Assembly: GCF_000236905.1 (NCBI RefSeq)
Contig: NC_016531.1
Span: 434,001 to 498,000 of the forward strand
Origin: Tetrapisispora phaffii CBS 4417
Lineage: Eukaryota > Ascomycota > Saccharomycetes > Saccharomycetales > Saccharomycetaceae
Direction of reading: 5' to 3'
DNA length: 64,000 nt
Positions 1 to 64,000 of the stretch are shown here, in pieces. The notes below the pieces were generated by a model. That model saw only the letters and a list, made by a program, of their open reading frames with translations. It searched no databases and was not told the DNA's origin. Positions within the stretch are counted from its first letter, which is position 1, and every line of letters begins with the position of its first letter. The translations under genes and the position numbers were made by a program.

Positions 1-1846
1 CATCGTCGTCGTCATCATCATCGGCTTCTGTATTTGAATCCTTGTCATCTCTTGAGCTACTAGCTTTGATCTCATCATCATCATCATCGTCTTCATTCAA
101 CAAGTCCTCAGTTGCCTCACCTAATTCTGAAGTATTATCATCTTCCTCCGGATAACCTCCTAACTTTGTTACTATTTTATCAACAATTTCATTCCAGTCA
201 ACCATCCCTCCAAGCCCAATCTCACCATTAATACCAACGACCTTTTCAGAAGGTTTAATAACCTCGATCCATGGCATATTTTCTTTTATCTCTGCAATTT
301 GTCTTTTGGTAATGTTCGCATTATATACACTTGACACCAAAGAAGGTGCAAGTAATATTGGGAAATGTGTATTCCAGGCACTTACTGTGTTTGTTAATAG
401 GTTATCGCATAAACCTAGAACAATTTTGCTTAATGTGTTTGCTGTCACAGGTGCAATAACCAAGATGTCAGCCCATCTTTTTAATTCTATGTGTATTATA
501 GGATCTGTTCTTTCTCGACTAAGATCCCACTCATCAACATCCGTCCAAACAGTGATATGGGATGGAAGTAGTTCATTTTTAATTTTAGTGTTAGAATTCA
601 TGGTTGGTGTCACTGGACTAATTATCTCTGAATTAGTTAGTTTCATTGATTTATTTATCGTTGGCAGTATTTTATCATCGTTATGTGGTGCGTTTATTGG
701 TGTTGTCAATGCAGAGTTGCCAATAATGTTGCCGTTCTTTTTTAAATATTTGGTGTTCAATAACTTTTCCGCAGATTGTGTTAATATCACTTGGATAGTA
801 ATTTTGTCTCTACCATATATATCTTCAAGTTTTTTTATCATTGGTTTTAGTTTATAGACGGATAAAGATCCTGTAGCTCCAAACAGTACATGTATTTTAT
901 TATCATCCTGAAGCAATCTATAGTCTGTATTTTTCAGAGATTCTTTGTTTATAACAGGTATATTCTTATTAGATAATCCTTGATCCAGGTCCTTGTGCTC
1001 TTCTTTACTTAGATCTAACGGTTCATTCGTTTTGTTCACATCTACTAGTTTACTATCCTTTATTGGACTCACTGCTCTCTCTACAGTGGACATATTATTT
1101 CTCTCGGCATTAGTAGTCTCTCCAGTGTTCAAGGCACTCAATTGTTTATCTAACAAATATGAAATATTGTCTACACTTGGTACCATACCATGTGGAAGTT
1201 GATGGGTAATACTGTTCGATCTTGATCTCTCAGGTGGTGTATGCAATATATCGTCGACAATGAAATGAGGATGTTCATTATCAGTTGTTTTAGAAAGGTT
1301 GTTAACTTCTGCTGCTTTAACATTTACTGCATCAGACCCATCATTTTTTTTAGGAGAAGAATTTAATATTGGAGTTACTGATATTGAAGTTGTCTTTTTT
1401 AAATTCCCCTCTGAATGATGATTATCTAAATTATTATTTGTGTTCAAAACAACATTTGCTGTTGCATTTCTCTCCACTGCATTCTTTCCAACATCGGTTA
1501 AACATTCATTACTTCCAATAACCTCTATGTTCTTCTTCTTGGTCTCAAATGTCACCTTAGGCACTCTCTTCAAGTCTTTGTCTGGTGTATTAGAAATAAC
1601 AGCCCCCGAGTGTTTATCCACATTAATAATTGATTTTGTACGGGGTCCCAATCCTGTATCCACTTCTCGAAAAATCAATGGAGATGCTTTTGTTTCCGTC
1701 TTTGAAGTCTGCTCCATTTTGATCTTTCCAACGTCAGTGGCTTCACTTTCCATATCTCTGTTATTTTTCTGTTTCTTTCTCAATCTATCAAAGTACAATA
1801 GCCTACTAGTTGATCGTTCGTTGCACTCAGATTCTGATCTCCCCAT
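1..1846 (-). CDS. VHS3: Hal3/Vhs3-type flavoprotein (PPCDC subunit, PP1-phosphatase inhibitor), 3' end cut by window edge
   Basis: The frame opens at an ATG at 1846 and stays open to the window edge, giving about 615 codons with no stop seen. The first ~280 residues are low-complexity and Ser/Asn/Lys-rich. The flavodoxin-like domain begins at about residue 310 (VLFGATGSLSVYKLKP). It contains HIELKRWAD with the conserved active-site His near residue 452, followed by APVTANTLSKI. The C-terminus is a long Asp/Glu tail, a hallmark of Hal3/Vhs3 in yeast. The PAMN and catalytic Cys motifs of a self-sufficient phosphopantothenoylcysteine decarboxylase are replaced by APSLVSS and GEIGLGGM. This is the Hal3/Vhs3 pattern; in S. 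cerevisiae Cab3 supplies the Cys in a hetero-oligomer. Family knowledge adds inhibition of Ppz1. SGT1 and ASE1 next door match the YOR054C (VHS3) neighbourhood, so I chose that name over its duplicate SIS2/HAL3. Confidence 0.9.
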   Translation of the reverse strand, partial: MGRSESECNERSTSRLLYFDRLRKKQKNNRDMESEATDVGKIKMEQTSKTETKASPLIFREVDTGLGPRTKSIINVDKHSGAVISNTPDKDLKRVPKVTFETKKKNIEVIGSNECLTDVGKNAVERNATANVVLNTNNNLDNHHSEGNLKKTTSISVTPILNSSPKKNDGSDAVNVKAAEVNNLSKTTDNEHPHFIVDDILHTPPERSRSNSITHQLPHGMVPSVDNISYLLDKQLSALNTGETTNAERNNMSTVERAVSPIKDSKLVDVNKTNEPLDLSKEEHKDLDQGLSNKNIPVINKESLKNTDYRLLQDDNKIHVLFGATGSLSVYKLKPMIKKLEDIYGRDKITIQVILTQSAEKLLNTKYLKKNGNIIGNSALTTPINAPHNDDKILPTINKSMKLTNSEIISPVTPTMNSNTKIKNELLPSHITVWTDVDEWDLSRERTDPIIHIELKRWADILVIAPVTANTLSKIVLGLCDNLLTNTVSAWNTHFPILLAPSLVSSVYNANITKRQIAEIKENMPWIEVIKPSEKVVGINGEIGLGGMVDWNEIVDKIVTKLGGYPEEDDNTSELGEATEDLLNEDDDDDDEIKASSSRDDKDSNTEADDDDDDD

Positions 1847-2558
1847 TATATCTTATTCCTTAAAATAATAAATGACAATATTGCATTATAATGATTTAAA
1901 TACCTTTATATACAACCTTGCTGTGTAAATGAAATTTCTTACACGTTTTCGTACTGAATGATCAGAATAGGAACAGCGGCTAATTGATATTTTTGATATT
2001 CGACACAACAGTGACAGCTATAACTCACTTTTAAAAACACTCTTATTTGTATTTGAACCATTGTTTCCATCTTAAATGGTATCATCAAGTCTACAATCAA
2101 TATTACATTGGTGATGGGAACTCAGGAACGAGTTAGGATGGTGATTCAATTAGTGGTTAGGGAGAATGACGTATTTATGAAAGGTTACGAATAAATGCGG
2201 ATTGAATGACAGGAAAGTTAATTTTTGTACATTTAAAAGGATAAAACGTTTAAAAATAGTCAATCTAATGGTTAGACAGATTTAAGAATCATTGTGTAGG
2301 ATAATTGGGATTACTTTGTTTTTGTTATTCTATGTATTGATGTACTCTGAACAACGCTGTCATGAAAATCACTAAACACGGCAGCTATGCCATTACCGAT
2401 AAGTACAGGACTTATTTAGCGCAAACCAACGGTAAGAAATGGGTTTCTTAGAACTCAATTTACTAGAAGCTATAAATAAGGTTATATAATAAAGTGATTA
2501 CATTATTTAACGATTTTGAAAGCAAGAAAACACTAATAAAGTTACCATAACACTCACC
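1847..2558. promoter_or_regulatory. Divergent VHS3-SGT1 intergenic promoter region
   Basis: This 712-bp AT-rich region lies between two divergently transcribed starts. A TATA-type element TATAAATA sits at 2471-2478, about 80 bp before the SGT1 ATG. No tRNA, snoRNA or additional reading frame is evident. Confidence 0.6.
2471..2478 (+). promoter_or_regulatory. Possible TATA box of SGT1
   Basis: TATAAATA fits the yeast TATA consensus and lies 81 bp upstream of the SGT1 start codon. Its function is inferred from motif and position only. Confidence 0.4.
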
Positions 2559-3704
2559 ATGCCTATTGAGAGAGATTTGGATCAAGCCAAAAAGGCTCTG
2601 TATGAAGATAAAGAGTACTTACAAGTTGTTTCACTATGTGATGGCATTTTAAAGGAATCCAATGAAAATATTATGGCATTAATTTATAAATCGACAGGTT
2701 TGGAAAAGCTTTACTTTTCGACGGTTGATTGGCATAATCCTGACACGCTAGAGTCATCGAGAGATTTGTTAACAAAAGCTTTAAACATCGCTACGCATAG
2801 AGGTGATAGGGGTAAAATAGGTCTAATTCATTTTAGATTTTTTGTTCATTACTTTAACTTAAAGAAGTATGAGGAAGCGAAGAAGAACATGGATTCTTGT
2901 AAAGAGTTTGGATATACTGATGATACGTTGTTCATGTGGGAAATGAATTTGGAGAAGAAACTGAAAAAAATTCAATCAAAGTTGAATCAAAGTCCAAAAG
3001 AGCCAGATATTTTGAAGAAGACATGTAAAGCTGAAGTTTCACCATTAGAAGAAACAGCTGGAGTACCTGAAACTGATGAAATTAAGTACAGAGTTGATTG
3101 GTATCAAACCAATAAAAGTATCAATATTTCGATATTTACGAAATCTTTACCGCAAACAAAAGAAGATATTAAAATATCTTATGACAATAACAGTAGAAAT
3201 ATGGAGATTACATATCCGGTAAATGAAAGTAAATTAACCTTTAAAAAAACCATGACATTAACACACCCAATCGAACCAGATAGCATAGCATATGAATTAA
3301 CCGCCAGAAAAATTGAAGTTATTATATCCAAAGAAGATAAAACAATAAATTGGAAAACACTAGAAGCTACAAGTAACGTAGAAACAACTACTAGAGGACA
3401 TAATTATACATCTGCTGACTCAAATACTGATTCAGCTTCGAAGAATCGAAACCCTTCAGCATCAAAAATTGATTGGTCAAAAATTGATTTAGGTAGTGAC
3501 GAGGACGATGATGGTATAGATAATTCATCTGCAGATGCATTCTTTCAAAAATTATATGCAAATGCAGATCCAGATACTAAGAGAGCAATGATGAAGTCTT
3601 TTGTGGAAAGTAACGGCACTGCATTGAATACCAATTGGGATGATGTTAAACAAGGTAAAGTTGAAACTTCACCACCTGAAGGCATGGAGCTTAAAAACTT
3701 CTAA
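2559..3704 (+). CDS. SGT1: Sgt1 co-chaperone of Hsp90 and Skp1
   Basis: The 381-residue product has the Sgt1 domain order. A TPR-like N-terminal region covers residues ~1-130, a CS (p23-like) domain ~175-270 (starts KYRVDWYQT), then an acidic linker (GSDEDDDG), and the SGS domain ~300-381 (ends in PPEGMELKN). Length is close to the S. cerevisiae protein (395 aa). Sgt1 links Hsp90 to Skp1 and is needed for kinetochore (CBF3) assembly and SCF ubiquitin ligases. The start is the ATG in a CACCATGCC context with no upstream in-frame alternative. It converges on ASE1 with 198 bp between stops, the same arrangement as YOR057W/YOR058C. Confidence 0.96.
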   Translation: MPIERDLDQAKKALYEDKEYLQVVSLCDGILKESNENIMALIYKSTGLEKLYFSTVDWHNPDTLESSRDLLTKALNIATHRGDRGKIGLIHFRFFVHYFNLKKYEEAKKNMDSCKEFGYTDDTLFMWEMNLEKKLKKIQSKLNQSPKEPDILKKTCKAEVSPLEETAGVPETDEIKYRVDWYQTNKSINISIFTKSLPQTKEDIKISYDNNSRNMEITYPVNESKLTFKKTMTLTHPIEPDSIAYELTARKIEVIISKEDKTINWKTLEATSNVETTTRGHNYTSADSNTDSASKNRNPSASKIDWSKIDLGSDEDDDGIDNSSADAFFQKLYANADPDTKRAMMKSFVESNGTALNTNWDDVKQGKVETSPPEGMELKNF

Positions 3705-3902
3705 TCATATATTTGGATATTGTTTAATATTATTCTATTGAAAAACATTAACTAATGAATATATATAATGTATGCATGTAGAAAATTATGCATGTAGAAA
3801 TACTTATTATTTAATTTTGTATTTATGTATATCTTAATGCTATTATGACCAAAAAATGATGATCATTATTGTTACAATACATCTTCACACCAGTTTTACT
3901 TG

Positions 3903-6479
3903 TTAGATTGGTAATATTTCATGGTCATCATTGGAAGAATTGTTTAACTTATTTAATTGTTCTTTTTTCCATGAAAGGAAATCTTTATCATTTTCATCTT
4001 CAATCATGCTTGTATCATCAAAACCACTATCAAATGACTCTCTGATATTGAGTTGACATTTGCCGTCAGGAGACATTGATATTTTGTAGATGCTATTTTC
4101 TGGTTCTTTGTATGGGCTACTCAAAATTCTATTCGATTTTGAATCTAATTGTCTTTCATTCTCCTTATTATCTTGGTAAGTATTGGAGATCGATTTTAAT
4201 GTTACATTTTTTAAATCACTTGAGAGTGTAGGAATTTGGCTACCTTGTTTATTTAACACGTTTTTTGATACTGGGAATAGTCTTGTTGGGCGGATAAACC
4301 CATTAGGAGTTCTCAAAGGTAATTTGGAATTACCAGGCACAGATATTTTACTTTCAGTATTCATAAATTTTGAAGGTTCTAACAATGCTAGACTTGGTCT
4401 TGTAGCACTTCTTTCATTCTTGATGCTAGGCGCCATGCTGTTTTTACTTGCGCTAACGAATTGCTTATTCTTTAATGACATAGTACTAACAGAAATCGGC
4501 ATGTCTAGTTTAATCGGAGTCTTATGTAATTGAGAAACTTGCATGTGTTGTTTGTTAGGAGAAATATTTAAAATTTTACGGTTGGGTGATTGTTTCTGTA
4601 TGCGATGAGGAGATTTTTTATGATTAGATAAGTTAGATAACTTATTTGATGGACTCTTATCCCTTTGACTGGAATTGAGTCTCATTCTTGGGTATTTATT
4701 GATTAACTCAGATTCTTGTTCTTGAATGACTTCAGCCAGTGAGTTACCATCCACAACGAATGGTCTTCCAAACATACTATGCATCTCATGCAATTTATTT
4801 CTTAATTCCTGCACGACACGAGGAAAGTGTCTTGTTATTTTTTTCCTCATTTTTTCTTCTTGTAACAATATTTTATGAGAATTTCTTGATAAAAGCCTCG
4901 ATGAGTCTTTAGAACTATTTTCTAGGTTAATATGATCTTCTATTATTGATTTAAATTCACTGTATAATGTCAATAATGGTTTATAAATAGCTAAACGATC
5001 TTCTAATTGTTTCAATTCAGCTTCAGATAATCTTAATAATTCTTCATCATACTGTGAGTTAATATTAGAACGAGTCAATTCTTCAAATTTATCAATAAAT
5101 TCCTTCTTATCTTCATCTATATAATTTAAAATCTTCCAAAACTCATCAATTTTTTGTCTTGTATCCGATATCAATGTCTTAAGTAATTTCTTCTTCATTA
5201 TATTTAGTCTGTTTAATTCATTTCTATAGTTTTCCATAACAATTTCTGATAATCCCTTGTTTTTATCTATAAACTCTTCATATTGGTATTGAGGGAACTT
5301 TAACTTAATCCACAATTCCTTACATACTGATTCGATATCCTTCTTTTCTTTAAGCCTTGCTACATATTTGTCATTAAATTCATCATGCAGCTGGTTAAGT
5401 CTTGATATTATTTGTTCATGAACAGGAAGTAACTTTCCGTCAAAATTATCGAATTTGGTGCTGTAAATCATTATTAAATCCAAATCATTTTTATCCAAAT
5501 CTGAGTGCTGAAGGTCGAGTTCCTTGAATAGCCTTAGTAAATTAGTCGCGAGGATGTTCATTGACTCATATTTTTCACTGTAAATAGTTCGGTATGTTTC
5601 TGTTAATGATATTATTGTTTTTATTTTCTTGTCACTTATATCATTAAATTTTTCACTTTGTAGTAAATTCTCATTACTCTCTTTTAAATATTCAAATAAA
5701 TTTTTGAAATCATTTTTAATAGGAGATACGTGCTTGAACACAGAAGCTGTTTCTTCTAAAGTTGGTAAAGTTGAAATCAATTCATGATTAGGCATTCCAA
5801 TTGAATTAGTTCCTGATTCTTCATTGATTGAAGTCAAAAATCTCTGCAATTCGTTATTTTTAACTAAAAACTTCAGCAGTTTTGGGATAAAAGATCTGTA
5901 TACATATTCTCTAGCATCAAATATTAGCTTTTGTTTACTTAACAACGATACGCCCTTTTTTGGAGACATTGGGATCGTTTTTCTGTCTGGTGAGAGTATA
6001 GAGTTCCTAGTGTATAAATCGGGTATCGTTTGAGTTCCTGTCGGATCATCGATTATCATTAGTATTCTATTCAATATATTCAGTTCTATATCATTATTTT
6101 GAGATAGTTCATTCATTGCATTTTCTGCATGCTCGAAGTATTCAGTTATTGAATTTGAAAGAGACTTGAATATTAATTTTTCTTTAGTTAAGATTTCACC
6201 TTTGGAATATCCAATTTTTTGGTATATTACATTTAGATTCTTCAATAATTTTTCCAACTGCTTTGATATCAAGTTAAAATTTTCTGTGTAGAGGTCGTTA
6301 TTATTGTTATTATTATCTATCTTCGAAATAAGCGATGTTAGTTCCCGAGTGTTCTCTTGAGTTGACATCTTAATGGGAGATGTTAAACATTTTATATTCA
6401 CTGGTGTAAGCTTTGAATAGTCTGGATTTGAAAATTGATCACCAATGCGCTCTCTTGTAGGAGTCTGCAGAGCTGTCAT
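3903..6479 (-). CDS. ASE1: Ase1/PRC1/MAP65 antiparallel microtubule bundler of the spindle midzone
   Basis: The 858-residue protein has a long coiled-coil and helical body (residues ~30-600) followed by a basic, Ser/Pro-rich tail with several SP/TP sites, typical of Cdk-regulated Ase1. The helical segment around KGLSEIVMENYRNEL and LISDTRQKIDEFWK resembles the conserved microtubule-binding spectrin region of the MAP65 family. A KEN triplet at residues 772-774 (DNKENER) could be an APC/C-Cdh1 degron, in keeping with the cell-cycle destruction of S. cerevisiae Ase1. Asn runs occur near residue 55. It is a little shorter than the S. cerevisiae protein (885 aa). Its position next to SGT1 is conserved. 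Confidence 0.93.
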   Translation of the reverse strand: MTALQTPTRERIGDQFSNPDYSKLTPVNIKCLTSPIKMSTQENTRELTSLISKIDNNNNNNDLYTENFNLISKQLEKLLKNLNVIYQKIGYSKGEILTKEKLIFKSLSNSITEYFEHAENAMNELSQNNDIELNILNRILMIIDDPTGTQTIPDLYTRNSILSPDRKTIPMSPKKGVSLLSKQKLIFDAREYVYRSFIPKLLKFLVKNNELQRFLTSINEESGTNSIGMPNHELISTLPTLEETASVFKHVSPIKNDFKNLFEYLKESNENLLQSEKFNDISDKKIKTIISLTETYRTIYSEKYESMNILATNLLRLFKELDLQHSDLDKNDLDLIMIYSTKFDNFDGKLLPVHEQIISRLNQLHDEFNDKYVARLKEKKDIESVCKELWIKLKFPQYQYEEFIDKNKGLSEIVMENYRNELNRLNIMKKKLLKTLISDTRQKIDEFWKILNYIDEDKKEFIDKFEELTRSNINSQYDEELLRLSEAELKQLEDRLAIYKPLLTLYSEFKSIIEDHINLENSSKDSSRLLSRNSHKILLQEEKMRKKITRHFPRVVQELRNKLHEMHSMFGRPFVVDGNSLAEVIQEQESELINKYPRMRLNSSQRDKSPSNKLSNLSNHKKSPHRIQKQSPNRKILNISPNKQHMQVSQLHKTPIKLDMPISVSTMSLKNKQFVSASKNSMAPSIKNERSATRPSLALLEPSKFMNTESKISVPGNSKLPLRTPNGFIRPTRLFPVSKNVLNKQGSQIPTLSSDLKNVTLKSISNTYQDNKENERQLDSKSNRILSSPYKEPENSIYKISMSPDGKCQLNIRESFDSGFDDTSMIEDENDKDFLSWKKEQLNKLNNSSNDDHEILPI

Positions 6480-7223
6480 TGGATATGGTTCTTATTTGTG
6501 ATTAACCAGGTATTATTTCAATTAATTGTATTATAATCTTCTTATAAGTTAACTTGTTAATTGTATGAATGTAAATGATTGTTATTATCAACTATTTCTG
6601 ATACGAGCTTTCAAAACTTAGTTCTTTGAAATTTATGAACAGTTGAAGTTAACTTTTTTTAATTGTTTATTCAGGTAAACTAAAAACAAAACTCTTATGG
6701 AGAATTACGGTTCTCATCATCAGTTTATATTATCTAAAAGTGAACCTTTTTTAACATCTTAGACAGTTACTGTTTCATCATGTAAACATCGAATGAATAT
6801 TTTTGCTTGCACTTTTACTTTTGATGTTACAATGTTGTTGTTTTCATATTTCCGCATTAGGAAAAATCTTTAATTGCGGCTCTCATCAGTATAATAAAGC
6901 ACGAGAGGTGATAAAATTAGTGAATGTTACTTAGCTTAAATGGATTTATACACGCAAAAGAGGAATTTGAGACACATATGAGAATATATTTATTTATAGT
7001 CGCCAAGTAATGGCTAGTTCTTTGGTGACAACCTTGGAAGTATGTTATTTAGAGAATATGGAGTGCAGTAGGGAGCAGTGCTTTACGCATTTCTTGCTAT
7101 TTGTCAAACATTCTATAAAAACTTTGAAACTGAATAAATATGTTATTGAATGCAAGATGACAATAATTTATTTCGAGTCCAACTGTTCATGCAGCTTTTA
7201 AATTATTTTAAAACATTGGTTGG
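6480..7223. other. Intergenic: ASE1 promoter and KOG1 3' flank
   Basis: This 744-bp AT-rich stretch lies between the ASE1 start and the KOG1 stop. I see no RNA gene or credible small gene; a 63-codon frame at 7010-7201 has no recognisable content. It also marks a junction between blocks that sit on different chromosomes in S. cerevisiae (YOR and YHR). Confidence 0.5.
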
Positions 7224-10200
7224 CTAGTCGAATTTATTTTCACAGGAATAAATCGAAATTTTGGAATCATGAGAGTTTGAAGCAGCCAGCATCATTCTAT
7301 GTGGGTGGAATGCAAGGGAGGATAGAAACGAGCCTGAGTTTGAATTTGCCAAAGTTAGACTCGAACGGATACCTGATGCACCAAAGGTACCTACTATTCC
7401 ACTATTATGGGATGTATTATCAAAAGTAGATAATAGATCACCAGCAGTAGTCCAAATACTAACTTGTTTTGTCCCTGTAGCCAAAATTGGCCCATGCTCA
7501 TGAAGTTGCATTTTTGTCATTGTGCTTATCCTAGATTCACTAGATTGATTAGACGAACCAATATTAAAACTCGTTATTGGATCCTGATTTCTTATATCCC
7601 ACAACTCTACAGTTCCATCAGTTGTACCACTAGCCAACTCCCTAAAACCACCTCTTTGTAAATGTACATAGTTTATTGGGTAATGTTTTTTCCCTTCATT
7701 TGATCTCCATAATCGAACCATTGCATCTCTAGAGTTTAAACGACGATCATATACTCTAATAGACCCATCTGAAAAACCGCAAACAACTGTATCACCAGCG
7801 AGCTGGTCTGAAGTAATTGATGTAACCAATGACGATGTTTTGACAGGTATATCAACTTCAATACTTTCAGAATGAGCATCCCATACTCTTATAACCTTAA
7901 CATCACCTGTAACTAACAAAGAACCTTTACTTTGTTGCCATTCAGTTAGAAGACCGGTGGATCTCGGTGTTAATAACATATCAGTCAGACCACGCCAAGC
8001 AGATACAATGGTCGTATTCCCATTCTTATCGATATCTTTATATATCTTTAGGATACCATCTGAAGATCCAGTCAATAATAAGGAGGAGTCATCTTCATTT
8101 AAAAATTTTAAGCTAGTAATTTTCGTACCATATGGATTGTCGTTTGAGAATTTGTTCAAGACATCGTCATTTGCCCAGTCATAGACAGTAATGCAATCTC
8201 TTTCGTCGGCAGCAACTAAATAATTATCAAATTGTGTAAATTCTAAAAGTTTAGGTTGTGATTTATTGTCAAATATAGATATTCTATTATTCCAATTACC
8301 GTAAAGTGCCAATGTCTTTTCTGATTGAGTCTTCTCAATAATTTCTTCGTTCCTGTTTCTCCTCCATAATCTTGTATTATATTCGACACTTCCAACTTCG
8401 TCAATTTCATGTTTCTTCATTTGAGGTTCCTGGAAATATTCAAAACAGAAGTCAAGAAACTGGCCTTTTAGTGGAAGCGTATACTCCTTATTGATGGGAT
8501 CAATATTAACTCTTTTTGGCCTATTTAACACACCATCTTCAAGATGACTTCTTCTAGATGGTGGCCCTGATTCCGTTCTTGAATAAGAAGAAGAAAATGT
8601 ATCTGAACCATAATTCTCTCCAAATCCGAGGGAATTAAAAATCTTTGTTAAAAAGAATTGACCAGAAAGAGATTCCTTTTCATCTGAACTATTCTCATCT
8701 CTATTAGAATGAAATTTAGAGTCTTGTTTGCCAATAACTTGTATGTGAGATGCATTGAAGGAGTTTGCTTGTTTCTGATTCCAATTTGAAGATCTTTTAA
8801 TTAAGTTTTCTCCTATCTTTCGTAATGACACTTTAAATTCCTTATTCATATTGACCTCAAAAAATATATAATCAATAACTTTATTTGCTAGTTCCTTGTT
8901 TTCTTCAAATGGGTCACAAGAAAAAATCAGTAACGTTTTCCAAACACTACTAAAAATGGAACCATGACTGACATTATTTTTATTCACTTTCAGAACATTG
9001 TTCTTACCTATATTGTCTAGCTGAATTAATTCATCGACCAAAAACTCGAAAAACACAACAACAAAAAAATTGATATAACGATGAACAAACTTGGAAAGAA
9101 AGATAATCACTTCCTTCCTAACGAATGGCGAACCGTCTTCCACTAATTTTAAAATAGCAACAACATTATATATACCTTGAACTTTCAGTAGGGAAAAGTC
9201 GACGTTTTGTAAGCGGGCTTGCATATTTTGGTAAATTTGAATTTGGCGTTCCAAATTCATTTGTTGCTGTTCTAGTTGCTGATTCTGTCGATGATTTGCA
9301 GTTTTAAATTGTTGTAATTGTGTGTGAAGTTGTTGGAGATGGTAAGTATATTCTTTTTCTATTCCTAGGAGTGTTTCGACATCATCAGCTTCAGAGATAA
9401 AATATGATAAAGCATTTAAACTAGCAGCTCTTACTTCTGGTACTAAATCTGTCAATGCTTTGATTAAAGATGATGTTATATCTAGATCCATATAAATATA
9501 TTTATTTAATGGATTGTGGTCACAGAATTGGCCTAATAATATAGCTGACCATTGTCTTAGTAAAGGAATGTCAGAATATAACAAATAATATGATAACATA
9601 TTAATTAATTCAATACTGAAACACTGTTTCTGAGCTTGGGGAAAGTCACGGATAAATGCAGCTAGAATAAAAACAGCCATGGCTTTTTGCTCATCTGTAG
9701 TTTCATTATAAGGAAATGCACCTGGCAATCTACCATTATTTTGATAGAACACAGGATTATTCAAATGTGGAATTGTCATTGTTATTTGAGGGTTGTTATT
9801 CAAAGATGATTCACCACCTTCCAAGGTTGCTCCATAATCTGCAATCAGAATATTTACAAAGTACATGTATCCCTTTTCTTTTAGGAGATCACTTTGTATG
9901 CTTTTGTAATCAATGGCCATGATCCTTGCCCAAATAAATACTAGAATAGGCTTTAGTTCGGGAGCTGGACTTTGTAATAATTTAAGAACATAAGGGAAAA
10001 TACCAATAGATAAGGAAAGATAGACAGCCCATGGCCCTAAATCCAAAAACCTTGACAATAATACCAATGCTCTTATACGATGAACTTGTGATAGCAACAC
10101 TTGAAGGACAATCGGGAGTTGTTCTGGGGGGTTTCGTGAATTGGAATAATATTTTAACCACAATTCAAATGCAGTTAAATTTTGTTCGAAGAAATCAGTA

Positions 10201-11750
10201 AATTGTTTTTTGACTTGAGGTACATTTTTCAGTGAAGTTACGCTTTCTTTGCCACGATTGTGTAGTGAGGGATGTGCAGCAAGAGACATATTACTTAAAT
10301 TTCCAGCCGCAAATCTCGATGGCATCCTTGAATTCTGTGGTCTTTGTTCTTGTGAACCTGTGTTTATATGCAATTGCAAGCTATCATCTTGATTAAATAA
10401 TGCAGTAGATTCAGTGTCAGTAAATTTTGAATTTTCCATGTCAGCAACAAGTTTACTTAATAATTCATCAATAGCTAAATCCCAAGATTTCCACATAGGA
10501 TGATCTGCTACAATATCAGGTAAATGAGGATCAGACACTGGGTGACAGTTATATAGTGGCATTATTCTCTTTGCTAATAAAAAATTTCTGAATAAAGCAG
10601 CTACCATCAGATCATGTCTAAATAGTTTTTTGAAAAGAGGACGTGGTAAGGATGTCCATGCTATGGTATCAGTGATGGCGGTAAAAATCCAATTTAACTC
10701 ACCTAATGGGGTCCGTCTATCCGAAATGGTGCCCGGTATTTTTATTTTAGGTGCTATTCCACTGATATCATCATTAAAATCTATTCTATCATTGCTATCT
10801 TGTGATTCAAAAAATACTCTATATTTTGATTTGTTTAATGGAGATTGTAGTAAAAACACTTTGACACTTATTTCGATTGGATTAGTTAAACAACATGTAA
10901 ATAAATCCGCTGGTAGTTCTACAGCTGTTTGCAGTAGTTCATTAGATCTACATGCCGCTAATTGAAAACATTCAGAATATGCAATAGTTGGTGAAGGTGC
11001 AGCTGGATCATGCTTTCCTGATTCGTCATCTTTGATTCTTTTTTGGACAAAAGTTTGGAAATTCGAAACAATATTTTCTGCACAATTACAATCGTAGACA
11101 AAAATGCAAGGTGCCCCAAGCCATGTTTGCAGATCATATAATGATACTGGAATATATTGTGTATATCCTCTATTAAAAACCCAAATTTCTCCGGAAGGTG
11201 TAGGTTTTGGCACACCATGTCCATTGTAATGAAATAAAATTCTATCTTCTTTTGATGTTCTTCTAAGGGAATAACAAAACCTTTTAACATCTTCAACGGA
11301 CGGATCTAAACTTTGTTTAAATCTGGCTCTTAATGATAAACTTTCGTATTGCGATTGTAAATTTTCACCTATTTGCTCAATTGCCTTCTTAGAATCTTGA
11401 AAATTCAGTGGATCTATGCCAGCTTCTACTCTGGCACATGGTTGAGTTTTTATTACATCAGGCGGATCTACTCCAAGATTTAGACAAAGAAGTAAAGCAA
11501 CACTAACAGTCTTTTGTCTGTCTTTCATAATCTTCCAATCTAAGATAGGTTGATAATATCTATTTTTATCTTCCTTTATTTCATCATCTGGTACAGGATT
11601 TCCGTTCGTTAAATGTCTCTTATCATCGTAGTAAAACAAAAATGAATTTGCCAGTGCTTCTAAAAATTCTTTACTGTTATATTGTTCTTCAAAACCATGT
11701 CTAGTCTCTGTATTCAGAGGTCTTAAAGGTTGTGGACCAAAAATAGTCAT
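7224..11750 (-). CDS. KOG1: Kog1, Raptor subunit of TORC1
   Basis: The 1508-residue product has the full Raptor architecture. The N-terminal RNC (caspase-like) domain covers roughly residues 70-300, with FHYNGHG near 172 and VYDCNCA near 222 at the positions of the caspase His/Cys pair. HEAT/ARM-like helical repeats lie in the middle (~510-1000), including a Gln-rich coiled stretch near 800-840. A seven-bladed WD40 domain fills ~1150-1505. Kog1 recruits substrates to the Tor1/Tor2 kinase at the vacuole. Length is near the S. cerevisiae protein (1557 aa). The gene is divergent from IKI1, as in YHR186C/YHR187W. No frameshift or internal stop is seen. Confidence 0.97.
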   Translation of the reverse strand: MTIFGPQPLRPLNTETRHGFEEQYNSKEFLEALANSFLFYYDDKRHLTNGNPVPDDEIKEDKNRYYQPILDWKIMKDRQKTVSVALLLCLNLGVDPPDVIKTQPCARVEAGIDPLNFQDSKKAIEQIGENLQSQYESLSLRARFKQSLDPSVEDVKRFCYSLRRTSKEDRILFHYNGHGVPKPTPSGEIWVFNRGYTQYIPVSLYDLQTWLGAPCIFVYDCNCAENIVSNFQTFVQKRIKDDESGKHDPAAPSPTIAYSECFQLAACRSNELLQTAVELPADLFTCCLTNPIEISVKVFLLQSPLNKSKYRVFFESQDSNDRIDFNDDISGIAPKIKIPGTISDRRTPLGELNWIFTAITDTIAWTSLPRPLFKKLFRHDLMVAALFRNFLLAKRIMPLYNCHPVSDPHLPDIVADHPMWKSWDLAIDELLSKLVADMENSKFTDTESTALFNQDDSLQLHINTGSQEQRPQNSRMPSRFAAGNLSNMSLAAHPSLHNRGKESVTSLKNVPQVKKQFTDFFEQNLTAFELWLKYYSNSRNPPEQLPIVLQVLLSQVHRIRALVLLSRFLDLGPWAVYLSLSIGIFPYVLKLLQSPAPELKPILVFIWARIMAIDYKSIQSDLLKEKGYMYFVNILIADYGATLEGGESSLNNNPQITMTIPHLNNPVFYQNNGRLPGAFPYNETTDEQKAMAVFILAAFIRDFPQAQKQCFSIELINMLSYYLLYSDIPLLRQWSAILLGQFCDHNPLNKYIYMDLDITSSLIKALTDLVPEVRAASLNALSYFISEADDVETLLGIEKEYTYHLQQLHTQLQQFKTANHRQNQQLEQQQMNLERQIQIYQNMQARLQNVDFSLLKVQGIYNVVAILKLVEDGSPFVRKEVIIFLSKFVHRYINFFVVVFFEFLVDELIQLDNIGKNNVLKVNKNNVSHGSIFSSVWKTLLIFSCDPFEENKELANKVIDYIFFEVNMNKEFKVSLRKIGENLIKRSSNWNQKQANSFNASHIQVIGKQDSKFHSNRDENSSDEKESLSGQFFLTKIFNSLGFGENYGSDTFSSSYSRTESGPPSRRSHLEDGVLNRPKRVNIDPINKEYTLPLKGQFLDFCFEYFQEPQMKKHEIDEVGSVEYNTRLWRRNRNEEIIEKTQSEKTLALYGNWNNRISIFDNKSQPKLLEFTQFDNYLVAADERDCITVYDWANDDVLNKFSNDNPYGTKITSLKFLNEDDSSLLLTGSSDGILKIYKDIDKNGNTTIVSAWRGLTDMLLTPRSTGLLTEWQQSKGSLLVTGDVKVIRVWDAHSESIEVDIPVKTSSLVTSITSDQLAGDTVVCGFSDGSIRVYDRRLNSRDAMVRLWRSNEGKKHYPINYVHLQRGGFRELASGTTDGTVELWDIRNQDPITSFNIGSSNQSSESRISTMTKMQLHEHGPILATGTKQVSIWTTAGDLLSTFDNTSHNSGIVGTFGASGIRSSLTLANSNSGSFLSSLAFHPHRMMLAASNSHDSKISIYSCENKFD

Positions 11751-12411
11751 AGCAAACGTCTAAATAGATGTCAATTATTATTTTACAATAAAATAATATA
11801 GTTTTTTTCGTGTGAATTTATTAACTATTCATGGATGAAAAATATGGCTCGTCTTAAATACGTTACCAGTATTAAATTTTAAGATTATGCTATCCAACTT
11901 AATAAATTGTTTAACAATTGATATGATTAAAAGGTTTTGCGATTGCCTTGCAAAACAAAAAAGTGAAAGGATTCAACTATTAATCAAAGTAAAGGACGAT
12001 CTGCTGACCTTCTTACTTCTCAGTACACTGTTATACATTATATAGAGTACCACTTAACTTATCGCTTGGCAATCTTTAAATAGAAGTAGTTGATAGGACT
12101 ATGGTTCACTAACCAACTGAGAATTTCTGTTACTGAAATTAATGTTTGAAATAATTTATGAACCACGTGACTTAAAATAATTTCTCAAATTACCAACAAA
12201 ATGTGATGAGATAAGATTAGTAACGTTAAATGGAACGGTTTACAATGAAGAAGATAGTTCAAAGTACGGTAATGGAATGATTTCAGTTATATTTGTGGGA
12301 TCAGCAAGTGACTATTAAGAATTACTGTCAAATATTAGTATTCATTTGCAAACAGCATTCCTGGATACGACAGGAACTTACCAAACAACAGCTAGCACTA
12401 ATCTCTGAAAC
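11751..12411. promoter_or_regulatory. Divergent KOG1-IKI1 promoter region
   Basis: This 661-bp AT-rich region lies between two divergent start codons. A CACGTG E-box at 12164-12169, in the context CCACGTGAC, is a candidate Cbf1-type site. Nothing else is evident. Confidence 0.55.
12164..12169. promoter_or_regulatory. CACGTG E-box, candidate Cbf1 site
   Basis: A palindromic CACGTG followed by AC lies about 245 bp upstream of IKI1 and 415 bp upstream of KOG1. It is called on motif only. Confidence 0.35.
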
Positions 12412-13332
12412 ATGGCGAGCTCATCCCACAATCCTGCAATTCTACTAAAAAGGCTATTATCCTTGAGTGAACCCACTCCATTGGTGTTGTGTGTGGACGC
12501 TATTTCCCAAACCTCCTCATATTTGATAGAAGAAATTATATATAATATTAATGCCAATGTGTCCAATAAGGAAAACGTTATTGTATATGTTAGCTTCGAA
12601 ACAATCAATAAACCAATTTTTGCGACACATTTTATTGATGGGCTTGGTTTAAATATTCAAGAACTGATCTCAAAACTGAAAACTTTTATACCTGCACCTT
12701 CTGAAGTGCAGACGAAAGATAAATACATTGTGATGTTCGATTCTTTGAATTACTTGCCTAATGATAAGTTAACACAGTTTATTTCTTCTATAGCATCTCC
12801 AAACTTATCTGTGATCGGTACTTTCCATAAAGATATGTCTGAAGTTCCAGCCAAGGACTTGTCACTTCATTACCCATCAAGTTTGGAATTGTTAAAGTTT
12901 ATGGCGACGACTATTTTTGAGGTGAACCTGTTACCAAATATTTCAGTAGAAGATGAAGAGTTCCATAATGAATTATCTAAATATTCCATAATACGTGGAG
13001 CCAACAACAAAATCTTTTTATTATCGGTCATTAATCGTCGAAAATCAGGGAGATCGATATCCTATGACTTCCAAGTTGATCATGATTCCCATATATATGA
13101 GGTTACTAAAAATATAGATGACAATAATGGTTTAACGAATGAAACACCAGAAATGTTACAAGGTTTAACTACGTTTAATCTATCGACCTCAGCTAAACAA
13201 AAGAAGGCCAAAGATGAAGTCGAATTACCGTTTTTGGAAGCCCAGTCATTTAACACAGGCGGTGCCATTGTATATGAGTTTGAGAAGGATGATGACTTTG
13301 ATGAAGACGATCCCTTCGAAGATCCATTTTAA
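12412..13332 (+). CDS. IKI1: Elp5/Iki1 subunit of Elongator
   Basis: The 306-residue product matches Elp5 (309 aa in S. cerevisiae) in length and layout. An N-terminal RecA-like fold without a functional P-loop begins with SHNPAILLKRLLSLSEPTP, followed by alternating strands and helices to about residue 200. A short acidic C-terminal tail (DDDFDEDDPFEDPF) closes the protein. Elp4-Elp5-Elp6 form the hexameric ring of Elongator, which places the cm5-type modification on wobble uridines of tRNAs. Adjacency to KOG1 in divergent orientation is the YHR186C/YHR187W arrangement. The 3' end converges on the MES1-like gene with 130 bp between stops. Confidence 0.93.
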   Translation: MASSSHNPAILLKRLLSLSEPTPLVLCVDAISQTSSYLIEEIIYNINANVSNKENVIVYVSFETINKPIFATHFIDGLGLNIQELISKLKTFIPAPSEVQTKDKYIVMFDSLNYLPNDKLTQFISSIASPNLSVIGTFHKDMSEVPAKDLSLHYPSSLELLKFMATTIFEVNLLPNISVEDEEFHNELSKYSIIRGANNKIFLLSVINRRKSGRSISYDFQVDHDSHIYEVTKNIDDNNGLTNETPEMLQGLTTFNLSTSAKQKKAKDEVELPFLEAQSFNTGGAIVYEFEKDDDFDEDDPFEDPF

Positions 13333-13462
13333 TGATTTTTAATAAAAAACTTAGTTAAAATATATATAAATAACTAATGTGTTCAAACTAAATGGTTTAC
13401 ATAAATATAGCATATCAATGAACATGCATGATAGAAAAATTTAGATGTTAGAACTAATATAG

Positions 13463-13954
13463 TCATCCTCTAGTAATCCTGTTAGCTTCTAAAATACAAT
13501 GTTCAATCCTACTTGGAATATTTGGAACATTTTTGGAAACTAGTTCCGGGTCTATTGAGTACACATCTGCAAATAGGATCAAATCATTTGCTGTTACATT
13601 GTTTTCTAAATTTTGCAAATACTTATCTGCTGCAACTTCCATCTGTAACTCAGACTGCATATCTTCCTTATTACCAAATTCTTTATGACATAAATTATCA
13701 AACTTTTTTACAAACCTCTCATATTCTTCATCTTCTATGCCATGATAGTCGTTTATCAAGTATCTTAAAATTGCGTTTGGTTCGTAAAGACACACCGTGT
13801 CACTCATAAGTCTTGGTATTTGACAGTCTTCATCCATCTCTATTTCAAAATCTCTATTGTTATATTCAACCCCCAATAAAAGCTTTAGGTTATTTGCCAA
13901 TTTTAAAAGATTAGTGTCATGTTTATTATGATCAAATGATAATTGAAACGACAT
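13463..13954 (-). CDS. Free-standing N-terminal GST-like domain of methionyl-tRNA synthetase (catalytic part absent)
   Basis: The 163-residue product aligns from its first residue with the N-terminal domain of yeast cytosolic MetRS (Mes1). Shared blocks are MSFxxSFD, LANNLK, NAILRY and DLILFAxVY, then an IPSRI/LPSK-like segment. It ends almost exactly where the GST-like domain of Mes1 ends (about residue 160). No catalytic sequence (HIGH, KMSKS, zinc knuckle) follows, because only 130 bp separate its stop from IKI1. In S. cerevisiae this domain of Mes1 binds the tRNA cofactor Arc1. The gene sits at the ancestral MES1 place, near HAS1 and YGR266W. It has an ATG, an intact frame and a clean stop, which argues for a functional domain-only protein. 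A decaying duplicate is the alternative. Confidence 0.85.
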   Translation of the reverse strand: MSFQLSFDHNKHDTNLLKLANNLKLLLGVEYNNRDFEIEMDEDCQIPRLMSDTVCLYEPNAILRYLINDYHGIEDEEYERFVKKFDNLCHKEFGNKEDMQSELQMEVAADKYLQNLENNVTANDLILFADVYSIDPELVSKNVPNIPSRIEHCILEANRITRG

Positions 13955-14304
13955 AATTTAAGCAGAAAAATCAGTTCAGTACTCAGTATTGATTATCTTT
14001 TATTGATGTTAGTTAATTGTATTCCAGGCATATAAATGAAAGAAGACACCATTTTATATACTAGGGTTCTTAAATACATTAATTAAATGAACCTCAAAAG
14101 TGACGCTATATTATCCTTTAAAATTATAGAGACACTCAATATAATTTAGTATTTCATTTATTGTAATATAATATACAGACTAATTGTAAACATCTAGTTT
14201 TACATATGATATTAGATATACGGTGTATCAAGATGTCAGAATTTTATTAATTAAGTCAATGCTGAAATCGGATAATTTATAATATTAACAATTATCAAAT
14301 CTCT
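13955..14304. other. Intergenic: promoter of MES1-like gene and HAS1 3' flank
   Basis: This 350-bp AT-rich stretch shows no recognisable RNA gene, no remnant of a MetRS catalytic domain, and no strong promoter motif. Confidence 0.4.
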
Positions 14305-15801
14305 CTAGTTTCTATGAGTCTTACGTTTTTTATCAGTTGGTGTTTTACCACTAGCACCGATTGTTATATTTACCTTTGGAGGAATTGGGAAACCATATGA
14401 TTTGGCAACCTTTGTTAAATCTAATTTATCAATTTGATAAACAGTTTTCAATGAATGTGAAGCGTAAGCTTGTAAGTACGATCTATAACCATCTTTAGCT
14501 ATTTGGTGCAAATGGTAATTAGACTTGATTAGTTTTTCTAATTGTGATTGTACATTTGCAATTTTGTTTGTGGGAAACTCGTATTCATTTAATGGAACTT
14601 TCGCAGCCTTTAAATATCTCAAGAACCCTAATTCATGTGGAGTTAAAAACATCAGAGACTTACCCTTACCCTTTGTACCTCTTGCAGTTCTACCTACTCT
14701 ATGAATATAATCTCTTGGATCATCAGGTGGATCGAATTGAACAATCCAGTCAACAGCTGGAATATCTAAACCTCTAGCGGCAACATCGGTACATACCAGA
14801 ATACCTCTTTCAGCATTACAGAATTCGAAGAAAGTGTTTGTTCTCTTTTGTTGCTTTTGTTTACCATGAAGTTCTAAAACTGGTAAATCGATGTAGTTCA
14901 ATAATTCTGCGTAATATTTGACAGAATTACAAGATGATAAGAAGACAATGATTTTCTTTTTTTGGTTTCTCTTCAAGAAAGAGAATAATAATAGGAATCT
15001 TTTGTCACTTTCACAAACAACATAACCTTGTTCTAAACCATCTGCAGTAGATGTATCTTTATCAGTGACAACATTAATGAATAATGGACCCTTTCTTAAA
15101 GACATTCTAGCTAGATCTTCAACTTTAGTGGTCTGAGTGGCAGAAAATAACATTGATTGTCTATCTTCCTTTGGTAGAATCCTTATAATTTGCTTCATTT
15201 CATCTTCGAAACCAATTTCTAATATTCTATCAGCTTCATCAATAATCAAAGCTTTCAAATTTTTGTAAACAAAACCTTTTGTATTTTGTAAATGATCCAG
15301 TAGTCTACCAGGGGTTGCAATCAACATATTGACACCTTTAACTAACTTATCGGCTTCTTGTCTACGGTTAGCACCACCGATAACAATGCCAAACGTTTGT
15401 GAATGAAATTCCATTAATTCACGAGCAACACCGAAAATTTGTAATGCTAACTCTCTAGTAGGAGTAATAACAATGACACCGGTACCGTTTCTTGGCTTAT
15501 ATTTCAACGAATGTAACATTTCAATAGCTGGAAGTAAGAAAGCTAAGGTCTTACCAGAACCAGTCTTTGCAGCACCTAAAACATCTCTACCGGCAAGTAA
15601 AGGTGGAATAGTTCTAGCTTGAACTGGAGTCATATTTTCAAAGCCCATCTTCTCAATAGCTTTCATAGTTGGCTCAGATAGCTTCAAATCTGCAAAGGAT
15701 TCGACAGTGGCGTTACCGTTCTCATCCTTTCCTGAAGTGGAGGATACATTTAGTACCTCCATCTCTAAACTATTATCATCCTCTCTTGAACGTTTTGACA
15801 T
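14305..15801 (-). CDS. HAS1: Has1 DEAD-box RNA helicase of ribosome biogenesis
   Basis: The 498-residue product (505 in S. cerevisiae) carries all DEAD-box motifs: a Q motif ([19 protein letters not shown]), Walker A AKTGSGKT near residue 77, PTRELA, DEAD near 187, SAT near 217, and HRVGRTAR near 365. A lysine-rich tail ends in [29 protein letters not shown] and the C-terminal region around [11 protein letters not shown] are characteristic of Has1 and its orthologue DDX18. Has1 acts in the nucleolus on both 40S and 60S precursors and in release of U14 snoRNA. I start at the ATG at 15801; the two extra upstream codons begin with TTG. PAC and RRPE motifs lie about 215-245 bp upstream. Confidence 0.97.
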
Positions 15802-15997
15802 ATTCAATTTCCTTTGATCCTTCCAATTTCTTCCTTAGTACACTAAAGAAAAAGAAAATAATAACTCTGACTTATACGACAAAACTAAAACCATATTTTA
15901 AAATACCAGCAACTTAACTAATCGACTAATACCATTACAACTAAGCTGATTTCTATTCTTAATGAGTTATTCGATTGTAGTTATAATTGATACAATA

Positions 15998-16020
15998 TCT
16001 CATCTCATCTCATCTCATCG
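15998..16020. repeat. (CATCT)n microsatellite
   Basis: Four tandem 5-bp units run directly into the PAC element, so slippage here would change its spacing. Confidence 0.7.
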
Positions 16021-16021
16021 C
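16014..16021 (-). promoter_or_regulatory. PAC element of HAS1
   Basis: GCGATGAG on the gene strand is the core of the PAC motif that marks ribosome-biogenesis genes (bound by Dot6/Tod6). It lies 213 bp upstream of the HAS1 start and 16 bp from an RRPE. Confidence 0.75.
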
Positions 16022-16037
16022 TAAATTTATCGTTACG

Positions 16038-16046
16038 AAAAATTTT
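16038..16046 (-). promoter_or_regulatory. RRPE element of HAS1
   Basis: AAAAATTTT followed by C on the plus strand (gene-strand GAAAATTTTT) matches the RRPE motif (bound by Stb3). It pairs with the adjacent PAC in the arrangement typical of the ribosome-biogenesis regulon. Confidence 0.7.
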
Positions 16047-16201
16047 CAACGCTACCCGGACATCAAAATTGCAAAATCAGGTGCTGTGACATGTTATATA
16101 CTATGTTCAAAGTCGATGAGCACTAACGAAGACATATAAAGGAACCTCTTACAATAGGTTAAATCCATCCATTCTGTCTTTTTTTGAACATATATTGCAA
16201 T

Positions 16202-16217
16202 GGTATTATATAATACC
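16202..16217. repeat. Perfect 16-bp palindrome
   Basis: GGTATTATATAATACC is its own reverse complement. It lies between the HAS1 elements and the Reb1-type site. Function is unknown; it could be a dimeric factor site or chance in AT-rich DNA. Confidence 0.6.
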
Positions 16218-16330
16218 TTATTAACAACAATATATCAGAATAGATGGTCATTTTATCCATTGACGCAATTCTTAGACACTACCAACTAGCTTTCTATTAT
16301 GGCCCAGATTAGCACAAAGCATTTATAAGA

Positions 16331-16337
16331 CGGGTAA
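16331..16337 (+). promoter_or_regulatory. Candidate Reb1 site
   Basis: CGGGTAA is the Reb1 core. It lies 256 bp upstream of the YGR266W-like start and 530 bp from HAS1. Confidence 0.45.
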
Positions 16338-16592
16338 ACACACGGCTTAGCGGTGAAAAGTTCAAGTAAGCGGGTTCCCGAAAAGGTAATAAAATAAAGA
16401 GAGTGGCCTCAAAGTGCATTGTAGTCACATAAACATAGCTCATCGCAAACTAACTTTGCAATTGGAAGTCATATTGCACATATATATACATGGGCTTATA
16501 ATTTGGATATCTATATATCTTCTTTCTATGGTTTATAATCTGTAACCTACTTGTTATCTATATGCTAATAGGTGATAATCACACTAGACAAA

Positions 16593-18689
16593 ATGGATAA
16601 CGTAAAACGGACCTGGTTTGATGAGTGGGATACAAACAAATTGTATCAGGAGATGGTGGAGAATTGCAATGATTGTGTTAATCCTTCTCCTGTGCTTTCA
16701 AAGAATTTACAAGATGGTATTGTGTGTGGTCCAATTCTGAAGTTCCTCGATGTTGATTATGGAACTAATCAATTTCGTGGGTCTATTATGATAATCACTA
16801 AGAATCATTCTATCGCCGAAGATGGCAATATTACAATTGAATTCATACAAGGTCCTTCTAAACAATCAGCTACTGCGCAAGATGCATCATTTACAAATGG
16901 GACATTGGAAAGTCACTTGTTTCATACCGATAGATTACTGACTGATGTTTATAGATTTTATCGTTACGATTTATCATTGAAAATGCATCCTGAATGTGAG
17001 ACTATGGTGAGATATTCTGTTAACAACGAATTTAAAGATTATTATCGTTTTTACATTCCTTCATCCGAGACAAACTTCAATAGCATTGCATATTCATGCA
17101 ATGGGTTTTCACTTTCTGTAGACACTAGAGTATTTGAAGGTTCGCTATGGTTCAATGTCCTTAATGAACACTCAAAAATTCATTATAATGTAATGCTTGG
17201 TGGCGGCGACCAAATATACTCTGATCAAATCAAACTGTACTGTCCTCCTGTCAAAGAATGGGTAGAATCAAAGGATCCTATCAAGAAGTATAACTTCAAA
17301 GTAGATGAAAATGTAATGACACAGTTAAGGGAATTTTATTTATCGGAGTACATCAATTGGTATGGCTTTGGCCATTGGAAAGGTTCCACTGCCAATTCGA
17401 AAACAACCCAAAAACTGTTTTATGTTGCAATGGCTTGCATCCCCTCCATAAACATGTGGGATGATCACGATATTATTGACGGTTTTGGCTCTTATTCCGA
17501 CACCTTCATGAAAACAGACATTTTCTCCAGTATTGGTAAAGTGGCCTACGAATACTACATGTTATTTCAACAACAAGTTAATAGTCTAGGAGACGTTGAC
17601 AATGAGCGTTATCTGGAGGATAGATCATGGATCCTTGGTGCAACACCAGGGAAATTTATCACCGAAAAGGCTCATTCTATTTTCACAAGATTGGGTCCTG
17701 ATGTATCTCTGTTAAGTGTCGATTGTCGTACTGAAAGGCGGCTATCAACAATCTTAACTACTGAAAGTTATGACTTAATATTTAAAAGACTAGAGGAGGA
17801 AGTTCAACGAAAGAAAATCTCACACTTGCTAATCATGCTAGGTATCCCGATTGCATATCCAAGATTAGTGTGGCTTGAATGGCTATTTTCATCTACATTA
17901 TTCAAACCCTTGAAGTGGTTGAGTAAGAAAGGGTACTTTATGCCTGGATTAGTGAACGAGTTTAACGGCGATGTGGAGTTACTGGACGATATGAACGATC
18001 ATTGGTGTGCCAAACACCACAAAGCCGAAAGAAACATGTTAGTTTCCCGATTACAGGATTTTGGGGCCAAGCACGGGACCAGAATCACTATTCTATCCGG
18101 GGATGTCCATTTGGCCTCTATTGGCCGCTTCAGAAGGTCTGATTCAGTCGATAAGAACAGCAAAGAGGACCCGAGGATGATTGCGAACATCATCAGCAGT
18201 GCTATCACCAACACGCCGCCGCCGGATGGCATGATCAAACTGCTGCAAAAGAAGAACAATAAGAGACATAAATTCGATTATAAGACAATTGAAGACGCAG
18301 TGCCTATCTTCGGGCATGAGTCGGACGACGCAAATGCAAAGAGAACGCACGACTGTTTCTACAACAATAGAAACTGGTCTGACATCATCCCGACAAAGAA
18401 CGCCCTTGGGAATCCATACCTGAACAACAAGTTTCACTTACAGTTAGGCAAGTATGCTGTTCCAGGCAAAATCACCACCAGCGGGTTCCAATACAGGGAT
18501 GGCTTAGCCAGCAGAGGCAACTCCATTCCTTACGAAATCACCGAGCGTGGTTTGATCGGGACCATTCACGTCGAGAAAGACACCGCCAACAAGAACAGCG
18601 ACACCTCTTGCTACTCCATGCCTATCCCGGAACTGACCGTATCTGGTGCAAAGTTGTCGCACAGCGGCATGAAGCATATGCCGCTGTGA
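16593..18689 (+). CDS. YGR266W: PhoD-like metallophosphatase-domain protein, orthologue of S. cerevisiae YGR266W
   Basis: The 698-residue product (701 in S. cerevisiae) has PhoD-type metal-binding blocks: GGGDQIYSDQ near residue 210, MWDDHDIIDGFGSY near 290, and LSGDVHLASIGRF near 505. A hydrophobic stretch around LVWLEWLFSS lies near 430. S. cerevisiae YGR266W has been found at the mitochondrial outer membrane and plasma membrane; its substrate is unknown, and I infer only a phosphatase or phosphodiesterase fold. The start is the ATG at 16593; an upstream in-frame GTG at 16572 is not a credible start. The last ~600 bp become markedly GC-rich, continuous with the GC-rich DNA downstream. HAS1 and TDA1 flank it, interleaving YMR genes with a YGR gene. 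Confidence 0.88.
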   Translation: MDNVKRTWFDEWDTNKLYQEMVENCNDCVNPSPVLSKNLQDGIVCGPILKFLDVDYGTNQFRGSIMIITKNHSIAEDGNITIEFIQGPSKQSATAQDASFTNGTLESHLFHTDRLLTDVYRFYRYDLSLKMHPECETMVRYSVNNEFKDYYRFYIPSSETNFNSIAYSCNGFSLSVDTRVFEGSLWFNVLNEHSKIHYNVMLGGGDQIYSDQIKLYCPPVKEWVESKDPIKKYNFKVDENVMTQLREFYLSEYINWYGFGHWKGSTANSKTTQKLFYVAMACIPSINMWDDHDIIDGFGSYSDTFMKTDIFSSIGKVAYEYYMLFQQQVNSLGDVDNERYLEDRSWILGATPGKFITEKAHSIFTRLGPDVSLLSVDCRTERRLSTILTTESYDLIFKRLEEEVQRKKISHLLIMLGIPIAYPRLVWLEWLFSSTLFKPLKWLSKKGYFMPGLVNEFNGDVELLDDMNDHWCAKHHKAERNMLVSRLQDFGAKHGTRITILSGDVHLASIGRFRRSDSVDKNSKEDPRMIANIISSAITNTPPPDGMIKLLQKKNNKRHKFDYKTIEDAVPIFGHESDDANAKRTHDCFYNNRNWSDIIPTKNALGNPYLNNKFHLQLGKYAVPGKITTSGFQYRDGLASRGNSIPYEITERGLIGTIHVEKDTANKNSDTSCYSMPIPELTVSGAKLSHSGMKHMPL

Positions 18690-19555
18690 GCACACCTACT
18701 AACGCTGGCTTTCACGCAACGCAACTACGGGTCTGTGTGTTTGTTCGACGCTGTGTCATGTTGTCATTAGGTTGCCATTGTCCTCTTCCTCGAGAACAGA
18801 GACGGCAGCGGGGAAACTCAGTGGCGGGTTTTTCTGGCCCAGGCGTCGCCGAAATGTCGCAGTAACACCGCGCACCAACGGTTTTTCCGCTCCCGCATCG
18901 TTCTCTTCTGTCGCGGCTGCCCCAGCAGGTCTCTGCACGGAGACATTTGTCATGTATCCCGATCGGGCACGCCTGGGATGCGGTCTTCCGACGTCATGCT
19001 CCGGCTGTGTGCGCGCGCTGCACTGTGCTGGACCGCTGGTGTCCACCGCCGAAGAACAGCCACCGCACAACGACTGCTGTTCGAAAACGGGAGTTTCGCA
19101 GTTTCGCAACATCGTGTCCTGCGCAATCGCACAGCGATTGTTTTTCCCGCACTCAGAACCTGTTTTCCTATTCCGACACTCAGCACAGCGCTTGTGCGGC
19201 ACGTTCACTGCTGCGTCCTCCCCGATCTCATTATGCCTCGCAAAAAAGAAAGGAAAAACAGGAATTTGAAGCGTCCGGATGCTTTCGTAAGTTTGCCCTT
19301 CTTTGCTACTTCGCAAATTTCAGTTGCTTCCAACACCCTCGACTGTATAGTTTGATAGCAAACCATTTTTATTTTTCAGCCAACAGTAATAGTGAAATAT
19401 ATATACACACATACATATATAAATGAGGTACTTCTCTCTAGTATTAAAGTATCGAGATCGTATGGGTGACACTCGCCGTATCGCTCCAGTATATATATTA
19501 ACACATACATCTGTTTCTACTCAGTACTCAGGGCGCACCGCATAAGCGTTCGAGA
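18690..19555. other. GC-rich intergenic island upstream of TDA1
   Basis: This 866-bp stretch is far richer in G+C than its surroundings. Hand counts give 36 of 60 for 18781-18840 and 42 of 60 for 18961-19020; composition returns to AT-rich after about 19270. Long open frames occur in several frames on both strands, as expected of GC-rich DNA, but none has recognisable protein content. A 7-bp perfect stem (CAATCGC / GCGATTG, 3-nt loop) lies at 19124-19140. The 3' part (19270-19555) looks like an ordinary AT-rich promoter for TDA1. Confidence 0.7.
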
Positions 19556-21538
19556 ATGTCTGCTTCTGTAAAGAGAACTATTTCGGACATCCACTTGTTC
19601 TGGCCACAATATAACCAAGGTTTGAAGTATAGTGATGGGGATTCAGACTCATCCAATAAGAAGAGAAACGCTCTCAAATGCAAATACATCCTGGATGTAG
19701 GATTAGATCAGAATAGCGACGAACTCGGTGACGGGCATTTTAGTAAGGTTAAAAGGTGTCAAAATGTGATCACTCATAAATACTATGCAATGAAACTGAT
19801 CGATAAGAATTTGATTAAGAACGAAAAACTGAAACTGGTCTCAAGAGAAATTAATCTTCTGAAGTTAATTTCGGAGAAGATTAGGTCTTTGGAGGATAGC
19901 ACTGATGCTGCTTTTTATAATGGTAGTGAAAACCAAGGTTCGTGGAACGCGGCGTTCATAGGGCACCACCATGTTTTGCAACTAATGGACTACTTCGAAA
20001 CAAAGGATAACATTGCACTGGTTACACAACTTTGTGATAATAATGATCTTTACGAGACAATCATCGATAATGAATATTTGCCAGACACCTCAGTGAAGGC
20101 ATACACAGCTTGTCTATTGAGTTGCTTGTCGTTTCTACACAGCAATGATGTTATTCATCGTGACTTGAAAGCGGAAAATGTCTTCTTTAGACTTCACAAT
20201 CACTCATCGGAACTTCCGCGCACAGCTGTACCTTCTGCCCATGACATTATATTAGGCGACTTCGGTCTGGCAACTACAACAAATCATAATTGGATCACGT
20301 CGAAGAATTCTCTAAAGGAGTATGTAGGAACAGTTTCTTATATTTCTCCGGAAATAGTCAGGTGTCGGAACGTTAAGACAATGGACCAGAATGAACTGCA
20401 GAATTTGCCAGATTATGGCACTCCTGTTGATATTTGGTCTTTAGGAGTCCTGGTATACTTCATGAAATTTGGCTACATGCCATTCGACTGTGATGATGAC
20501 GAGGAAACCTTGGATTGCATAAAAGTAGCAGATTATTTTATAGACCAAGAGTCCTATGACGATAAAAGCTTACAGTCGTTTTGGAGTTTTCTGAAACTTT
20601 GCTTTACTATAGATCAAAATAAAAGGCCTACGGCATCAGCATTACAGTCGCATCTTTTTGTTGCAGAGTTTACAAATATCAATAACAACGTAGAACCTTT
20701 AAGAGAAACAGCAAGTGACATTGAGAAGAGTGACTGGGACAACCATGTTCCTTTTGAAGACTTTAGAACACATCTAAGAAGCAGACCATCCTCAACGTCA
20801 TTACATTCATTGAAATCTCCAAAAAAGTCCATATCTTCTTCTTCTTTAAATTCTTTTAATTATGATCCTGTACCTGTTAGTGCTACCACTTTTACTTCAC
20901 CTCCAAATACAGCATCATTGAATTCATCAAACAACAAGAAAGCTATAATAAGCAAAAAAACAGTTAATATAATGTCAACAAACAGTGTTAGCACATCGTT
21001 GACTATCCCAAATGTTTCCGATATTCAACTTCCAACAAGAAGCCCAATGGCACAGTTCCATAAAAGAAGAGAATCCCTAAAGAAAACGTTATCAATGACG
21101 TCTATTAAAAAACCGTCAATGGCAAGTTTGAATACAGCTCCTAAACTTGTAAAGAATCACATTGACTCTACTTTTATCCTTGATCCAAAACCTCCGAAGA
21201 ATGCTCTAATGAATGGTTCATACAGTCTAATGCCAGAAACAAAATCAAACGAAATTTATGAAAATAATGAACAAATGGAAATCCCAAGGCTGCTATCAAG
21301 ACCAAGCTCTGCAACTGACATTGGTCACCTTGTATTAGATGACCGAACAAATGTAACGAATAAAAATGATTATATTCAACATAGCAACGTTGATATTAAT
21401 ACAGTACTAAAAAATTCCCTATCACAAAACGGTATCTCACAAAAAGTTGAATGTTTATTCCCACAATTTGCAAATACTCATTCAGCAAAGCCAAAATTTT
21501 CGTTAGGCGATGATGACGATGATGATGACGAGGAATAA
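19556..21538 (+). CDS. TDA1: Tda1 protein kinase (glucose-limitation response)
   Basis: The 660-residue product has a Ser/Thr kinase domain at residues ~45-370: GDGHFSKVKR glycine loop near 58, YAMKLIDK, HRDLKAENVF near 200, GDFGLAT near 235, and GTVSYISPE near 262. A Ser/Asn/Thr-rich tail follows and ends in a poly-Asp run (DDDDDDDEE). The N-terminal HLFWPQYNQG-type segment and overall layout match S. cerevisiae Tda1 (586 aa), a nuclear kinase that phosphorylates hexokinase Hxk2 on Ser15 under glucose limitation. Its neighbour HAS1 (YMR290C) and TDA1 (YMR291W) are adjacent in S. cerevisiae; here a YGR266W orthologue lies between them. It converges on FOL2 with 104 bp between stops. Confidence 0.9.
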   Translation: MSASVKRTISDIHLFWPQYNQGLKYSDGDSDSSNKKRNALKCKYILDVGLDQNSDELGDGHFSKVKRCQNVITHKYYAMKLIDKNLIKNEKLKLVSREINLLKLISEKIRSLEDSTDAAFYNGSENQGSWNAAFIGHHHVLQLMDYFETKDNIALVTQLCDNNDLYETIIDNEYLPDTSVKAYTACLLSCLSFLHSNDVIHRDLKAENVFFRLHNHSSELPRTAVPSAHDIILGDFGLATTTNHNWITSKNSLKEYVGTVSYISPEIVRCRNVKTMDQNELQNLPDYGTPVDIWSLGVLVYFMKFGYMPFDCDDDEETLDCIKVADYFIDQESYDDKSLQSFWSFLKLCFTIDQNKRPTASALQSHLFVAEFTNINNNVEPLRETASDIEKSDWDNHVPFEDFRTHLRSRPSSTSLHSLKSPKKSISSSSLNSFNYDPVPVSATTFTSPPNTASLNSSNNKKAIISKKTVNIMSTNSVSTSLTIPNVSDIQLPTRSPMAQFHKRRESLKKTLSMTSIKKPSMASLNTAPKLVKNHIDSTFILDPKPPKNALMNGSYSLMPETKSNEIYENNEQMEIPRLLSRPSSATDIGHLVLDDRTNVTNKNDYIQHSNVDINTVLKNSLSQNGISQKVECLFPQFANTHSAKPKFSLGDDDDDDDEE

Positions 21539-21642
21539 TAGGTAATTTAGTCTACTGTTCATGTAATTAATGTAACTAAATTTAATGAAATACATGCACT
21601 CTATATACCATTTATAATCACTGTAAAATGTTTGTATATATT

Positions 21643-22344
21643 CTATCTACGTAACAAACTCAAGAATTCTTCCCTAGTCCTGTGTGATCTGAAACCACCT
21701 AACATACACGAAGTAACAGTTGAAGAGCCTGTCTTTTGGACACCTCTGGAGACCATGCACATATGAGAAGCTTCTATAACCACAGCAACACCTAAAGGTT
21801 TTAAAATCTTCATCAATGCCATAGCAATTTGCTTTGTCAATCTTTCCTGTACTTGTAATCGTCTTGCGTACATTTCAGCTAATCTTGCTAATTTACTTAA
21901 ACCTATCACTTTCTTATTAGGAATGTAGCCTATATGAACCTTACCAAAAAAGGGAACCAAGTGATGCTCGCATAAGGAATATAATTCTATGTCTCTGACA
22001 ATGACCATCTCATCATGGTCTTCCTCGAACACAGCATTATTTATTACATCATCATTAATATTTGTTTGATAACCTTTAGTGAAGTATAGCATAGCCTTTG
22101 CAAATCTTTGTGGTGTATCCAAGAGACCTTCACGGTCAACATCTTCTCCCAATTCGACCAGAATCGTCTTTACAGCTTCAGATATTCTGTCGACTCTTTT
22201 CTGCTCATCTTCTTCGTCTTCCTCAGCTCTAATTCTTGAACCAATACTTGGCCATGAGAGTCCATCAGCTTCAATTGGTGGTGTTAGAGTATATGGTTTG
22301 GATGGTTTGGTATTCAAAGGCGTGCCTGTTCTGCTTTCTTCCAT
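21643..22344 (-). CDS. FOL2: GTP cyclohydrolase I
   Basis: The 233-residue product (243 in S. cerevisiae) is a complete GTP cyclohydrolase [22 protein letters not shown] supplies the zinc Cys and catalytic His near residue 122, and [20 protein letters not shown] supplies the second zinc Cys. The enzyme converts GTP to 7,8-dihydroneopterin triphosphate, the first step of folate synthesis. A short Ser/Pro-rich and acidic N-terminal extension (residues 1-45) is usual in fungi. The start at 22344 is the only in-frame ATG before the conserved region that gives the family's length. The gene lies between TDA1 and HUA1; FOL2-HUA1 is the YGR267C-YGR268C pair. Confidence 0.97.
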
Positions 22345-23069
22345 TGATGCTATTATATCCTATAATTTATGTGGTGACCTCTTCAATCGATTACGATATT
22401 TGTCAATAAAGTTTGTTGTTAGTTTTTATAAATAGTTATGACTAATTATATATATACTTTTTTAAATATCTTTTTTTTTTGAAATTTATTTCGATAATGC
22501 CTTAATAGGGTGATTATGACAAAGAAATAGTGACCTCAATGGCTTTAGCACACTCTATTAAATTAAATTGAAATATATAGATGTAGTATAATAAAGTTTG
22601 TACTCAATTGTATCTAAACAAAAATATAAGAGGATGTTATCGTCACGTTAAAAAAGTGTCAATTACAATAACATACATACACACACACATATACATGTAT
22701 AGCGATGTTCAACCATTATTCAACCTCGAGACTTGGGTATAATAATTCACATGCATGGACTATGCGAAAGCAGACAAAACTCAGCTTGTTCGCAGGCGTG
22801 CCCTTCAGACCCTTCAGACTCATCTTCTGCAGTTATCAATCATATCGGCCTACACAGGAAGAGACCACTCGCTTTCTTTCTTGACTCCTCCACGTCCAAC
22901 TTGTTACAATCACACCGTACATAACTCTGCAACGGTGCTAATTATCTCAGTCGTTCAAGACATCAATATTTTTCACTGTGGCTTTCTTATATCACTTTTG
23001 CTCGGAAATCGAGGCGAATAGAGAGGCAACTGAAACGAAGTTGTTATGGCACTCTGGGGAAAGGGAGGG
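22345..23069. other. Intergenic: FOL2 promoter and HUA1 3' flank
   Basis: This 725-bp region contains a T-rich tract near 22470, a short CA/CATA repeat at about 22671-22690, and a moderately GC-rich segment from 22730 to 22860. Short overlapping frames (22733-23021) have no recognisable content. No RNA gene is seen. Confidence 0.45.
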
Positions 23070-23768
23070 TTAAAAGGTCACGTGGGCATTCGAGTTAGGC
23101 TGGATGATCCTGCCAACACCTCCACACAGATGACATAGGTCTGAGTCGAGGAAGAATCTGATTCTTCCTGTGCCTCTGCAATTCCCACAAATAACACCTC
23201 CTAGTCGTGGGTCACCAGGGCGGACAATCAGTGGCTTCGGTGCGGTTGGTGTGATGACCGGCCTCTGATAATGGTTTGTGTAGTAACCTTGTGTAGTCAG
23301 AGGTGATGAAACGTTGTTTTGACGTGAAAACTTTCTCCAACAGGTTTTGCAAGACTTGCCATTTTTCAGTTTGAAACCTGTGTTGCAACATTTTTGGCAG
23401 TAGTAACCAGGCGGGTACACCCAAGGCAGTTTTGATGTCGGTTGACTTGGTGGTTGTTGCTGCGACGATGAGCTTCCATTCGATGGCTTCGCTGGTTTCG
23501 ATGAGCTGTGAGTAGTTTTTCCTGGTTTGCTGGGATTTGAATGACCAGATAAATGCGCTGGTCTGTTGGGATGCTGGGGCGGTCTGGACGAGCTTTGAGG
23601 CTGGGGCGGTCTGGACGAGCTTTGAGGCTGGGGCGGTCTGGACGAGCTTTGAGGCTGGGGCGGTCTGGACGAGCTTTGAGACTGAGAGCCCTGGCCTGTA
23701 AGCTTGTCTTCATTTAAAACATCTTGGTAGCTAGGCAACGAGTCGTCAGGGATATCGTCATTATTCAT
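23070..23768 (-). CDS. HUA1: Hua1 zinc-finger adaptor (Rsp5/Sla1-linked endocytosis protein)
   Basis: The 232-residue product begins MNNDDIPDDSLPSYQDVLNE; its PSY segment is a PY-like motif also present in S. cerevisiae Hua1 (198 aa). A Pro/Ser/Gln-rich linker contains four 9-residue repeats. The C-terminal half carries CxxC pairs of the DnaJ zinc-finger type (CQKC...CKTC, CGNCRGTGR, CHLCGGVGR), separated by PGDPRLGGVICG as in Hua1. Hua1 is a cytoplasmic protein associated with actin-patch and ubiquitin-dependent trafficking factors. I use the ATG at 23768; the longer frame starts at a TTG. HUA1 lies between FOL2 and YTA7 as in YGR267C-YGR270W. Confidence 0.93.
   Translation of the reverse strand: MNNDDIPDDSLPSYQDVLNEDKLTGQGSQSQSSSRPPQPQSSSRPPQPQSSSRPPQPQSSSRPPQHPNRPAHLSGHSNPSKPGKTTHSSSKPAKPSNGSSSSQQQPPSQPTSKLPWVYPPGYYCQKCCNTGFKLKNGKSCKTCWRKFSRQNNVSSPLTTQGYYTNHYQRPVITPTAPKPLIVRPGDPRLGGVICGNCRGTGRIRFFLDSDLCHLCGGVGRIIQPNSNAHVTF
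23581..23688. repeat. 27-bp coding minisatellite in HUA1, four copies
   Basis: Units of 27 bp begin at 23581, 23608, 23635 and 23662. The first three are identical and the fourth diverges at its end. Each encodes nine residues (PQPQSSSRP register) in the Pro-rich linker of Hua1, so copy-number change keeps the frame. Confidence 0.92.
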
Positions 23769-25357
23769 TGTTGTCTGCACTGTATAGTAATGAACCAATT
23801 CAATAAACTGTCTTTCCTTTTCCTAGATAATTCTTCTTAACCTGATCCAAATAGGATTACTGTATTATTACACCAAAGTATGTGCTCCACAAATATACAG
23901 GTGTACACATACACCTTTGTAATTCATAATCCTGCAAAAGGACCCTTTCTTATATAGAAACATGCCAGACTTGAATTTTCCACTCACCATGTCCATCTCT
24001 CTTCCTTTTATTTTTTCAGCCTTTGTTAACAGTGCCTCGCTTTAATTCCCCCCAGTAATAAAAAGGCTTACTTTAACAATAAACATAAGAGCATCCATAC
24101 AATTGTAACAAATAATTCCTATTTAATGTTTAACATAGCAGTATATGGCAAGGTTGTTGTGGGTATGAGTACTTTTTGGCTCTTAAAATTTTGGACACTC
24201 ACCTACCAGAAAAAAACTTAGCTAAAACTGCAACTTGAGCCAGTCTTGTGTCACAATTTACAACCAGCGTCACAACAGTTACACCCCATTACATAGATCC
24301 CATCTACAGTAAATCGACCAGAATAGGTTTGTTGGCTGTACTGCTTGACAATCGATTCCACTCTTACCTCTAATCTCTTCACTTATAGAATTCCACAAGA
24401 ATTGCCAATGTCTTATATGTGGTTTCATACTAAAAGCGTGCAAAATTAAAGCTGAGAACGTTATGTTTTTTAAAATATATATATAAATAGGCAGTAAATT
24501 TATAGATTACCTTTCTTATAAATATATCTCCTTTTGTTAAGAGCACAACGATGCAAGGACATGGGCATGTACATCGGATAATAGTTCTAGTCTAACGCTA
24601 TACTAACAAATTATATCAGCAGATGGGCAATGTGATGTGACCGTTCATTACATATCCCAGCGGCTAACTGGGCACATACACACGCACATGTGTATATACG
24701 AGTTCTGTTCCATTCAAAGGCAACGTTCTCATACATGGAAAGCACAATTCACGGTGACACTGCAACTGTGTCTTTGGTATACCATGTTTATGTCGGTCTT
24801 TAAATACAGATCGACTGCCGTTTTAATGAAAGAGGCCTTAGCATCTCTGCTCCTTATATGCCCGTCTTCACATGAGGATTTAACCGCCGACGATTATCAC
24901 AGAGATCGCGCCTTATTGTGGAAAAGGCGGGTGACCCCCAAAATACTGAATTTACCCGCCGTTCGCGTAAAGTGCGTGTTTAACAAATTGATAAAAGTTG
25001 GTGCGTTTCCTATGACGGTTTCTGTAAAACTACATTACAATTTTCAATTGAAATTACTTATTTGGATTTGGAGTAGGTGTTCGCTTTGGTAACATTAGGA
25101 AGGGACTTCAAGACTTGAAATTACATTACATGCACCTAAGTTCAATTGTTGAGACCAAATAAAAAAATAGGTAAAAAAAGGAACTGTTGATACTCTCATA
25201 AGGTAATATCAACAAGTACTATTATTTTTAAAAATAGTATTGGTTTTTATTGTTATCGTAAACATTTAATTATCCATAGGTAGTCTCGGGATAGATACAC
25301 CGGGAAATAAGAACACCAAATAGTGCGGTTTAGAGATATCAATTTTTTTTCGTTGTA
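23769..25357. other. Long intergenic region: HUA1 and YTA7 promoters
   Basis: This 1589-bp gap is one of the longest in the window. It holds a Reb1-type TTACCCG at 24952-24958, TA-rich tracts near 24475, and a yeast-type branch-point heptamer TACTAAC at 24601-24607 followed by CAG. A 151-codon frame (24637-25092) starts at GTG and resembles nothing I know. No tRNA or snoRNA signature was found. In S. cerevisiae the same interval holds only a dubious frame. Confidence 0.5.
24952..24958 (-). promoter_or_regulatory. Candidate Reb1 site
   Basis: TTACCCG, the reverse of the Reb1 core, lies about 400 bp upstream of YTA7. A related CGGGTGA stands 24 bp away. Confidence 0.4.
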
Positions 25358-28300
25358 ATGGTACACTCTCTGAGAAATCGTGATGTTGATGAAGGTGAAG
25401 ATGGGTTTAACGACGAAGGAGGTGCTCTTCATACATCTTCTAGATCCACAAGAAAATTAAATTATGCCGAAATTGAAAATGATGATTTAGGTATATTTGA
25501 TGATGACGAAGAGATACCAAATGATTATGAACTTGAGAATGAAGCTCATAATACAGACATCAATGAAGCCATTACAGATGGTAATAAAGACGGCGAACAT
25601 ACTCCAACTAAGAGTGGCACTCGAAGCAGAAGAACAAATGACAAAAAAAAGTTATGAAGAAGATGATGAAAGTTTTCATGAAGACGAATTTGATGAAAAT
25701 GAAGATGTGGATGATGTAGGAAATAGTGATGATGATGATGAGGATTATGAATATTCCTCAAGAAGAACTAACTCTAGAAAGGGAAGAAAGACTAGGGGCA
25801 GATCTAGAAGTAATAATTATGCTAAAAGACGTGAAATCGAATCTTTTATTGTAAAAGATGAGAATGATTTTGATGACGATGAAGACGATGATACTATCAG
25901 TTATTCATCATCAAGAAGAAGGGGAAGATCCACCAGGAATTATGCTGAAAATAATTATAATAAATATCAAGAAGATGATAATGATCGTGCTGAAGCAACT
26001 AATATTAGAAGATCAAGAAGACTGCGTTCCACATCCATGCAAAACGATGAAGCTCCATTTTTGAAAAGGCGCACGAGATCTGCAATGAACGCTGCTGAAA
26101 ATGAGTTTAATAACCAAACTAGTGGGACTGAAGCTCTAACTTTACAGGATGAGATAAGGGAATTAAGGGAAAGTAGTCCTATTAGAGAATTTAAAGGCGG
26201 TGTAGTTGGTATAGAAAAGGGACCAAGATCGCTGAGGGAGCGTACCAAACATGTCAATTATAAAATTCCACCACCATTAGCAGATCCCGGTCAAGACGTT
26301 TTGTCGAATGATGCTCATTCTGGTATTGGTGCGGGCTCAAATGCCATTAATACGAATGCTTTAAGATCAAGTTACACATCATCGCCAAGTCGTCGCGGCA
26401 GAGGGGCTTCTTCGAATAAATTTCCACAGAGAAGACTTTTTCCTACTGGTGGGCCTTTTGGTGGTAATGAAGTAACATCAATATTCGGAGAGAATACTGT
26501 ATTCTATAATTTAGATGATGATATTAATTTAACTTCTTTACCAAAATTTACGCTAACACAAAGTATGGATAAGTATAAGGATCCAAGTACAGTTTTAAAT
26601 TCAACTAGTGGTGATGTAAATGGCAATCAAGGTCAAAATAATAATAAACGTCTTATTGATTCTGATTCTTCAGAGGATGAGATCCTTCCGATGGGTGCCA
26701 AGCCTAAAACTAAAGATCCGAACACAAAAAAGAAAAAGAAGAAACCAGAAATTGCTGATTTAGATCCACTTGGTGTTGATATGAACATTAATTTTGATGA
26801 TGTTGGTGGTTTAGATAATTATATTGATCAGTTGAAGGAGATGATAACTCTACCTTTACTCTACCCAGAACTGTACCAAAATTTTAATATCACTCCTCCT
26901 CGTGGTGTCTTATTTCATGGTCCTCCTGGTACAGGTAAAACGTTAATGGCTAGAGCATTAGCTGCTAGTTGCTCCTCTGATACCAGAAAAATTACTTTCT
27001 TTATGAGAAAAGGTGCTGATATACTGTCTAAATGGGTAGGTGAAGCAGAGAGACAATTGCGTTTGTTATTTGAAGAAGCCAAAAAACATCAGCCATCTAT
27101 CATATTTTTTGATGAAATTGATGGTCTAGCACCTGTTAGAAGTTCAAAACAGGAACAAATTCATGCTAGTATTGTGTCTACGATGCTGGCTCTTATGGAC
27201 GGTATGGACAATAGGGGCCAGGTCATCGTTATAGGTGCAACAAATAGACCAGATGCAGTGGACCCGGCCTTGAGAAGACCAGGCAGATTTGATAGAGAAT
27301 TTTATTTCCCATTACCTGACATAGATGCTCGTGCAAAAATTTTAGAAATTCATACCAGAAAATGGAATCCTCCTTTACAAAAACCGGTTATACTACAGTT
27401 GGCTAATTTAACGAAAGGTTATGGTGGTGCAGACTTGCGTGCATTATGTACAGAAGCTGCGTTAATTAGTATCCAGCATAAATACCCTCAAATTTACAGA
27501 AGCAATGACAAATTAGATGTAGATCCTTCAAAGATTACGGTTTCTACTAGTGATTTCATGTTGGCTTTAGAAAAAATAGTGCCATCCTCAGCGAGATCCA
27601 CTGGTAATATTGCACAACCATTGCCGGAGCCTATCAAGCCATTATTGGATATTCAACTTGGTGGTATAGAACGTACGCTAAATAAGCTAATACCAAAGAA
27701 TGACAACCAATTTGATAGATCCAAATCCTTGATACAACAATTTATTGAATATGAAGATTTTGATGAAAACAATACGGAAGGACATGGTGTTGAAGATTTT
27801 GAAAAGCATTCTTTAATTAGCAGTGTAGTAAAATTACGTGTTTCAAAGCCAAGACTTTTGATTTCTGGTCCACCAGGGAACGGTCAACAGTATATTGGAT
27901 CTGCTATTTTAAATGTTTTAGAAAAATATAATATCCAAAAGTTAGACCTTGCTTCATTAGTGTCAGATAGTTCAAGAACTCTTGAAGCGGCTGTTGTGCA
28001 AACTTTTGTAGAAGCTCGTAAGAGACAGCCAGCGGTTATTTATATCCCTAATTTGGATATATGGTGCAGAACAATCCCAGAAAATGTTATTATGACATTA
28101 GCAACCCTACTTGGATCTTTAGAAAATAGTGAAAAGATACTTTTATTAGGTATAGGTAGTCAGTTGGAATCCAGTTTGATTGATAGCACACCGTTGGGCC
28201 TATTAGGCTTTTCAAAGAAAATTTTTGAATTAAAACTTCCTAACCAATCCCAAAGAGTGAATTATTTTAAATCCATTGAAAAACTGTTATCCATGCAACC

Positions 28301-29702
28301 AACAAGTTTCAATTTACGTAAGAAAAGAACAACTCCATTACCAAAACTTCCACATGCTAGCCCAGATTCTGATCCAAATAATTTAGATGAGAATGGGGTC
28401 TTATTATCAACACAGGATATATTGAGAAGAAAACTAAGAAAATTCCAATACCAAGATATGAGGTTAAAGAATGTTTTAAAAATAAAATTATCAGGAATTA
28501 TGGATCTTATTTTAAAGCGTTACAGAAGATTTAAGAAGCCTGCGGTTGATGATATGCTACTGGTTCATTTGTTTGAACCAGTTTCTAATGACCCAAACTG
28601 GGAAGCTGCATATGTTAAAGATAAAGATATGATTTTAGAAGTGGCGACAGGTAAGAAGTTTTTTAACATGGATTTAGACATTGTGGAAGAAAGATTATGG
28701 AACGGTTTTTATTCTGATCCAAGACAATTTTTGAGAGATATTGAATATATTTATCATGATGCATCAGTTTTAGGAGATAGAGAAAATACTATCAGAGCAT
28801 CAGAGATGTTTGCAAATGCTCAAATGGCCATTGAAGATATATCAACAAAAGAATTTATTGATGAATGTAAAGCAACGCATCAACGTGATTTAGAAAGACA
28901 AAAACTCTTTTTAGAAGATCAACAAAAACGACTAGTGCAGCAACAAGAACAAAATGAGCAAATTTTGAAAGAGATCCAGGAGTCTGTAAAGCCGTCTGTG
29001 GAAACTGTGTTCGAAACTCCTGTTGTTGAAAATGGCATAACAGAAGTTGGTGTTGGTTCTGGTAACCAATTACAAGCTCAAATGCAAATAAATGCAGTTT
29101 TGTCACCTGTAGAAGACACTATTATAAAAGGAACTGAGATTGAAAACAATTCTATTACAAAAGATGAAAACTTTGCTCAGGAAGATAACTTAGAATTGTT
29201 GAATAAAGAAAATGAGAATAATATTGAAAATGGAAACTCAACTGCACCAGTTAATGAGAAAAAACAAGACAATGTTATCTTAGATAATTATGCTAGTGAA
29301 AATGGAGAAACTGTCGCAACTAATCAAGGCGGCAATGGTAAAGTTGAAATAAAAGCTATAATGAATGAAACTGCCTCGGTGGATATTTCAACGCCCTCAA
29401 CGGCACCTGCGACAGATTCAATGCCAGAGCCTGTAACAGAACATGTGGCGGAGCTAGCATTAGTGAAGACTGAAGCATCTGTCCCAGAACCTGTAAAAAA
29501 GATGGTAGATGACCGTGTTGTAATTGTGGATAGTTCTGCTATGAATGATATTATGGATAAATTAATTAAAATATCGGATGGATTTACTGTTTCTCAATTA
29601 GAAGAACTTTATGCTGAAATTGTAGATATCGTTTGGGAAGATCGTGATAAATGGGAAAAGGCTAATACTATTTCCAAAATTAAAAAGTATCTAAATATTT
29701 AA
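25358..29702 (+). CDS. YTA7: Yta7 AAA-ATPase with bromodomain-like region; frameshifted near codon 97
   Basis: The N-terminal part (ATG 25358, MVHSLRNR...TRKLNYAEIE) and the rest (EEDDESFHED onward) both match S. cerevisiae Yta7 but lie in two frames. The switch maps to an A8 run at 25643-25650: dropping one A joins the frames into a 1447-residue protein (1379 in S. cerevisiae). Uncorrected, translation stops at 25657. Domains are an acidic N-terminus, AAA1 with GPPGTGKT near residue 521 and FFDEIDG near 582, a degenerate AAA2 (GPPGNGQQ near 836), a bromodomain-like region ~1025-1165, and a C-terminal helical domain. Yta7 is a chromatin-bound ATPase acting on histone H3 and nucleosome density. 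The frame change could be a sequencing error in the homopolymer, a real mutation, or recoding. Confidence 0.93.
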
Positions 29703-29955
29703 GTTTATATTCAATGATGTAGCGTTTTCTTGTAAACATTGCTATTTCGTGATATTCTTTTATCTAATTATCTTCATAAGAGTAAGAATCGTTAAACCCG
29801 CCTTCGTCCTTTTCGTGATACATATTTCACTTTTAAATCAAATATAAATAAAATATAAAAAAAATATAAACAGTTGATAGCTGTTAATACATTTTTTAAA
29901 AACATAGTTATATCTGTAAATAATCCTGTTGAGGTTGACAGTAAAACAATTGTGG

Positions 29956-31104
29956 ATGTCAATTAATACTCAGGAGATAGATCTATCAGCTGGGCCTGCA
30001 GAAAATATCATTGATGAATTTCTTAATATAAAGAATAAAGATGACGTTATTTTAGAATATACAGCACCAGAGCAATTCAAAACAGATATCACTACATTAG
30101 AAGAACATTCAATAACACATGTTGCTGAGGAATGTAATAACGATAATATATGTCAAGAAACTATACCAAGCATAACTGAAACGTTAACGAAATTCAACAA
30201 TGACATTTTAGAAACTAGTGGTAAGAAAGGGGCGTCTGATATATATTTGGAGGAAAATAAATATAACATTGATGAAGAGTTACTGGTTATTAAGAGTTCT
30301 TTAGAAAAACTTTCAATGAAAAATGATGACAATTCTAAAGAATCTCTGATATCTGATCTAATGAAAATGCACAACAACATATCCTCTCAAAGGAAGTCCA
30401 AGATTGAAAGTATCAAGAATAAGATGTTCAAAGAAACACAAGATTCTGGTCAGGAAAATATTAGGGAAGCTTTACCTTTACCGAATATTAGATTCTCTAT
30501 AAACGAAATTGAAGATTTCTTAAAACTTGAGAAAAGAATTGCAGATCTTGAAAAAAACCTTGGTCCAAAGGATAAACTTCCTGAAAGATCAATAACATCA
30601 TCTGTAAACTCCTTATACACAAGATTGAAAATTATATCTGCCAGTTCTGATGAGCTCAATGAATTCCATATGAAATTACAAGAAATTAGCACAGAATATG
30701 AGGACTCACTATTAGGCAAACAATCAAGGATAAACAACACTATAAAAGGGTTTTCTAAAGAAAGAGTAATTGACTTAGAAACAAAAGTTTCGGAACTTTA
30801 TAAAAGTAACAGTATATTGGAGAATTATGCAGAAGGTATTTCGAAGTTATCTTCACGTATACGACATATTAGCCAGATAGATACTAATATCAAATATAGC
30901 GTTGATTCATTGAATGAAATAAACCAAACATTGAGCGAATTACATGATAGAAGCAGTCAATGGGAAATTCTATTGCAAAAAGTAGAGGATGGACTATTGA
31001 AGCAGGAAATAGGAACAAGGAAAAATTTAGATCAGGTTGGTTCAAGGTTAACAGCATTAGAGAATAGCTTACAGGGTTTGAAAAAGGACATCACAACAAA
31101 CTAG
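29956..31104 (+). CDS. JNM1: Jnm1, dynamitin (p50) subunit of dynactin
   Basis: The 382-residue product is helical with several coiled-coil segments, and its length is close to S. cerevisiae Jnm1 (373 aa). The N-terminal INTQEIDLSAGPAENIIDEF resembles the conserved dynamitin start. Sequence identity in this family is low, so the call also relies on position: YMR294W lies three genes after TDA1 in S. cerevisiae, and here it follows YTA7 in the interleaved order. Dynamitin holds dynactin together for dynein-driven spindle positioning; DYN3 lies 7 kb away. I start at the ATG at 29956 because the longer frame begins at TTG. It converges on EFG1 with 116 bp between stops. Confidence 0.8.
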   Translation: MSINTQEIDLSAGPAENIIDEFLNIKNKDDVILEYTAPEQFKTDITTLEEHSITHVAEECNNDNICQETIPSITETLTKFNNDILETSGKKGASDIYLEENKYNIDEELLVIKSSLEKLSMKNDDNSKESLISDLMKMHNNISSQRKSKIESIKNKMFKETQDSGQENIREALPLPNIRFSINEIEDFLKLEKRIADLEKNLGPKDKLPERSITSSVNSLYTRLKIISASSDELNEFHMKLQEISTEYEDSLLGKQSRINNTIKGFSKERVIDLETKVSELYKSNSILENYAEGISKLSSRIRHISQIDTNIKYSVDSLNEINQTLSELHDRSSQWEILLQKVEDGLLKQEIGTRKNLDQVGSRLTALENSLQGLKKDITTN

Positions 31105-31220
31105 TGAAGTTAAATTAATGAATATTACAATTGTAGTAAAACAATATCTTATATATTTAAATTATATAGAGTAATAGATAATATTTATATTTTATGCATG
31201 GTAAAAAAATTGATATTGAA

Positions 31221-31934
31221 TCATTCGAAGAAATCATCTTCTTCCTCCTCTGCTTCAGCACCATTGGAAGCCTTAGTTTTCCTTTCTGAACTTGAATATT
31301 CTTGCTCTTCTTTTTCATCTTCTTCCCTATCTGCCTCCAGTCTTATACCATTATGTTGTTTATCTAATTTCTTACCTTCAAGAATGCTCTTGAAGGAAAC
31401 AGGTAAGGTATTGTCCTGGAATTGTTTTATAATTAGATCATAAATGTATTTCTTTTTAATGTCAGATTTCTCTTTTGTGGTAGTATCTTCTGTGTTATCC
31501 TCGTTCTCGTTTGATGGATATAAGGCAATGTACTTTTCTGATTTTGGGAAATTTACTACATAACAAAGATCAATTTTTGTTTTTAAGAGTTCAGCTTGCT
31601 TCTCTTTGTTATCAGAATCATCTTCGATAGCTTTAGCAGCCTTCTTATACTTTCTCATAGCTTTCTTCCTCTCAAAAAATTTAATCATATGATACTTCTT
31701 TGCATTTTGTTTAATTTTTTGTTGTAGATGAGCATTCTCAAGCTCGATTTTCAATGCCTCCAATGTTCTCTCTTTCTCAACTATAACTGTATCTGGTAAA
31801 ATATCACCTTTCTTCTTCAAAAGTCTCTCAATGTCTCTTATTCTCTTTTTAATTTTGTTCACACCTGCATCTATAAATTGAGCCATCTCGAGAGACGACC
31901 CAGCATTGTTTCTTCTTCTTTGAATTCTTGCCAT
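31221..31934 (-). CDS. EFG1: Efg1 rRNA-processing protein
   Basis: The 237-residue product (233 in S. cerevisiae YGR271C-A) is strongly charged. A coiled coil of the Efg1 family covers residues ~15-110 ([19 protein letters not shown] and [20 protein letters not shown]). A conserved block, [18 protein letters not shown], follows near residue 125. The tail is acidic and ends DDFFE. Efg1 is nucleolar and needed for 18S rRNA maturation. PAC and RRPE motifs upstream support a ribosome-biogenesis role. Confidence 0.92.
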
Positions 31935-32440
31935 TTCACAAAATGAGCAGCTTTTTAAGGAGAGATCTTAGCAGTGGTAAATGTCGCTGTTCAGCTAATA
32001 GTTTGACATAAATTATGTAATTATATCAGTTTAATGTCTTCTTTTAACTAGATCTGTTTCTTCTATGCATAGTGTAAATAAAATTTTCCTTTGCGATGAG
32101 ATGGAACTTCTTGAAAATTCAAAATTTAAAAACTTGTCGAAACGGTTATTTCATATAAACTTGAGAGGAAGATGGATAAGACGTAATGTAACTTATATAG
32201 CTAATTTAATAAGTGATTATAATATTACAATTCTTCATCATATCTATTTAAAAGATTTGAGAACTTTATATAAATTATCTATAAATCTATTATATTATGC
32301 ACTTTGATAAGCGTTTCGAGCTCCTAATATGAAATGAATATGTATGCATATTGGGAAACAGATGTCAGTGTTGATGTATATGTAATATTATAAATAAAGG
32401 ATTCAAAAACATATCTATGGACCGTAAACCAGTAGAGGTG
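31935..32440. promoter_or_regulatory. EFG1 promoter region and TAF1 3' flank
   Basis: This 506-bp region contains an RRPE-like AAAATTTTC at 32080-32088 and a PAC core GCGATGAG at 32093-32100, 145-165 bp upstream of the EFG1 start. A second RRPE-like TGAAAATTC follows near 32113. An 80-codon frame over these motifs (32065-32307) is not a credible gene. Confidence 0.65.
32093..32100 (+). promoter_or_regulatory. PAC element of EFG1
   Basis: GCGATGAG, the PAC core, lies 159 bp from the EFG1 start and 4 bp from an RRPE-like element. Confidence 0.7.
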
Positions 32441-35400
32441 TCATTGCTCATTGATTGCTGGGATATTTGTAGTTGAGGTTGTTGGATTTGGCTGTTGAGA
32501 TGGATTCATAACTGCATCAATACCATTATACATTGGACAGGATTTATTCGTTCTGATATGTCCCAACTGGCCACAGGTTGTACATCTACGTCTTCTGTTT
32601 CTACCTTTTGCACCGCCTTCTAAACCATTTTCTTTATTTTCTATACTTTTTTGTTTCAAAGCACGACGTCTGTGTTGTGATTTTTCTAAGTTTGCTAACT
32701 CATTTTGTAACAATTTCTTTTGAAGTTCAATACCTTCAATATTATTAACATCGATTTCTTCCTTCAAGATTGAGTTCACATCAATTTTGGTTTGACTTCT
32801 TAGTTCTTTACCCTTTAAGTAACCTTTTATCACTCTTGGATCTTTAATAACAATAGTTTTCCTTTGGATTATGCCATTTTCATCCCTTTCTTTCCTGATA
32901 ATTCTTAAGACTTTTTTATCCTCCCTCACGTTACGGACATGTTTATTGGTTGCATTTACTTCATCTGGGTCAGTCATTTCTTCAAAAGGATTTGATATAC
33001 TTAGACTTTTTGCTGCTATATACCATTTCTTCCTGATTTCTTCAGTATATATTTTTTGCTGTTGTGCAACATTGTAAGTATGTCCACTAGCTAAAGAAGA
33101 TGATGAAGCCGTATTTGTATCATTTTTTGTTCTATTCTTTAAAAATCCACCTTTCATTGATGTCTTTAAGAATGAAAAACCTTCATTACAACCAGTAGGA
33201 TCACCAATACCGTTAATTTGTACCATAGCTCTCATTTGTGTAGCATTGACAAAATTCTTGCTTATATTCCAACTTAATAAGTTTTCTTCTAGTTTTACTA
33301 ATTTTTCATCTAGGTTGAACAATTCGTTATCTTCTTTGAACGCAATATCTTGATTTAAAGATTCAACTTCAGCAACTTGTTCAGGAGTAATTAGTTTTCT
33401 AGCATTTATATTATCCAGCATGGGTTCTCCTTCTTTCAATTTCCAGAGACCTTTTTCAGGACCCTCTCTTTGATATTTCATAAATTCTTTGACTTTCTGT
33501 CTATTTTGCCCATAATCTTGATCAGGAAAGTGCCGAGCGATAGGATCTAATGATATTGCCCTTTTTGGAGTTTTATTTAAAATACGGTAAACAATCATTT
33601 TCATTCTTGTCATTCTCATAGACGTCACTTTTCTTGAATTTGGACCAGGTATTTCATCCACAGGGAAGGTTTGACCAACTGTGAATAGATGATTAATACC
33701 TCTTAAGAAAAACCTATTACCGGCACCACATCCAGAACTTTTAATTAGAAGAAAATCTGTTCCGGATACCTCATGTTTAAATACTGGTGCTCTTATCATG
33801 TTATTATATAGTGTTGGCACAATATGACCAGGTTCAACAAAACCAAAATTCCAAAATGGGGATTTGTCTTGAACACCCAAAACGTGTGTTTCACCAACTT
33901 GTAATTTTGGGCGTGTTGTGTCTTGCTCATCAGTTTTTCTGTAGTAATTGATTAATTTGCTTGTCATACCAAACTTAGATAATGCAAGGGGCCTTTCTTC
34001 GGAATATTCCATTAAATATATTGGAGCAGAATCACCTATTGTTAAATCTTGTGATAATGCAAATGAATCTTTAATATCTTTACCTTTGTCTCTTTTTCTC
34101 TTTCTGTTTTTCAATTTACTGAAAACAATATTTGTACCTGGACGAATTTTAGAACCAAAGTTTGGCCTGTGAAAGTGTCTTAGTTCATCTCTAGGAATAG
34201 ATACTTTGTAATATGGAGTTTGTAATTTGATTGCTGGTAAAGAATGTTCTATATTCAGATTCGAAATAGTGGCACGTACTCTTGTTTGATGCTTTTTCTT
34301 CAAGATAGAGTATTGTTCATCGTTTGAAATATTGAACTTTTCCAAGAGAGCTTTATCAGATAGAGGTAATGGTATTTCTTGCTTTTGATTATCATTTTTA
34401 GTATCTCCTACTAATAACAATTTTTCATCATTCATATCTAATTGAGCGACCTTTGCCATAGGCAATACTGCATTCACTAAATCTTCTTCATTCCATTCCC
34501 AACCATCAAGTTTTCTGTATACTGCATTTTCTGAAGAATTTTCTTTTGCATTAGGTAGTTCGTTACCGTTAATAAATTTCTCTTGGTCCCACTCATCTGT
34601 AGCAATTAATAATTCTTCAGAAAGTGTGTAATGATTCTTGTCTGTTTTATCTGTTTTCTTTTCAGATACAAGGAGTTGTTGCATAGTTGCTTTTATTATA
34701 CCTTTTTCTCTTCCTTTATTTATATTATTGTTGTTAGACAACGGATTGTTAGTAATATTTGTATGCAAACTATCAGAAAAGTTTTTAAATGTTCTTCTTT
34801 GATCAGGTTGAACCTGAATTTTTAAATTTAAAGGTATCAATGGTCTTATTTCTCTATCTTTTAACAAAGTTTCTCTCTGCCAGTTGTATTTTCCTAGTTT
34901 TCTATAAATAAGTTTGTTCCATTTTAATATTTTTCCTTTTTCATAATCAGGGAAATAATTCTTAAGTAGCTGTTTTTCTTCTTTGACTGAGATTCCAGCC
35001 GCTTGTTGCTTTGTTTGTTCTTCAATTTCCGGTCTATATTCATCTTCGAATACAGGCGTGTACTGCTGTTGATGATCCATATATACTGCATTTCTGTTGT
35101 CTTCCATAAACAGGGCATTATTTCCACCTTGATATTCATCGACTGAAATATTTCTTTCCATAATTGAATTATTGTCCTGTGGTAGAACATTGTAATATTC
35201 TTCATTACCTGGACCATCAAAATATGCTTCGCCTATATCCAATGCATTATCATTCGTTGAAAATTCCATAGTTCCCTCTTTTCCTAGCGGTAATCCTTTC
35301 ATTGAAACTTGATTATGCATTATAACTTCATTATTATTAGAAAACGATTCCTCTGTGAGTTCTTCCTCTGCTAATTCATCCTCATCTTCGAAATCAACAG

Positions 35401-35566
35401 CATCAGGAAGATGCTGAGTTGCACCTTCTTTTTTGTCGGAATCAATATAAGTTCCGATATCTAAAGAACCAAAGTCACCCTCAAAGATTGCTGCATATGC
35501 TGCATCTTCATTACTTAAATCTGTTTCACTTTTCTGCTTTTTTGTATTATTGTTTCCTTTAGACAT
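32441..35566 (-). CDS. TAF1: Taf1, largest subunit of TFIID
   Basis: The 1041-residue product (1066 in S. cerevisiae) starts with an acidic TAND-like region that in Taf1 contacts TBP (AAYAAIFEGDFGSLDIG). The conserved central Taf1 domain covers ~400-900, with TPYYKVSIPRDELRHFHRP near 470 and EEIRKKWYIAAKSLSI near 860. A CCHC zinc knuckle, CTTCGQLGHIRTNKSCPMY, lies near residue 1000. There are no C-terminal bromodomains, as usual for yeast Taf1. Taf1 scaffolds TFIID at core promoters. It corresponds to YGR274C and keeps its order relative to RNH70. Confidence 0.96.
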   Translation of the reverse strand: MSKGNNNTKKQKSETDLSNEDAAYAAIFEGDFGSLDIGTYIDSDKKEGATQHLPDAVDFEDEDELAEEELTEESFSNNNEVIMHNQVSMKGLPLGKEGTMEFSTNDNALDIGEAYFDGPGNEEYYNVLPQDNNSIMERNISVDEYQGGNNALFMEDNRNAVYMDHQQQYTPVFEDEYRPEIEEQTKQQAAGISVKEEKQLLKNYFPDYEKGKILKWNKLIYRKLGKYNWQRETLLKDREIRPLIPLNLKIQVQPDQRRTFKNFSDSLHTNITNNPLSNNNNINKGREKGIIKATMQQLLVSEKKTDKTDKNHYTLSEELLIATDEWDQEKFINGNELPNAKENSSENAVYRKLDGWEWNEEDLVNAVLPMAKVAQLDMNDEKLLLVGDTKNDNQKQEIPLPLSDKALLEKFNISNDEQYSILKKKHQTRVRATISNLNIEHSLPAIKLQTPYYKVSIPRDELRHFHRPNFGSKIRPGTNIVFSKLKNRKRKRDKGKDIKDSFALSQDLTIGDSAPIYLMEYSEERPLALSKFGMTSKLINYYRKTDEQDTTRPKLQVGETHVLGVQDKSPFWNFGFVEPGHIVPTLYNNMIRAPVFKHEVSGTDFLLIKSSGCGAGNRFFLRGINHLFTVGQTFPVDEIPGPNSRKVTSMRMTRMKMIVYRILNKTPKRAISLDPIARHFPDQDYGQNRQKVKEFMKYQREGPEKGLWKLKEGEPMLDNINARKLITPEQVAEVESLNQDIAFKEDNELFNLDEKLVKLEENLLSWNISKNFVNATQMRAMVQINGIGDPTGCNEGFSFLKTSMKGGFLKNRTKNDTNTASSSSLASGHTYNVAQQQKIYTEEIRKKWYIAAKSLSISNPFEEMTDPDEVNATNKHVRNVREDKKVLRIIRKERDENGIIQRKTIVIKDPRVIKGYLKGKELRSQTKIDVNSILKEEIDVNNIEGIELQKKLLQNELANLEKSQHRRRALKQKSIENKENGLEGGAKGRNRRRRCTTCGQLGHIRTNKSCPMYNGIDAVMNPSQQPNPTTSTTNIPAINEQ

Positions 35567-36068
35567 TTTGACAGACCAATCTATTATTCCTTTAGCGTAT
35601 TGTAAAAAACCAGTCCGACAGACTAGACAAAAAGAGACAACAATTACAACACACTAAGACGAATATCTTAAATTGACGTTCCTCGTTTGTACGTACCTGG
35701 TCTCTTCAAAGGAAGGAACCACTTCAAACAATGAATCAAATATAATCCACTTTGACGTTACATAATGGAATGCATATATATATTCATATTCATGCTACTT
35801 CGGAATTTAATTTTAAGCTTGAAAAACTCTATGGCCGGGTTATTTGGATGGTTATCCAAAAAGGCAATGAGTAACTCGATTAACGATTGAGGCTCTTAAG
35901 CAACGAAATGTAATATTCAACTGAAGTATATTGGTTGCTACACATTACAACAAGCTTATCGTTATGTATATATTGTAGTAACGTTACAAAATCCATTCGC
36001 TTTCTAACTTGCCTTAGGGAATTAGTTGGGGAAAAAAATATCTTATCCTTACTATATAATTTTAGAAC
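35567..36068. other. Intergenic: TAF1 promoter and RNH70 3' flank
   Basis: This 502-bp stretch shows no RNA gene or strong motif. RTT102, which sits here in S. cerevisiae, is absent. Confidence 0.45.
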
Positions 36069-37898
36069 TTATGTAGAGTGTTGTTTATATACCATTGATG
36101 CTACACCATCTCTTGCTTTAAAGACCGCACGTTGTATTTCTTCATCTTTTTTTTGTCTTTCGATTTGTTTGTCTTCTTTGTTTAGGGAATTTAGTTCCTT
36201 CATTAAACTACTCCATTCTCTAGTATCACCGCTACCAGATAAAAGGAATATAGCGGTACCCCCAGGAGCGTTGTCGTATACTTTTTGTACACCATCCTGA
36301 ACAAGTTTTAAAGATTGTTCTGCAGTTAGAACTGCAACATTTTTCCCTATTGAAGGTTGGGCAAAGTTACGAGAGAATTCTAAGTTTCTTAATCTACCTA
36401 CGAACAGTTGATAGTCATTAATAGTTTCTTGTATTTTATTTAAGATCTCTGTATCATCATTGCATCCCACTGTCTGTGCTAAATTATTCACAAGTTGAAA
36501 TCCTTTATTAGATGTTGAGTCATTTAGACATAAAGATCGTATACCAATTTTTGATAATCTTAAAAATAAATTCTCAGTGTTCACTGCAATACCAAATATT
36601 AATCCGTTAACAATTTTTAGCTTGACTAATTCTAAACAAGCGATGGCATCTTCTATCGAATCGTGTCCATTATCATTATCATTTTGTATATCCCTACCAA
36701 TGAATTCAGATGTTAAAAACTTCAGCGACGGTCTAAATGGAGGACCGGCTTTATGATCAAAACAAACTGCTGTATCTACAACCTTTGTGTGCCTTAATTT
36801 TAACACGTTGAAATCACTTTGTAATGAATGACCAATCAATATATCACGTTTACTGATTAATTTAAGAATATCATGTTGCACATCTTTTAGAGTTGTAGAA
36901 ATGCCTTCCAATTTTTCTTCTGTAATGCCACTGTATTTAGTCAAATAATCAATGATTGGGACATCTGGTTTGACTAACTTATCATAAACAACCTTTCCAT
37001 CAAAATTCACAATACTGATTCGTGTTAGGACCAATCCATTCTCTGACATACACATCTCGCAATCCAATGCATATATATGGGATTCTTCTTCTTCTCTATC
37101 AACAGTATTGACCCATTCTTCAGTAGGGTCATTTTCTTTGTAAAGACTTATTAAATCCTCCTTTAATTGATCATCTATTCCTTCTGTTTCCAAGTGGATT
37201 GGGTAGTCGCATCTTAATAGATCGTTGACATCTAATACAAGGTCATTGATTGTAATTTGTTTCTTATCTAGTTCTTTCTTCTTATCTTCTTTTTCCTTTT
37301 TCGTCAGTCCTACATTTACAAATGAATTGTAAGCAGAAAACAATGAAGTTCTTGACCCCGGGGCACTCACTGGGAAGTTTAAAACGTTTTCACTATCATT
37401 CTCAGATATGTCTTTAATAATATTCAACTTTGATTGTTTAAGAATGTGGTTACTCTCGTGAAAGGAACTGTCTTTTGGTAGGTTGTAATCTGCCGGTTCT
37501 AAACCTGGAACAAAAAGGACCACGACTTTCTGTATAGAAGACCTATTTTCAATGTCAATCCATTTTGGAGCATTGTTTGTAGAGTTCATCAGGAATAACG
37601 TCAAGTCCCTTAAATCTTTAATTGAGATTCGTTTTTCTAATGCTTTCTCAGAAATCTTAAACGTCACATTTTTATTCTGCTTCTTCTTCTTCTTCTTCAC
37701 TGTCTCTCCTAGTGTCTCTGCCGATTCTTTAATTGAACCTTCCTGGGTTTTAGATGCGCTGGATCTTCTTCTTTTCTTCAGCAGTTGACTTTCTGACTCT
37801 AAAGCTACTGCACCTCCAGAAATAACACTTTCTGCGAGACAAGTCTCTGTGACAACCTCGGTTTCGTCCATTGACGTTAAATTAACGGATGCAGTCAT
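36069..37898 (-). CDS. RNH70: Rnh70/Rex1 DEDDh 3'-5' exoribonuclease
   Basis: The 609-residue product (553 in S. cerevisiae) has a DEDDh exonuclease domain at ~275-425: YALDCEMC (Exo I) near residue 278, IGHSLQSDFNVL (Exo II) near 350, and HDSIEDAIACLEL (Exo III) near 410. The N-terminal region has a basic segment (KKKKKKQNK) likely to act as a nuclear signal. Rex1/Rnh70 trims the 3' ends of 5S rRNA, tRNAs and other small RNAs. The longer frame starts at TTG, so I use the ATG at 37898. The upstream PAC, RRPE and CACGTG motifs fit RNA-processing co-regulation. Confidence 0.94.
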   Translation of the reverse strand: MTASVNLTSMDETEVVTETCLAESVISGGAVALESESQLLKKRRRSSASKTQEGSIKESAETLGETVKKKKKKQNKNVTFKISEKALEKRISIKDLRDLTLFLMNSTNNAPKWIDIENRSSIQKVVVLFVPGLEPADYNLPKDSSFHESNHILKQSKLNIIKDISENDSENVLNFPVSAPGSRTSLFSAYNSFVNVGLTKKEKEDKKKELDKKQITINDLVLDVNDLLRCDYPIHLETEGIDDQLKEDLISLYKENDPTEEWVNTVDREEEESHIYALDCEMCMSENGLVLTRISIVNFDGKVVYDKLVKPDVPIIDYLTKYSGITEEKLEGISTTLKDVQHDILKLISKRDILIGHSLQSDFNVLKLRHTKVVDTAVCFDHKAGPPFRPSLKFLTSEFIGRDIQNDNDNGHDSIEDAIACLELVKLKIVNGLIFGIAVNTENLFLRLSKIGIRSLCLNDSTSNKGFQLVNNLAQTVGCNDDTEILNKIQETINDYQLFVGRLRNLEFSRNFAQPSIGKNVAVLTAEQSLKLVQDGVQKVYDNAPGGTAIFLLSGSGDTREWSSLMKELNSLNKEDKQIERQKKDEEIQRAVFKARDGVASMVYKQHST

Positions 37899-38136
37899 GC
37901 TTTTCCTATCCCACAAGTAAATGAACTAGCAAACTGCCTTGTGAAAACACTGATTTGAAGAAGAAAATTTCCACCAAAACTGATACAGCTAACAAACAAA
38001 TCCTATCCAACCTTCTCATTTGATCCACAACTCTCAATTTATACCCACTAACATAGCAAATAACCCACCAGTAGATCATCAAAGTGACGTCCCTGACAAG
38101 TGACAATATCTTCACTAAAACTGTTCCATTTTTGAT

Positions 38137-38144
38137 CTCATCGC
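38137..38144 (-). promoter_or_regulatory. PAC element of RNH70
   Basis: GCGATGAG on the gene strand, followed by ATC, lies 20 bp from the RRPE at 38164-38173. Confidence 0.72.
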
Positions 38145-38163
38145 CAATTTTCTGAAAGCACAA

Positions 38164-38173
38164 AAAAATTTTT
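38164..38173. promoter_or_regulatory. RRPE element of RNH70
   Basis: AAAAATTTTT lies between the PAC and a CACGTG E-box (38180-38185) in the RNH70 promoter. Confidence 0.65.
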
Positions 38174-38289
38174 ATCTGTCACGTGAAGTGCATCGCAAGC
38201 TCGTGCTTAAGCAGCACCAGTGAGGGTTTACGATAAATACGCCTTGGATCTGTGGATTCGTTTTGACCGTTGAAGTGTCTAATTGGACT

Positions 38290-39321
38290 TCAGTGTCGTG
38301 TTCTCTTGGTCTCCGTGTATAATTTCTCCAGTTCCTGTTGGACGTCAATTTTATATTTATCGAGAATTGACATTGCGTTTTGTTCCAGATTCTCGTAGTT
38401 TCCCTGCGAGACAAGCTCATTAAGGTCGGTATCTAGAGCGTCAGATCTTCGGTTCTGTGACTCTGGTTTGACTTTTGCTGCTGGGAGAGACATCTCGTAC
38501 TTCTCTTGGTCATTTTTGATTGTTTCCCAGGAGAATTGGCTATCTACAGTAGCAATCAAGTTCTGTGTGTCGGTTCCTGTTGGGATGGCAATGTTGGGGA
38601 AGTACGCCAACTCAGGCTCTACTCTATCGAATTCTCTAGTCACTTGTGCCATAAAGTTAGTCTTGTATGTGTCGGTGTTAGTTTCACTCTCACAATTGAC
38701 ATTGTACAAAGAACATCCGTTCTCTAATGCAAATGACCTTAGCACTTGCTGTTGTAGATCGATGTGGTAGTTCCTCCATGAAGATATGTTGCGCTGTAAT
38801 TTGAATATATACGACGAGTTAACACACCATATACTTAGATTGTCCCCCTCTACTTTATAGCCATGGCTCTTAAGATGTGCTAATGAATCTTGTAAATTTC
38901 TTAACCAGTTTCTTTGATCTTGCATTTCCCAATCCAATAGGAAACAAAACTCAAGACTGCCGTACCCACTATCTTTTGAACCTGCACCAGTATTGTTCAA
39001 AAACACATCAAGATATTGCAAACTACTCTTCTTCAAAGGAACAGCGACAGCATACAATTGTAGATCAACTGAGGTTTTTTCACTTTTATTAGCATCGTAT
39101 TTTGACTCCACTGAACCTCGAGAATATCCAATAAGCTCCATGCTCTCTAGAGTTAGTTCAAAATTGCTAGGCAAACAGCAGGAATTAAATAATCGTAGAG
39201 TCTCTAAACTCGGCGTGCATATCACAACTCGGCGATGACTCTCTAGGTTAACTGGAAACTCGCAACTAGAAATGAACTCATCCCAAATCTTTGACAGATT
39301 CTCTCCACTCTCTAGACTCAT
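38290..39321 (-). CDS. DYN3: Dyn3, dynein light intermediate chain
   Basis: The 343-residue product (312 in S. cerevisiae) has the dynein light-intermediate-chain layout: IWDEFISSCEF at the start, a Ras-like fold without a usable P-loop (VVICTPSLETLRLF, then FCFLLDWEMQDQRNWLRNL), and a helical tail. Sequence similarity in this family is weak. The call gains from position: YMR299C precedes ATM1 (YMR301C) and YME2 (YMR302C) in S. cerevisiae, and the same order is kept here. Dyn3 stabilises cytoplasmic dynein during spindle positioning. The start at 39321 is a clear ATG. Confidence 0.85.
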   Translation of the reverse strand: MSLESGENLSKIWDEFISSCEFPVNLESHRRVVICTPSLETLRLFNSCCLPSNFELTLESMELIGYSRGSVESKYDANKSEKTSVDLQLYAVAVPLKKSSLQYLDVFLNNTGAGSKDSGYGSLEFCFLLDWEMQDQRNWLRNLQDSLAHLKSHGYKVEGDNLSIWCVNSSYIFKLQRNISSWRNYHIDLQQQVLRSFALENGCSLYNVNCESETNTDTYKTNFMAQVTREFDRVEPELAYFPNIAIPTGTDTQNLIATVDSQFSWETIKNDQEKYEMSLPAAKVKPESQNRRSDALDTDLNELVSQGNYENLEQNAMSILDKYKIDVQQELEKLYTETKRTRH

Positions 39322-39596
39322 TGTCTCACTTCATCAGTCCCTTGAACTGAAGATCTTAAAAACTGCTGCAATCACAGAATGAGTGAACCTTAGTTGACAT
39401 CACTTTTAAGTTACGCGGGAAAGTATATTTGAGCGCACTGCTTGAATCGGTGATCCAGAATGCACATGCATCTGAATGAAGTTTATGATACAACATCGTT
39501 TCATATATCAGTATATGGTATATATGTCATATATGTGCTATATAAAGTGATACTGCAACTGTGATGGTATGGTAAGGGTATAGTGATTTTACTGAT

Positions 39597-41732
39597 TTAC
39601 CGTAGTTTCCCTACAGGTTTCACTTTTAAGGAATCATTAATCATATCCAAATTTTCTTGAATATTCCATAAATCCTTGTATAAAGAATTTGGTTTAGATA
39701 GCAATCCTAGATGCGTACCTTCTTCAAAGATAGAGCCTTCTTTCAATACAATTATTTTATCTGAATCAGCGACTGTTCTTAGACGATGTGCAATGTAAAC
39801 ACTAGTTCTTGAACCTTTATCAAAATTGTTCTTTATGGTCTTCAATAGTTCCTGTTCCGTATGAGTATCCAAGGCACTGGTTGCTTCATCAAAAAACATA
39901 ATCGGAGCATTTTTAAGTAAGACACGAGCTATAGCCAATCTTTGTTTCTCACCTCCACTAATCATTAAGCCTCGCTCGCCTACAATCGTTTCATATTTCT
40001 TTGGTAGTTTTTCTATTAAGGTTCCTAATTGGGCCTTTTCGACTGCATTTAATATCTGTTCATCGGTAGCTGTAACATCTCCAAATTTAACATTTTCCCA
40101 AATTGTATCGTTAAACAATGGTGTGTCTTGCGGAACTACACCGATTGCTCGTCTTAAAGAGTCCAAGTCATAATCCCTGACATCAATGCCATTCACGAGC
40201 ACTCGGCCTTCTTCAGGATCGTAAAATCTAAAAACTAATTTCAATATTGTTGATTTTCCACTACCTGATGGACCTACAACAGCAGTCTTAACACCTGCCG
40301 GAATTATGAATGATGCATTTCTTAGAATTTTTCTATTTGGGTCATAACCAAAAGTTACATTTTTGAATTCAATATTAAATGGACCGTCCTTTAATGATAA
40401 TATTGCAGGATTTTTGTTATTTAGGATCTTTACTTCATTTTTCCTCAATTTAAAAAGAGATTCCATATCAATTAGCGATTGCTTTAAGTCTCTGTATACA
40501 CTACCTAAAAAATTTAGTGGGACAGATAACTGAAAAACTAATTGATTAATCAAAACTAGATCACCCACGGATAGATTTCCACCAAGTATACCTGTACAAC
40601 CCATGTACATCATTGCTGTTAAAGCTGAAGTAAATATTAAGTTCTGCCCAGAGTTCAAGAATGCTAATGATTGTGCAACTTTTACCTGAGCTTCCGTGTA
40701 GCTTTTCAATGAAGTGTTGTACTTTGAAGCAAGGTATTGTTCATTATTAAAGTACTTGACTGCTTCAAAATTGATCAACGAATCTAACGCAATACTTGCA
40801 CCTTTGTTGTCGGCCTTATTAGCTTGTCTTCTAAATTTTGTTCTCCAAGCCGTAGTTCGTAATGTAAAAATACCATATAGTAACATTGTAGTAAATGTAA
40901 TCCCAGCAAAAGATGCGCCGAATTGATAGGTTAAGATACCACAGACAACTGATATTTCAAATGTTATTGGAATTATGTGGAATATCATTGCAGTTAAAAC
41001 ATAGGAAATACCTTTGGTACCTCTATCCATCGCCCTTGTTAGACCACCGGTTTGTCTACTTAGATGCCAACCAAGATCTAATTTCATTAAATGATCGAAT
41101 GTTTGTAGAGATATCGTTTTGATTGTGTTTTGAGCTACTTTTGCAAAAATCGCATTCCTTAATTCTCCAAATAAAACTGCACCAAACCTGGCAGCACCAT
41201 ATGAAATTATTGTCAAAGCTATTGCAGCTGGTAAAGCGACTGTGCTATCAGACCAATCTACATTCATTGAATCCACTGTGTCTTTAAAGAAAAATGGAAC
41301 TTGAACATTAAGTAATTTAGCTCCAATAAGCAGCGATACAGCTATTATTACTCTCAATTTGACATTCTTTTCACCTTTTGGCCATAAGTATTTAAATAAT
41401 TCTTTCATAATTTTTAATTCTGAAATCGTAGGAGTTTTATTGTTTTCTGGTTTATCTGCAGCTGGTGGAACCGCTGTGGTAGATAGTTTAACTTTTCCTG
41501 CATCACCATCAATTAAGCTGGAAGGAATGGATGTTATTTTTTCATTTGCTGTTTTCGAGGAATCAACTTCCTTATTGATGTTCTGAAGAATTCTTGAACC
41601 AGTAAAAAAAAGCGAACCCTGGCATGGCCATTGTACAATTAAAGTAGGTCTATTTAAACATCTTGAAGGGTTAAATTTATATATGTTGTGTCTCAAAACC
41701 AATCTCCCCCCTCGAATACTATTACAGAGCAT
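39597..41732 (-). CDS. ATM1: Atm1 mitochondrial ABC transporter
   Basis: The 711-residue half-transporter (690 in S. cerevisiae) has a mitochondrial targeting N-terminus ([20 protein letters not shown]). A six-helix membrane domain spans residues ~125-420. The ABC domain has GPSGSGKST near 486, signature ISGGEKQR near 590, and Walker B IMFFDEAT near 609. Atm1 in the inner membrane exports a glutathione-linked sulfur or Fe-S precursor needed for cytosolic and nuclear Fe-S proteins. DYN3-ATM1-YME2 is the YMR299C-YMR302C order, with ADE4 missing. Confidence 0.97.
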
Positions 41733-42238
41733 TTTGTTTATTTTTAGTTAACTGTTAATCCAATCAGATATAATCTATATTGAATCAGCAGTCTATAAAT
41801 ATTAGTAAAAAATAGTAGTTTTCCAGTTCAAAAACTAAATTGAAAACATTAATTTGGACATACATGAACACTGATTGAATTGAACTATACGTGATTAATT
41901 AAATTGTCTTAAAATAACTATTTATAAGATAAAAAAAGGCATTCAAATATATTCCATCTTAATAATTTTCAGCATCGCTATAAATTTCAGATGTTGCTTC
42001 ATTAGAAGGAAATAGCATTACTAAGATAGTATTTACGACAGATAAGTGTATTCAATGAATGTAAATGTACATATATCTATAGATATATCTGTTGTAATCT
42101 GTTACTTGTTCATATTTGTGCAATGCATGTACGTGAATGGAGAAAATTGTTTATAGTATTACCAGTTTAAAGAATATATTATAAAAAAGTGATTAGTTTA
42201 TTTTACAAGAAATGAGACGTGTGAAATTAATAGATTGT
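41733..42238. other. Intergenic: ATM1 promoter and YME2 3' flank
   Basis: This 506-bp very AT-rich stretch contains a perfect 18-bp palindrome at 42071-42088 (first half ATATATCTA). No gene or RNA is seen. Confidence 0.45.
42071..42088. repeat. Perfect 18-bp palindrome
   Basis: ATATATCTA is followed directly by TAGATATAT. It lies in the ATM1-YME2 gap. Function is unknown; chance is plausible in AT-rich DNA. Confidence 0.6.
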
Positions 42239-44716
42239 TCATGGCTTTTTTTCTGATGCCATTTTGGCTATCTTAGATTCACAATCGACGATTACGGCAT
42301 TACTAGTGTCGATTTTGCCTGATAGGTATTCCAATCTCTTTCTAAATAATTTGTAGTCTCCGGATTTTCCCAGTGGACGGAGTTCTTCTTCCCATTTCTT
42401 AATTCTTCCTGATTCAAAAGCTACGACTTTTAATAAATAACGAGTTTTTAAAATTGTTGACAATTCTGGATCATTCACTAAATAAGAAAAGGCTGCTCTG
42501 AATAAAGGTTTGGCAGGATGTATATCTTTCAAAACTCCTCTGTCTCTTGACACTGTTACTAGTCCGCTATTTTCTAATTCGATGATGCCCATTTCTGGAG
42601 CAGCTTTGAATAATGGTTTGAAAACAATATCTTCGTATTTTACCACTTCTGTTTTGCTCAATAGCTCGATCAACTCCCAAGCTTGGGCACTCTTTAATGG
42701 TTCTATTTTATCACTTAAAAATATCTGTGTTATCTGTTCAGATGCTTGTTCAATCATTTTTTCCAAAGCTTCATTTGGTAATTCACCTGATTTAACTCTT
42801 CTTACAAATGCTTGAAGATCCAACATTCTACCACCTAACGGATCTAAAACGTTGTCAATATCCGTTTCATTTGTTCTGATAAGTGTTTGGACTTCGTTAT
42901 TCTTATCTGACTTGGCTATTGTATTGTCAACTGCTGATAATTGCGAGATAACATATTTTTTAGAATTCTCCTTTGAAGCGTCAGATAGAACTAAGGTTTT
43001 AAAGACTTGATTTGGTAGTGATTCGGATAATTGTTGGTTTGATCCAACGTTTTCAGTTAAGAAAATAACATGTGCAATATTTGATTGAACAAGTAATGCT
43101 GCCCAATCAGAAAGTTCCTTATAAATAAATCCATTGATTTCGGACTTACCTTCATATCTGTCAATAACTATTACAGGCTTAGCCTCTGGATGTTGTTGTA
43201 AGTAATCCTCTTCCTTGATATTCTTGTCTTCTCCTCCGTCTCTAATGACAGGGTTGTATCCTTTCAAGGCTATTCTCCTCACTGCGGTTAGAGCAGTGGT
43301 TAACATAGTTCTGAAAGTTGCTTCTTTAGATTCTGATAACCCACTTTTTTGACCAGTTAAGCCTTGAACCATTAAATCAATAACACTAGTAACAGAATTA
43401 ATCCACGGGAAAATTGGGAAATAGCCTAACTGCTGAGATGCATTCCTTAAAAATTGCGCATCAGTTCTTGATTTTAACAATTTGTCACAATCTAAATACA
43501 ATACATTTTGTCTTCCTTGTAAAGTGTGCTGCATTATTAATTCATTCTTACCGGATCCTCTAGGGCCTCTGACAACGACGAAAGTGTTATTATTCTCTTC
43601 TAACCACAATTTTAGATCATCAACTTTTCCAATTCTCTCTTCCCATAAATGTTTTTCAGCGAAAGCATGTTCATTATTGTTCCAATAATTTTTAAATTGA
43701 ATAACAGTTGAATTTGTAAAATTAACTACTTTCTTTAACCAATAATTATCCCACGAAAGTGAGTACATGTGTGTGATTCTTTGTTCAATTGAAAATTCTC
43801 TAATTGGATCGAAAATTAAAACGGCTGCGATAGATAATAAAGCAAAGATTATTGGGACTGCTAATCTTGTATGATTAACAAAAAAGTTAGTGATCGATAG
43901 ATTTCTAGTTTGTTGTGTATATTGGATATGCAATACAGTATTATTAATTTCAATGCCAGATACACAATTTTTAGCACAGATGGCACCTTTTAGATCTTTA
44001 TATTTCACGGTTGCAATCTTGGATGTTGCAGAAGTTGGTTCAATATCGATAATAGTACCATAACGCCTGAACAACGAATATATTTCTTCTTCTGTCAATG
44101 GAGGTCCTTGGAATACTACTTTTATTTCTTTTGCAGGAAGCCTTCTCAAGTCTTCGATCCATGGGAAACCTTTTACTGGAAAAGCAGAGGCGGATGTGAA
44201 GAAAGAAAAGATTGATTTAGAGGACTCTTCTAAAGTATTCTGTTGTACCAACGCATTGACTTCCGCCTTTGTGTAGTTTTTAGGAACTAAAAATGTGGCA
44301 AACACACCACCATCTCTTTTAATCGGAATCGTTGAAATCAATTTCAAACCATGAATAGGGTTTGATTCGGGAGAGGCAAAATGGATGATCTTATTTCTCA
44401 CTGCCTCTCTAGATTGATTGCTCAGCAATAGATTATACCATTGTGTCGGATTCCACAAAGACGTAGCCCTCGGATAAACATTGTCAAAATATATAAGGGT
44501 TTCTTCTTCAGTCTTATGGATGACACCGGTATCTGTAGCGGTATTTGATTCACCAGCCTGTAGATCCTTCGCCTGGATCTCGCTAGAGATGAACCTCTTC
44601 CCCAAGGCAGCATTGTACCTAATTCGTGAATAATTGCATGGAATGAGGCGTGATAGATGCACCGATCTTGTCATGCTCTTCATAAGAATAGCTGGAGCAG
44701 TCCTGAGACTTAACAT
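42239..44716 (-). CDS. YME2: Yme2 mitochondrial inner-membrane protein (RRM plus AAA-like domain)
   Basis: The 825-residue product (850 in S. cerevisiae) has a basic, Arg/Ser-rich targeting N-terminus (MLSLRTAPAILMKSMTRSVH). A matrix-side RRM lies at residues ~200-270 (KEIKVVFQGPPLTEEEIYSLF). A transmembrane helix follows near 285-305 (LAVPIIFALLSIAAVLIF). The AAA-like domain on the intermembrane-space side has a P-loop, GPRGSGKNE, near 383 with VIVIDRYEG downstream. Yme2 affects mtDNA escape, nucleoid structure and cristae. It is divergent from UBP15, as YMR302C is from YMR304W once ADH2 is lost. Confidence 0.94.
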   Translation of the reverse strand: MLSLRTAPAILMKSMTRSVHLSRLIPCNYSRIRYNAALGKRFISSEIQAKDLQAGESNTATDTGVIHKTEEETLIYFDNVYPRATSLWNPTQWYNLLLSNQSREAVRNKIIHFASPESNPIHGLKLISTIPIKRDGGVFATFLVPKNYTKAEVNALVQQNTLEESSKSIFSFFTSASAFPVKGFPWIEDLRRLPAKEIKVVFQGPPLTEEEIYSLFRRYGTIIDIEPTSATSKIATVKYKDLKGAICAKNCVSGIEINNTVLHIQYTQQTRNLSITNFFVNHTRLAVPIIFALLSIAAVLIFDPIREFSIEQRITHMYSLSWDNYWLKKVVNFTNSTVIQFKNYWNNNEHAFAEKHLWEERIGKVDDLKLWLEENNNTFVVVRGPRGSGKNELIMQHTLQGRQNVLYLDCDKLLKSRTDAQFLRNASQQLGYFPIFPWINSVTSVIDLMVQGLTGQKSGLSESKEATFRTMLTTALTAVRRIALKGYNPVIRDGGEDKNIKEEDYLQQHPEAKPVIVIDRYEGKSEINGFIYKELSDWAALLVQSNIAHVIFLTENVGSNQQLSESLPNQVFKTLVLSDASKENSKKYVISQLSAVDNTIAKSDKNNEVQTLIRTNETDIDNVLDPLGGRMLDLQAFVRRVKSGELPNEALEKMIEQASEQITQIFLSDKIEPLKSAQAWELIELLSKTEVVKYEDIVFKPLFKAAPEMGIIELENSGLVTVSRDRGVLKDIHPAKPLFRAAFSYLVNDPELSTILKTRYLLKVVAFESGRIKKWEEELRPLGKSGDYKLFRKRLEYLSGKIDTSNAVIVDCESKIAKMASEKKP

Positions 44717-45218
44717 TTCAAAAATTGCGATTTCAAAACAAAAGTAAGCAACAATATCTCCTGGTTCGTGGCAAGATCAACAAAACACTTCACAGTTATC
44801 TTCTTGACGTTCTAGTTAACCCCTTCCTGGTTCATCAAACCACTGTCGTAACTGTCTTTATAACAAACTGTATCCGAGTTTAAATAATCGTTGATTCTTC
44901 GTTGAATGACTTCAATTTCGTTATTGTAGGGACCTTCGTTTAGCGTGATCCACAAGCCTTTTTTTAAAAACCCTTTATATTGATTGGAACTAATAAAGTA
45001 AATTATATAAAGAATAGTACACTATAAAATAAGCAACATTATTTTTTATTTCGATGGATGATTTAATCCAGTTTGAATTAGAAAGATTAGTTAACCATAT
45101 CTAATTAACTAAGAGATTGGTTTATAGGTCTATTAATTTAATTTATTGAAAGAAAAAAGTTGAGGAGAAAAAAACACCTAGCAAGGAGCCGCTAATATTA
45201 GATTTCTTTTCCGACGCC
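44717..45218. promoter_or_regulatory. Divergent YME2-UBP15 promoter region
   Basis: This 502-bp AT-rich region lies between divergent starts. I see no distinct motif beyond AT tracts. No trace of an ADH2-like gene, which lies between these genes in S. cerevisiae. Confidence 0.45.
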
Positions 45219-48200
45219 ATGAACGAAGAGACTGCTACTTTGATTGATTCAGATAAAGATGGAAATGTTGCCAAAACTTTTGGATATGATGAGAAGGTAG
45301 AATGTGATGTTGATTCCGGTGTTGAGACTACTGAAAAGGAGAGCACGGAGACTGAAAACATGTCCGTTGAGGAGTCTTCGCATCCTGGCAGTATTTTGGA
45401 AACTCCTGCTTTTACTAAATCAATTAATGATGTTCTAGTGAATTTGGATACGGGTGGTGAAGATGCAATCAAAATGGACACTGAGGGAGTGTTCACATGG
45501 CATATTGATAATTGGAACGTCTTAAAAAATGATAAAGTTGTTTCTCCTCAAGTGACAATCGGTGATTTTGATTGGGATGTCTTGTTATTCCCTCAAGGCA
45601 ATAGAAATAAAAGTTTAGCATTATATCTGGAGCCAAACCCTAAAATGGTGAAGGATACAGAAGAGGATAAGATGGTACCTGAAGATCCAGCATGGTACTG
45701 TTGTGCACAGTTTGCTGTGGTCTTGTCGAGACCTGGTTCTGATAACGAAATTTATGTAATCAATAGATCTCATCATAGGTTCGATAATTTTGATACAGAT
45801 TGGGGTTTTGCTAATTTGATTGATTTATACAGTTTGAAAAATCAAATTAAAGGGAAATTATCTGGTTTTGTTACAGAAGATGGTCAATTAAATATCACTG
45901 TTTATGTTCGTATCCTCGAAGATAAAAATGGTGTATTGTGGCACAATTTTGTTAACTATGACTCAAAAAAAGTTACAGGTTATGTTGGTTTTAGGAACCA
46001 AGGAGCAACTTGTTATTTGAATTCCCTTTTGCAATCATATTTTTTCACAAAATATTTCAGAAAGTTGGTGTATGAAATTCCAACTGACGAAGAAAAACCT
46101 AATGATAGTGTTCCATTAGCTTTACAAAGGGCTTTCTATCAACTCCAGGTCTCTAATTTGCCGCTGGATACCTTGGAACTGACCAGATCATTTGGTTGGG
46201 ATTCTGCAGACGCGTTTACTCAACATGACGTTCAAGAATTAAATCGTATATTGATGGATAGATTAGAGACAAGAATGAAAGGTACAAAAGTTGAAGGTAA
46301 GTTAAGTGAATTATTCGTTGGTAAAATGAAAAGTTATATAAAGTGTAAAAATGTTGACTATGAATCTTCAAGAGTTGAAGAATTTTGGGATATTCAATTA
46401 AACGTTAAAGACTTAAAGAATCTACAGCAATCTTTTGAAAATTATATTGAAGTTGAATTAATGGACGGTGAAAATCAATATGCAGCTCCAGATTTTGGCT
46501 TGCAAGATGCATACAAAGGTGTTGTATTTGAATCATTCCCAAAGGTGTTGCACTTACAATTGAAAAGATTTGAATACGATTTTAATTTTGACCAACTGAT
46601 AAAAATTAACGACAGATATGAATTTCCAGATAGCATTGATTTATCTCCTTATTTGGATAAAGATGTGTTGAAAAATGAAAATGAGACTGAGTCGCACATT
46701 TATAAGTTACATGGTGTGCTGGTTCATACTGGTGACATTTCTACTGGTCACTATTATACAATGATTAAACCAGATTTAGGAGATCAGTGGTATAGATTCG
46801 ATGATGAAAGAGTTTGGAAGGTTGATAGGAAGCAGGTCTTTGACGAAAATTTTGGTTTAGACAAGTTACCAGATTCAGAACTACGCGGTATGACAAAGGA
46901 GGAATATCAGAGTTATTTGATTACAAGACATACAAGTGCATATATGTTGGTTTACGTAAAAGATGAGGTAGAGGAAGAAATTCTACAGCCAGTCACAGAA
47001 ACTGATGTCCCTCAACATGTTGTCAAGAGCATTAAAGAAGAAACTGAACAATATGAATTGAGAGAAAAGGAATTGAGAGAAGCACATCTGTATGTTAAAT
47101 TCAATATCCATACCATAAAGAATTTCTTGAGTTATCAAGGATTTGATATATCACCAAATCCTGATTCTGAATTGTTTGATGAAGAACTTTATGGAAAAAA
47201 GGCCATGCCTTTGAGTTTGAAAGTTTCCAGAAAGTTATATTTAAAAGATCTTTATAAACAGATTAATGAATTAGCTGGTATTCCTCATGGGAAAAATGTA
47301 AGATATTGGAAAATGGATTACCGTAAGGGTGGAACTTTACGTTTAGTAACACCAATGAATTCTGACTTAGATTCTGTAACATTAGAAGAAGCTACAGGAT
47401 ATAAAGAAGATGAATTGTTTCCATTGATGGATATTTTCATTGAAGAGCCATATTTGGACTTACAATACTTGTCTTCGTTAAAAGAAAAAAATATTCTAGA
47501 GTCAGTTGAGTTAACAGAAGAATTAATTGACAATCTAAGACAAAACATTTTTAAATTAGTTCCTAGTGATTATCTCCCAATAATTCATGATATAAAAACG
47601 CATTCATTAATATTCATTAAAAAGTTTTCATTGGCTAATCAAACGCTGGTTGGATATGGCCATCAAGTTGTTGCAAAGAATGATGAAATAAATTTTATTG
47701 CAAATACCTTATCAAAGATATCTGGTATACCTACTGACATTATACAATTTTTCGAAGAAATAAGTCCAAATTGTGTACAAATGACAAAACTATCCGACAA
47801 AATATTTGAAGCTGAATTGATTAGTGGTGATATTTTGTCTTTTCAAGACACTTCAGTGGCGGATATAAATTGTTTCCCATTATATGAAAATATAACACAA
47901 TTTTATAATTTCCTTCGTTATAGGGTTAAACTAGTTTTTTCAAAAGCAAAAAATTCAGTAGACGATTATGTTGTTAATACAGCCAATTCGAAGACTTTTG
48001 AAGTTTGGGTCCCTGTAAATATTAGTTATGATGAACTAGCAAATATTGTTTCACAAAATATTAACGAAAAAGCAGAATACCTAAAATTGTTTGCTATTTA
48101 TCCTAACGAAAAGTATAATCTTAGATCAAACTGTATTTTGAAAGATTATTTGTTGAGAGATTATAATTGCTCTTTGACACCAACATTTGAATACGAGGTG

Positions 48201-48941
48201 CTGTCGATGCCATTGAAAGATTTAGAAAGTCTAAGATCTATTAGATTATATTGGTTAACTGATACTTATATACATTTTCAGTTATACGACTTCAAAATAC
48301 CAAATCATTTCTCAGTTAAGGAATTCAAGGATAAGATCCAAAATAAAGTTGGTTTTTCTGATTCTGATAAGAATAATATATTGTTCTGGACAAATTCTAA
48401 TTTTAAATTTGCAAACGTTATATTTGATAATAATTCATTTGATGATGTTGGTAAGGGTGTTTTATTATTTGCTAGAATTCTACCAGAGGAGCTAAAATTA
48501 CTTCATCATCTGGATAACTTAGAAAATACGGATGAGACTGAGTCATATTCTTCAACCAATGAAAGCAACTCGACTACTCAAGATCACAAAAAACCTAATG
48601 ATCACTTAGTTGTAGTGATGCAATGTTTCAAGGGTATCGAGAATAGACATGGCATTTCATTTTTATTTGATTTAAGACCAAACGAAAATTTGTCAGATGC
48701 AAAATCTAGATTACATAAGAAATTCGGATTGGGAGAAAGAGAATTCAATAAAATTAAGTTTAACCTTCTTGTTCGTACTTATACTGGTAAGGTTTTGAAG
48801 TCTCTCCAAGATTTAACTGAAGAAGAAGAACAAAAGATTATATTGTATAACATCATGGGTCATTTGGATATAATTTATATGGACCATCCTGATAGATTGA
48901 AATCACAATCTTCACAAGATAGACCAATGACGATTAAATAA
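45219..48941 (+). CDS. UBP15: Ubp15 ubiquitin-specific protease (USP7 family)
   Basis: The 1240-residue product (1230 in S. cerevisiae) has USP7 architecture. A TRAF/MATH domain covers residues ~85-225 (FTWHIDNWNVL). The USP catalytic core covers ~258-590, with nucleophile Cys265 in NQGATCYLNSLLQS and His511 in DISTGHYYTM. Ubiquitin-like C-terminal domains follow to the end. The N-terminal 80 residues are acidic and Ser/Thr-rich. Ubp15 acts in peroxisomal Pex5 recycling and cell-cycle protein stability. It converges on SCW10 with 215 bp between stops. Confidence 0.97.
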   Translation: MNEETATLIDSDKDGNVAKTFGYDEKVECDVDSGVETTEKESTETENMSVEESSHPGSILETPAFTKSINDVLVNLDTGGEDAIKMDTEGVFTWHIDNWNVLKNDKVVSPQVTIGDFDWDVLLFPQGNRNKSLALYLEPNPKMVKDTEEDKMVPEDPAWYCCAQFAVVLSRPGSDNEIYVINRSHHRFDNFDTDWGFANLIDLYSLKNQIKGKLSGFVTEDGQLNITVYVRILEDKNGVLWHNFVNYDSKKVTGYVGFRNQGATCYLNSLLQSYFFTKYFRKLVYEIPTDEEKPNDSVPLALQRAFYQLQVSNLPLDTLELTRSFGWDSADAFTQHDVQELNRILMDRLETRMKGTKVEGKLSELFVGKMKSYIKCKNVDYESSRVEEFWDIQLNVKDLKNLQQSFENYIEVELMDGENQYAAPDFGLQDAYKGVVFESFPKVLHLQLKRFEYDFNFDQLIKINDRYEFPDSIDLSPYLDKDVLKNENETESHIYKLHGVLVHTGDISTGHYYTMIKPDLGDQWYRFDDERVWKVDRKQVFDENFGLDKLPDSELRGMTKEEYQSYLITRHTSAYMLVYVKDEVEEEILQPVTETDVPQHVVKSIKEETEQYELREKELREAHLYVKFNIHTIKNFLSYQGFDISPNPDSELFDEELYGKKAMPLSLKVSRKLYLKDLYKQINELAGIPHGKNVRYWKMDYRKGGTLRLVTPMNSDLDSVTLEEATGYKEDELFPLMDIFIEEPYLDLQYLSSLKEKNILESVELTEELIDNLRQNIFKLVPSDYLPIIHDIKTHSLIFIKKFSLANQTLVGYGHQVVAKNDEINFIANTLSKISGIPTDIIQFFEEISPNCVQMTKLSDKIFEAELISGDILSFQDTSVADINCFPLYENITQFYNFLRYRVKLVFSKAKNSVDDYVVNTANSKTFEVWVPVNISYDELANIVSQNINEKAEYLKLFAIYPNEKYNLRSNCILKDYLLRDYNCSLTPTFEYEVLSMPLKDLESLRSIRLYWLTDTYIHFQLYDFKIPNHFSVKEFKDKIQNKVGFSDSDKNNILFWTNSNFKFANVIFDNNSFDDVGKGVLLFARILPEELKLLHHLDNLENTDETESYSSTNESNSTTQDHKKPNDHLVVVMQCFKGIENRHGISFLFDLRPNENLSDAKSRLHKKFGLGEREFNKIKFNLLVRTYTGKVLKSLQDLTEEEEQKIILYNIMGHLDIIYMDHPDRLKSQSSQDRPMTIK

Positions 48942-49156
48942 TAATATTTATATAAGAATGTTTTGTTAGTTACTAGATATTATAATATTGCTTATTTCGG
49001 AAATATTTAAATACTATTATTAAATTGATAAATATTTAATGATATAAATTTTAAAAAAGGTTTAGGATATATATAATTTATTTGTTCTTGTCATAATTGA
49101 TTTACTGTTATCATAATTCAAGTCTCTGGTGGTCATAACCGGCAATATCTTTGTAT

Positions 49157-50296
49157 TTAATCTGAGAAGATACCCCAGTATTTTTCAACACCGTAGTCAC
49201 CATCAGCTTTCCATAAATCATTGTAAGCATTGAATAATATGGTAGAAGAACCACATGATTTTTTGATAGAAGCAATGGCAGCTTCCTGGTTTGCTTTGGA
49301 TGGGACAGCTGATCCGTATGTGTTACCTTGAGATGGCCAACCTGATTCAACAATTAAAACATCCTTGTCACCGCCACAAGCATTCCAGACGTTTTGAATT
49401 TGACTTAAGACCCAAGGACCAGCGGCTTCTGCAGCAGTGTAATAATCGAAATAGGCATGTGCGTTAACTGCAATGTAATCAGAATATTGGCATAAAGTTG
49501 GGTTGTTGATAACTGCAATGAAGGTGTCGACAGAAACAACTGGACCAGTGTAACCAGCGGCGGTTAAAGCAGTTTTACCAGTTGAAACGTAAGAAGAAAC
49601 TTGATCAACAGTAGCTTCGCCACCATTAACTAACTCGTTACCAATCGAGACGGTGTAAATATCGTCCCAAGAACCGTAAGATGAAACGGCATTAGCAATG
49701 GTTTTAACACCAGCTTCGATTTGATCCATGTAGTAAATACCTAGAAATAAAGTTTGGCTTGAAGATTTAGCTTGTAATGCATACTCAACTTGGTTACAAT
49801 CGACACCATATAGTCTGATGATTGAGAAGTCAGTTAAAAGAGCTAAATCAGAGGCAACTTCGGATTGACTTTTACAGCTACCGTCACTAGAGTATGGGGA
49901 ATAAGTGATACCTTTTGCACCACCTGCCGAAGCTGACGAAGATGAAGACGAAGATGCAGATGACGATGCAGATGAAGATGCAGATGAAGATGTAGATGAC
50001 GCAAAAGTGGATGATGAGGATTGTGAAGATGATGATGAAGTCGATGATTGTGCAACGGCGGCTTCTGAAGTGATGACAGTTTGGAAAGTTGTGGCAACTG
50101 AATTCACAGCAGCTTCTAGACCATACTCATTTCCTTCAATGATATCGATGGCCCTTTTTTCAGCATATGCGGCGGTGGTAGATGATACTGTCACAGCATC
50201 GGCAGGTATTCTCTCGTGATTATGATGTTGATTAGCAGGAGCAGCTGTGGCTAACGCTACCGATACTGTGGTATTTATAATTGAAGTTAAACGCAT
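49157..50296 (-). CDS. SCW10: Scw4/Scw10-type soluble cell-wall glucanase (GH17)
   Basis: The 379-residue product has a signal peptide (residues 1-19), a propeptide ending at Kex2-type KR (47-48), and a Ser-rich tract (~83-125) likely O-mannosylated. A glycoside hydrolase family 17 domain extends to the end. Its acid/base Glu is in SIGNELVNGG and its nucleophile Glu in VIVESGWPSQG. Such proteins remodel beta-1,3-glucan in the wall, often covalently attached. Length is like S. cerevisiae Scw10 (389 aa). The S. cerevisiae duplicates SCW10 (YMR305C) and SCW4 (YGR279C) both come from this ancestral place, so the name is a choice. Confidence 0.92.
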   Translation of the reverse strand: MRLTSIINTTVSVALATAAPANQHHNHERIPADAVTVSSTTAAYAEKRAIDIIEGNEYGLEAAVNSVATTFQTVITSEAAVAQSSTSSSSSQSSSSTFASSTSSSASSSASSSASSSSSSSASAGGAKGITYSPYSSDGSCKSQSEVASDLALLTDFSIIRLYGVDCNQVEYALQAKSSSQTLFLGIYYMDQIEAGVKTIANAVSSYGSWDDIYTVSIGNELVNGGEATVDQVSSYVSTGKTALTAAGYTGPVVSVDTFIAVINNPTLCQYSDYIAVNAHAYFDYYTAAEAAGPWVLSQIQNVWNACGGDKDVLIVESGWPSQGNTYGSAVPSKANQEAAIASIKKSCGSSTILFNAYNDLWKADGDYGVEKYWGIFSD

Positions 50297-50856
50297 TGTA
50301 ATATATCTTAGTATTGTATGGGATAGTATATCTACTGCGATGAGATAGTTTGGTTTGAGGTAAGTATGCTGTGAGCAATATATACGTGTATATAATTAAT
50401 GACACTATTACAAAATTGACGAAGACATTCACTAATATTTGATCTATTGTCATCTCGTTTATATAATAAATTAAAATTATCGATTACTGATTCAAACTTG
50501 AAACAATGTGCATCCTCGAGAGTGCCGTTGAACAAAGATAACTTTTCCATGAGAAAAGTCTTGGCATATACATTAATTACTCTTATTAGTTGATCGGAGC
50601 ATCGCATCTCAGAATAATTGGTGTAGAACCATAAATTCGTAGCGTTTTCCACATTACACAGGTGATCCAATCTATTTCATGTAAGGGTGTATGGAATGTT
50701 ATTAAACAATGCACATTTTAAAATGTATACAATACGAAACTTTTCGTATCCACAACTTCGTAGTCACTAAAATATCGAAACAATCTTAAAACCATCATCA
50801 AACAATCCTCAGTTTGGTAAAGTAACCTCAACATGGCGTGTTAGTTATCTGTTTCG

Positions 50857-50894
50857 GAAATTTTCAAAATGTAAGGCGCAGTTTTGAAAATTTC
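50857..50894. repeat. 13-bp perfect inverted repeat made of RRPE-like motifs
   Basis: GAAATTTTCAAAA (50857-50869) and TTTTGAAAATTTC (50882-50894) are exact reverse complements around a 12-bp spacer. Each arm contains TGAAAATTT, the RRPE core. A PAC core lies 29 bp downstream. Confidence 0.85.
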
Positions 50895-50922
50895 GACTTT
50901 TCGTAAAACTGAGATTATTCAT

Positions 50923-50930
50923 CTCATCGC
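50923..50930 (-). promoter_or_regulatory. Orphan PAC element
   Basis: CTCATCGC (minus-strand GCGATGAG) lies 627 bp upstream of SCW10 and about 200 bp upstream of a plus-strand TATA-like element. No ribosome-biogenesis gene is adjacent. Confidence 0.6.
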
Positions 50931-51129
50931 AAAAGAATTCCTATTACGGTAGTAATCGAGCAGTTTGCCTGTCGATATAAGATAATTAGATTTCGTGTTT
51001 TCTTTTCAAGTCAAGGTGATTGGATGTCTGTTTGTGAGTGTGGGTGCATAGTTTGTCTATTTTTACTTAATCTAGTTAAAATAAGATGTCAAAGCAACGA
51101 AATATCAACTGCACTTAATACTCTAAAAA

Positions 51130-51137
51130 TATATAAA
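51130..51137 (+). promoter_or_regulatory. TATA-like element in the SCW10-PSE1 gap
   Basis: TATATAAA fits the yeast TATA consensus and is followed by a GC-balanced block with potential secondary structure. No coding gene starts downstream on this strand. Confidence 0.3.
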
Positions 51138-51670
51138 AAGCCTTCTTAATATTCTTCAGAGATACAACTGTTGGATGGGGCGGAGACGTTTGATTAAGTT
51201 GTTAGACATGCCAGTTCTTAATTCGGAAACTGTACGGAAGTCTCTGCTGATTCCACTGTAGTTGAGAGAAACTGGCTTGGCATTTTACCAACGATAACGT
51301 AATCAAAAATTCTTGCACGGTATTTTTATTGCAACCTTAGGAAAAACATTCTTAGCTTGATTCAATTCAAAAAGCTTCTCTATTACGCCTACATCCCATT
51401 AGACCTAGGGTTTCATGTTTTATCTCAATAATCAAAACTTTTATTTATATTTTCTTTTTACCTTTCATCTTCCATTGAGATAGTGGTTGACGTCAAACTT
51501 GAACTGTTCTGGTCGCGCTTCCAAATGGTAGTTTGTTTCTACAAAATATAAATAGCAATTTAACAAAAAGACTCCATTTTATAATTTATATTATTTATAA
51601 AACTATATACTTTTAGAATTATTATTTGTTCTCTATAGGATGTCAATTGCATATTCCTATATTATTACGT

Positions 51671-54600
51671 TCATGAAAAGTATCTTTGAATGGTTTCCAT
51701 GACATCGGCTGGATACTTATTGAAAATAGCCATGGCTTCATCTTGTGGCAAGGTGCCTAATACGCTTTTGATAGTATTGACAATATCAACAGCAGATGCA
51801 TCACTAATAGATTTATGATGCAATGCTTGAACAACCAAATCAACGATAGTAGAAAGTTTAGATGGATCATTAATTACATGCGAGTGAGATGTGAATAAAT
51901 GGTTTAAAAATCCATAATTAAATGCAGCAGCTTCTTGATCAGATAATGTAGGTAATAATTTTAACCAGTTTTCAATGCAGGAATCCATATCTGGGATATT
52001 TGTACTATAAGAAGACAAAATTTTTGCTATTGCTGCACTGGCATTTTCGGTAGCGGTTTCATTATCTTCAGATTTAGAATCTGGAATGGAGGCAATCTGG
52101 AATAAAGTTTCCAGAGAAGGAATGCAAACATCTCCATACACTGATGGCGAATATTGTGCGCAAATACCAATCACATAAGAGCTGGCTTGACGTAATGATG
52201 GGTCTTGTGAAACTAATAAGGAAGTAACGGTAGAGATAAATCCATCTTTAAACATTGAACTATTGTCACCTGTGTATTGAATCATATCAGCAATAGCTGT
52301 CAAAGCAAAAATCTGAATGAAAGGTTCTCCATCTTGCAAGTACGATGAGATCAATGGCCACAAAGTTTGGAAGTTAGGTAGATATTTACTTTGTGACATT
52401 TTGAAAATTGCAGCAAGCGATTTGTTAATATCATCTAACAAACTTTCATCAGTGAATTCATCATAATCATCATCCTCACCTTCATTATATTCATCATCTT
52501 CATTATATCTTTCCTTCAAACGTTCAAAAACGCCCGAAACATTGCCCGAGACACCTTTAGTATATTCTAATAATTGAGCGTCATCTAAACAATTTGATCC
52601 CATAATGGCAATACCATCTACTAAAGCCGAATGATATATTTGGGTAATTTCAGGCATTGGTTCAGATAAGATGCCACCAATTAATTTATCGGCAGCTACT
52701 TTCCACAATTGTAAAACCTCTTCGTTTTCGTTACCAACAGCAGAAATTAGACATGATAGTAACACTGGTATTAGGTTAGCTCCTGTAGCACGGACGCCAT
52801 CATGTAAATAGAAGTCAATTGAAGGAATAGCAATTTCAGTTAATATCTCCTTTACATATGGAGCAAACAAATTTTTCAACATTGTACTATAAACTTGAAT
52901 TAATTCCATAGCTGTAACTTTATCATCTAAAACAGATGTGTGGATAGCGATATGTTTACCTTGAACTTGAACGACTTCCCATTCCGAGTATTGTTGAAAA
53001 TTCTCAGCTTCTTCTTCATCTATTAAACTAACATCTTGTGTAGCCTTTGCAGTTTCTAACAAAGATGGAAGGACAATTGGTAGTAATGGCATAAAATCCT
53101 CCTTTAAAATCCTACAAATTCTACTCCAACCATGCTCTAGATAAGACTTAATTGGATCATCATCTTGAACACCTTCATTCTGGTAAGCTATCAATAGATT
53201 AATTAATTCTTGAGAATGTTCAGAAAATTTTTCTTTACCAACAGCTAAAGTAATTAAAGTAGAACATTCAATGCATTTACCTTTTAATACTCTGGACGAG
53301 TCATCCGTTGGAGTCTTTAACACCTTCAATAATAAAGGCATCAATGTATCATAGTATTTAATAAATTTCTTGGCTGATGTTTCTGCAATAAAAGCTATTG
53401 TAGTCAATGCTTGTTCTTGAACGTAAGACTTGTCATTTTGTAGTAGGTTCAATAAGTTGCTTAATAAACTATCTAAATATGGTTCTAGAATAGTTTGATT
53501 AGCGTGCTCAGAGAAATTAACTAAAGCTGCTGCTGCATGTGTTTGGACTCTATTGATTGAATTATTTGTTAGTTTCGAAATTAGTGCTGGTAATATTTTT
53601 TCATGAGAAGTTCTTTGAATTAGAGGAGCAAAATCGGTGGAAATTTGACCCAATGCATTGCAACAACCATATTGAACCCTTGGATGAGGGTCATCAATTA
53701 AAGGGACAATCATTGACAATATTTTTGGAATTTCAGAAATCAAAACATCACGACAACCTTCTGCTGCTGATGATAACGCCATCAAGGTCGCAAATCTTTC
53801 TCTCCATTCAGATGAAGTTATCATTTGTTGTAAAAATTGGAATAAAGTTGGTGCCAAATATTTACCACCCAATTTAAGAGCAACACGATCCAATGCTTGA
53901 CGTGCATGATCGTATGTAACTTCTTCTTCTTCATCGTCGGCATCATCTGAATGTTGCCATTCAACAGCTTCTTCATCGTCAATAGAGACCTCTGTCATCA
54001 TTATTAAAGTATCAGTGACAAGGGATTGACCATAATTAGCATTTGTTTTACACATTTGTGGAGCATGTTCACTAAATACAGTAAGTAATTCCAATGCTGT
54101 TGTTCTTGCTGGTGTTTCTAAATCTTTGTTCTTAATGACCATATCACAAAATTGAATTATCTGATCAAACATATCCTTAAATAACTTTGGTGCTAGTTCC
54201 ACTAGTTCCACTAAAGATTCGAATACTGATGCTAAAGCATCGTCTTTTCCATCATCTAAGAACTTTGGTAAACTATTCATTAAACTTGGTAATAAGATGC
54301 CCAATTTCGACCAATGGCTTTTTGGTAATTGTTTAAAATAACCAACAAATGCTGTAACTGCTGCAATCTTCACATTATCGTCAACATCGCTGAATCCAGA
54401 TTCAAAAATTGCTAAAATACTGTTAACAGCAACGGCATTAATTAAGTGCGGTACTGAAGATAAAATTCTGAAACTAGATTCTCTGAAATTTGGATTCGAA
54501 TTCTTAATTGCTTCCATTAAAGTCTGAAGTAATTCAGGCCAATCATCCATATCTTCAGTAGCACATTCTGCCACTGCATCCGACAATTTGTGTCTAATAT

Positions 54601-54949
54601 TATTTGGTCTTTCACTCACGAAACCTTTTAGAAGAGTTATACGGACTTGTTGCAACGCTGATGGAGAAATATGAGTGATATTTTTGGCGATAATAATGGT
54701 CTTGGAAGAAGGTGGTGCTCTTAAAGCCAATTTCCTAAATAGAACAGCAGATAGTGCTGAAAAAGTTGCATCTTGTGAATAAGCGGCCTGTTCGGATAAG
54801 AAGACCAATAGTGCTTCAATGTTGTTTGGTGTGATCCATTCTTGGTTCAAACTTCTCTCTGCAGCAGAACGAATTTCATTATTTGGAGAAGCAAAACCAG
54901 TCAAAATATTAATTAGAGTCGTGTTGACTTCCTCAGACAATGCAGACAT
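51671..54949 (-). CDS. PSE1: Pse1/Kap121 importin-beta karyopherin
   Basis: The 1092-residue product (1089 in S. cerevisiae) is a solenoid of HEAT repeats throughout. An importin-beta N-terminal segment covers ~25-110, and an acidic loop (DDADDEEEEVTYDHARQAL) lies near residue 340. Segments such as RVQYGCCNALGQISTDF and VQTHAAAALVNFSEHA are typical of the Kap121/importin-5 group. Pse1 imports ribosomal proteins, Pho4, Spo12 and other cargo through the nuclear pore. PSE1-NIP1-GLC8 preserve the YMR308C-YMR309C-YMR311C order. Confidence 0.97.
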   Translation of the reverse strand: MSALSEEVNTTLINILTGFASPNNEIRSAAERSLNQEWITPNNIEALLVFLSEQAAYSQDATFSALSAVLFRKLALRAPPSSKTIIIAKNITHISPSALQQVRITLLKGFVSERPNNIRHKLSDAVAECATEDMDDWPELLQTLMEAIKNSNPNFRESSFRILSSVPHLINAVAVNSILAIFESGFSDVDDNVKIAAVTAFVGYFKQLPKSHWSKLGILLPSLMNSLPKFLDDGKDDALASVFESLVELVELAPKLFKDMFDQIIQFCDMVIKNKDLETPARTTALELLTVFSEHAPQMCKTNANYGQSLVTDTLIMMTEVSIDDEEAVEWQHSDDADDEEEEVTYDHARQALDRVALKLGGKYLAPTLFQFLQQMITSSEWRERFATLMALSSAAEGCRDVLISEIPKILSMIVPLIDDPHPRVQYGCCNALGQISTDFAPLIQRTSHEKILPALISKLTNNSINRVQTHAAAALVNFSEHANQTILEPYLDSLLSNLLNLLQNDKSYVQEQALTTIAFIAETSAKKFIKYYDTLMPLLLKVLKTPTDDSSRVLKGKCIECSTLITLAVGKEKFSEHSQELINLLIAYQNEGVQDDDPIKSYLEHGWSRICRILKEDFMPLLPIVLPSLLETAKATQDVSLIDEEEAENFQQYSEWEVVQVQGKHIAIHTSVLDDKVTAMELIQVYSTMLKNLFAPYVKEILTEIAIPSIDFYLHDGVRATGANLIPVLLSCLISAVGNENEEVLQLWKVAADKLIGGILSEPMPEITQIYHSALVDGIAIMGSNCLDDAQLLEYTKGVSGNVSGVFERLKERYNEDDEYNEGEDDDYDEFTDESLLDDINKSLAAIFKMSQSKYLPNFQTLWPLISSYLQDGEPFIQIFALTAIADMIQYTGDNSSMFKDGFISTVTSLLVSQDPSLRQASSYVIGICAQYSPSVYGDVCIPSLETLFQIASIPDSKSEDNETATENASAAIAKILSSYSTNIPDMDSCIENWLKLLPTLSDQEAAAFNYGFLNHLFTSHSHVINDPSKLSTIVDLVVQALHHKSISDASAVDIVNTIKSVLGTLPQDEAMAIFNKYPADVMETIQRYFS

Positions 54950-55416
54950 TACTTACAACTCTTATTTTCTCTACTCTCTTTGTTCTAAACAACAATATAA
55001 ACTTAGGTTTTCTGAGGTCTTTTATTTGTCTCTAGAAAAACACCTTCAAATCAATAACATACACAGATAGTGATAGCTAATGTTACTAATATATAAAATT
55101 CCAAAAGAATTCCAATGATCGTACCGGTTAAACTATTCTACAGTTACAAAATAAACAAACAAAAATGATGCTCTCTAGTTCACAATCATAAAAAGAAAAC
55201 AAAACTTAATTGACAAAAATAAGCAGCAAAATAATTAATCATTTAGTAAACTAATTAAAACATCAATTACTACTTATACCAATCAATTAATATTATTCAG
55301 TTCACATTTATTTAATCTGAAACTTCATAGAATAAAATCTTACTAAAAGACACTAATTCAAATTCTTGTTAATTCAACTTTTAGAATATTGCGATGAAAA
55401 TTTTTTTGCTGTAAGG

Positions 55417-55426
55417 ATCACGTGAT
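55417..55426. promoter_or_regulatory. ATCACGTGAT, candidate Cbf1 site
   Basis: A perfect 10-bp palindrome with a CACGTG core lies about 470 bp upstream of PSE1. It resembles centromere element CDEI, but no CDEII or CDEIII follows on either side. Confidence 0.45.
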
Positions 55427-55515
55427 TGCAGAAATTACATGGTAATAGCAACATCAACATCAATACAGAGGTATAAGAGATGCTATGTACATTGTATTTA
55501 AATATTGCTTGTGAG

Positions 55516-55517
<2 letters not shown>

Positions 55518-55538
<21 letters not shown>
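55518..55538. repeat. (ATT)n microsatellite
   Basis: About seven ATT units lie in the PSE1-NIP1 gap. Confidence 0.7.
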
Positions 55539-55546
<8 letters not shown>

Positions 55547-55811
55547 AGTAGTTGATGTTAATTAATATACAGGTATGTCAATTACATATTTATTTGTATT
55601 TAAATTTTTTTTTTTTCGATTTTAAAACACTGAGACAATAAGTATTTGAATGAAAATTCTTGAATTGGAAATGTTTTTGACTTTAACTCTACTTCAACTT
55701 GTTTTTCTCTTTAAAATTGTTTTGGATGGTTTATCAATATTAAGTATATCAAACCTAAAAGGATACGGTATTACTGGTGTGTATGTTCTCTTTTAATATG
55801 ATAATATATTC

Positions 55812-58295
55812 CTAACGACGACCACGGTTTGGACGTAGGTGTTCTTTAGCAATTTTAATTTCTTTATTTAATTTAGAGGCAACCTCTTCTAATTTGGTGA
55901 TTTCATCACACTTGTTGATGGTGATTAAGGTCTTTTCTTCGTCAATAGAAGCTTCGATACTGTATTCATCAATGACCTGTTGTAAAGTTTCGGCAACCTT
56001 TTCGGAACTTAGATCAAATAAGTTTGATAATTTTTCGATTGATATTTCATTGTAGAATCTTTTGTTGGTGAAAAAGTATGTCTTTAAAGATTCAACTTGA
56101 ACACTAGCAGCCAATGATTTTAGAACCTGTTCAGAGTTTGGCAGTAATTTCCAAGCCTTGATGGAGTTCAAGTATTCAAAAGACTCTTTCCAGGAACCCC
56201 TTTGCATGGCCTTGGCAGCGTTCAAAATATAATCTCTGGACGTTTCAGGTGGACCTTGTAAACTAGATTTATCGTAATGCTCTAAAGATCTACGAATAGA
56301 TTTCTGGGAAAATGGAATTTTCTTTATCTTAATACCAGAGTAGAAAGCAGTCATTTGTGGAATTTCAATCAACAAAGAACAAGTTAAGAAAACAACATCG
56401 ATTAAATCAATGTTAATATGTTCATGGAATGGTAAACATAATTTCTCACGATCGTCAGCAGTAGTGGAATTACCAGTTGATGCCATTCTTTGTAAAGATT
56501 GTTGACCCAAAATTTCTCTTAAATGAGAAGCAGCTAATAAATCATTTAAAATTTGGTGACATTCTTCGATAGACCAATTTTTGAATGCAGATAAACCTAA
56601 CTGCACCACAACTCTATTGAATAAAATTTGTAATGATGGGTCAGATTTGTTAATAAAGGATTGAATCTTTGATTCTAATAACATTTCTTTAGCAGAAGAG
56701 AACTCTTCGTTTAATGCAGTGTAGTAAACTTGGTATAAAACACCACGCTTTGATAAGGAAGTGTTACTACCTTCTTGTTTAGTTAAACTTTCAGATAGAG
56801 TCTTGATCAAAGAAGATAAGTATGCATTAGTGGCTTCACCTTCAAATTTAACATACTTTGAATCGTAAACCTTTGGAACATAGTCCCATGCCTTTGATTC
56901 CATGACAGCAATTAATGAATTAGCTTTATAGTAGATGTGGTCTAATCTTCTAACAAAAACTCTAGCTAAGTAAGCTTCTTTTTCTTCATCAGTCTTTGCA
57001 GTTAAAGTTTTTTCAAAGTAAACTTGGATCTTTAAGATTAAGTTATAAACATGTTGTTCATCCTTCAAACGTTGCAAGTAATCACTGGAGTGTGGGTCAG
57101 TGTTTAATAAAGACTTGTTGAATTCATCATCTAATCTTTCAACGAAAGAGAATAATGAACCTAAAACTTGAACAACACCTTCAGCGTTAGCTTCTGGTTG
57201 AGTTTCAATAGAATCGTTTACAGAAGTGAATTCTGTGACGGCGAATTTATCTAAGTTCTCATCTAACAAATATAATAATGACTCGATATCATTGAAAGAT
57301 TTCTTCCAACTTTCAAGTGGCTGGTAAGAGAAGTTGCTTGATGCATCGAATCTGATTGGGATCAAAGTCAAATAAGCAACAATCTTTTCGTAGGTGGTAC
57401 TTGCAATGGATAATAAATGTTCCATTGATTCAATTAATTGAGTTTGGTCGACGTTCTTCTTACCTCTTGATTCAAGGACAATTTGCAATGATGGGAAGAA
57501 ACCGGCTTCGACGGAAGCGGTGACAATGGATGACAAAGCACCTGGTTTCTTAGCGTTGATAACGAAGTTGTCTAATTCTGGAGTGTTGAATGAAGATTGA
57601 CCTTTAATGTCTTGGTCTAATTCATTTTCGAAAGAATCTGGATCTTCTTTATATTTAGTCAATAAATCTTCAATTTCTCTAGCCGATTTTTTAACTCTTT
57701 GTTTGGTGGTATTAAAAGCCTTTGCTGTAATTTTATTTTCAAACTCAGTCGATTCGGCGTTATTAACAGCGTCTGTAATTTGAGCAATAATTTTAACGTA
57801 AATATTTGGAGTACCGAAATTCTGTTGTTTTGATCTAACAATCAACTTTGCCACAGTATCAAATTCATTTAGGATGATAGACCAGTCGTTAGTCAACTCA
57901 GCGATGTCGATTTTGCTGGAAGAAGCTCTTAGTTCGTCTAACAATTTTTCCTTAGCAGATTTGACAACTTTTTTGTTCGACTCATCATCTGAGAAATCAT
58001 CATCCGACGAAAGACCAGCATTTCTTCTCTTCAGGAATTTATTAGCAGGACCTTTTCTGAACTCTTGTTTCTTGAACCAATCTGGACCGTATGGCTTTGC
58101 GTCGGAATCATCACTGTCGAAATCACTTTCGCTTTCCTCTTCGTCATTAAAGAACTCAGAATCGTCTGACGATTCAGCAATTTCTTCTTCAGATGACGAA
58201 CTTAATAAAGATTCCTCAGAAGCGGACAATAATTCTTCTTCAGAAGAAGAACTTCCACTATCGTAATCATAAGATGTGGCAAAAAAACGGGACAT
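55812..58295 (-). CDS. NIP1: Nip1, eIF3c subunit of translation initiation factor eIF3
   Basis: The 827-residue product (812 in S. cerevisiae) begins [21 protein letters not shown]. An N-terminal Ser/Asp/Glu-rich region (residues 1-120) in Nip1 binds eIF1 and eIF5. The helical body and a PCI domain occupy about 600-790 ([20 protein letters not shown] is the winged-helix part). The tail is Arg-rich, RPNRGRR. Nip1 is a core eIF3 scaffold at the 40S subunit. The start ATG at 58295 is the obvious conserved one. Confidence 0.97.
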
Positions 58296-58626
58296 GGTCT
58301 AATCTTATAATTGTGTCGTGGTTCTTTCGATTCAAGAATAAAACCAATTGTACAGTTGTATTATCGATTCTCAGCTTTCACTTCAACTCAAACCTACCTA
58401 AACCAACTGAACAAATATATAGAAACCTATAAACTACCACAAAAGGAGAACAAACACACTAACACACATACAAATAACAGAGATACCCAACACAATAGAG
58501 ACGATAAGCATTACTTACATGTTCAACTATCACGAACATTGTCACTATCAATTACCTTCGATTCTATTTCTTCTTACTCTTTGTTTAACATACAATCTCT
58601 TGTCAACTCTTCTTCAATCGCATCTC

Positions 58627-58637
58627 AAAATTTTTCA
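58627..58637 (-). promoter_or_regulatory. RRPE element of NIP1
   Basis: On the gene strand this reads TGAAAAATTTT, the full RRPE consensus, 332 bp upstream of the NIP1 start. Confidence 0.6.
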
Positions 58638-58713
58638 TTTTTCGAATTTAAAAAATTTTCATTCCTTCACACGAACGACGGCTTGGTCGCGTGACACGGA
58701 GGGCCTGGGAGGC

Positions 58714-58720
58714 CGGGTAA
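58714..58720 (+). promoter_or_regulatory. Candidate Reb1 site
   Basis: CGGGTAA lies 420 bp upstream of NIP1 within GC-rich DNA. Confidence 0.45.
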
Positions 58721-58816
58721 CGGTGCCGCAGGAAGCGTTCGCAGCTGTCGTCGTTGCATCTATTGATTATATCTACGTATTTACTTACTTTGCATACTTT
58801 TATCGTTCGCACACTC

Positions 58817-59521
58817 TCACTCGTCATCTGCAGGGTGTCTGTTCTTGAACACTTCCTTCACATTGTAATGTTTTTTCCTCATCTCTTCAAAGCGCCTGTG
58901 CTTGGCTTCTTCGGCAGCCTCTTCGTCCGCCTCCTGTACCTCGTCAGGGTCCATCTCTATCCTGCCATCGTCATTGACCGGCTCCATCTTGTACTCCGGC
59001 TCACCAAGTGTAAACCCGTCCAGGTCGCTCAACGATCTCACGTTGCTGGCGCCGGCACCGTCGCCGGTGCCTTGAGGCTCGTCTTCATCGTCAGGTGTGT
59101 AGTACTCCCCACTCGGGTCAACAGCTCCTTGGTATGGTGTCTTGGGCTCATCCACGTGAATGTTAGCGTATTGCAGTTTTTTGATCTCATTTTCCGCAAG
59201 ATTGTTCTTGTTCCACTGGAGATTGTTGCCCCCGTCCTCGCTGCTATTTATTTCTTCTTCCAGAGTAGGAACATCGTGCTCATGTTTCAAAGAAACAGAA
59301 TCCCTTGGCACAAATCCATGGCCCGATTTGGGATCGCCCTCTCTCAAACTTTTCTCCTTAGCAGCAAGCTCGTTATAAATCTCCGATGCCTGACCCTTTG
59401 TCAGTTTCGCATTCAACTGCGTGTTCATGAACACCTGTTTCCTGAACTCAGCCACATTCTCCGATTCATCAACAGCGGGAATATCATCCTTTGACAACGG
59501 GTTCTTCAGTATACCAACCAT
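58817..59521 (-). CDS. GLC8: Glc8, regulatory subunit of PP1 (inhibitor-2 family)
   Basis: The 234-residue product (229 in S. cerevisiae) has the inhibitor-2 signatures: MVGILKNPL at the N-terminus, DSVSLKHEHD in the middle, and WNKNNLAENE followed by HVDEPKTPYQGAVDPSGEYY. The Thr in KTPYQG corresponds to the site phosphorylated by Pho85 in S. cerevisiae Glc8. The helical segment HRRFEEMRKKHYNVKEVF follows. Glc8 activates the Glc7 phosphatase. The coding sequence is much more GC-rich than its neighbours (40 of 60 bases at 59041-59100), yet the protein is well conserved, so transfer from a distant organism is unlikely. Confidence 0.95.
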   Translation of the reverse strand: MVGILKNPLSKDDIPAVDESENVAEFRKQVFMNTQLNAKLTKGQASEIYNELAAKEKSLREGDPKSGHGFVPRDSVSLKHEHDVPTLEEEINSSEDGGNNLQWNKNNLAENEIKKLQYANIHVDEPKTPYQGAVDPSGEYYTPDDEDEPQGTGDGAGASNVRSLSDLDGFTLGEPEYKMEPVNDDGRIEMDPDEVQEADEEAAEEAKHRRFEEMRKKHYNVKEVFKNRHPADDE

Positions 59522-60130
59522 TATACCGATGTATAACTTCTAATTCTTGTTTATTCTTTTCTTTGAGCTCAGACAAGTTAGTCTCGTAAGCTCCACTGTA
59601 CTATTATTACAATGTCGTCTTCCCAAAGACCTTCCAAATATATTCATCACATTTATATACAATCATCTTAACTTACAACTTTTATTCCTTAAATCCAACA
59701 TTGTTAGTTGAGGTTTACATCGATCCTCGAAGCCTTTAAGTTCAATTTAGAACTCCCTTTTTCCATGTTTCTGTGCCGGGTAACCAGACTGACTCAAATA
59801 GACGACAGATGGTCGCCATCGGTGTCCATGTCAATAAGCTTATCAGACATATATGAAACAGTGGTTATGCTTTGAGATCACAATGGCCAATGGCGATTAT
59901 ATATATACGTTGGGGTGGACGGTATGCAGATCTGTGGCGGTTCTTGTCCTTTTTTGTAGTTGGGTGGGCTAACATTTATTGACTGTTTATTTGTTGTTTA
60001 AAATAGCTCTTTGAAAAAAGTATCATTAGAGATGGCTGTACATTTAAGTGTAACTATTAAATATTTATAATTCAATATTATATAGTGTTTTTTATTTTTG
60101 ATAACAACTGAGGAGGTTAGATCGGCTTGT
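59522..60130. promoter_or_regulatory. GLC8 promoter and ERV29 3' flank
   Basis: This 609-bp region contains a Reb1-type CGGGTAA at 59777-59783 and, 6 bp on, a consensus Gcn4/AP-1 site TGACTCA at 59790-59796, about 255-275 bp upstream of GLC8. No gene or RNA is seen in the AT-rich remainder. Confidence 0.55.
59777..59796 (+). promoter_or_regulatory. Adjacent Reb1-type and Gcn4-type sites
   Basis: CGGGTAA and TGACTCA are 6 bp apart in the GLC8 promoter. Both match full consensus cores; binding is inferred. Confidence 0.45.
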
Positions 60131-61087
60131 CTAATATATCTTCTTTTTACTATCGATGGAAATTTCACCAGCACCTGTATTTGTCACCAGTAATAAGGCA
60201 CCGATAATGCTTAAGTTTTGGAAAAATTCGTATTTCAAAAAATCTCTTTGGGAAGCATCGTGGAACCAGTAATTGTTGACTGTTATATTGTATAATGCGA
60301 GAATTAAGACTAGCATGATCGAGGATATTTTTGTTTTGTAACCGATAGCAAAGAAAGCAGTGAATACGATTGTGAAAAGCACAGTGAACCACGATTTACT
60401 GAATGTGAATCCAATGAACATCAAAACAATCAACATTCTGCCTGCTAACAACAAGTATCCTTTATTTTTCTCGTTTCTGTTGTTTAATTCAGGTAACATT
60501 TGGAAAGTGACTTTATTGTTGACAATAGAGTCACTAAAGTTAATTAACAAAGCACCAATGACACTGAAGTTCCTTAAGATGAACGAAGAACCAGTGGATA
60601 GACCATAGACTAAAGATTGCAGAGCAATGGAGGCACATAATACACCAGTGGCATAGATAGTATGTTTCTTCAAGATCAACAATGTGGCTGCACCAAACAT
60701 AGATAAACTAACAATTGAAAGAAATAACACAACAAAGAAGTACGGATAATGCTTCCATTGATTCAAATAAAAAACTTGATCACTCCATTGTGTGCAGATT
60801 CTTAAAGTGTCCTCATAAAAAGTTGCCACAATGAAGAATTGTGCAATGTTAGGAATATACGGTTTAACCTTCATAAACAATGGCGTCTCATTTAATTTTT
60901 CTAACGGCTTCAACCATTTATCAATGAGTTGATCAGCTTTTTGGAAATCCAACTTTGCAGTACTGAATCCCTTTTTACCATATTTGGCAGCATTCTGATA
61001 ACCACCGTTGCGCAAACCACTATTATAACTGACATTATTCGGATTCATATTCGAGAAACCACTATTTTGAGGACCCCTGAATGACAT
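60131..61087 (-). CDS. ERV29: Erv29 ER cargo receptor (SURF4 family)
   Basis: The 318-residue product (310 in S. cerevisiae) is a multi-pass membrane protein with about seven hydrophobic segments from residue 95 on. The conserved SURF4 segment FYEDTLRICTQWSDQVFYL and the C-terminal GAGEISIDSKKKIY are present. The last four residues, KKIY, form a KKxx COPI retrieval signal. Erv29 packs soluble cargo such as pro-alpha-factor and carboxypeptidase Y into COPII vesicles. I start at the ATG at 61087 because the longer frame begins with TTG. ERV29 (YGR284C) lies between YMR311C and YMR313C orthologues, another interleaving point. Confidence 0.96.
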   Translation of the reverse strand: MSFRGPQNSGFSNMNPNNVSYNSGLRNGGYQNAAKYGKKGFSTAKLDFQKADQLIDKWLKPLEKLNETPLFMKVKPYIPNIAQFFIVATFYEDTLRICTQWSDQVFYLNQWKHYPYFFVVLFLSIVSLSMFGAATLLILKKHTIYATGVLCASIALQSLVYGLSTGSSFILRNFSVIGALLINFSDSIVNNKVTFQMLPELNNRNEKNKGYLLLAGRMLIVLMFIGFTFSKSWFTVLFTIVFTAFFAIGYKTKISSIMLVLILALYNITVNNYWFHDASQRDFLKYEFFQNLSIIGALLLVTNTGAGEISIDSKKKIY

Positions 61088-61478
61088 TATCAAATACTTG
61101 TTAGTCGGTCGGTTGTGTTCTCGTGTTTTTAATCTATAGGATGCTCAGACAACTATCAAACTCAGAATGATTCGTCTCAAACAATTTCAGCAATCTATAA
61201 AAAGATTATTCCAAATAAGACCAAGTATATATATGCTTCTTTGCAAAACTAAGAACTAACTTGGGAAGTTTCTCTCTTACAACGAATTGTTAATTAAAAG
61301 CAAGTTGCAGTTTACTTATATAATTAAATAGGAACTTAAATCCAAGCTTCAAACTAAAAAGTTGTGTGGTATGTGTTCGTCGACAACTTATTTCAATGGC
61401 ATGATCAATCCTTTCTCGTTTAACGCTGAAAAAACCGAACTCCCCATTAGACACTCATTTAGGAAATAGAGACGGGAG

Positions 61479-61484
61479 CACGTG
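61479..61484. promoter_or_regulatory. CACGTG E-box, candidate Cbf1 site
   Basis: The context GCACGTGAC matches the Cbf1 preference (RTCACGTG-like core). It lies upstream of ERV29. Confidence 0.35.
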
Positions 61485-61633
61485 ACTTTAGGTTACCAGC
61501 GTCAGAGGCCAGGTGGTGAGTGACGGTCAGTGGTGATTGTTATGTTGAAGTGTTCATTGTAACTACTTGTGGATGTATACAATGGAGATATATAAATGAT
61601 TTAGCTATTTCCATGCAATGATGGTGAGGGTTT

Positions 61634-61664
61634 GTGTGCGTGTGCGTGTGCGTGTGTGTGTGCG
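61634..61664. repeat. GT/GTGTGC simple repeat
   Basis: About 31 bp of alternating G and T/C with three GTGTGC-like units lie 11 bp from the TGL3 stop codon, in its likely 3' UTR. Confidence 0.8.
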
Positions 61665-61674
61665 AGCGTGTCTA

Positions 61675-63423
61675 TTATGTGAGAATGTACGATGCGTTTA
61701 CTTTCTTTCTTCTTGTTTTGATGATATTATCTAATTTGTATTCGATTGCACACCGTGTTCTGATCAGGGGAAGCACGGGCCACGTATTCACTACACCTCC
61801 ATGCAGCCAGTAATTGATGTTGTCTAGTTGTCCTTCCACTACTCTTGTGACTGTCAGATTCTTCATTTTGGGGACTATGGTGATTTCGATTGCACTTCTT
61901 GGCGTCTTGTCATCGATTATGAATCTTTTCACCCAAGAACATAATAAGCCCAAGTTATCAAGCACTTCCATTCTATGTCTAAATTCCATTGTGAGGATAT
62001 TCTTTAATTTTCTCTCTAAATGATACTTGAATTTAAACGCAAGTGGTTCCATTTCAGTATAATCTAATTGTGACAGAATCATTGCATTAGGTGTGTCTGG
62101 ATAATGTTTATAGTAATAATACTTGGAGGTCTTGATCTCATGTTTTAAATCATTAACAACAAATGGGGCTAGATATGGCCTAGCTAAGGAAACAATGAAG
62201 TTATTGACGTTAAAAAGCTCTGTTAGTCTAGTATAAGGACTATATGAATCATTAATATTAGCATTCTCTGGTGCCAAAAACTTTGTTTTTATGTTCTTCT
62301 CACCTCCCAAAAATGGAATGACTTCATTGTCAAGGTTCTTGCAAAGTAATTTAGTGTCTTCTAGAATCACCCCCGACCCCATACTACAATATATAGCGGA
62401 AGCAATTATCATATTTGGGGTCGTAACATAATTCAGCAAGTTTGGACAAGATGGATCGGTTGGATGAATGACAATATTGAACACTTTGCCAGTTTTTTGA
62501 TATGCTTCTTCAAACGTCATTTCTTTCACGATATATTTATTAACAAATTGAATGAAAAGGTAAACATCCTGCGAATAACCATTATGTAATAAATTCTGAA
62601 TTAACGTACCGATGTTGACATGTTGTTCGACATTGCCATACCCTGAGCTCCTTAATAAATCAATATCGTACTTGATAATATTTAAAATTTTATCTTCTTG
62701 TAATAAATTCAGAAGTTCTTCATTCGATATACAACCAAACAAACTGGCCACACAAGCACCCATAGAACTCCCACTGATAATATTTGGCATCAAGTTCTGT
62801 GACAGTAAACCTTTTATAACGCCAAGATGGAATAGTCCAAACATGGAGCCACCTTTTAAAATCAATGCAGTAGTTCCTAATGATAATTTACATCTTTGAA
62901 AATAAGACGTGGGTGTTGAACTTTTATCTAGAAGATCTAACCCTTGAATTACGTGTTCCTGGTATTGTTCGATAAGTAGTTTGGTGCCCATTAAAGCTTT
63001 TGTAAATAGTCTCTTATCAACGATACCAGCAAAATTTCTTAACATGCATGGTCCAATAGTACAAAACTTTTCTTTTATGGATTCCAAATCGTTACTTGCT
63101 AAATATTTCGACAGCAAAGAGTATTGTTCCAAAACAGAATTAAAATCGTAACGCCTAGAGAAAAAATTCCTTCTCCATAAATTAGAACCTGTAATTTCAT
63201 CCACCACAGTGGCCTTTTCACACCAATCATTATATGTGCTCGCAATTTCCAGACTTTTCACTGCTTCATGGTATTGTATTCTCGATTTCGGTCTGACATA
63301 ATTAATGAACTTATAACACCAGAATAATATAATATCGTTCACAACATTAATTACCAGCCACACCACAGGAGGAATATGATCCAAAATTGAATAGAGTATT
63401 GATAAAGTCCAGCTTTTAATCAT
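61675..63423 (-). CDS. TGL3: Tgl3 triacylglycerol lipase of lipid droplets (patatin family)
   Basis: The 582-residue product has an N-terminal hydrophobic helix (residues ~15-40), a Tgl3/4/5-family segment, and a patatin domain starting near residue 185. The oxyanion loop is LKGGSMFGLFHLGV. The nucleophile motif GSSMG has Ser220. The downstream family block ELFNVNNFIVSLARPYLAPFV is present. Tgl3 is the main yeast lipid-droplet TAG lipase. The protein is about 60 residues shorter than S. cerevisiae Tgl3 (642 aa), mostly by lacking C-terminal sequence, and no DG(A/G/S) motif stands at the usual place of the catalytic Asp. YMR313C position fits. Confidence 0.92.
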   Translation of the reverse strand: MIKSWTLSILYSILDHIPPVVWLVINVVNDIILFWCYKFINYVRPKSRIQYHEAVKSLEIASTYNDWCEKATVVDEITGSNLWRRNFFSRRYDFNSVLEQYSLLSKYLASNDLESIKEKFCTIGPCMLRNFAGIVDKRLFTKALMGTKLLIEQYQEHVIQGLDLLDKSSTPTSYFQRCKLSLGTTALILKGGSMFGLFHLGVIKGLLSQNLMPNIISGSSMGACVASLFGCISNEELLNLLQEDKILNIIKYDIDLLRSSGYGNVEQHVNIGTLIQNLLHNGYSQDVYLFIQFVNKYIVKEMTFEEAYQKTGKVFNIVIHPTDPSCPNLLNYVTTPNMIIASAIYCSMGSGVILEDTKLLCKNLDNEVIPFLGGEKNIKTKFLAPENANINDSYSPYTRLTELFNVNNFIVSLARPYLAPFVVNDLKHEIKTSKYYYYKHYPDTPNAMILSQLDYTEMEPLAFKFKYHLERKLKNILTMEFRHRMEVLDNLGLLCSWVKRFIIDDKTPRSAIEITIVPKMKNLTVTRVVEGQLDNINYWLHGGVVNTWPVLPLIRTRCAIEYKLDNIIKTRRKKVNASYILT

Positions 63424-64000
63424 CTCAACAATAAGTATCCGATCCCTTTTATCTCAATATAATGATAGCAAGTTGTATTGATTATTGAGTAATCATCAAT
63501 CACTCCCAGTAACTTTGAAAAGCACAACGAATTAGACACAACTTAAATATCAGTCATTACTTCGTATCTATCCATGTGCCTAAAGATATTGATTTACAAG
63601 TGTCTCCAGATGTTAATATTCAATTAATAACTTAAGGATAAATTAGTTAAAGTGGTGTTACTCAAAAAACCTGTTCTGTAGATTTTTCAGATTTGGATTT
63701 TTGAACTCTAATGGATCCGGGTGACGCCAATGGTCGAGATATCATAAGGTATGGTGTATGTAAGACAACGAACTTATCTTGAGATGAGTTCATTGACAAC
63801 TATGTATATATATATACCGTGTACTTGGCAATCTAGTCAAGAAACAATGCTCACACAGTCACCAAGATTTGTTTTTCTCTGTTACTGTTTATATTGAACG
63901 GATAGACGTATTTTTCACTTTGCGTACTCACATGTTCTTGATGAGAAATGAAATGAGCATTTCTGTCTATCAGATTCTGTTTATTGTCAAACATGATTTG
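63424..64000. other. Intergenic: TGL3 promoter to the window edge
   Basis: This 577-bp region contains a palindromic TATA tract GTATATATATATAC at 63804-63817. In S. cerevisiae the next gene is PRE5, but no coding start is seen before 64000. Confidence 0.45.

Follow-up and report, generated by a model that had tools for sequence, protein, structure and literature searches.

How does a yeast come to carry the N-terminal domain of methionyl-tRNA synthetase (MetRS) as a gene of its own, and which of its proteins then occupies the MetRS place on Arc1? The question is raised by a minus-strand open reading frame (ORF), hereafter the solo ORF, in the 64-kb stretch of Tetrapisispora phaffii DNA analysed here (the window). 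The frame at 13463–13954 runs uninterrupted from ATG to TGA, intact as reported in the initial annotation, and encodes a product of 163 residues. Its existence as a solo MetRS-N ORF is confirmed. The parts of the gene referred to below are as follows.

13463–13954, minus strand: solo MetRS-N (GST-like) protein, 163 residues and TGA stop (Pfam and 2hsn match).
13736–13954, minus strand: thioredoxin-like half, residues 1–73, ending in helix 2 (30/72 identical to S. cerevisiae Mes1).
Residues 59–71 of the solo protein, minus strand: predicted helix 2 (low-confidence model).
13598–13738, minus strand: segment from helix 2 to helix 5 (helices 3 and 4), residues 73–119, 47 residues.
13580–13597, minus strand: helix 5 N-capping box VTANDL (S/T-x-x-D; box as defined in an excerpt of PMC10813123).
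13466–13579, minus strand: remainder of helix 5 and helices 6–7, to the domain end (2hsn match, low-confidence model).
14053–14060, minus strand: TATATAAA, match to the TATA-box consensus and promoter candidate, 106 bases upstream of the ATG.

The identity of the domain is directly supported by profile and structure-based matches. The solo protein scores 73.3 bits against the Pfam profile MetRS-N (PF09635; E 3.3e-20, cut-off 24.8) and covers profile positions 2–121 of 121, so that the whole domain belongs to this family. The match to PDB 2hsn_A, the GST-like N-terminal domain of yeast Mes1, pairs residues 1–156 with residues 1–156 (E 3.2e-24), and 55 of the 153 aligned residues are identical to the S. 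cerevisiae Mes1 domain. Homology to Mes1 from the first methionine onwards, as originally proposed, is thereby established. Three other Pfam families match below threshold (E 0.026 to 0.063): the GST N-terminal family (E 0.04, 14.7 bits, cut-off 20.9) fits the presumed fold of the protein, and TPR_AP5Z1 and SMP_2 look like chance matches. The 2hsn alignment and the box VTANDL supply the elements of a GST-like docking domain, namely a thioredoxin-like half, helices 3–7 and the N-capping box. Helix order and borders are a rough map taken from an AlphaFold model of the protein alone, computed from a single sequence (mean pLDDT 40.2, pTM 0.28), in which helices are placed at residues 75–93 and 102–115. 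Because the mean pLDDT is only about 40, the fold assignment rests on sequence homology.

The product also stops at the domain end and lacks catalytic sequence, in agreement with the initial annotation. It terminates two residues past the last helix of the low-confidence model, which agrees with the domain end; at the same place the full-length MES1 of contig C1, described below, continues into a VPRD linker. Neither the class I catalytic domain (PF09334) nor an anticodon-binding domain is present among the four Pfam matches of the solo protein, which is therefore not itself a MetRS. A tblastn search of the 64-kb window with full MES1 as query gave four matches and no catalytic remnant: residues 1–139 align at the solo ORF (E 5e-8), and the remaining three matches have E values of 0.79 or worse. 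Upstream of the ORF, a pattern scan for six motifs, made without a chance control, yielded the TATA-box candidate listed above and no match to the other five. An A is found at position -3 of the ORF start.

The neighbours of the solo ORF in the window are, according to Pfam, a DEAD-box helicase with an SPB4-type extension, a PhoD_2 phosphatase and Elongator Iki1. We take these to be the counterparts of HAS1, YGR266W and IKI1 of S. cerevisiae. The proposal that the solo ORF lies at the ancestral MES1 position agrees with the S. cerevisiae gene order. In the genome as a whole (12,115,070 bases, 17 contigs), MetRS-N has two matches, the solo ORF and a full-length MES1 on C1. No third copy is found among these matches, and the presence of the full-length gene speaks against an assembly error in which MES1 would be missing.

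The sister region was analysed by comparing 31 ORFs of the window with 29 ORFs of C1:1205000-1262000, each of at least 120 residues. This revealed three pairs with E values of 1e-4 or lower, whose order and orientation agree between the two regions. They comprise the solo ORF and MES1 (32% identity over 153 residues), a pair of protein kinases (45% over 349 residues) and the pair formed by window 49157–50296 and C1 1258626–1259735. No further matches were found between the 31 window ORFs and the 29 C1 ORFs, as expected for duplicated regions after gene loss. Because two further duplicate pairs are collinear with them, the solo ORF and C1 MES1 are best read as copies derived from the whole-genome duplication. 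Both the origin of the solo domain in that duplication and the full-length MES1 predicted on the sister chromosome, in a collinear region, are in this way supported. The third pair is far closer than the other two (78% over 254 residues), perhaps as a result of gene conversion or strong constraint.

C1 MES1 encodes 724 residues (L003:6153-8327, minus strand) and is the strongest of the 10 PF09334 matches in the genome (521.6 bits); its catalytic part is intact (Pfam, 519.5 bits). The second such enzyme, on C10 (278.9 bits), is presumably the mitochondrial MetRS, and the remaining eight matches, at 77.7 bits or less, were taken for other class I synthetases. The catalytic part of C1 MES1 matches the cytoplasmic MetRS 5gl7 over residues 158–722. 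In the assembly its N-terminal domain is truncated internally: it matches only positions 1–65 of the 121 of the MetRS-N profile and only residues 1–75 of 2hsn. From helix 2 to helix 5 it has a stretch of 13 residues, which could hardly accommodate helices 3 and 4; the corresponding stretch numbers 45 residues in S. cerevisiae Mes1, and in the solo protein it numbers 47. An intron hiding the missing helices is not supported, because the frame continues through the 13-residue stretch. At the helix 5 N-capping box, the solo protein (VTANDL) keeps the capping Asp of S. cerevisiae (LTTTDL), which is absent from C1 MES1 (VTASKL). The thioredoxin half of C1 MES1 is identical to that of S. cerevisiae at 36 of 73 residues. 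In the helical half, 25/80 aligned residues of the solo protein and 15/49 of C1 MES1 are identical to S. cerevisiae; the fraction is the same, and the copies therefore differ by the missing segment and not by identity. The losses appear complementary in these alignments, the solo copy keeping the docking domain and the C1 copy keeping the enzyme minus the docking helices.

The significance of these losses depends on the surfaces used for docking. According to passages of PMC10813123, GST-like domains present two binding surfaces: helices 2 and 3 build interface 1, and interface 2 consists of helix 7 together with the helix 4–5 loop. The same passages assign the contact of S. cerevisiae Arc1 with MetRS to interface 1 and that with GluRS to interface 2. 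The Arc1–MetRS geometry in S. cerevisiae is described in an excerpt of PMC4394549 as resembling the canonical GST dimer. Since helix 3 of interface 1 is missing, C1 MetRS is left without one of the two docking helices, and it likely no longer docks through the classical interface 1. Binding could survive the absence of the box by itself, or a smaller domain: interface 1 is still used to model most apicomplexan MetRS, which have no N-capping box, and EF1-beta has a small GST-like domain that functions with three helices (both in passages of PMC10813123). By analogy with these cases, Arc1 binding might persist in the remnant of C1 MES1.

The rest of the complex looks conserved, since the docking domains of ARC1 and GluRS are both retained. 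The search for ARC1 envisaged at the outset was successful: the gene is one of two tRNA_bind matches in the genome, its N-domain covers 122 of 122 residues of 2hrk_B, and its tRNA-binding part is full. GluRS carries its Arc1-binding domain (E 5.4e-77 against 2hrk_A). A separate observation concerns C6, where L008:1240-1881 (minus strand) is an ORF of 213 residues with a tRNA_bind (EMAPII-like) domain (60.4 bits). It looks like a second tRNA-binding protein besides Arc1, with an N-terminus that resembles, by eye, a mitochondrial signal.

We lean slightly towards a partition of docking and catalysis between the two MES1 copies, in which the solo protein holds the MetRS face of Arc1 and MetRS itself is untethered. 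In the order of events that we infer, the two copies would have decayed in complementary fashion after the yeast whole-genome duplication. The window copy would have lost its catalytic and anticodon-binding parts, leaving a free GST-like docking domain, and in the C1 copy the enzyme would have been retained and helices 3 and 4 lost from the docking domain attached to it. The solo domain would take, at interface 1, the face of Arc1 vacated by MetRS; the Arc1–GluRS complex would stay assembled around a non-catalytic partner, and MetRS would no longer be tethered to Arc1 through the classical GST interface. Arc1 docking by the solo domain is plausible. The more general statement that gene fission rewired the complex, turning the MetRS docking domain into a free adaptor or place-holder acting in trans on Arc1 and depriving the enzyme of its docking helices, seems to us evenly balanced between true and false. 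The initial annotation had also suggested that the solo domain could compete with Mes1 for Arc1. This idea is weakened by the loss, not foreseen there, of helices 3 and 4 and of the capping Asp from C1 MES1: a division of labour is likelier than competition, given that docking of the enzyme through the classical interface has probably ceased.

The main rival explanation, which we regard as unlikely, is that the solo domain bridges Arc1 and the half-domain of C1 MetRS, so that the complex would be restored in trans in a manner analogous to p18/AIMP3. The C1 enzyme has kept its thioredoxin half (the 36/73 identities given above) although the docking helices are gone, a point in favour of this reading; that half could, however, be retained for the folding of the enzyme alone. 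An excerpt of PMC4394549 describes p18 as a free GST-like protein that promotes the association of MetRS with its complex, but for S. cerevisiae MetRS the passages of PMC10813123 describe only interface 1.

Less likely again, and in our opinion rather doubtful, is a solo domain that has left the Arc1 complex for a new partner, or a lineage in which MetRS and Arc1 have simply been uncoupled. In helix 3 of the solo protein, Arg80, Lys83 and Lys84 align with Phe82, Ala85 and Ser86 of S. cerevisiae, so that charged residues stand in place of small or hydrophobic ones. Such a changed surface could weaken or retarget docking, and counts against unchanged Arc1 binding by the solo protein. In Arc1, we equated one stretch with helix 3 and another with helix 7, which faces GluRS, setting the borders ourselves; the former is only averagely conserved (10/18, against 72/122 for the whole N-domain) and less well kept than the latter (13/17). 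Against a departure from Arc1, the solo protein keeps the N-capping box, the full segment from helix 2 to helix 5 and 30/72 and 25/80 residues of the two halves of the Mes1 domain. Partition of docking and catalysis remains our preferred reading.

The frame of the solo ORF, its codon use and its conservation argue for selection. The solo frame has a codon score of 0.291, which falls mid-range among 73 equally long chunks (mean 0.302, s.d. 0.100); these chunks come from 19 genes of the window that we chose and that also served as the training set. The other five frames of the ORF score from -0.213 to 0.029, and the best of 1000 shuffles reaches 0.219. The GC content at the three codon positions is 0.44, 0.24 and 0.27, compared with 0.225 in two flanking intergenic stretches. 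Neutral drift was simulated in 1000 runs with a GC of 0.225 or 0.34, survival being defined as an open frame with ATG and indels not being counted. At 0.05 substitutions per site, 21.7 to 28.3% of the runs survive; at 0.1, 4.5% (GC 0.225) and 8.9% (GC 0.34); at 0.2, 0% and 1.3%, respectively. When indels are included at an assumed rate, no run is both indel-free and open at 0.1 substitutions per site. With its open frame, gene-like codon score and improbable survival under long drift, the ORF does not have the features of a pseudogene.

Synonymous sites between the solo ORF and C1 MES1 are saturated. For 72 and 121 codons, respectively, the NG86 method gives dN of 0.54 and 0.64, dS being undefined, and maximum likelihood gives dN of 0.57 and 0.66 with dS of 16 and 18, values that signify saturation. 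In the thioredoxin half, 23 of the 36 columns common to C1 MES1 and S. cerevisiae are kept in the solo protein. Private changes in this half number 13 in the solo protein, 7 in C1 MES1 and 8 in S. cerevisiae; the difference between 13 and 7 (p 0.26) indicates no clear acceleration, the counts being a rough guide. These results fit constraint on the solo frame through most of the time since the duplication, and a recent loss of constraint would be compatible with them as well. It is improbable, however, that a full-length MES1 duplicate was only recently cut by a deletion and that its N-terminal stump is drifting, for although short neutral drift can leave a frame open at the rates given above for 0.05 substitutions per site, the solo ORF ends at the domain border with a gene-like codon score, an A at -3, no clear acceleration in its thioredoxin half and no remnant of the lost catalytic region, and the C1 copy has undergone the complementary loss.

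The N-terminal domain of S. cerevisiae Mes1 resembles the solo protein in comprising the whole domain from the first methionine, with the N-capping box and the segment that joins helices 2 and 5, but it is fused to the enzyme, whereas the solo protein is free-standing. Gene fission through duplication and complementary degeneration is reportedly exemplified by monkey king of Drosophila, where a whole gene gave way to a pair of partial genes that complement each other, as proposed here for MES1; unlike that case, the MES1 split would separate a scaffold-docking domain from an essential enzyme. In the animal multi-synthetase complex, p18/AIMP3 is presented in part of PMC4394549 as a small, free, GST-like and MetRS-linked protein. 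By description the solo protein is likewise small, free and GST-like, but it derives from MetRS itself. Diverging synthetase duplicates are known from S. cerevisiae and Vanderwaltozyma polyspora, where a second glycyl-tRNA synthetase occurs (excerpt of PMC9437257; see also PMC3306390). That enzyme, GlyRS2, retains some catalytic activity, whereas the solo copy retains no catalytic sequence. No description of such a solo MetRS-N protein was recognised in the parts of the open-licence literature covered.

As stated in an excerpt of PMC4394549, MetRS and GluRS of S. cerevisiae associate with Arc1, which stimulates charging and directs the location of both enzymes. If the partition is true, it would be a natural experiment separating MetRS catalysis from Arc1 tethering, and separate genes for docking and catalysis would directly test the need of MetRS for its tether. 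Such a yeast would show what holds Arc1 and GluRS together and how duplication splits a domain fusion, and would be a clear case of duplicate retention through complementary loss.

Two other features of the window were observed. At 18500–19300, in the interval that separates the PhoD_2 gene from the kinase gene, the G+C content rises to a peak of up to 0.625 in 200-base windows, against a mean of 0.347 for the whole stretch. This peak, perhaps a recombination-linked stretch, carries four ORFs that overlap and have 125 to 186 residues, three on the plus and one on the minus strand. On the minus strand at 23070–23768, an ORF of 232 residues has tandem repeats of the SSSRPPQPQ type at its start.
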